Source: Podaxis mareebaensis
Taxonomy: Eukaryota > Basidiomycota > Agaricomycetes > Agaricales > Agaricaceae
DNA: 36,949 nucleotides
NCBI GenBank assembly: GCA_018524725.1
Contig: JAEUWP010000164.1
Span: 1 to 36,949 of the forward strand
Direction: 5' to 3'
The position numbers were made by a program, and so were the translations under genes. Below, one piece after another: positions 1 through 36,949 of this stretch. Each line of letters begins with the position of its first letter. The first letter of the stretch is position 1. The notes beneath the pieces were generated by a model. That model ran no database searches. It worked only from the letters and a program-made list of their open reading frames with translations, and was not told where the DNA came from.

Positions 1-320
1 CATGGTGCTGATGTCAATATCAAAGGTGTGAGGTGTTTTATTTCATTGAATATGTACTAAGGTGAATATCCTAGGTGATCAGTATGGCACTGCACTCCAA
101 ACTGCATTATATTGGGGACACTTGGAGATTGTGAAGACTTTAGTTGAGCATGGTGCTGATGTCAATATCAAAGGTGTGAGACGTTTTATTTCATTGGACA
201 TGTACTAAGGTGAATATCCTAGGTGGTCAGTATGGCACTGCACTCCAAGCTGCATCACATCAAAGCCATCAGAAGATTAGGCAATTTCTGATTGAGCATG
301 GTGCTCATCCTGATATTTAA
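1..320 (+). CDS. Ankyrin-repeat protein, C-terminal part (5' end outside window)
   Basis: Exons 1-25, 75-173 and 223-320, with TAA at 318-320. Spliced, the fragment reads as successive ankyrin repeats: each ends in the HGAD/HGAH-type loop, with TALQTA or TALQAA helices and the (V/I)xxLVEHGADVN pattern. Exon 75-173 is 99 nt, exactly one 33-residue repeat, and the introns (26-74 and 174-222, 49 nt each) interrupt every repeat at the same codon. Both introns carry a TACTAAG branch-site motif. Ankyrin repeats are protein-binding scaffolds; the N-terminal domain that would define the role (often NACHT/NTPase or a lipase-like domain in basidiomycetes) lies outside the window. It converges on the Hsp78 gene. 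CpG is almost absent in the first 300 bases. Confidence 0.8.
26..222 (+). repeat. Tandem exon-plus-intron duplication in the ankyrin gene (148-bp unit)
   Basis: The unit is a 49-nt intron plus a 99-nt exon. Intron 26-74 and intron 174-222 differ at only about four positions and share donor, branch site and acceptor. The repeat was therefore copied as genomic DNA including its intron. The flanking coding parts are more diverged than the introns. Confidence 0.75.
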
Positions 321-661
321 GGTGCCACTCCCACTGGTTGGCATTGGAGACTGAGTCATTACCAGCGGGGGTAGCTGTAACCAATCAACCCAGCATTATG
401 TAGGCTATAGACATTTTATGTGGCATGGATGTACATACATGTACACATATTCTGGGCTTCGTTCTTCAATTTCGATCCTGCTTTTCTATTTTCTTGCATC
501 AATTGTACTTTGAAGTGTATGTGTTACGAATACTTGTAGCGGGGAGGAGGTTCTAAAGATACAGTAACGGAGCTTGAACTTGTCTAGCCAAAATTGTCCA
601 TATGCAAAGAAATGAGTGGGGAGGAAAGAAAGAAAACCAAACCACCAAACCACCAAACCAC
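321..661. other. Convergent intergenic region
   Basis: It lies between the stop codons of the ankyrin gene (+) and Hsp78 (-). No ORF or RNA gene is supportable; it would hold both 3' UTRs. It ends in an ACC-rich simple stretch (about 637-663). Confidence 0.5.
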
Positions 662-3600
662 CTAATGCCTCTTCTCATCAAACGTCTCATCCTCAGGCGG
701 GTTCATCTCAGGATTAACCTCCGACCCCGGGTTCGCAAGCGTCGGATCCGGCGGGTGATTATCTACAACCTCAAGCTTCCCTTCTACAACATGTATCTTG
801 ACCGTATCCCCATCCCGAATTGTACCCCTCAACAACTTCTGAGCAAGCGGGAACAACACGTCCGTACGCACGATACGCGCAATCGCACGTGCGCCATGTA
901 CCTCCGAATACCCAAGATCAGCCAACCGATTCCTCGCGGCGGGCGTCACGTCCAACGTGATTCTACGTGCCTTCAACCGCTCCGCGACATCGTTCAATCG
1001 CAAGTCCACGATGTTCAGAATAGACTGTTTGTTCAGCTTGTTAAACACTTGAATTGAGTCGAGACGGTTGAGGAGTTCAGGGGGGAAGTATTCAGAGGTA
1101 CGTTCCATGACTTCATCCTTGGCATGTTGTGTAACCTCGCCCGAGGGGGTAGTGGCAGATGGACGTGCGAGGATGTCCGAACCGATGTTGGACGTGAGGC
1201 AGATGATGGTGTTCTTGAAATCGACTTTGCGGCCTTGGCTGTCGGTGATGGTGCCTTCATCGAGGATTTGAAGGAGGATCATCGCGACGTCTTTGTGTGC
1301 TTTTTCGAGTTCATCAAGGAGGACGACGGCTGTGGAGAGATGCGCGTTTGAGGTGCAGGTCTTTTCGTGCAGATGTGGGGGTTAACGGCGTACCGTATGG
1401 TTTGCGTCGGACAGCTTCTGTGAGTTGGCCGCCTTCTTCGAAACCGACGTAGCCTGGTGCAGCACCGATGAGGCGGGAGATGGTGTGTCTGTCATGGTAC
1501 TGTGCGACCGTCATGTCAGCTTCGTTCAGATATCTGCTAAACCTGGACTGCTCCGCACCTCTGACATGTTGATCGTGATCAGTCCGCGCTGTTCGTCATT
1601 AAACAAGAATGCTGCGAGGGCTTTACAGAGTTCAGTCTATAGTGGTTTGGATAAGTCTCATTGTAGCAAAGGAAATAGAGGAGGGATATACCTTGCCGAC
1701 ACCAGTTGGACCCATGAACAGGAACGACGCAACGGGACGATTGGGAGCCTGAAGTCCAGCACGAGAGATACGCACAGCGTCACTGATAGCAGTAACAACA
1801 TGATCCTGTCCCACAACTCTCTTCTTCAGCGCTTCTTCCATCTACACACGCGAAGCACATCTCAGCCAAACACCCACAGCGAGGGGTAATAAGGACTCAC
1901 ATGGACAAGCTTATCCCTCTCTCCCTTCAACAAATTCGACACCGGAATCCCAGTAGCCTTGGCCACAACCCTCGAAATATCACTGCTCGTCACCCGATCA
2001 TGCATCATCGCCAATGGCGCCTCCTCATCCGCCTTCTCCTCTACCTTGGGCAACTGCCTCTCCAACTCCGGAATCGTCGCATACCTCAACTTTGACGCAA
2101 GCTCAAACTGCCCCTGCCGCTGTGCAACCTCAAGTTGATATTTGGCATCCTCCAAACTCTTCTTGAGCTCTTTAATCTTTTCCAACCGCGCCCGCTCGTC
2201 TTTCCATATCTTCGTCAATTCCTCCGCCTCAGCGCGCTTTTTGTCCAGCTCAGCCTGAACTTTCTCCCGTCTCTCAACACTAAACACATCCGTCTCTTTC
2301 TTCAAGCTCTCCAATTCAATTTGCAGCGTCACAACCTCCCTATCAAGCTGCTCCAGCTCGTCAGGTTTACTCTCCTGCGCCAGCCTCAAAGCCGAAGCAG
2401 CCTCATCTACGAGGTCGATAGCTTTGTCGGGTAGATATCGATCAGATATGTATCGCGCAGAGTAGACCGCGGCCGTGACGAGAGCACTATCGGATATTTC
2501 GACACCGTGGTGGACTTCGTAGCGGGGTTTGAGGCCGCGGAGGATGGAGATTGTGGATGCGACTGTGGGTTCGTCGATTTGGACAGGTTGGAAACGACGT
2601 TCGAGGGCTGCGTCTTTACCGATGGTTTTGCGATACTCGTCGGCTGGATAGAGTGTGGGAGGGTAAGCGAGCGATTGAGTGGCGTGAGTGTAAGCGAGTA
2701 AGTGGTCGGGGTAGTAGGGCCGGGAGTAAGTTGAGCCAAAGTGGGTATTGGTGGGAAGGTAAGTGAGGTGTTTGTAGTAGGAGTGGGTGGGGTTAACGTA
2801 CGTGTTGTGGCGCCTACGAGTTGGAGACCTCGCGCGAGGGCTGGTTTAATCATTTGGCCTGCGTCAATGCTGCCTTCGGTTTTGCCAAGTTGGAAAAGAG
2901 TGTCTGTGTAATGGTTGTGAATAAATGGGCCCTTTATTCGGGTAAAAAAAAAAAAAGAAAAAGTTGCATACGGAGTTCATCGATGAAACAAATAACTTTG
3001 CCTGCCTAGAGAGGGACTAAATATTGGGAATGTTATCATCTGGTCAAAGGGTAGCTCACCTCGTCTTCAATGTCCCGCAACAAAGCCTTGAACTTTTCCT
3101 CAAACTGTCCTCGGATACCCGAGCCAGCTAGAATGGAAGAGAGGTCGATGGAAAGGACGCGTTTGTCTTGAAGCGACTGCCGATATGTGACGTCAACGGT
3201 TCAATAACCAACGTCAACGGTTGCGTGTTGGAGGGAGGGAAAACGCACCTCTGGAACCTCTTTGGAGACGATGCGGCTGGCAAGACCTTCGAGGATGGCC
3301 GTTTTTCCTACGCCTGGAGGGCCGATGAGAACTGGGTTGGACTTGGTACGACGGGAGAGGACTGGATGATGGCGTATGTCAGGATGCTAGGACGCTTGCT
3401 ATGGAGGGACATACTCTGTATTGTACGGCGTATTTCTAAATAATAACTATGAGAAAAGTGCTCACAGCAAGAGAATAACGATTTACCTTCGTCTCTGCCA
3501 ATGGTAGGATCGAGTTTTCCGTCTCTCGCGAGAGCGGTGAGATCAGTGCTCTGTTGTCATATGTTATGGAAAGTCTTCTGAAAACGACAGCACACACTCA

Positions 3601-3859
3601 CGTATTCCTTGAGAGCCTCTCCCTTGCCCTGCGGAGCAAGACTAAAGCCAGGAAAGCCTTGCGGTCCCCCTCCGCTCGGAGGTGTCGCATAGCGCCTCAC
3701 CAGCACCGAGGATACTCTGGATGCCACCCATGGGACGCCTCTCGGGGAAATGCACGCCCCCGGAACAACAAGCAATGGCCCGGGACGCGTCCTGGTGCGC
3801 AAATACGCGGCCGGGCGGAGATTCGGTAGGAGTCTGGGACTGAGCAGTCTCGAGGACAT
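662..3859 (-). CDS. HSP78: Mitochondrial Hsp78/ClpB AAA+ disaggregase
   Basis: Twelve exons in transcript order: 3859-3602, 3550-3487, 3435-3415, 3361-3249, 3176-3060, 3005-2972, 2903-2802, 2643-1901, 1841-1692, 1636-1559, 1499-1394, 1329-662. They sum to 2454 nt (817 aa), close to the usual Hsp78 length. The N-terminus is Arg-rich and non-acidic, ending in RRYATPP, like a mitochondrial presequence, and the long cytosolic Hsp104 N-domain is absent. NBD1 has Walker A GPPGVGKT (about 128-135) and Walker B FIDEL. A charged coiled-coil M-domain runs about 325-440. NBD2 has GPTGVGKT (528-535) and LLDELEKAH, then the sensor region with GARAI near the end. The hexamer unfolds aggregated matrix proteins together with mtHsp70. 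Exon 3 is only 21 nt. The intron at 2644-2801 (158 nt) is unusually long for this gene. It is divergent from the aldolase gene. Confidence 0.95.
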
Positions 3860-4051
3860 GGAAAGCAGACGAAGACGACGGAAGCTCGACGGAAGCTCGA
3901 CGGAAGCAGCTCTCGGCTACCAACCAGATCGCCGGATGCATTCCGAGAGATAAGATAACTCGGACAAGGTTATCAGCTCCGCGGGGCCTCGGATGGATGG
4001 GTTGGAGAGGATAAATAGCGGAGAGAAGACTACATAATCCATTCATAACAC
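3860..4051. promoter_or_regulatory. Shared divergent promoter, HSP78 / deoxyribose-phosphate aldolase
   Basis: Only 192 bp separate the two start codons, so both promoters must lie here. Near the Hsp78 start an 11-bp unit, ggaagctcgac, is repeated at 3880-3890 and 3891-3901, with a partial third copy after it. On the Hsp78 strand this gives regularly spaced TTCC blocks. The spacing (11 bp) does not fit a canonical 5-bp-phased heat-shock element, so heat-shock control is only a possibility. An AT-rich ataaata stretch near 4011-4018 could serve as TATA for the aldolase gene. Confidence 0.5.
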
Positions 4052-4967
4052 ATGCAGCAGCGGACAAACGAACAGTGGGCCAACGCCATCCACGCAAAGA
4101 TCTCCGCCGTCCTCGACGACGACGCGCCACAACCCCCGGCTCCTCTCGCAGACCTTACCTCCCCCAATGATCCTCGCTTCCCTGCCGCCATTGACCACAC
4201 CCTTTTGACCCCCGATGCCACTTCAGCGCAGATCGACAGGCTCTGCGATGAGGCCATCCGGTTCAAGTTCAAGGTCAGCCACTTCATGATTTAGTCGTCC
4301 CCTCTTTTGGTGTCTTATTAACCTTGCTAGTTCTAGTCCTGCTGTGTCAATGGCTCCAATGTAAGACAGGTCTTTGAGCGTATGGCCCAGAACAACTCGA
4401 ACTGCATCGTCTGCTGTGTTGTTGGGTTCCCTCTCGGCGCTGGTTCCCCAAAGGCAAAGGCTTACGAGGCGACACAAGCTATTGCAGACGGCGCTCGTGA
4501 AATCGATACCGTTATCCCCCTCGGCGCACTCAAGTCATCCAACTTTGCCGCAGTGTACACGGACATCCATTCGACTGTCCTGGCATCCCAGCCGTATCCC
4601 GTGAAAGTAATTATCGAGACCTCCTTCCTCACCACCGAAGAAAAAATCGCTGCATGTTTTATTGCTGCAGAGGCTGGTGCTGCCTACGTCAAGACCTGTA
4701 CCGGATTCCAGGGCGGTACAGGTGCAATGGCGGAGGATGTAAACCTGATGTGGAGGACGGTCGCCTATATGAACGGGAGGGTCAAGGTGAAAGCGTCGGG
4801 AGGTATTCGGACATTCGAAAAGGCGCAAGAGATGTTTAGAGCGGGTGCAGAGCGTCTTGGAACGTGCGTGCTTTTACTAAATTCACTTTGACTTCAAAAC
4901 TTGACATTGCTTATGCAGCTCGAGTGGCCCAGCGCTCATGCATGGACTGGCCGCCCGTGGTTACTAG
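4052..4967 (+). CDS. deoC: Deoxyribose-phosphate aldolase (DeoC family)
   Basis: Exons 4052-4273, 4337-4863 and 4919-4967 sum to 798 nt (265 aa). The enzyme cleaves 2-deoxyribose-5-phosphate to acetaldehyde and glyceraldehyde-3-phosphate in deoxynucleoside catabolism, using a Schiff-base lysine in a TIM barrel. Visible motifs in order: IDHTLLTPDAT; CVNGSNV; VVGFPLGAG; REIDTVIPLGALKS (catalytic Asp region); YVKTCTGFQGG, with Lys193 as the likely Schiff-base lysine; VKASGG, with Lys226 as the second active-site lysine; and the phosphate-binding GTSSG, which is built across the last intron. All key residues are present and the length matches the class I family. It looks functional. Confidence 0.95.
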
Positions 4968-7900
4968 TGTCCCGTGTTTCCCTTCACCACTCCACCCCAT
5001 CACCGATCGCTATACACATGCTTAACCCCTTCCAAAGTTCCAAACTAATCTAAACCATAAAAGAACATCACCAACCATGCCACCCCATGTCAATGATACC
5101 ACAACCCAATGGTATTCCCGGCCTCCGCTATATTGTATCCCCCTTACCCTAGTCGCGCTGCCGGAAGTCTCCTTGTATCGATTTAGAAACCGTACATCAG
5201 TACTCAAATATCAAACTATCACCCGGCTACGCGTTCGTATATACTTATGTGGGACGTTCGAGAGACCTTTTCTTTCCTATACCTAATTTTGGGTATCAAT
5301 TATCCGCTTTCGGAACCATCTGGGCTCAGGGTCCTTCATCCCTGAAAGTGCATGAACAAAGTCTCTCCATGCTTTCGCAACCGAATAATCAGCACACGAT
5401 AAACTCAAAACTGAATACCAATTACCCGATGTGGATTCGGCTACACCTCTATTCCATATCATTCATATCATCCATTCAAAACAAGATGACCACACCACAC
5501 CGCTGGTCACCGGTGCACCACCCATGCCAACCCCACACGTCCCATAATTATCCCGACCATCAATGATCGTCTCATACCATCGCAACCCCAACCCCGATCC
5601 TGCACCATCACGCTCCTCTGCTCCTCTTCTCCGTGGACTTTGCTCAAATGCGAGGAGCTCTGCCTTGGCGAATTTGTTATTCATTATCCTGATGCAAGCG
5701 TCGTGTGGTCGGTTTTTTCTTTTTGGATGCGGGTTTTTTACGCTGTGGAATCATAGTAAGGCTTTCTATGGAGAAGGATAAGGTGGGTACGGGTGTGAAA
5801 TTGTGTTGACGTTATGAATTTGTTCCGGAACGTTGAGTGTCATTCGTTTATTCAATGAAGCATGGACGAGTCGGTAAGGAGTAACCGAGGGCATGTGTGG
5901 GGTGTGAAGTGTCTCGTCGTTATTCAAATGTCAGTTCTGGATAACGAGAACTGGTGTATTTACGGGTTGTATTCTCTATACTCGTCAGGGGGGGACGTGA
6001 CATTGGCGAAAATAATAACGATGATGGACGTGCTTTGGTTATGGTTCGGCATGAGCACTAGGTCAAGTGACCGGAACGAAAGTCTGGCGCGCGTGTATCG
6101 CACTATGATATTTATGTATCCGCGTATGCTGTTCTCATGGACGTTAAGGTCCGGCATGGTCATGACTTGGTGCATGCAATGATCATGAATAGTAGCGGAC
6201 TAACACAGCGGACTCTGCCCGCTCCACTCGTTGTACGAGCTTTCTCTCACGGCAGAGGACTTTCGCGCCCAAAGGATCCAAGATCTGGTTCTCGGAAGCC
6301 TCGATGCATGATGGAGTTGGGTGTTCAAGGGCTCAAATTAGATATCTATACTTGTCTGATCCCCAATAAGTTGACTCGCGGTTACGAACGAGGACAGAAG
6401 CCAGAATGTTGTCGTCGCCTTCTACGTGTTTCATTGTTCAAGCATCCATATCAGCAACTCACCTACGAATAAAACGAGCAGCCAAAGCCTCACCAATGAC
6501 CAGAATACAGAGTACCTAACGCTGCATCATACCCAAACCAAATTAGATAGCATGATAAATCGAATGAAGGATCCTGGTGGCACGAGACAAGCAGCTCCGA
6601 ATTATCGAAAGGGCTTCCCACACGACACACAGTGGCGTCTCAACACGCCATTGAGTCTGTCAGTCATACGATCGGTTTATGTTTGGGCGCATGTAGGGCA
6701 ACCGTCCTTTCTCTGAACCCGTCCCTGAGGTCTCGGAAGCCGATTGGACATCGAACTGTACTAGTGCTAAGTGTGCCACCGCGCCAAGGACAACCTTGAG
6801 AAAACAACAAACCTGGAGGTCGTACTTGGGTATCTTTAGCCTGAGGATGAATGCGATCCATAGTTGTTCCAGATAGACTACATAGTTTCCAGATTTCGGA
6901 TGGTTCCTGTCCTTTGATCTTGTTCGTGGCGGCGGAGAAGCCTAGGGAGAACCCAGTCGTTTGGTTCGGTGCCGGATATACAGGATGCGAGGAGCTGAGG
7001 TGGTGACTCTCAACAGGATGAGGTACCGCGCATTTACTCCTCCGTATGCTGACAGTGGCGGAGTGGAGCTCTTGAGCGTCTTTGCAGATTGCAATTACGG
7101 CGGAGTACGTAGTGGTGGTAATAGAGCGAGTCCGGAGCGATAGGCATCCGACTCAGCTTCAGGATATCTTCGTCGATGTCCCAAAGTCATCGAGGCTTTC
7201 GTCGCTGCATCTGTCCGAAATAATTAAAAAGGCTCACTGGCAAGCAGGCTTGATTGTGGCACAGTAGTCGTTTCGTAGCGATAGACGAAACGGGGTCCAA
7301 TTTAGCGGTGAAAGGACAGCTCGGTATACCCATTGTTTCCAGGGAGGACCATACCAGCTGAGGACACTTTTCCGACCATGGGAGACTAGGTTGAGGTTGC
7401 TGAAACCGGCCGGGGGGACACAAGTAGTGTTTGTCTCGAGGTAACCAAATTCATGAAGGAGTTGATTTCCGGATCAGTATCACGTGGAGATCAGGACGCC
7501 GACAAAGATAATAATCGTCGCCGCCACCACCCATTCGACTCCTGCAGGAAATCGACAATTTAAACCCGGCAGACTGGAAAAACCCTGACTGCGTACCTGG
7601 GCGACCAGGCGGCCGAGAACTCGGGCCTAGGTGACCCCCTGTGCTGGTGTCAGCTGAAGTGCGAACAAAATGCAGGCACATTCTATAAAATTAATTACCA
7701 TGGGCGTTGCTTGATGGTAGCTTTGCCCTATGTCATTGTGGCTGCGGTCTCCAAGTTCCCGAGATAACCCGAGAGTCGGGTAGCCTCAAACTGGTCGATG
7801 ACTATACATTGCTACGTAGGCACCAGGTCGTTGCCAGCGACCTCAGACTCAAGGATCGGAGCCAGGTCGAGGAGAGTGTCAAAGGAAATCAGGTTCGCCT

Positions 7901-10057
7901 GACAGCAGCAGCGAAACATTGGAAGTAAAATTAGACATCTTATCAATAGATGTACGTCTTTTTTAGTCATCAAATCTGTGGACGGGTGCACTGGAAGCAA
8001 ACAATTTTGTAAGTGGCTGATGTTTGGCAGATGTGTAATGGAGTGAGAGCGTGCCTCTGACAATCGATTCGCCCATTGGATTTGATAACATGTCTTGCTG
8101 TTCCAGAGCGGGTGGTATGGACGCTTTCCGTCCGACTGTCGTGTCCTGTTAGGAGTTGCGTTTTGTAAGGACCAGCAGGGCGGATATATATGTAGCTCTA
8201 CCTACTTTCGTAGATCGAGTTTACGAGATTTCCGGTCGGTCTGTTCAAAGCCTTGGTCACCCAATGTTACGAAGACACCATGAATAACCACATGGACTCC
8301 ATATTAACACCAAAACTCAAACCCGCAATCATACCAGATCATACCACACGCTGAGGTTCTTGATGCCCCTTCTGGGTGTATGGCTTGATCACCTGAGATG
8401 TAGACTTGTTCACAATATCCCTTCGACAATCACGGGCTTTGACTATTTCTAGCCCGTTTTACCGCGCATATCCCCAGCGTGCGAGGTACACTCTGGTAGG
8501 ACGAACATCCGTAACCCTTCTTCAAGCCCATTTGCAATTATGGTGTCCAGCTGACTGAATAACTATGCGACACATGGAGTTGGGGAAGCTGATGGTGCTG
8601 GATTTAGGGGTCCTGGGAAAGGATTAATGAGCAGTGTGCTTCAAGAATGGTACTTGGAGCAATCATAACATATGTAAGTGATCACTGTCCCAATCTTTTT
8701 GTTTGTTGCGGGCATGTCGGGGCCTCGGGCCGACGGACGTAACCGTTCGGGAATCCTCCTTCTGTTTTCCAATCATTGATGGATGATGGGATGTTACTTG
8801 ACCGCTCTTCACTTCAACTCTCCAAGTACGCCAAAGAATTTCTTCTGCAAATTCACGAAAATATCTCGAGATCATATCAAGAACCGGCGGCAGACGCGCG
8901 GAGTGAAATTGGAGGCACGTGCTTTGGTCTCAGGGACATTAACGTCCATCTTCGAATGCTGAGCAAGCTCAAGCTCAGAATGAAGCCCTTAATCAAACTC
9001 ATCCGTCATGAATCATACTGAATCTGCAACATACTACGTCTTAACACCGCTGTATCGTCTCGTACCGCTCTGGGACTCAACTGGGAACGCACCATTGCAC
9101 GCTCAATGGAGCACCTTCCCCGCCCTCGCGAGGTCTTGATGGTTCACACTGCTGCCAACTCGAACCCACTATCCACAAAAGTCTTGTTCAGGCCCCATAA
9201 CATCGGTTTCACGCGTCACCTTGATCTTTCGCATCTCCAGGAGGAAGTTGATATCAGAAACCCGACTTCAGTGGGTCCTGCTTTCTCGGCTGCGACCTAT
9301 CCCGAGCAATCGTGCCAGATGGGATGCGCTCTAGGTGGTTTTCTCCCCGTTTATGTGACATTGGCGGTGTGGCGTCCCATAACTATCACTCGCTATTCCC
9401 GCAGTGTTCCTGGTGACGCATAGCCCGAAAGGGCTTGCGCGCTTTTTGCATTCCATCAGTCAGCGGTTGCTCATGCACACTATTGTTGAATCCCGCGTCC
9501 TCCGAGTCATGGTGGTATGTCATATGTCAGCGGTCAGATAGGATTACTGACAAGTAGACTCTTCGCGCCGCCACCGTCATTTGTGATTATAATCACCACG
9601 GTAGCGAGATCATGTCATCGTGCCTTTCGGGCTCCACCTAGATGCGAAGGCACTTGGTCCAGTGTATGAGTTGTTATTAGGCTTATATTTAGTAGTGATC
9701 TTGGCATCGTCAAACTGATCTAGTCGGAATGTTGACAGCAGTGGATCCGCATTCAGACGATTCGGGGATTAGAATTTTGGCTTCTTTGGTACTGATGGTC
9801 GCTCGGAGGCCATTCGAGTGTACTCGTCTCCTATTCGTGGGCATCAAGCCCAAGTCAAGCCACTGCCTCCCCGCCCACTTCTGTAAGCATGACGCCCACA
9901 CTGCATCTTTGAGTTCACTCTGACGAGAGTTGAATAGTCCACGTATATACACCGACGGAAATCAATAACGATATCTACGGATAGCTACAACACCAACAGC
10001 GCATCACTAGAATTTGACTACGAAGCACAGTTTCGACTCTGATTTCTTCAATTAAGC
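4968..10057. other. About 5.1 kb without a supportable protein gene
   Basis: Only short, mutually overlapping ORFs occur on both strands. None shows a recognisable motif, a signal peptide, or splice sites joining them into a longer product; the largest (for example 8776-9021 and 9106-9423, +) have no family resemblance. The region is not CpG-depleted, so it is not obviously a methylated transposon graveyard. It holds the 3' UTR of the aldolase and a small perfect hairpin at 9422-9435. It may hold a non-coding transcript or an old, unrecognisable insertion. Confidence 0.5.
9422..9435 (+). repeat. Perfect 5-bp hairpin with GAAA loop followed by a T-run
   Basis: AGCCC-GAAA-GGGCT forms a perfect stem closed by a GNRA tetraloop. 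It is followed by gcgcgc and a run of five T. It resembles a structured RNA or Pol III-type end, but nothing upstream looks like an RNA gene. Confidence 0.25.
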
Positions 10058-10439
10058 CTACACTGCGCCACTAATACTAGCAGGAACAGAAACACTGATA
10101 CTGGCGGGTATGTTGGTGGGGATCTCCGTAGGCGCCGGTTGAGAATCAGTGATACTTGGACTTTGGCTGTGGCTCGCTCTGGTCAGTGGTGTCTTATTAT
10201 TCTGCAAAGCAAAGGCGCCTCACGTCCAAACGATTGTGCTTGTAACGTCTACAAGGAAGGGCGACCGGTCAATCACGGCTTGGGCCACTACCGTCGCGGT
10301 GAGCACAGGCGGAGTGGATGCCTGGCGCACTTCATGTTCGGCCTCCAAGAAATTAGTTATTGCGATCCAATGCGTCGCTTGAGACACTCACTGCTGCAGC
10401 GAGTAGAGCCAGGGTGCAGATGGAGAAGAACAACTTCAT
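10058..10439 (-). CDS. Predicted small secreted protein, no known family
   Basis: Proposed exons 10439-10392, 10342-10253 and 10201-10058 give 93 aa. The first 16 codons form a clean signal peptide (MKLFFSICTLALLAAA) ending exactly at a GTGAGT donor. The two introns are 49 and 51 nt, the size usual in this window. The mature part is rich in Ser, Thr, Pro, Val and Ala and ends with a short internal repeat (PASIS-VSV-PASIS-GAV); no cysteines are predicted in it, which rules out a hydrophobin. A TTATAA box lies about 65 nt upstream of the ATG (near 10503-10507), and a CT-rich leader precedes the start. Weak point: the first acceptor is GGAG rather than YAG. I do not recognise the family. Confidence 0.5.
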
Positions 10440-11250
10440 GATGGGGTGAGAGTGAGTGGATGAGAGAAATCCGTCTGGGAGTTATTTGTTGTCCTGGTAA
10501 GATTATAACGCACTTGCAATCTGTCGGAATAACCATCAACATCCACAGGTCTTACGTTTTTCCTACCCTCATAATTGCCTCATGAGCTTAAGCCTTTGTT
10601 CGGTAGGCATCTCATAATCCTGAAACACCTCCATGGGGAGTGTTTTCCTGTTTTGCCACTCTCTTGGATCTGGCCGCGCAAAGGACGATGGTGTGCCTAT
10701 CCCATTTTGGTGGGTTTGGGATTTTGACAAGCTGTGGACAAGACTTGGTTTCTGCGGCCCGTTGCGTTGCGAGTGTACCTCCGGTCCAGCCAAGACATAT
10801 CTGATGCATGCCACAGCGGGATAATGACTGGAATCAATTGATGATTACGGCGTTCATTCAAATATGCTCCGTTTTCATTCGTGAACATGCTAAAATTAAA
10901 TCACCGCGCTGGACGTAGCTTTCATCTGGTGTGTATGCATCGGATCTCATGCATACCAAACCTCCATAAATCTTTACTCTTGGTCAGGTACGACTCGTTG
11001 CTGTTATTTTACGGGCTTTCGACACCGTTCTTGACGTGGCTACTTTGTTTCACCTGTACTTTTCGGGTCCATCCAGGTTGACGCGGTGATAAGCAGGTTG
11101 TTTGAGGACTTGGCTGGTTTCTCGATTGTTAACTGGATTTGTCTTTTACATGCGTAGGCGATTTGTACGCACCTCCTTGCGGGTTCTCATAAAAGGTCAG
11201 CGACGCGACCTTTTGGTTACTTTATCCGCCCACATAAGCTGGATACGACA
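10440..11250. promoter_or_regulatory. Divergent upstream region of the small secreted protein and laccase genes
   Basis: Both neighbours are transcribed outward, so this 811-bp interval holds both promoters. A cataaaagg TATA-like element at about 11188-11196 lies about 55 nt before the laccase ATG; a TTATAA lies near 10503-10507 for the other gene. No other element is clear enough to call. Confidence 0.4.
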
Positions 11251-13520
11251 ATGACTACGCTAATGCGTGTTGCGGTGGCCCCGCTCGTTTTAGCTGCTCT
11301 TTTCGCTATCCATGTTCAAGCTGCCATTGGTCCTACTTCTGATCTTCACATTGTAAACAAGAATATCGCTCCTGATGGTTTCACTCGATCGTAAGTGCCA
11401 ACTATTGTAATGAGCGTGTTGAGGCACTTATTTCGTTATTTCAAGGACCGTTCTAGCCGGCCGGACTGCTGCCAGTGCTAGCTTCCCTGGCCCACTCATT
11501 CGAGGTAACAAGGTACGACGGACCTAGTTGAGTCCTCGCACCCCCTTTGTCTTATACCCAATGCATAGGGCTCCACGTTCAGATTGAACGTTATCGACGA
11601 ATTGACCGACCCAACCATGTTACGAAGCACGAGCATCGTGAGTTTGGCTACCGATGCGTTCACCATTAGTCGCTGACATGGGGCACCTGCAGCACTGGCA
11701 CGGTCTTTTCCAAGCAGGCTCAAGCTGGGCAGATGGGCCCGTTGGGGTTACACAATGTCCCATTTCCCCCGGCCATTCGTTCCTCTACGAGTTCAGGGTA
11801 CCCGATCAAGCCGGGACTTTCTGGTATCACTCTCACCACTGTTCGTTCGTCTCCTCTTGGCAAAGAGGTAGCCCCCCCTGACCTTTTCTCAGCAACACAA
11901 TACTGCGATGGTTTGCGAGGCGCTTTCGTTGTATACGATCCTTTCGATCCCCATAGGCTTAGGTAAGTCGTGTTCGTCTGTTGCCACCTCCACTGATGCT
12001 GAAGCCCACCGTAGATATCTAATTGATGACGGTATGTGGTAACAAGTCATTGCAACTACATATTCTCACTTCCGATTTTGTAGAGAGCACCGTCATCACC
12101 TTAGCCGACTGGTAAATGTTCATTGACATGGGCCCAGAACCCAGACTGACTCGAGCAATGAACAGGTATCACGTTCCAGCGCCTCAAGCTGGTTTCATTC
12201 CAAGACCTGATTCCACCCTGATCAACGGGAAAGGCCGCTATCCCGGTGGCCCGACCAGTCCGCTCGCTGTCATCCGAGTCCTAAAGGGTATCAAGTATAG
12301 ATTCCGCCTCGTCTCCATCTCTTGTGACCCCAACTACACATTCTCGATTGATGGCCACACCATGGTGAGTACATTATTCCTTCCATTGTATGAGATGGTC
12401 TAATGTTTTCCTCCAGACGATCATCGAGGTCGATGGTATCAATGTCCAACCTTTGACCGTTGATTCAATCCAAATCTTCGCTGGCCAACGTTACTCCTTC
12501 GTACTGGACGCCAATCAACCCGTTGGCAATTATTGGATCCGTGCTCTACCGAACCTTGGTCCTACAGGCTTCGTCGGTGGCGTCAACTCCGCCATCTTGC
12601 GATATGTTTTCGCCCCGAACAGGGACCCCACTACAACACAAACTCCCCCAACTCGGCCACTCCGTGAAACTAATCTCGTCCCCCTGGAAAATCCCGGTGC
12701 ACCTGGTGGTAGCGCGCCAGCAGATGTTGCCATCAACCTTGCAATTCTTTTCGACCCCGTTACGAGGAGGTTCCTGATCAATGGTGCTACATTCACACCA
12801 CCGGAGTCACTCCCCGTCTTGTTACAGATTATCAGCAAGACTACACCCCCTCAGGACTTGCTTCCGAAAGGAAGTGTTTATGCGCTTCCCCGCGACAAAG
12901 TTATCGAACTTACTTTGCCAGGAGGTTCACCCGGCAGCCCAGTAAGTCAAGTTCAATCGTCGCTGTCTGCGGTAATGAAACATCTTTCTGCAGCATCCAT
13001 TCCATCTCCATGGTGTAAGTCTGTCCTTGTCATGACCCAACAGATAGCTTAATGATTCTCGCAGCATGCATTTGACGTTGTCCGGAGTGCCGGAAGTACC
13101 ACTTATAACTATAGAAACCCGGTGCGAAGGGATGTTGTCAATATCGGTGAAGCGAGCGATAATGTTACGATTCGTTTCCGCACTGATAATCCCGGTCCGT
13201 GGATTCTGCACTGGTGAGTAACGCCTTTTATTATTAGATATGTCTTTCCTGACGTTGCTTTAGCCATATTGACTGGCACCTTGACATGTATGTGACGCGC
13301 CTCGGGCTCTCACTTGTACTCTGAGTCTAAATGTTGTTTCAGTGGCCTCGCTGTTGTCTTCGCTGAAGACATTCCGACCATCGAGAAGGCTGACCCTCCT
13401 CGTACGTCATCGCAGATGATATTTAACTGTGACTCCTGGAAGCTGATCTATATTCGACCAGAATCATGGGATCAATTGTGCCCCATCTATGAACAACAAC
13501 CCCCTGAAACGTTCCCTTAA
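11251..13520 (+). CDS. Secreted laccase (multicopper oxidase)
   Basis: Fourteen exons: 11251-11390, 11446-11512, 11569-11637, 11693-11840, 11893-11962, 12015-12031, 12084-12111, 12166-12364, 12417-12941, 12994-13014, 13065-13213, 13264-13287, 13343-13401, 13462-13520. They sum to 1575 nt (524 aa). A signal peptide ends near VQA, then AIGP, the usual mature N-terminus. All four copper signatures are present: HWHG (93-96), FWYHSHH (138-141), HPFHLHGH (422-429) and HCHIDWH (477-483), with the T1 cysteine at 478. The axial T1 position is Leu488. The enzyme oxidises phenols with reduction of O2 to water, extracellularly. Exons of 17, 21, 24 and 28 nt are present. In the second signature His141 replaces the common Leu (HSHLS in most laccases). 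No break; it looks functional. Confidence 0.96.
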
Positions 13521-14128
13521 ATCAATGTACTAGAAACGGTGGCTTCTGCCTGTTTTCGTTGCCTTTCCTCTGACCTCTCTAGTTTATTCTTTTTGTTAAG
13601 CTCTTGTGGACATTCGATAGCTGATTACCCCAGCTATAGTAGAGCCAAGGGGTACACGGTCAATTGAGAGTTGCTACAGAGTACGCTAATTGAAGAATAA
13701 GAAATGTATATGATTGAGGATACCGGACCGTGGCGAACACTTCTTCGACATCACCCCTAAAAGAATTATTGGCAATGAGGAATATGAGCGTTCATTCGAG
13801 CCGCATCCTTGTGAAGCCCAGCATCCTGATGAAGGGGTCCGCAGCCGAGTTCTGTAGTCACCCTCTCCCTGAATGTTGAACATTGAGCAGTGGTTTCCCG
13901 CCCACCTCCCTCACCGGATTGTAAAAACTCTGTTTCCTCTGAGAATTCGGACAGTGATTGGGTTTACTTTCCTGGATCATGGTTCCCTTCAACATATCTA
14001 CTCGAGCATTTGGGTACCAGGGGTGATCGTATCACTCACCCATGTAAGTCAAAGGTGTTCGTAAATTGCGAGTTTGAGGGGCTGGCATTTAATATCATGT
14101 CAAAATCATTAGTGCAACATCATACAAC
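13521..14128. other. Intergenic, laccase 3' side
   Basis: It holds the laccase 3' UTR and the upstream side of tRNA-Gly. I see no other gene or repeat. Confidence 0.4.
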
Positions 14129-14200
14129 ACGTCGATGGTGAAGTGGTTATCATGCTTGCCTTCCAAGCAAGCGGCACGGGTTCGATTCCCGTTCGACGTA
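14129..14200 (+). tRNA. tRNA-Gly (UCC)
   Basis: Length 72 nt. The 7-bp acceptor stem ACGTCGA/TCGACGT pairs perfectly and is followed by discriminator A. The anticodon arm is CTTGC-CTTCCAA-GCAAG with anticodon TCC, and the T arm is CGGG-TTCGATT-CCCG. There is no intron. Confidence 0.95.
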
Positions 14201-14560
14201 CTTAGCAATTGCGATTGAGTTGCAATTTCTTTTGTCCCTTTCCCCCTCGTTGATACCTAAATAGCATTATCCGAAATCCGTATGTATTATTCTTTAATTG
14301 TTCTTTTCAATAAAAAGTGTTGTTTTATTTACAGCTTCGGGCGATTCGTGGGAGATGGTTCAGAGCAGACACCTGAGAATGGCATAAAATGGGGAAGGGA
14401 AAAAAAATACATGAATAAATAGGTGGATTGATACATCAGGTATATTACGAAGTCTATATGTGAGTCAGTATGGGTATCCGGCGCTAAACGTCAGGGAATG
14501 CACACCTGAAGATACGCACTCGAATATACTACACAAAGAAATTGAGTTCGTGAATTAAAC
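14201..14560. other. Intergenic, AT-rich
   Basis: It lies between tRNA-Gly and the convergent end of the Hua1-like gene, and includes a T-run after the tRNA suitable for Pol III termination. Nothing else is seen. Confidence 0.4.
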
Positions 14561-15965
14561 TTAAAAGAAAGTCCTCCCGCATCCCCCGCAGATAGGACAA
14601 TTGATAGTATCGATAATAATGTTCATTGTACCCTTGCCGTTACACCTCCAACACAGATACCCACCAATCCTCGGGTCTCCGGCTCTGTAAACAATAGCAC
14701 CCGGTGGAGGGGGTGGAGGACTCCTCAGTCCCGACCCGGCCCCTAATGACACCGTGCCAGGTCCTCGAGCGTAATACCCGTTATGGGGCGGGGCGTCGTA
14801 CCCGCTGAAGCTCGTCGAACGACGTGGTAGTGGCGGCACTTGACGACGGGGAGGTCCGCCTAGCTGTTGGGGAAGAGGTTTTTGGAGATTGATGTTTTGA
14901 GTGTTAGAAGCGGCGGAGGAAGAGGAGTAGGAATAGGCTAGAGGTCCGGAGAAGGGTTTTCCGTATTTTGACCAGCACTTCTTGCATGGTCGGAGGGGAT
15001 CGTAGTGTTTATATCCTGTGTTGTGACCTAGAAGGGGGCTTAATTGTGGCGCGGGATTACGGATGTGTTAGGAACGTACATTTTTCACATTGATGACCTT
15101 TAGGATAAACTAGAAGTTGTCCGTCGTGCAGGAGCGGTCTACCTGGAACAGGCGTGGTTGTAGGGCCTTGTTCTTCGGGTGGGTGTCGTGGTGGTGGGGC
15201 GGGATCCTGCGACGTTTGATTCGAGGTGCGATTTTCCTCGGGGCTGGAAACTAGTCCATCGCCCGTTCCCGCAGCATAGAAATCTCTGGCAAAATCAGAG
15301 GTGCCTTCTGGAACAGTTACTGGAGATGAGGGAGGGCGGCGCGGAGGGAGAGGAGGTGCGGGAGCAGATGGAGGTGAGGTTGGAACGGTGGAAGATGAGG
15401 GCCTGTTGAGCGATTGTCCAGGATATGATGACCAAGAAGCACCCGTTCTTTGAGGGGAAACATATGTGCGGCTGCTCAATCCAGTTGCGTGCCTCTCTAT
15501 CTGGTTGGCAATCTGATCGATTTGCTCCGAGAGTTGTTGCCAGAGGCCGCCTCTGCTGCGGTGGGAGGAACCGGTTGGATGAGGAGATAGGAAGCCCGAT
15601 GGGGTCGGACGAGGATGGGGTGAAGGCTGGACTGGAGGTGCGGGAGGCGGCTGGAATGGCCGCGATGGACCAAACTCGACTGTTGTCTCACCCTGGAGAG
15701 GATCTGCGCGTGGGGTGTATGGCGGGGGCTCGTCTAAGGGATCATGGCCGGATGACGTCACGTTTCCAGTTGTGCTGCTCATCGCAGGCGGTGTGTTCAA
15801 AGTCGGCACTTGTGAAGAATGATTTGCGACCGAACTATCCGGTGGAGTAGATGACACAGGAGGTTCCAATGAGGGAGAGTTTGAGGTGTGCGAACTTCCA
15901 CCCTGGGTTTCTTGTGTTTCTGGCGTTTGCAATCTGGACCTGGACGGACTTCTATGGTTCAACAT
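14561..15965 (-). CDS. Proline-rich protein with CxxC zinc motifs, Hua1-like
   Basis: Exons 15965-15080 and 15027-14561 sum to 1353 nt (450 aa). The first about 290 residues are Ser/Pro-rich and disordered, with a PPPY-type motif (EPPPYTP) that could bind WW domains and several poly-Pro runs. Then come paired cysteine motifs, QCEKC (completed across the intron) and PCKKCWSKYG, another Pro-rich linker, and a C-terminal LCWRCNGKG...INCPICGGCG zinc element of the DnaJ-cysteine-rich type. This arrangement resembles yeast Hua1, a cytoplasmic protein linked to ubiquitin ligase adaptors and actin patches. The family assignment rests on motif order and C-terminal position, not on a search. The function remains uncertain. 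Confidence 0.7.
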
Positions 15966-16465
15966 GATGGTTTAGTGGAGGAAGTGGTGTTTGCTCACTG
16001 GAATAGGAATATATACTGGGGGTCGAGCAGTGGCTAAGTGCGAGTAGTAGTGCTCTTGGCGGTGCAAGCGGCCGGCATTCTGAGACCCACACGTGATATG
16101 TGTCCCTGTCTGCTAGTGCCTTGGGTTGTTGGCGGTGCTCGATATCAATGTAAGGCGCAAGTACATCACCGGGACTTGTCAGCACCCAATCGTAAAAAGT
16201 GAGAGTTCCGCAGCATACTTTGGCACTGCCGATGCTTGTCAACAAGTATGGCGCTCGCACCAAGGACCCTGGCAATCCTGATGATAATGCCGTTCCAAAC
16301 ATGATAACTTGCTCTTGCTCAAAACAAGCCGACTGCATCCACTAGAATTAACAAGGCAGAAATGCTGGTTTATCGCATAATTATTGGGTATCAAGCATGA
16401 CAATAGCAGTATGTATAACAATCTATGATCTAGAAACGCACAATTCATTGTCGACAATTCTAAAT
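15966..16465. other. Intergenic, upstream of the Hua1-like gene
   Basis: It holds the promoter of the Hua1-like gene and the 3' UTR of the methyltransferase gene, both on the minus strand. A minus-strand ORF through it lacks any motif and is judged spurious. Confidence 0.4.
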
Positions 16466-17830
16466 CTATAATTTAGCTGAAGTCAAATCACCTCGAATGG
16501 CGCTGATATAATGCCAAAGCGAAGTAAATTCGCGGGTCTGTAGCTCATGCAAGATCCTCGGCTGCCAGACATCTCGTATGAACGAGTCTGGTATACTTTG
16601 TCTCACGAGCACAGGCCGAACGGCATTAAATGCCTGCGGGGGATGGTCAGCATCCAATCCGGTCGACAAGTCATGTATCACCCACCTTCACATAATTGAC
16701 GCAAATCAGTTCTTTCACATCTTGATCTCTACCGTAATCCGAGATGCCCTCCGACCAAGAAACGTCCATCCAGAGATCACGTAGTTTAACCTCGCTCAGC
16801 AGTTTGGAAGCCTGGGCCAATCTGTCTGGCCGTTGATATTGCGAGCTTTCCAGCCCCTGACCGAAGGCATGAAGCCATCCGGCGAGCCAAGAAACGTCTT
16901 TATCCATATCTCCGCGTCGTACATTCTGTTCCGCGCTGATGAAAGGATCATAAATGAACGGCTTCATTGGCTTTTTTGACCGGTCAAAGGAACCTTGGGA
17001 CAGTTCACCGTCCGCGATGAGGAGTATCCCACCTAGGAGAAGCAAGTTCAGTAATATTAGCCTGGCATTCCAGCCTCGACAACGACTGAGCATACCCGGC
17101 TTGAGGCATCGAGCCATATCTTCTACGAGGTCTCGAGGTTCTGCAACCTGTCAAACATGTCGGTCGTCAATACCATGCGTCGATTTAATTGCCGGGTTAC
17201 TCTGCGTACATGTTGAAGAACCGCACGACATTGTATGACGTCGAACCGGCCCGAGAAGTCAAGCGGCAATCCACCGGCCAGATCACACTGGGCAAATCTG
17301 CATAATCGGTGTGAACATCTCATGTCGTCGCTTGACAGGTCAAATGATACCCACGTATAATTTTTGGGAAGTGATCTATGGGAGGATAGGTCAAGAAAAA
17401 GTGCCTGCATTCACAAGAGAAAAACGCACGAGTTTCCGAGGTTCCAGTCGGTAAGATCAAGACCGGTGACCTGCGCTTCGGGGAAACGTCTGCTCATTTC
17501 TATAGCCCTATCACTCGAGGTCAGAAAACAATAGTATCACTACGCGGCATGGAAGTGTAAGAACCATATTCCTGTCCCGCAACCTACGTCGAGGATTTCC
17601 GGGTCAGAGGTCGAGCCAAGACGCTCCTCGATGACGCCTCTCAAATCAGTTGGATACAGGCCACCGATTAATTTGGTCCAGATTCGATGCTGGAGGTCCA
17701 ACCGCTGTAAACATGGATCACGCATATCAGCCTGCAGGACAGCGCACATGACGACCGCGAAACTCACCTGAGATTCCGGGAAATCATTTGGTAGCTGATA
17801 TGCGTTTGGAAAAGACGAACTCGACGACAT
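16466..17830 (-). CDS. SAM-dependent class I methyltransferase
   Basis: Seven exons in transcript order: 17830-17768, 17704-17565, 17507-17430, 17375-17210, 17147-17096, 17032-16686, 16633-16466; 1014 nt (337 aa). The Rossmann-fold signature ILDVGCGTGIWAIEM is assembled across an intron (about residues 57-72). It is followed by motif II (VTGLDLT), the post-II FDVIQCRAVLQH and the late CLKPGGILLIADGE. This is the pattern of the Methyltransf_25-type small-molecule methyltransferases (LaeA-like group) abundant in basidiomycetes; the substrate cannot be told. No signal peptide; probably cytosolic or nuclear. A stretch in exon 4 (about 17329-17291) has GT and AG ends and is 39 nt, so an in-frame variant without it is possible. 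Confidence 0.88.
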
Positions 17831-17875
17831 GATTGTAATGTAGGGTGAATGAAGGCTGACGACCAAGACGAACTA

Positions 17876-17882
17876 ATTTATA
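17876..17882 (-). promoter_or_regulatory. TATA box (TATAAAT) of the methyltransferase gene
   Basis: TATAAAT on the minus strand lies about 46 nt upstream of the start codon, a usual distance for fungal genes with short leaders. Confidence 0.45.
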
Positions 17883-18218
17883 GGAGTCGCCACCATGATT
17901 CGCACGTTCTCGGGGCGGGTGCGGAGGATACCGTTCGTCGGGATTTGGAGCCACCGACCAATCCAGCCACCGCGTCGCGTCATACCTGCTTAGACGAGAC
18001 ACTTCTCTCGGGAGTTGTTCGGTAGCCATCCGTCCACTTTCAGGCAACAAAAAAAGCAGTGCATCTTTATTATACTTCCATTTTCCTCGGTGTTACTGGC
18101 CACATCATGTCCCGAAACTAAACTTCTTAATCAGCCCTTGCGGGGCCTGAGGCCGGTAATGTGCGCGAGTCTGAATGACGTCATATCCGGGCCCAAAAAC
18201 TTATCCGAGTTTAATAAA
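17883..18218. other. Intergenic between the methyltransferase gene and tRNA-Ile
   Basis: No gene seen. It includes the rest of the methyltransferase promoter. Confidence 0.4.
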
Positions 18219-18292
18219 TGGCCAACGTGGGGATCGAACCCAAGACCTTCGCGTTATTAGCACGACGCTCTAACCAACTGAGCTAGTCGGCC
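18219..18292 (-). tRNA. tRNA-Ile (AAU)
   Basis: Length 74 nt, no intron. Acceptor stem GGCCGAC/GTTGGCC has one G-T pair and discriminator A. The D arm is TAGCTCAGTTGGTTAGAGC. The anticodon loop CTAATAA gives anticodon AAT, and the T loop is TTCGATC. Confidence 0.94.
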
Positions 18293-19701
18293 GACATCAA
18301 CATGGTTTAAAGATATCCTCATGAGCCTTTAGCGCGATTCATCTCAAGGTTTTAGGCATCAAACTCCGGGCGTAGTGTCGAGACCACTCCTAATTCGGCT
18401 TAGCCACTCTCAGTTGACGGGATGATAGCAAAGCTCTCAGCCAGGGAGCGTATAGCATTCGGCCTTCAGCCAGCAGAACCGACGAAAAGACCCAGACCGA
18501 GCCGAACACCTTGTCCTCGTTCTCCTCACATTTGCCATATGCTTTTCCTGCTTCGTAAACACCTATAGGATGTCGCTCTTTCCTCGCCCCCGATTCATCT
18601 TGTCACCGAGTCGCGGGGCGGTTATTCAGCGCTGCGCGATGAATTTTCAGTGATCGTCTCACTTGGTGCCCACTTGAGACTCTACTCCTGTAACCGGGTC
18701 GAGGAGTCCGTTTTACGAACACTCACTGCCACGGTGATAATCCCTGTTCACCCCTATTATGCATGATCGTACACTCGGTCAGTGTTCCTAAGATAATAAA
18801 TAACGCGGTCGCTCACGACATCGAACGTTAGCTTGTGTGTATTCTCATTGCTGTCCCATATCCTCCTTCGGAAAATTTTCTGCGCCAACTGATTAGGAGC
18901 CCCAGTAGAGAGCGACTTAGACAGAGTTCTAGGCCATGTATCGCCATCCCCACATCGAAGAAGTTGAGGATGACAGCCTTGATGGTCGCGTCGAGCATAA
19001 AAAGTCACTTAATCAGTTGAGGGGACGATGGCGGGGCTAGGGCGTAGTTTTTTGTTCTTGATCGGACTAGTTTAAGATTCTTTGATGGTGACCGCTGGAT
19101 TGAAGTTGAGAAGTATGCTTCCTAAACAAACGCGCAACTTCTTCATCAGCGACGCAAGCTGATAAATTCCGTCTTTCTAAGTTCACGGCACATAGACTTT
19201 TTGCTGGACCTGGTCTAGAAGTGAATTTACGCGCTATACATGAAACTTGAAGTGATTAATGCTGGCCGATGGGCCAGCCGTTCTTGACTTGCTTTAGCTT
19301 CCTGGATCATCCCCGTTGCGTATGTCTAAAGTTCCCTGCTCCAGACCGTCTCCCTCATTCTGTGGTGGCACTCGGTGGTCATGGCCCGTGGAAGTCGGTA
19401 CAAAATACAGTATGAGTCGGACGGGGGGATATGGCTTCGCGTTTTTTTCCCCTGGAGAGTGGCGAGAGGATTGGCGCTGACGCGCCGATGGAAGTTGGCG
19501 TACGTACCTCATCAAAACGGCCAGAAGAGCCGTTCATGGCCGTCACCTAAAAATTTGGTTACCCCGCCAGAAGTCCAGCGGGCGCTATGACATTTTAAGG
19601 GCTGGTATGAGCGAGGAGTGCCCTTCGCAATAGTATAAAAGACAGAAAATGTGCCCCTTGGATAGTCACCAACAATTTTGGGTCTGTATCATCTCTTCAA
19701 C
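18293..19701. other. Intergenic, 1.4 kb, upstream of the Kre9-like gene
   Basis: No supportable gene. Short ORFs on both strands lack motifs. It contains the promoter of the next gene. Confidence 0.4.
19634..19640 (+). promoter_or_regulatory. TATA box (TATAAAA) of the Kre9/KNH-like gene
   Basis: A perfect TATAAAA 62 nt before the ATG, followed by a CT-rich leader (catctcttcaac). This suggests a strongly or inducibly expressed gene. Confidence 0.55.
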
Positions 19702-20183
19702 ATGCAAATCACTGCTTTCGCTATTCTTCTCCTCTCCTTTGTGAGCTCCTCCCTCGCCTACTTGGTCCATGTCCCCAACGACGAGCACGGCTGGAGGGCA
19801 CATGGCCCACAAACGTGAATATGACCGGTTGCACTGTCCTTCTGGGATACTGACAATACGCTTAGCCTCTCCTGGGAGCGGGTTGACACCGACCCCGAGG
19901 GCTTCGCTGTCGTCCTCACCAACCAGGTACGGAAGCTCGTTACTTACAATGTCCGTTTCCGACGCTTAACGACTTGCTGTTTGCACATCAGGACCGCACC
20001 GTGCTGAAGCACGATTTCGTCGTTGAGAAATGGGTCGATGGCACCCGCCTCAAGACTAAAATCTGGCCTCCCCGTGGCGGATTCCCCACCGGAGACCATT
20101 TCCGCGTCAACCTTGTCAAGAGCGCGCATGATCCTAACACAATCTATGCTCAGTCGAATGAGTTTAGCATCAAGCATTGGTAG
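19702..20183 (+). CDS. Small secreted Kre9/KNH-like N-terminal domain protein
   Basis: Exons 19702-19814, 19866-19926 and 19992-20183 sum to 366 nt (121 aa). A signal peptide covers residues 1-19 (MQITAFAILLLSFVSSSLA). The mature part is one beta-sandwich-like module: a GW...LSWE opening strand, VVLTNQD, a central IWPPRGGFPTGDHFRVNLV and a closing YAQSNEFSI. This order fits the Kre9/KNH-type Ig-like domain found at the N-terminus of fungal cell-wall proteins, here as a stand-alone domain without the Ser/Thr-rich GPI tail. It is probably exported to the wall or medium; the biochemical role of the domain is not established. The assignment is by pattern only. Confidence 0.75.
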
Positions 20184-20486
20184 ATGCTATGTACATTAGT
20201 AGATTCATATTGAGATTCCGAACAGCACGGACGTGGTTCAATGGACTTATAGGCCCTGTTGTAGATCGTGTGATTTACACTCCTGCAGTGCTAATAGAAC
20301 TTGTGCCCATCCTTGAGTTCATTGAGCAGACTAGCATGAGGTCAGCTAGGCTCAAGCACCACCGTGATTCAATATTAGAGGTCGTGATCATACTCCTGGT
20401 CCCGCCTGCACAATATGAGATTGGCGATCCATAGAACATCTGTGGACAGTGTTAAAATGGTAGAAAAAGAACTAATTATATATCGA
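20184..20486. other. Intergenic, 303 bp
   Basis: It holds the 3' UTR of the Kre9-like gene and the downstream side of tRNA-Tyr. No gene. Confidence 0.4.
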
Positions 20487-20588
20487 TCCGACCTGCCTGG
20501 CTCGAACAGGCGACCTCAAGATTCCGATTTCTCGGATTGCGATGGTATCCATTACAGTCTCGCGCTCTTCCAACTGAGCTAAGGTCGG
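20487..20588 (-). tRNA. tRNA-Tyr (GUA) with intron
   Basis: Total 102 nt; about 73 nt mature. Acceptor stem CCGACCT/AGGTCGG and discriminator A. The anticodon GTA lies in the stem CGAGA/TCTTG, and an intron of about 29 nt follows the base 3' of the anticodon, the canonical nuclear position. The intron can fold into two small hairpins, TGG-ATA-CCA and TCCGA-GAAA-TCGGA. The T arm is CCTG-TTCGAGC-CAGG. Eukaryotic tRNA-Tyr genes nearly always carry an intron. Confidence 0.93.
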
Positions 20589-21000
20589 TTAATTGTGAGG
20601 GAAAGCTTGACCCCCCAGAGGCGTTCAGCGCTTATGGAGGGTCCTTTCATTGTGGCAGGGTTAAACATTTTTCAGAATAACAGAGTTTCCAGATGTGTTA
20701 TTGATCATCTCACAAAGCTTCCATGTTGCGTTAGAGCAGGGTGCCATGGACGATGGCGTCATGAAGTGCATGCTTTGGCTTATCAGTGCATGTGTAGAAT
20801 ACAATGGTGTGCGCGCCGTGGGTCTCGTACAATAGGACACGAGCCTTCTAATACTTCGGAATGGGTGATGTCGACTTTCTTAGTGAAGAAAACCGCGCAG
20901 CAGGTTCTTTGTAATTGCCTTCGATTGACAATAAAAGCTGCGCATGATTCATCAGAAGAATGTTTGTATAGATAACCAAGAGGATGCACCTCGTGCCTCA
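20589..21000. other. Intergenic between tRNA-Tyr and the hypothetical gene
   Basis: A + strand ORF at 20595-20975 crosses most of it but has no motif, no splice support and a tRNA promoter next to it. Nothing else is seen. Confidence 0.35.
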
Positions 21001-21360
21001 TTACTTCCGCTTTCTCTCGTCGTGCAAGGCGTCTTTGAGCTTTTGGAGCTGGACGGTGACTGCAGTGTTGCCGCCCTGAGAAGCGGTGGATCTGGCCTGG
21101 AAGTCTTGAATGAAAGCCTCGAGGCGCTTCTCGGCGTTTTTGGTCGACAAAGGAGTCGTAGCCAGAGTCTGGATGCGGACAGGAGGGTGGAGTGGTACGT
21201 CCATGGGCGTCTGTGGTCGAAAGAGAATGAAGGGTGTCGGGGGTAGTGGGTCACGTGGAGTGCTACGCGAGTCGTACGAGCTGTCGAAAAAAGTTATATC
21301 CCCAGACCACTCTGCCTCCTGTCCGTTTGGAATCCCCCAGCCCCACTTTCTCCGTCCCAT
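21001..21360 (-). CDS. Hypothetical protein, C-terminal coiled-coil
   Basis: The reading frame is open from far upstream. I chose the ATG at 21360 (MGRRKWGWGIP...) because the codons before it are the antisense of the squalene synthase first exon and give an artificial Glu-rich stretch. This start yields 119 aa. The middle is Pro-rich (PLPPTPFILFRPQTPMDVPLH). The last about 45 residues are charged and helical (NAEKRLEAFIQDFQ...LQKLKDALHDERKRK). No family is recognised. If real, its start codon lies only 24 bp from that of ERG9 on the other strand. The frame length and the shift from Pro-rich to helical composition favour a gene; the lack of introns and homology leave doubt. Confidence 0.45.
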   Translation of the reverse strand: MGRRKWGWGIPNGQEAEWSGDITFFDSSYDSRSTPRDPLPPTPFILFRPQTPMDVPLHPPVRIQTLATTPLSTKNAEKRLEAFIQDFQARSTASQGGNTAVTVQLQKLKDALHDERKRK

Positions 21361-21384
21361 CCCTTCCACGACAGTCAGTATACC

Positions 21385-23308
21385 ATGGGCATCGCTCAGT
21401 GGCTCGCTCTCCTCCTCTTCCACCCTCTCGAGTTCAGGACTCTCCTCCAATTCTACATCTATCATGAACAGAAGCGCGACATCAAGGCGCTGAAGGAGCA
21501 CCCGACCTCGGGTTGGGATCGCCAGTCTATGCGCAGGTGCTGGGAATTCTTGGACAAGACCAGCAGAAGTTTCTCTGCTGTTATTAAAGAGCTAGAAGGT
21601 GACCTAGCCCGCACGGTGAGCATATGCTCATTTCCTCGGAGGTGTGGGTTGCTTCCTGTGCTTGGTTACGTGGGTGGCATAGACCTTTCTGGGTGCTCTA
21701 GTGGCCATATAGGATTTACGCAACCTTAAACGTGACCGCCCGGTTTAATTGAGCCCGACGACGAAGCTCCACATCATTGCTCCTCTCTCTGTGTAACAGT
21801 TCCAACTGATGGTCATTCGTTCATCTAGATATGCCTCTTTTACCTCGTGCTTCGAGGCCTTGATACGATAGAGGATGATATGACAATTCCGGACGACGTC
21901 AAGCAGCCCATCCTACGAAAGTTCCACGAATACACTGTTACGCCGGGTTGGAAGTTCGAGGGCAACGGTCCTGACGAGAAGGACCGCCAACTACTCGTGG
22001 AATATGACTTGGTTGTTGAGGAAGTCAACCGCCTTTCACCCGCGTGCGTTGTCAACCTGCTATTTGCCACTGACATCCCCACTGACCCACCCCTTTCTCC
22101 TTGCAGTTACAAAAACATCATTATTGATATAACCCAAAAGATGGAGGTCGGCATGGCCGACTATGCCCATAAGGCCGCAACAACAGGTGTTATTTACTTG
22201 GAAACCGTTGCGGAATACGACCTTTATTGCCACTATGTGGCCGGCCTCGTCGGCGAAGGTCTATCCCGGATTTTCTCGGCGTCGGGAAAGGAGGCAGAGT
22301 GGCTCGGTCAGGAGCTCGAGCTTTCGAACTCAATGGGTCTTCTTTTGCAGAAGACGAACATTATTCGTGATTACCGAGAGGACACAGACGAGCACCGGTA
22401 CTTCTGGCCCCGGGAGATCTGGGGAAAATATGGCTTCAAGGAAATGAAGGAAATGTATCAACCCGAGTCGCTGGAGAGGGCGCAGTGGGCGCAGAGCGGG
22501 ATGGTCCTGGATGCATTAAGGCATGCAACGGATGCGTTGGATTACCTCAGATATTTGAAGAACCAGACTGTCTTCAACTTCTGTGCCATTCCTGCTACGA
22601 TGGCTATTGCCACTTTGGAACTCTGCTTCATGAATACGGAGATGTTCCAGAGGAACATCAAGATTCGTAAGGCCGCTGCTGCTCAGGTGCTTATCGTCTG
22701 ACTCTCCATGCACCCTAAATTGACGTGCGTCTTGTTAGCTCATTATGCGTTCGACTAACCCTCGAGATGTCGGACTCATCTTCCGTGACTACGCCCGCAA
22801 GATCCACGCCAAAGCCGTCCCCTCCGATCCCAACTTCATCCGTCTTTCCATTGCTTGCGGCAAGGTACATTTCCCATACCCACACCTACAGTTCAGCCAC
22901 TCACCCCCATTTCTCCAGATTGAACAATGGTGCGAACAAAACTACCCCTCCTTTATCCAACCACCGAGCGGTACATTCGGAAACGAACCTACTCTCGACC
23001 CCACCGACGCCCGCACACGGATCGCGAACCTAGAAAGCGAATTCGCCGGGGAGCTAGCTGGACGCAAACGCATGGTCGACCATGCCAACGGTGATCGCAA
23101 CCTCGCCATGTCGCGAATCAACGCTGCGAAAGCGAATGGTAAATTCTCTTCGCAAAAGACAGCCTCGCAGGATGTGTCGATGGGAACGATGTTGCTATAT
23201 GTCGGGGCTGCGTTTGCGTTGTTGATCGCGGTTGGTTTTGGTGCTGCGTATGGTTTGATTTGGATTACGGGTGAATCGTTGACTGGATCGGCGACTGCTC
23301 AAGCGTAA
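21385..23308 (+). CDS. ERG9: Squalene synthase (farnesyl-diphosphate farnesyltransferase)
   Basis: Exons 21385-21615, 21829-22043, 22107-22686, 22739-22864 and 22919-23308 sum to 1542 nt (513 aa). It joins two farnesyl diphosphates through presqualene diphosphate to squalene, the first committed step of ergosterol synthesis, at the ER membrane. Motifs: HPTSGWDRQSMRRCWEFL and SRSFSAVI near the N-terminus; the first Asp-rich motif DTIEDD (89-94); YAHKAATTGVIYLETVAEYDLYCHYVAG; and the second motif NIIRDYRED (233-241). A hydrophobic C-terminal helix (about TMLLYVGAAFALLIAVG...) anchors it to the membrane. Basidiomycete forms have this longer C-terminal region. The first intron is 213 nt, four times the local norm. 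The codons across it (LART/ICLFYLVLRG) match the family without a missing piece. Confidence 0.96.
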
Positions 23309-24541
23309 GGTGTGCTTTTGAGGGTAGGCAGCAGGCCTAGGTTAGTGCACCTTGATGGATTGGTTGTTTTCATTCATACCCGTTGCGCTTTACGCGCTTT
23401 TTTTTTTATCATAGACGACTTATTATTGCGAATTGTGGTGGTAGTTGAAGCCCGAGGCTAGACATTCGGCTGGCTCGTCGGCTTATGCTTTGCGGATATT
23501 TTTTGTCTTCTGTGTTGTTTGTACAATTAGGCGTCCGACAATCAGTTGGTAGTTCTTTTTCTTTCCTATGCCTTTTTATCCAACGCCAAGCCATTGCATT
23601 TCTAGTCCGATATTTTATGAATATAATGCTACTTGCGCTTTGGTTGCGGTTTGATTGTTGGAATGCATGAAATTGTCAGCGTTAATTGGACGAGTTATGT
23701 TCACGTTATTTTAAGATTGAAAGAATTGATGTGGATCATCCGAAGCCACATCACTGCATCACTGTTTGAATGTTTGTGACTATGAGTGTGATCCACGTTA
23801 CTCTTCGCTTGTTCTGTGCCCCAAATGCGAGTATACCCCGCAGTGAAATACAAGGTGCCCATTCGCCTTGAGTCCCGTGATAACCTATCCTATAAGGTGT
23901 TTTCATGCCACGAGTCGATGGGTTAGGATAAGTTTTGGCCGCTGCAGGTGTCCGCACCCAAGAGAGAAGAGCCCAGGTTTTTTGCAGTGGTCGTCAATTG
24001 TATGCTCACTGCTCTGGCCAGCGAAGGCTGGAGTCAGGGTCCGTCTTGGTGAACGGTCTTTGACATTGGTCATACAGTGCCATCAGCCTAGACAACAGAA
24101 AGTGCGAAACAGCTATCCGTCGACTATAGTGTCTTCCCGTTCTTCCAAAAGGATCGATAACCTCTCGCTCCCCGGAATCACGACATCGGCGCCTGAAGTA
24201 CTCGATCGGCGAGGTCGGTCCTTCTTCATTGCTACTGTCTGTGGTTAACCATTAACGTTTTGACCTCGGGAGTCGGGAGAGACACTTCCGTCAGACGCGA
24301 TGGGATCGTTAGAAGCGTCTCAAGTGTTGGTTGGATAAAAATAGCCTGGAACCAAGAGGCTTATTTAGTTGGAGCGGGTACACGAGTGGTACCATCGTTT
24401 CCAGAACCACAAGTCGTTTGGACTTTTTCGTCTTCTCTTTTGCTCTTCAATGTAAGTTGACCCCGGTATGGGTCGCTCAGGTGTGGTGCTGATTGAAAGG
24501 GTAGTTTTTTGGACAGGAATACGTTGGGTGGATATAGACAG
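23309..24541. other. Intergenic, 1.2 kb
   Basis: It holds the ERG9 3' UTR, a T-run near 23400 and the promoter of the GMC oxidoreductase. Short ORFs here have no motif or splice support. Confidence 0.4.
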
Positions 24542-26817
24542 ATGGGTCGCTCCCCTTGTCTCAGGTTACTGAGCATCTCACTCGTTGCTGTATCAGGCGC
24601 ATATGGTGCGCTGTATGAGAGGCTTCAGGATCTTCCGCAGACGGAGTACGACTTTATCATCGTAGGCGGTGAGTGATTTCTTCAATAGATGGCCTTTTGG
24701 TCATTCAATCCTTTCTATTCCTGTAGGTGGCAATGCCGGGGCTGTCATCGCCAACCGTCTCTCAGAGAACCCCGAGGTTATGGTGCTTGTTCTTGAAGCT
24801 GGTGTCTCGTATGCTCTCAATGACAACGCCCCGTATTGCTTGCTACATGAAATTGTTACAGGAACGCAGACCTCGAACTTTCCGTTCCCAGACTCTGCAC
24901 GCTCATATCCCCGCACACAAAATACGATTGGAACACCACGACAGCGCCTCAGCCCGGACTAGACAACAGAGAGATCCCCCTTATCCGAGGGTTCACGCTT
25001 GGTGGAAGTAGTTCTATCAGCGAGTTTCAGTTCTTCGTCACAAGAACGTATTAAGAAACTCATCTACTGTGCAGACTATATGTTATATGCCCGTGGCCCC
25101 GCGGATGATTGGGACCGTCTGTCTGCTGTGACAGGCGATAACGGATGGTCATGGCACGCATTGCAACCTTACTGGCGAAGGGCGAGTATTTGATGATTCT
25201 ACCTTGTCACCTAGGTCAACCTAACGTATCTGCTATAGAACGAAGACTTCGTCCTTCCTGTTGATAGGCATGATATTACGGGTGAAATTGACCCCAGTGC
25301 TCACCATTCCGATGGTATCACCCACGTCAGTCTCCCTGGGTTCGCGTATCCTGGAATGGACGGTCGGGTCATGCGGACAACCTGGGACCTAGTGGAGGAA
25401 TTTCCGTATAACCTTGACTTGAATGATGGGAGTCCAATAGGTATCGGTCTGTATGCGCCTCACTCTGTTGTGCCATGACGCCCATCAATGACTTTATAGG
25501 CCATATGGTTTTTACTATTGGCAACGGAACCCGTAGTAGCTCTGCGACATCGTATTTGGGACCAAAATACCTCAGCCGGAAGAATCTCGATGTTTTGTTG
25601 CACGCACGAGTCTCACGAGTGCTTCCAAGGAGTGGTTCGGGCTCTGATAGGCTGAATTTCGACGCCGTTGAGTTTGCCACACCCTCCTCTATTCATGGAC
25701 AGGAATATGTCCACCAACACGTCTTTTCACACTCGCTGAGCAAGGTCCTAGCGAAGAAGGAAATTGTTCTCTCTGCGGGAGCGATTGGCACTCCCCCGAT
25801 CCTCCTAAACTCTGGCATTGGGAACAGCTCGGAGCTGGAGCAGTCCAATATCAAGACCCTGGTCGACCTTCCGTCCGTCGGCTGTAATCTCTCCGATCAC
25901 CCCATTAGTGTTGTGCAATATGCGACCAAATCGGCGGACACCTACGATATGCTGAGCAACCGGACTTTCTTCCAAGAACAGTTGAGGCTCTGGGAGGAGA
26001 CCCACGAGGGTATCATGGCTGGAACTGTTGCGAATATGGTTGGTTTCTTGAGGTTGCCAGATAATGCATCAATCTTTGCGCAGGTACCTGATCCCGCTAC
26101 TGGACGGGGTGCTGCCCATTTCGAGATGATCTTCCACGTGAGCGTCGTTCTGTTGAGATTCCTCGCTTCGTATGCTCACACACTTTCTCAGAACGGATAC
26201 GTCGGTTCTACACCGGCGCCCCTAGGGAACTACTTTTCTATGAGTCTAGTTGTCGTCACCCCTACTTCTCGTAAGATGTCGACCATCTCTAGCTTTGCTT
26301 ATTTATTACGACTCCTTACAGGCGGCTCTCTCACACTTAACTCCTCGGACCCCTTTGCAAAGCCAGTTGTCAACCCGAATTACTTCAACACGGAATTTGA
26401 CAGGTTTACCATGCGTGAAGCATTTAAGGCTTCCCGTCGCTTTTTATCAGGTCCCGCATGGTCAGGTTGGATCATGAATCCACTCCAACTTGAGGGAGAG
26501 CCCACTGATGAAGAGATTGATGCGTACTTCCGTCAAGCAACTGGCTCGATTTATCATCCTGTTGGGACTGTTGCCATGACGCGCGAAGATGCAGGGTACG
26601 GCGTCGTTAATCCCGATTTGAGGGTGAAGGATGTCAATGGACTGAGGGTTGTTGATGCATCTGTTCTAGTGAGTTTCAAATCTTCGGTTTGATAAGAGAC
26701 TGAGTACTGATTGTTGCTTTGCGATAGCCATTTATTCCTAGTGGGATCCCACAGGCGAATGTGTATGTTGTAGCCGAACGCGCGGCTGATATTATAAAAT
26801 CTCAATATCATATCTAA
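24542..26817 (+). CDS. GMC oxidoreductase, aryl-alcohol-oxidase-like, second catalytic His replaced
   Basis: Nine exons: 24542-24668, 24727-24808, 24862-25019, 25075-25181, 25239-25446, 25500-26137, 26192-26270, 26322-26668, 26728-26817; 1836 nt (611 aa). A signal peptide (MGRSPCLRLLSISLVAVSGAYG) is followed by the FAD-binding DFIIVGGGNAG and VLVLEAGVS, then the GMC signature around GGSSSINYMLYARGPADDWD, GAIGTPPILLNSGIG, and HPVGTVAM with catalytic His545. These enzymes oxidise aryl or aliphatic alcohols and produce H2O2 outside the cell. In aryl-alcohol oxidase the second catalytic His lies 44 residues after the first; here that site is Ile589 in PSGIPQANVY. Introns 25020-25074 and 25182-25238 start with GCGAGT, so they are GC-AG introns. 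The reading frame is otherwise intact. Confidence 0.92.
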
Positions 26818-28263
26818 TTTACCTTGATTTTGATCCCGGACGTCTGGTCGAAATATAATTTACCTACCTTTATATACTGGCTTATAATGGCAACGTGGTT
26901 CAGAGCAAGCGACCTCGATGTATCTGGTCTCTGATGCCCGAACGAGCCTTTGATCAGGGTATTCAGCTTGGGTGAGAGGATATCAGGCCTCACCAGATAT
27001 TTTGGCAGTCATGCCTGGATATATAGGTACTAGACCTTACTGCATAGCGATCCTCCACAATGGTATTGCAGTATCGAGAGCTGTTGGCAGCTATCTCGGT
27101 TACACTATTGACTGCTATTTTTGAATCATCTGATTCTCACGTCAAAGGTGGGTAAATGCAGCTCCGAAACAAGGGACAAGATCCAAATTTTATCTGTCTC
27201 TCGTTATGAAAGATATAGCCGTTGTTAAGTCCTGAAAGTGTCGGTAATTGAGCGCGTTTGGTGTCCTAGTTCTGGCCGAGTCCGGGTGGCTCTTTGACCT
27301 TCGTACGCAAGCGCCCATGCATTGTCTTTTCTATTTCCTTTTCCCGCAACTTCTTGTCGTTTGCTTTTGCTCAAAAGAAAAGGAGTTTCCCGTGATACCA
27401 TCTTAAGTGCCGTCATTTCCCTCCCCGGTCCCACGATCTTAGTCCTCCTCGATCCTGGGGCCTGGGGCTTGGCCGCTCATAACAAGTCCCGATTGCTGCA
27501 CTAGGATTGTAAGTGACGTTCAACTCCGTTTTTCTCTCAACAAAGCAACGGTCAATTGTACGAGTTCTCACCAATCTGTGGGACCTGCTTGGAGCACAGG
27601 ATACCGACGTTTCCAAATCCAGCTAAGTCATTGCCGTTGTAACTGCAGGTCCGTTGACACCAGAAACTCTCCATGTTCATCGATGCTCAGAAAATTCGAT
27701 TACTAGCACAAAGCAACCCACATTGACTCTTCTAATAATGGGTAGCACCAGAGAAACGAAGTGTACGTATTACACTGGTCGACAGCCAGCGGACACAATG
27801 TTAAAATGGGGAAATCAGGCGCTCGCATTTTTGTCATTCTTCATCTTAGTTAGGGTTAATTGATTGTGTAAGTCGTGGGAATCATGCTGGGGCAGGTTCC
27901 AAGACAGAAATATAGTTACCGTTCCGGAATTCTATTATCTTCGTGGGTGTGTCTATCTATCCCCAAGCGACGTCCACGGGGCCAGGTATCCAGCCATTCG
28001 GCTAAGTCGTCATCAAGTCACCACCGAGGTTTGAAGACATCACTTCGGTTGAGCCGGACTCTACCTACGGAACCTTTAAATTCGCAATTCAACGGATGAC
28101 ACTGAGGTATACATAACCTTACTTGACTCGGGATGACCCTGAAGTTCTGGTGTAATCATATAAGTTTCCTCATAGGTACACGTCTGCAAGGATAGCCCTC
28201 GTCTCAAAGCCCCTTATCATCCTCACAACTCAACCTCGTCACTGGGAATTTGAAACACCCCAA
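26818..28263. other. Intergenic, 1.4 kb, with an isolated signal-peptide-like ORF
   Basis: At 27060 an ATG opens a short frame with a hydrophobic stretch (ELLAAISVTLLTAIF), preceded by a tatata element about 40 nt upstream. It ends at a GTGGGT and cannot be joined to any later exon that makes sense. It may be a decayed first exon or chance. No other gene is seen. Confidence 0.35.
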
Positions 28264-30317
28264 ATGCACACAAGTGACTCAACCGCGACCGTGGCTGTGC
28301 CTTCAAACTCAGATTATGTTCTCGAGTTGCCGCGGAGTGTACACTTGTTGTATGGTGCGGTGAGCATTGGGGGAAGTCTTGCATATGTGTAAGTTTAGCC
28401 GATGTACTCTTTCCTTTCTTGCAGTCTCTTCCTGACCTTTCAACCTTGTTTCAAAATTCAACGGTGATTTGCCTGCGGTAGACTATTCGGAGTATCATGC
28501 AACCAAATGGTGTGGTACTTTCGATCCTACCCCCGAGATCCTCTTTTATTCAAGACCTTCGTATGTTATCCTTGCGCCCACATCTTCACATGCTGACATT
28601 CTATAGATAGGCATCATATTGGCTGTCAGTAACGAGGCTTCTGCCTCCGTGGTCCAATTTCATTCACTTCCGACTCTCCAGGTTAACATAATGAATTTTT
28701 TCTGGATAATCGGAAACTTGTATTATATATTTATCCTACGAGGGATCGGGACGGATCTTCAGCGGTTTGTAGTTTGTGACCATTGGTAAGTTCTTCCTTC
28801 CCAGTGGGAATATTTTTCCCTTGTGGCTGAACGCTTCGAAGGACATTGAATGTGTGTACGATTCGCTCAGTTCTATGATCCTCAAGCTAATGATATACCT
28901 GAGGCGGTGCTTGTCCTTACGGTAAGTGATCCTCGACACCAGTTTCTCTCGGAATAGTCTGAGCCTCCTTTGACTCCAGGAGTTGTGTTGCTGCTTTGTT
29001 GAGCTGTGAGACACAGAAATGAATTCTGATTGGTCTACTAACGCCTTGGGACAGATTCTTCATTTTACGGATGTGGCGATGTACGGCCCTCTATTATCCC
29101 CGGTCAATATCACGTTTGACAGTGACGCCTAGTTGCAGAGAAGAAACATTTAACTATCCTCGCGGTACGTTCTCGTATGGGGGGGGGGAACGATGCCCTG
29201 GGACTGATTTATTCTAGTTTATCCCGTATATTGCCTCAGCAGGTATTGCTTGAATGACCCCAGTCCTTCCGTCTAGTCTAACATCCCCTCGGGTGCTAGT
29301 TTTTAATCTGAGTAAGCTAGTGCTCCTGGGACCTCTGATGCCTTTCTAACTTCTGTTCCAACTCAGTATACCTTCATGGAATGTCAGTCGCACTTTCAGG
29401 CACTTGATATGCTGGTGGGAGACCCTGCTCATGCTTGCGGATGCAGGTTTAAGATCCCATGCTATCCTGAGATGATAGTCAATCGGGTACGTCCTTCGTG
29501 CCTACTACTACGCTTGGGGTTGACGCCATCTGATAAATCAATAGATCTGGCTGATTTTGGCGTATAGCTTCAAAATCCTCTCAGATGGCGTCATTGCTGG
29601 AACAATGATCTGGTTGTTATGTAAAAGGAGTCGAGGGGTCCGTAGGCAGTACGTGCTTCCCGTCCAATCCAACTCCGTATCTGATCTACTTTGTCCTCTC
29701 GCCTCCTGAAGAGGAGGAACTATACGCGTTGTTCGAATTCTAATCTACTGGGCCGTGAGCACAGGCCTAGTTTTATGGTAGTATTTCTGGGATCTATCTC
29801 ACCCCTCGGCGGCGCTCACACTCAGTTGTGATAGGATTTCGACGATAGTCTACTTATCGACAGTACGTATTAAACTGAATGTCCCTTCTGTTTCGCCTTC
29901 ATTGACCTATCTCCTAGTACACTTTATTGTCGGACACCTATGTGTGTATAGCCGTCTACGTGACACGCGGACAGAGTAAGTATGGTCAAGGTATCTCCAT
30001 CTTTGGAGGTCTGAGTCGCCTTTGTTTCAGTTTACGTGGTTGCCATGCTAGCCGTGTGAGTCTGCCATCTGAGCCACAGTTTCGTGTACTTCATTCATTT
30101 TCCCTATCACAGAACCAATGATCGAAAGCGATGCCAGGCGGTTATGCAAAGACCAGAGAGTATTTCGCTAAGGACAACGACGATTCGGAGGCAAAGAACA
30201 GCGGCGAGCGCTTCTACGACGGATTTCTGGAAAAGTATGACTGACGGGGTGTATGAGTCTGACATTATTGATACACAATCTCCGGTTCCTCATCGTTCTT
30301 CATCGGGGCTTGAATGA
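28264..30317 (+). CDS. DUF6534-type seven-transmembrane protein
   Basis: Eighteen exons: 28264-28388, 28482-28560, 28607-28624, 28682-28768, 28871-28921, 28980-29005, 29055-29080, 29133-29164, 29218-29242, 29300-29311, 29367-29382, 29447-29486, 29545-29648, 29712-29777, 29835-29862, 29918-29975, 30031-30055, 30113-30317; 1023 nt (340 aa). The pattern matches the basidiomycete family: GxxxxGxLAYVLFGVSCNQ then YFRSYPRDPLLFK; LFFILRMWR at the end of the third helix; SFKILSDGVIAGTMIWLL followed by a KRSRG loop; and IYVVAMLAVTNDRKR at the end of the last helix, before a Ser/Thr-rich tail. These are plasma-membrane proteins of unknown function. The exon 4/5 donor (GTAGTT) is the least certain join; 28785 is an alternative end but breaks the frame. 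Exon 10 is 12 nt, and two donors are GTCAGT. Confidence 0.82.
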
Positions 30318-30533
30318 GACAACTTTCCAGGCGTGTTTTCATCGCTGTGCTGTGTATGCTAGTAGATGACACTACTATTATTGGTTCAACTGTAACCCCA
30401 GTTTATTTGTGAGATGCCTTGAGATATCTCTAGTTGTTTCTGTCGTGGTGGTGCCATGAGCAAGAATAATCTCTGAGAGCTATTTAAAGCTAAACACTCG
30501 CTTACTGTGTTGATTGGACATGATTACGTAACG
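30318..30533. promoter_or_regulatory. Upstream region of APC2
   Basis: A 216-bp interval between the DUF6534 stop and the APC2 ATG. A tatttaaa stretch near 30481 lies about 50 nt before the start and could be the TATA element. Confidence 0.35.
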
Positions 30534-33168
30534 ATGGCGTCTGATGCTCTACGCTCTCAAGTTGCAGCCAAATGGCAGGACGCGTTTGGACGACTGAACA
30601 GAAATGAGCAGGGCATCGCCGGCCTTATGGCCTTCAGCAAGGCATGGAACATTGCCCTCCGTGTCCTACACCCCAGGGAACTCGGCGAGGGGAGAGACAT
30701 CACGGACATGGACACCATCCGCACCGCGTTTACCATCATCAATGCTGGGCGACGGCTGCCCTTTCTGCTCGAAACGTTCTTGGAGGACCTCAAACAACAA
30801 TATTACCTCGTGGAGAGGGATGTGGTGACGTACATGACGCGATTTGACGAGACGGAGGACCCGGACATCGTGCGAGAGCTCGTGCTACGCCTCGTCGCCT
30901 GGTTCAAACACTGGGCTCCGATGTCAGAGTGCGTATATTCTTCCGTATGGTGTATATATACACTAACCGCCACAGACTAGGGACGACGATATACTCAGCG
31001 TACACGCTCTCCTTCCAGACCCATCTCTTCTCCATAGTCCCGCCTTCGTTTGCACGCGGTTTCAAAGCCCTTGTTGCATCTACTCTCTCCACCTCCTCTA
31101 CGGCCATAACACCCGGCAGTTCCTCAGAGACAGACGACCCAAATGGCCCAATATGGCAAGCCTTTGAAACCCTCGGCCTTATCGATCGCTATGAAACTAT
31201 AATCGCCACCGTGGGCTACGAGTTCATCGAGCAACACGTCCTCGAGACCTGCACAGGTGAATGGAGCCGTCCTATGCTAGGCGAGCTGCGCGACTGGATG
31301 TCAGACAAAGTTGTTCCTTGGATGTTGCTTATCTATGCGCGTGGCGCTGCAAACGGCAAGTGACGCTCCCATTGGTTTAACTATCCAAAGCTGATAGTTC
31401 AATAGCCGAGGAAGCCAGAGGAATGCTGCAAGGTGTCGGTTCTCGTTTCGACTTCCATATTAACAAAACTCTCTGCGACCTCCGCACGCGCGAAATCTTC
31501 GACATCATCATCGACTTTCCCGACTCCACTGGTGCATTATACGATCTCCGTGACTGCCTCCAGCGCGTCGATCAACGCCCCGCGCTGGTAAAAGCTCTCC
31601 GTCAAGCGTGCGCGTCCCTACTTCATTCTCATTCGGACAGCACTAATCAACCATAATATAGCAACCGCAAACGCCTCTTGCACCCAGGCGCCGATACCAA
31701 ACTCATACTCTCTCAATATGTAGCGACGATCAAATGTCTGCGACTCATAGACCCTCCAGGCGTGCTCCTCTTCAAAGTCGCGGATCCCATTCGTCGATAC
31801 CTTCGTGACAGACCTGACACGATCCGTTGCATCGTCGCAAACCTCGTTGGTGACGACTCTGACTCACCTGATTCTCTCTTGGACGACACTCTTGATCCTG
31901 CGACTGGTGGTGCAGGTACTAGTGCAGGTGGAAGCGGTGGTGGAGCAGGCAGCCAATTGTTAGTTAATCCACCAACGTTGGTCGATGACTATTCCGACCC
32001 GAACTGGGATCCAGAACCAATCGACGCAGGCCCAGAATTCCGCGCCAACAAACCGGGTGACGTCCTCTCCACCCTCGTATCGATCTATGACTCGCAAGAC
32101 CTCTTCGTCAAAGAACTCCAAGTTCTCCTCGCCCAGCGCCTCCTCTCCATCCCCATCTCCACCGATCCAACGTCTTCCAATGAGACTGTCGAGAGGATCG
32201 AAAAAGAGCGCCGCAACATCGAAATCCTCAAGCTAAGATTCGGCGAGAGCGCTTTAGGTGTCTGTGAAGTCATGCTTCGAGACATGACAGACTCGCGACG
32301 GATCGATACCCACGTACAAAGTATCCAACAAAGCGTAGTCCATCCAACAATAATTTCACACCACTTCTGGCCTACACTCGAGTCCTCCTCCCTTACTATG
32401 CCCGGCCAATTCGCTTCCTTGCAGCAAACCTACTCGAACCACTTCAGCCAATTCAAACCAGACAAGAAACTCAAATTTTTGCCGCATTTGGGGACGATTA
32501 CGCTTGAACTTGAGTTGAAGGATCGGAAGATGGAGGTGACGGTGCCCCCGTTGGAGGCGGCGTTTATAGAGTTGTTTGCAGAGAGGGAGGTGTGGAGGTT
32601 GGAGGAACTGATGGAAGGCGTTGGAGGGGTGGATAAGGGGTCGGCATTGAAGGCGTTGTTGACGTGGATTGATTATGGGGTTGTGGAGGAATGCGAGGGT
32701 GAGGAGGGGGTGTTTAGGCTGATTGAGGTCGTCAAAGAGAAGAGCGGGGATGGTGGGACGCTGAGACAAGGTACGTTGTCTTGCATGACATTCATATTGG
32801 TGTTGGGTTAATGGTTGCTGTTTGTTTCTTTGTAGCTGTCGCGGCGCAGGTACAAGCGCAGGAGGCGGTTGTACAACCTGTTACTAGTGTGCAACAACAA
32901 CAGGCGGAGCAAATGCGGGTCTATTGGAAGGTGTGCCCCTCTGGCGTCTTTCTTTTGTACACACATGCTAAATCCCACGTGGTTCATATAGTTCATTGAA
33001 GGAATGCTCACGAATTTGGGTGGTCTCCCGGTTGACAGGATACAGTCCATGCTTCGGTTCGCACCGGGGTATGACCAGACTGTTGAACAGCTTGCACTGT
33101 TCCTTGAAGCGGCGAGAAGGGAAGGGGTCGTCGTCTGTCGTGAGGGGGTGTGGAAGTTGAATAAGTAA
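30534..33168 (+). CDS. APC2: Anaphase-promoting complex subunit 2 (cullin-like)
   Basis: Exons 30534-30928, 30976-31355, 31406-31607, 31662-32770, 32836-32930 and 32992-33168 sum to 2358 nt (785 aa). Apc2 is the cullin scaffold that holds the RING subunit Apc11 in the APC/C ubiquitin ligase, which targets securin and cyclin B. Visible: helical cullin repeats in the first half; the cullin-homology part LKLRFGESALGVCEVMLRDM...HFWPTL...QFKPDKKLKFLPHLG, with the following winged-helix WRLEELMEGVG; and the C-terminal APC2 domain (QMRVYWKFIEGMLTNLGGLPVDRIQ...REGVWKLNK). A Gly/Ala-rich loop (about 31905-31965) is a species-specific insertion. The start at 30534 is the first ATG in frame. The intron at 31356-31405 begins GCAAGT, a GC-AG intron; a GT choice would break the frame. 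Confidence 0.95.
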
Positions 33169-33538
33169 GCTGGAATCTGTAAAGCTGGACATTGGCTGGA
33201 CATTGGCTTTCTTTTTTTGTTTTACACCTTCAATTGAATTTAACTGAATCATGTCAGGCGTTGTGACGATTGAGAGTTGGGCCATGTTACTTGGGATTGC
33301 TTGTGCTGGAGCATGGTGTTTTTGTCTGGGAGAACCTTTTGAGTCTTCGTTGCTGGAAACGATTTGATTGTTATGTATTCCAAGTTAAGGAGTTCGTAAG
33401 CAGCACATGTTTTTCACTGGATTTTGCTTGGTTTCCTACTACAGTCAGTTTATAGCTGGTCTTTTGCTGAACAGTGGAGCTTGACTGCAATGTGCCCTCT
33501 AATAGAGTAGCAGGCTGTGTTACTTTCAAGTGCCCCAG
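33169..33538. other. APC2 3' flank
   Basis: No gene. CpG is frequent at first and stops after about 33395, so the CpG-poor block may start here, before the APC2 relic. Confidence 0.4.
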
Positions 33539-33724
33539 GTTGTTGCCAAGTGGCACAACATGATAGGACAGTTGAACAGAAACGAGCAGGGACCATTAGC
33601 ATTATAATCCCCAACTAGGCCTGGAATATCACTCTGGGGTGCCCTCCATCCAGAGCAATTGGGTGGCCAGGAGCATTGTGGATATGGACACTACTGATAT
33701 GCCCAATGATTACCATGTTGTATG
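33539..33724 (+). pseudogene. Decayed partial copy of APC2 exon 1
   Basis: It aligns by eye over its whole length to 30561-30744 of the intact gene. It reads VVAKW...GQLNRNEQG and later LHPEQLG where APC2 has VAAKW...GRLNRNEQG and LHPRELG, and both share gatatggacac/gacatggacac near the end. It has in-frame stops and a frameshift. Several CpGs of the gene (for example gacgcg) appear as CA or TG. It is in the same orientation, about 370 bp after the APC2 stop, so it is a tandem partial duplicate or the remnant of a paralogue. Amino-acid differences show it is old. Confidence 0.75.
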
Positions 33725-35102
33725 TTGGTGTCAGTCATACTTTGACAAATTCTAATTCTAATACTTTCCAAGGTTTTCCTTTCTGTGCTCCAACCTCAAA
33801 GAATTTGCTCCTTCTTGAGCCTTAGGCCCTTGCATTTCTCACATGAGACACTGCCATAGCAAAACATGAAGCAACAAAATCCTATATATCACAGGTAGAG
33901 ATCAGGCAAGGAGGCTATGCATAGACAGAATGGGAATATAGTTGCATCTGTCAACTGAGAACTAAAGGAGTAGGGTGGTGAAAGCCATGTGCACAGGTAG
34001 GAAAGGTGTAGAAAAGCTCCAAGAAACAACAGAGACATTACAACAAGCATTTTCTTGGGGCTGAAGTTGAAACACAAGAGCTTGGAGGGAGATGATGAGA
34101 AATAGGAAGTGGGGAGATTAGATGAAGTGAAGTGAAGTACAAGCTCAAAATTTGCACCTACAGTGCCTATGAGCTGTATGAAGTTAATCAACAGGTCAAA
34201 ATGGCTGGAACACAAGGACAATGGGCCAAGGACAATGAGCCAAGGGGATTAATGGGAATTAGACTGAGTGAGGTGAAAACATTAAATTTGTACCTATATT
34301 CATAGAAGTTGAGACTGTGGTGATAAGGAATCAAATAGTAGGATGCAGAGCAGAGACATGTGAAACTGAGGAAATGGAGAGAGACAGAGTCTTCATTGGA
34401 GAGGGGAGTGGTTGAAGGCTTGTCAGGGGTGGGTCCAAAAATGGGTTGTGGTGAGTGATAGATGTGCATGGGGTATGTGCATCTGGGTCTTTATGAATGG
34501 GTGGGTGGATTGGCATTGGGAAGAGACAACATAGTGTGAGATAGGCAATAGGTGGGTGTTACACTGCCAGCCTGTGCCCAATCTCCACACTGGATGACAA
34601 CAGTTGCAGGATGAGAGTCTTTGGGTATACACATGCACTCTGGCACCACCTTCATGCCATGCAGACAACAGAAGGTCTTAGACTGCTCTGAGAGCAATGG
34701 CTTCTTAACTCTCTGAAACCCCCTTGGCCTTGTGTATGGTTGGATTCCACTGACAAGACCAAAACTCTTTCCACTCCTTGATTAATTGGTCCCACATTGT
34801 CTTATGTTCCATGGCCTGGTTTGGGCCAGACATCTTTGCTCTTGTATGAACTTGTGAGTCATGTGCAGGGCTGTTAATCCTCCCTTGTGAACTGGTTGTG
34901 GTCACACTCCTGCTAGATTGATTGTTGCTTGATTGTGATCCAAACAGCATTCCATAGCAGCATTTTCACCACTCTGCTGCAGGCTCTCAGTGTTGCTACT
35001 TTCCTCCTTGATATCAGCATCTCTCTCCTTCTCTTGTTCACAAAGATTGACCATTTGCTCAATTTTTCCTGGCTGCTTAAAAATATCCCTGCTCCATCTT
35101 CT
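33725..35102. other. CpG-free sequence, no recognisable gene
   Basis: Minus-strand ORFs (for example 34705-34950 and 34491-34697) are short and low in complexity. It may contain further decayed exons, but I cannot name any family. It carries purine-rich and GGTGG-like simple stretches around 34350-34560. Confidence 0.4.
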
Positions 35103-36803
35103 CTAGAGGAAGAAGATAACAGGGAGAACAAATATGGCAACTGCTCCCACAATGAGGAAGACATGTGGATCTACCATACACATCATTAAGAAAGCAATGA
35201 TGAATGTTATCATTCTGCAGAACAGCCCCAAGTTAAAATCACATTTCTGAGTCATGTGGATCAAATTCAACTTATCCCCACATGAGCAGGGTAAAGGGTA
35301 AGCTGTATGCTGTTGCTGACATTTCTAGGCTTTGAGACTTGAATACATGCCTGCCCAGAGGTTGAAACTGGATTACATCCAGTATAGATTCCCATGAGAA
35401 AAATAAACAGCTTACAATGGCTCATACACTGTCCTGTAGTCAAAGTCAGTTCATCTTAATTGACCACAAGCCAATGATGATGCTAGCTAGACTTGCAAGG
35501 ACTGACACATAGCTGACAACTTGTGCTGGATAGAAGTTAACAATGCTTGGAATTATGAGGAATGCTACATTTGCATTCAGGACTACAGTAGCCTAGATCA
35601 ATGCTGAGCATTCCTTGCTCTAGGCAGGGAAGAGGAACTTATGTATGGAGTGAACATCTCCCATTGCTTACTAAGTTTTTCAATTGTTTCTTGCCACATC
35701 AAGTCATGTATGACCCATTTACCCACATCCTCTCCAAGTGTACCAGCTGTCATAGAGGAGCTCCAAGTAGTACCAGTGAGATTATTGTGGATGCCAGGTT
35801 CACCATAGAAGTGGATAAATTGTTCACAGGCTGACAGAAGCAATGTAAGCAATGAAAAGATGAATAGAACAGTGGAGACTTGATCACCATGGACAGACAT
35901 GAGCCTACAAATCAGAGAGGCAGAACTCATAGATAAGGTGCCTGGATCACCTTGTTCTAGTTCAGCCAATTGTTCCACTTACACAAGACATTGTGCATAC
36001 CCTTCAGACTATCTACCCAGTTGAGAATCTTGTTGGAGTCCTCCTGGGAGTATGGAGCTATTGAAGAAGTCATTGAATCTGGACCCTGAGTGGTGGATCA
36101 GATCATGGTGAGTGTTGTCTCAAGGGGAAAGAGCTGACCACTAATATAGAATAGAAGAGTGTCATGCAATTCAGTTATGAGTTTCAGGTTGACAGTGAAT
36201 ACCATAGGAAATGTTTGACAGTGGATCTCACAATATATTAAAGTGACTTCATATCTTCCAAAGACAGACTGTACCAGTAATGTACCTCAATCTCATGCTC
36301 TGATGGATTGAGAAATGGGATGAGGAAGTGATATCACTCACTTACTGAGACACAGCAATCTATGTCCATCTTCTGGCCTCCAGCAATCCAGAGTTAATGC
36401 TAGATAATTTTGTAACCAAAAGATTAAGCATTCCTGGCAGTTGATGAAATAATAGCCACACACATAGCTGCTGTGTTTGCTGGCCACAAGGCTTAAATCT
36501 AGTACAAGGTCATGATGTCTGAGTATGTTGTGTACCTCCACACATTGTAGGAAATTTTCAATCTTGGAAAGATGCCTGAGTATTTCATTGTGTATTGTCT
36601 CATTATAGAGATATACTTGTGTCATAACATGCTATTATGAGTTGGAGTGGATCAATATCTAGTAATTGAACACTATCAATATGATAAATGCCCACCTTTT
36701 CTTCATGATAAAAATAACACTGGCCTTGGGGGTATACACTAAATTTCCAACCTGGAGGGTCCTGAGGGCTGAATTGAGCTGTTACAGCAGTGTGGTAGGG
36801 CAT
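35103..36803 (-). pseudogene. Decayed gene of the basidiomycete WW-like/C-terminal membrane protein family
   Basis: The first exon (36803-36696) encodes a WW-like start, DPPGWKFSVYPQGQCYFYHEEK. A clean 64-nt intron (36632-36695) follows, then TIHNEILRHLSKIENFL, LVLDLSL, VCGYYF and IFWLQNY. Later pieces keep the family order: HEIEVHYWY, DSMTSSIAPYSQEDSNKIL, FIHFYGEPG, WVIHDLMWQETIEKLSKQWEMFTPY, VVLNANVAFL and YSLPFTLLMWG, ending in hydrophobic helices before TAG at 35103. Between these lie stops (after HEIEVHYWY..., after FYISGQ..., and before YSLPF). Two introns with good acceptors begin ATAAGT. The family is a multi-copy one in Agaricomycetes of unknown function; this recognition is from memory of the pattern. 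Confidence 0.7.
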
Positions 36804-36949
36804 GAAATACAGGCTCTGTTATAGTGAGGCCGCTTCAGTCCGTAAAGAGGCCCGATACGTATCCGCAGATCATATCAAAGGAGACTTCTCGTGTACTAAC
36901 AGATAGATTACCTTTAGGCACTGACAGAGTCAACGCGTCAAGATAACTA

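Follow-up and report, generated by a model that had tools for sequence, protein, structure and literature searches.

The right-hand end of the window, by which we mean the whole 36,949-base stretch of Podaxis mareebaensis DNA that was analysed, holds an APC2 gene, two degraded pieces that resemble it, a relic of a WW-domain gene and the first part of a young LTR (Table 1). The APC2 gene was recognised from the open reading frame at 31657-32808, whose PDB matches are human APC2 chains (best E 2.5e-55) and which matches the Pfam families TPR_ANAPC2 and Cullin; its first exon (30534-30926), taken alone, gave no match in a Pfam search. Both downstream pieces aligned with the APC2 region far better than shuffled sequence did: the relic of the upstream sequence had a local score of 28.5 (maximum of 17 in 100 two-base-block shuffles), and the relic of the gene start a score of 43.5 (shuffle maximum of 18, n=50). 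APC2 is the local source of this left-hand relic, and the two pieces together resemble a truncated, partly deleted tandem duplicate of the APC2 region.

Table 1. Features at the right-hand end of the window and on contig C45.
Feature	Position	Strand	Remarks
APC2 (anaphase-promoting complex subunit 2) gene	30534..33168	+	intact-looking, normal CpG; gene ends judged by eye from sequence
Left ramp, partial CpG depletion	33140..33583	.	between APC2 3' end and block; 5 CpGs wholly within 444 bases vs 19.2 expected
Relic of APC2 upstream sequence	33347..33412	+	copy of 29591-29658, 72% identity
Relic of APC2 start	33536..33728	+	copy of 30558-30748, 63% identity
CpG-free block	33584..36816	.	3,233 bases; 0 CpG vs 146.5 expected from composition
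Block part without relative	33729..34601	.	from own-genome DNA search and local alignment scores
WW-domain gene relic	34602..36816	-	WW exon to 3' end, introns retained
Target-site duplication GGCTC	36812..36816	.	5 bp; second copy at C45:78-82
Young LTR, first 133 bases	36817..36949	.	opens TGTTAT...; contig ends within LTR
Block remainder beyond LTR	C45:83-1049		967 CpG-free bases; 0 CpG vs 45.4 expected

A preliminary description of this DNA had reported that CG is absent from 33585-36828, where about 150 would be expected, and that it returns just past that point. A recount gave zero, the expectation from composition is close to the earlier estimate, and the first CpG on the right lies at 36831, the last on the left being at 33583. 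The window contains 1,947 CpGs, and its next longest CpG-free runs are of 188 and 184 bases. Within the block the other two dinucleotides that the C-to-T change of CpG would yield are raised over composition, with 310 TpG (206.4 expected) and 279 CpA (187.7 expected), and TpA is not in excess (observed/expected, o/e, 0.68). The edges had been described as sharp, which holds for the right one alone. The left edge is a gradual ramp, with CpGs starting at 33259, 33267, 33348, 33360, 33395 and 33583; the right edge is the insertion of an LTR element at 36817. We had considered the right edge as the boundary of a silenced domain, and rejected this given the transposon insertion there.

The larger part of the block is a relic of a WW-domain gene whose parent, intact and with normal CpG, lies on contig C325. 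The relic aligned with C325:4985-7260 at 68.5% identity over 2,148 columns, exons and introns alike, and an origin as a retrocopy was rejected because the alignment includes introns. None of the parent's 113 CpGs is kept: 36 have become CA, 30 TG and 7 TA, the remainder being other changes or gaps. The relic is non-functional, as shown by its 49 alignment gaps, 33 of which have lengths not divisible by three, and by a divergence of 0.270 at first and 0.244 at second codon positions against 0.318 in non-coding columns. Change was more frequent at CpG cytosines (0.455) than in non-CpG contexts (0.20-0.27), and the high level of the latter is expected from the relic's age. The claim that both recognisable pieces of the block are remnants of duplicated genes was therefore borne out by the APC2 and WW homologies. 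Between them lies a part for which a search of the organism's own genome with 33180-34610 returned the self-match alone, and for which the best local scores against the window and C325:1-10000 were inside or barely over the shuffle range. An inverted 14-base match (30232-30245/33730-33743) was taken as chance.

The element at the right edge has the properties of an LTR retrotransposon: TG...CA termini, a short target-site duplication, dispersed copies and paired repeats. The last 77 bases of its LTR (...ATAACA) are the start of contig C45, where, past the LTR end and with a matching 5-bp duplication, the WW relic picks up again. In this continuation 12 parental CpGs have become 7 CA and 5 TG, and the CpG-free block was about 4.2 kb long before the LTR split it. 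A genome search with the LTR gave 82 candidates, 40 of which were scored, self included; the others were 90-97% identical and start at window bases 36814-36819. Six of the seven other copies fetched have different flanks, L064 and L066 having nearly the same one, and same-strand pairs of LTR copies lie 8.7-8.9 kb apart on six contigs. Identity of the first 133 bases to other copies reaches 97-98%, and 8 CpGs are retained in them. Since this young LTR has kept its CpGs while its flanks are CpG-free on both sides, the stripping predates the insertion. Separately, C45:347-949 was seen to resemble another CpG-free stretch, on C340.

We then compared the block with other repeats of the genome. Retrotransposon copies at 30 loci form a continuous series of CpG o/e, from 0.06 to 1.27. 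In the lowest, L032, 9 of 171 CpGs are kept relative to L013, the other 162 all being TG or CA; the 2,974 columns compared contain 14 transversions. Between L020 and L011, 142 of 206 CpGs have become TG or CA, and 5 transversions were counted over 3,458 columns. Across 15 retrotransposon pairs at 90-94% identity, the rate of decay at CpG exceeded that at other cytosines by a factor of 6 to 72, with a median of 17. Ratios reached at least 50 in 2 of these 15 pairs; the three pairs with the youngest partners gave 72, 53 and 44, and a ratio of 3-4 was obtained for five further pairs at 67-72% identity. These measurements are likely to be underestimates, since both branches contribute non-CpG changes and the low values occur where the partner is itself decayed (o/e 0.63-0.81). 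Change at CpG in the transposon pairs far exceeds that at CC and CT. For CA/TG to TA, the seven pairs highest of 20 by a crude ratio measure were counted: there were 5-9 such changes per pair in six, and in the seventh this change lay outside the top four outcomes, against 81-162 CpG losses. The in-frame stops in 150 scored RVT_1 matches are 169 TGA, the product of CGA, against 5 TAG and 2 TAA (TAG and TAA counted by eye). CpG thus turns into TpG and CpA in similar numbers with few changes at CpA, CpC or CpT, which is the signature of basidiomycete CpG-type decay.

The depletion had been held to be stronger than ordinary transposon ageing, which was not supported as a distinguishing mark of the block. 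Of ten hand-picked interior 5-kb stretches from large contigs, nine had a CpG o/e of 0.83-1.00; the tenth, L047, is a retrotransposon relic with an o/e of 0.01 and a CpG-free run of at least ~3,580 bases, so that it reaches the same state as the block, as does L032. Other old retrotransposon stretches examined are less depleted (0.20-0.50). In this small sample CpG loss was confined to repeats and duplicates, with genes spared, and CpG-free single-copy regions, which if numerous would have spoken against the original interpretation, were not seen.

A search of the genome for PF00145 gave five matches in four genes, which were classed by their domains and PDB matches. The gene on C109 is of the DNMT1-RFD type, with BAH at 30.2 bits (30.8 with its neighbours, the cut-off being 30.8) and PF12047 at 28.5 bits (cut-off 22) in addition to PF00145. 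The gene on C384 was classed, without a tree, as DNMT1-like, its BAH match being weak and below the cut-off and one exon matching DNMT1 in the PDB (E 2.9e-9). That on C147 is DNMT5-like, with its best PDB match (7r76, E 4.7e-124) labelled Rad8, which we take to be DNMT5, and that on C150 is DNMT2-like. These matches indicate that DNMT1-RFD and DNMT5-type genes are present. Neither RID nor DIM-2 was identified among the five matches, which for RID is a weak test. Excerpts from PMC2432034 report RID-like proteins in Coprinopsis cinerea, and PMC4352252 and PMC7862722 describe basidiomycetes as without RID or seldom with it.

Taken together, these data make it likely that the block is dead duplicated DNA, long a target of CpG cytosine methylation, in which CpG changed to TpG and CpA until none was left. 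A piece of the APC2 neighbourhood would have been duplicated beside APC2, with the truncated, intron-bearing WW copy adjoining it; the homologies are observed, and the order of these events is our reconstruction. The copies would then have lost function, as seen in the WW relic, and the DNMT1-RFD and DNMT5-type enzymes whose genes are present may have methylated their CpGs, as in the transposons of other basidiomycetes. Deamination of 5-methylcytosine would strip CpGs far faster than other cytosines change; the difference in rate was measured on the transposon pairs, and the high CpG mutability of this genome's repeats is probably due to DNA methylation. CpGs re-created by back mutation would also keep being removed, so that near-zero CpG is the end point. 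Finally, the young CpG-bearing LTR retrotransposon entered at 36816/36817 and split the block, which accounts for the apparent sharpness of the right edge. In favour of methylation-linked decay, the functional relatives, APC2 and the WW gene, keep normal CpG, and excerpts from PMC4352252, PMC4457147, PMC7862722 and PMC13297926 offer published parallels. The earlier suggestion of heavy methylation, or of a premeiotic C-to-T process acting on duplicates, is thereby upheld as to the duplicated DNA, the change of CpG to TpG and CpA on both strands and the presence of methyltransferase genes of the kinds responsible for CpG methylation in Basidiomycota, and not as to a loss beyond ordinary ageing or the left edge.

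Several results count against methylation-linked decay, the ratios of 3-4 at 67-72% identity among them. A steady-state model with a ratio of 50 and a T>C rate half that of C>T predicts 2.9 CpGs in 3.2 kb (chance of zero 0.05), and with a ratio of 15 it predicts 9.8 (chance of zero 5e-5), worse with faster T>C; zero is thus comfortable only at ratios of about 50 or more, where few of the measured pairs lie. Most old retrotransposon stretches are less depleted than the block, and, with no detectable relative for 33729-34601, duplication is demonstrated for other parts of the block only. The steady-state result would favour an active, RIP-like premeiotic process that recognises duplicates and mutates CpG in bursts, in place of slow deamination of maintained methylation, because the completeness of the loss exceeds the prediction from most measured ratios. 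That gene duplicates are hit, not transposons alone, and that CpGs disappear quickly compared with the pace of transversions (as between L020 and L011) would fit it as well. We nevertheless consider such a process unlikely: RID was not identified among the PF00145 matches (a weak test), CpA to TpA is rare, and CpG loss among the retrotransposons is graded, with no all-or-none split. A single early burst was rejected, since about 65 back-mutated CpGs are predicted (589 TpG+CpA x 0.11, the rate of transitions at A or T in second codon positions of the WW part) and none is seen; a late burst would still be compatible. The further proposal that an active, methylation-coupled mutator drives gene duplicates, even the short tandem duplicate from APC2, an essential cell-cycle gene, to zero CpG and outpaces passive deamination seems to us doubtful; if true, it would give basidiomycetes an equivalent of RIP that relies on enzymes of the DNMT1/DNMT5 type.

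Methylation spilling over from the right-edge retrotransposon, which does adjoin the block, could in principle have produced the CpG-free state, but the LTR is young and keeps its CpGs while both flanks are fully stripped, making this very improbable. In a variant, older and now invisible repeats could be the source, in keeping with the likeness of C45:347-949 to the stretch on C340. The block's position at a contig end might suggest chance, an assembly artefact or foreign DNA. We regard these as negligible in view of the number of CpGs expected from composition, the homology to two host genes with a CpG to TpG/CpA spectrum, and the consistent continuation on C45 with its target-site duplication.

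Repeat methylation in Coprinus cinereus is said to have been described by Freedman and Pukkila in 1993, and RIP-like mutation with a CpG bias in basidiomycete transposons was reportedly described by Horns in 2012. MIP (methylation induced premeiotically) of Ascobolus, defined by methylation without mutation and timed before meiosis, resembles our case in that duplicated sequence is targeted and cytosine methylation is the presumed mark. Neurospora RIP likewise changes C to T on both strands of duplicated DNA. It acts mainly on CpA and depends on RID, according to excerpts from PMC4352252, whereas here CpG is the target, CpA to TpA change is slight and RID was not identified among the four PF00145 genes, a weak test; there is no Neurospora-type CpA preference with a TpA product. 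CpG-biased, RIP-like mutation of transposons is reported for Basidiomycota in parts of PMC4352252, PMC4457147 (Ganoderma sinense) and PMC4014442 (Rhizoctonia solani AG8), and it shares with our case the change of CpG to TpG and CpA on both strands, the targeting of repeats and the presence of a DNMT1/Masc2-type gene. In Rhizoctonia solani genes are affected too (excerpt of PMC4014442), and in Ganoderma sinense CpA is a second target (excerpt of PMC4457147), unlike here, where its change to TpA is rare. Our case differs from the basidiomycete ones in that a low-copy pair of gene relics was hit, not one CpG is left across 4.2 kb and the block can be read together with a later transposon insertion. 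The CpG depletion of vertebrates by 5-methylcytosine deamination has the same presumed chemistry and signature; it is about five-fold in human (excerpt of PMC13297926) and complete in the block. Methylation-linked CpG decay is a known basidiomycete process, and on the best reading the block shows its end point.

The locus is mainly a clean worked example, and the ratios measured here sharpen the question of active versus passive CpG loss without settling it. The order of events can be read out, from duplication through decay to transposon insertion. CpG-specific decay, familiar from transposons, runs to completion in this mushroom in gene copies that are not transposons, and such decay limits the survival of gene duplicates.

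The preliminary description had reported 3.2 kb without CpG, with sharp edges, and had taken the recognisable pieces inside for remnants of duplicated genes. A direct count bore out the missing CpG: none occurs between those at 33583 and 36831 of the window, which is the whole of one contig (C297) in an assembly of 36.95 Mb and 429 contigs, while composition predicts 146.5 in the block proper (33584-36816), excluding chance as the origin. TpG and CpA were about 1.5-fold up in the block and TpA was not. In the remainder of the window the observed/expected ratio (o/e) of CpG was mostly 0.8-1.2, and the second-longest CpG-free run was 188 bases. Few CpGs were seen within the first 366 bases, and 1-324, at the left contig end, holds a tandem repeat with a 148-base unit, in about two copies, that reads HGADVNIKG-like by eye and is presumably ankyrin-like.

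The origin of the recognisable pieces from duplicated genes was also confirmed. The relic at 34602-36816 (reverse strand) aligned end to end, introns and exons alike, with C325:4985-7260 on another contig (68.5% identity over 2,148 columns), where 12 exons together give an 826-residue open frame. The Pfam WW match of this gene was sub-threshold (E 0.0031), "WW domain-containing" being the name of several homologues; among 19 proteins listed, the nearest were from Macrolepiota fuliginosa (two best at 60% and 69%), then Leucocoprinus (52%), which suggests a host in the Agaricales, close to Agaricaceae. With parental CpG sites left out, the divergence of the relic was 0.270, 0.244 and 0.319 for the three codon positions in order and 0.318 for non-coding columns, and 33 of its 49 gaps (introns and exons pooled) were not multiples of three, which comes near to what a copy dead for a long time shows. 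The C325 gene has 113 CpGs where the two align, and the relic keeps none of them: 36 had become CA, 30 TG and 7 TA, the remainder being gaps or other changes. The other pieces derive from the start and upstream region of the adjoining APC2 gene, named from its PDB and Pfam matches (see table); both functional relatives have normal CpG levels. For 33729-34601, no relative was found by DNA search of the same genome or by local alignment to the window and C325:1-10000. Short tandem repeats were observed at 34213-34245 (14-base unit), inside this stretch, and at 33184-33208 (11-base unit), just past APC2.

Relics derived from APC2 and its upstream region, around the left edge of the block
Feature	Position in window	Copy of
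APC2-start relic	33536-33728	30558-30748, start of adjoining APC2
APC2-upstream relic	33347-33412	29591-29658, region upstream of APC2

The claim of sharp edges held on the right, where the apparent edge was made by a later transposon, and failed on the left, where CpG declines along a ramp: 444 bases hold 5 CpGs (19.2 expected), and the preceding 440 bases hold 22 (27.4 expected). Positions 36817-36949 open an element that has at least 40 matches including itself (40 scored of 82 candidates), the others being 90-97% identical. Seven fetched copies shared their first bases, TGTTATAGTGAGG, and mostly differed in their flanks, those of two (L064 and L066) being nearly identical. Because same-strand copies occur in pairs 8.7-8.9 kb apart on six contigs (C49, C256, C263, C108, C161 and C7), these elements were taken for retrotransposon LTRs. 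The next portion of the WW relic (parent 7252-7470) sits at the start of contig C45, which begins with 77 bases recurring with the same LTR family, followed by GGCTC (as at window 36812-36816) and then the relic. There, 12 parental CpGs have become 7 CA and 5 TG, and C45:83-1049 contains no CpG (45.4 expected), CpGs resuming at 1050, 1192, 1207 and onward. The two contig ends look like neighbours split by one LTR-element insertion, with GGCTC as target site duplication. Since the relic is CpG-free on both sides of the insertion, the block measured about 4.2 kb before it; and since the LTR start still holds 8 CpGs in 133 bases, CpG stripping predates the insertion.

Ten interior 5-kb stretches were hand-picked on large contigs away from known reverse transcriptase (RVT_1) matches. 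In nine of them the o/e was 0.83-1.00 and the longest run free of CpG measured 84-153 bases. The tenth (L047, C375:100001-105000) had an o/e of 0.01 and went without CpG for at least about 3,580 bases; it encodes RVT_1 and has at least 44 genome matches including itself (30 of 412 candidates scored). L047 belongs to a retrotransposon family with RVT_1 and a weak endonuclease match, its copies elsewhere being 65-83% identical and some lying as adjacent inverted pairs (e.g. on C115, C26 and C258). Across the 30 top-scoring RVT_1 loci (from 150 scored among 501 candidates, and thus biased to young copies) o/e spanned 0.06 to 1.27; seven stretches picked around RVT_1 matches with 3-4 TGA stops gave 0.20-0.50, with runs of at most 1,417 bases. 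TGA is the product of CGA, and in-frame stops in the 150 scored matches comprised 169 TGA (recount) against 5 TAG and 2 TAA (by eye). The terminal 1.3 kb of another contig (L073, C340:278815-280113) is CpG-free too and partly like C45:347-949; it is probably another decayed dispersed repeat. The block is the extreme of the range seen in repeats, not beyond it.

An early one-off burst of CpG removal is disfavoured. Given 589 TpG and CpA in the block and an A/T-site transition rate of 0.11 at codon position 2 (36/327), about 65 CpGs should have re-formed by now; none is present, so removal went on or the burst was late. The gradation among transposon copies speaks for decay that continues. Per-cytosine CpG loss was divided by C>T at CC/CT in all 20 pairs that one of the 30 RVT_1 loci formed with a partner richer in CpG. 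Fifteen pairs at 90-94% identity gave ratios of 6, 10, 12, 12, 13, 13, 15, 17, 19, 32, 35, 37, 44, 53 and 72, and five at 67-72% identity gave 3-4; the values 72, 53 and 44 belong to the three pairs with the youngest partners (o/e 0.93-0.95), and low ratios occur where the partner itself has decayed. In a rough steady-state calculation in which T>C runs half as fast as C>T, a ratio of 50-100 leaves 2.9-1.5 CpGs expected in 3,233 bases and a probability of zero of 0.05-0.23, falling to 5e-5 at a ratio of 15 and 4e-7 at 10; the window had been chosen for its striking look. Should T>C equal C>T in speed, a ratio near 100 or higher is needed. Passive decay would therefore not empty the block at the median measured ratio, and nearly would at that of the youngest pairs; passive and active loss both remain candidates.

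We infer that methylation lies behind the CpG loss. The PF00145 profile gave five matches in four genes. The gene on C109 has RFD and BAH matches as well as a DNMT1 match, and that on C150 matches DNMT2. The C147 gene matches PDB 7r76 (E 4.7e-124), named Rad8 there, which we take to be DNMT5. In the C384 gene a weak BAH match fell below cut-off and the catalytic exon was nearest DNMT1 in PDB (E 2.9e-9), a PDB search with another piece finding no match; this gene could be kin to RID-like enzymes. The Basidiomycota set is described as DNMT1-RFD plus DNMT5 (PMC7862722, PMC13297926), and RID-like proteins are mentioned for Coprinopsis cinerea (PMC2432034).

Parallels appear in published work. For basidiomycete transposons, a CpG-only signature is tied to a Masc2-like DNMT1, with deamination after MIP-like methylation as the proposed route (PMC4352252); in Ganoderma sinense, bisulfite-detected CpG methylation and CpG-type mutation share repeat regions or lie in adjacent ones (PMC4457147); and in Rhizoctonia solani AG8 hypermutation from CpG to TpG reaches genes too (PMC4014442). 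Our literature search for fully CpG-free or pseudogene cases brought up none in the accessible text, which does not show that none has been published. The process at the block is of the same kind as this published basidiomycete CpG decay. The composition is true and striking, and its best explanation is a known process that has reached its end point on dead duplicated DNA.
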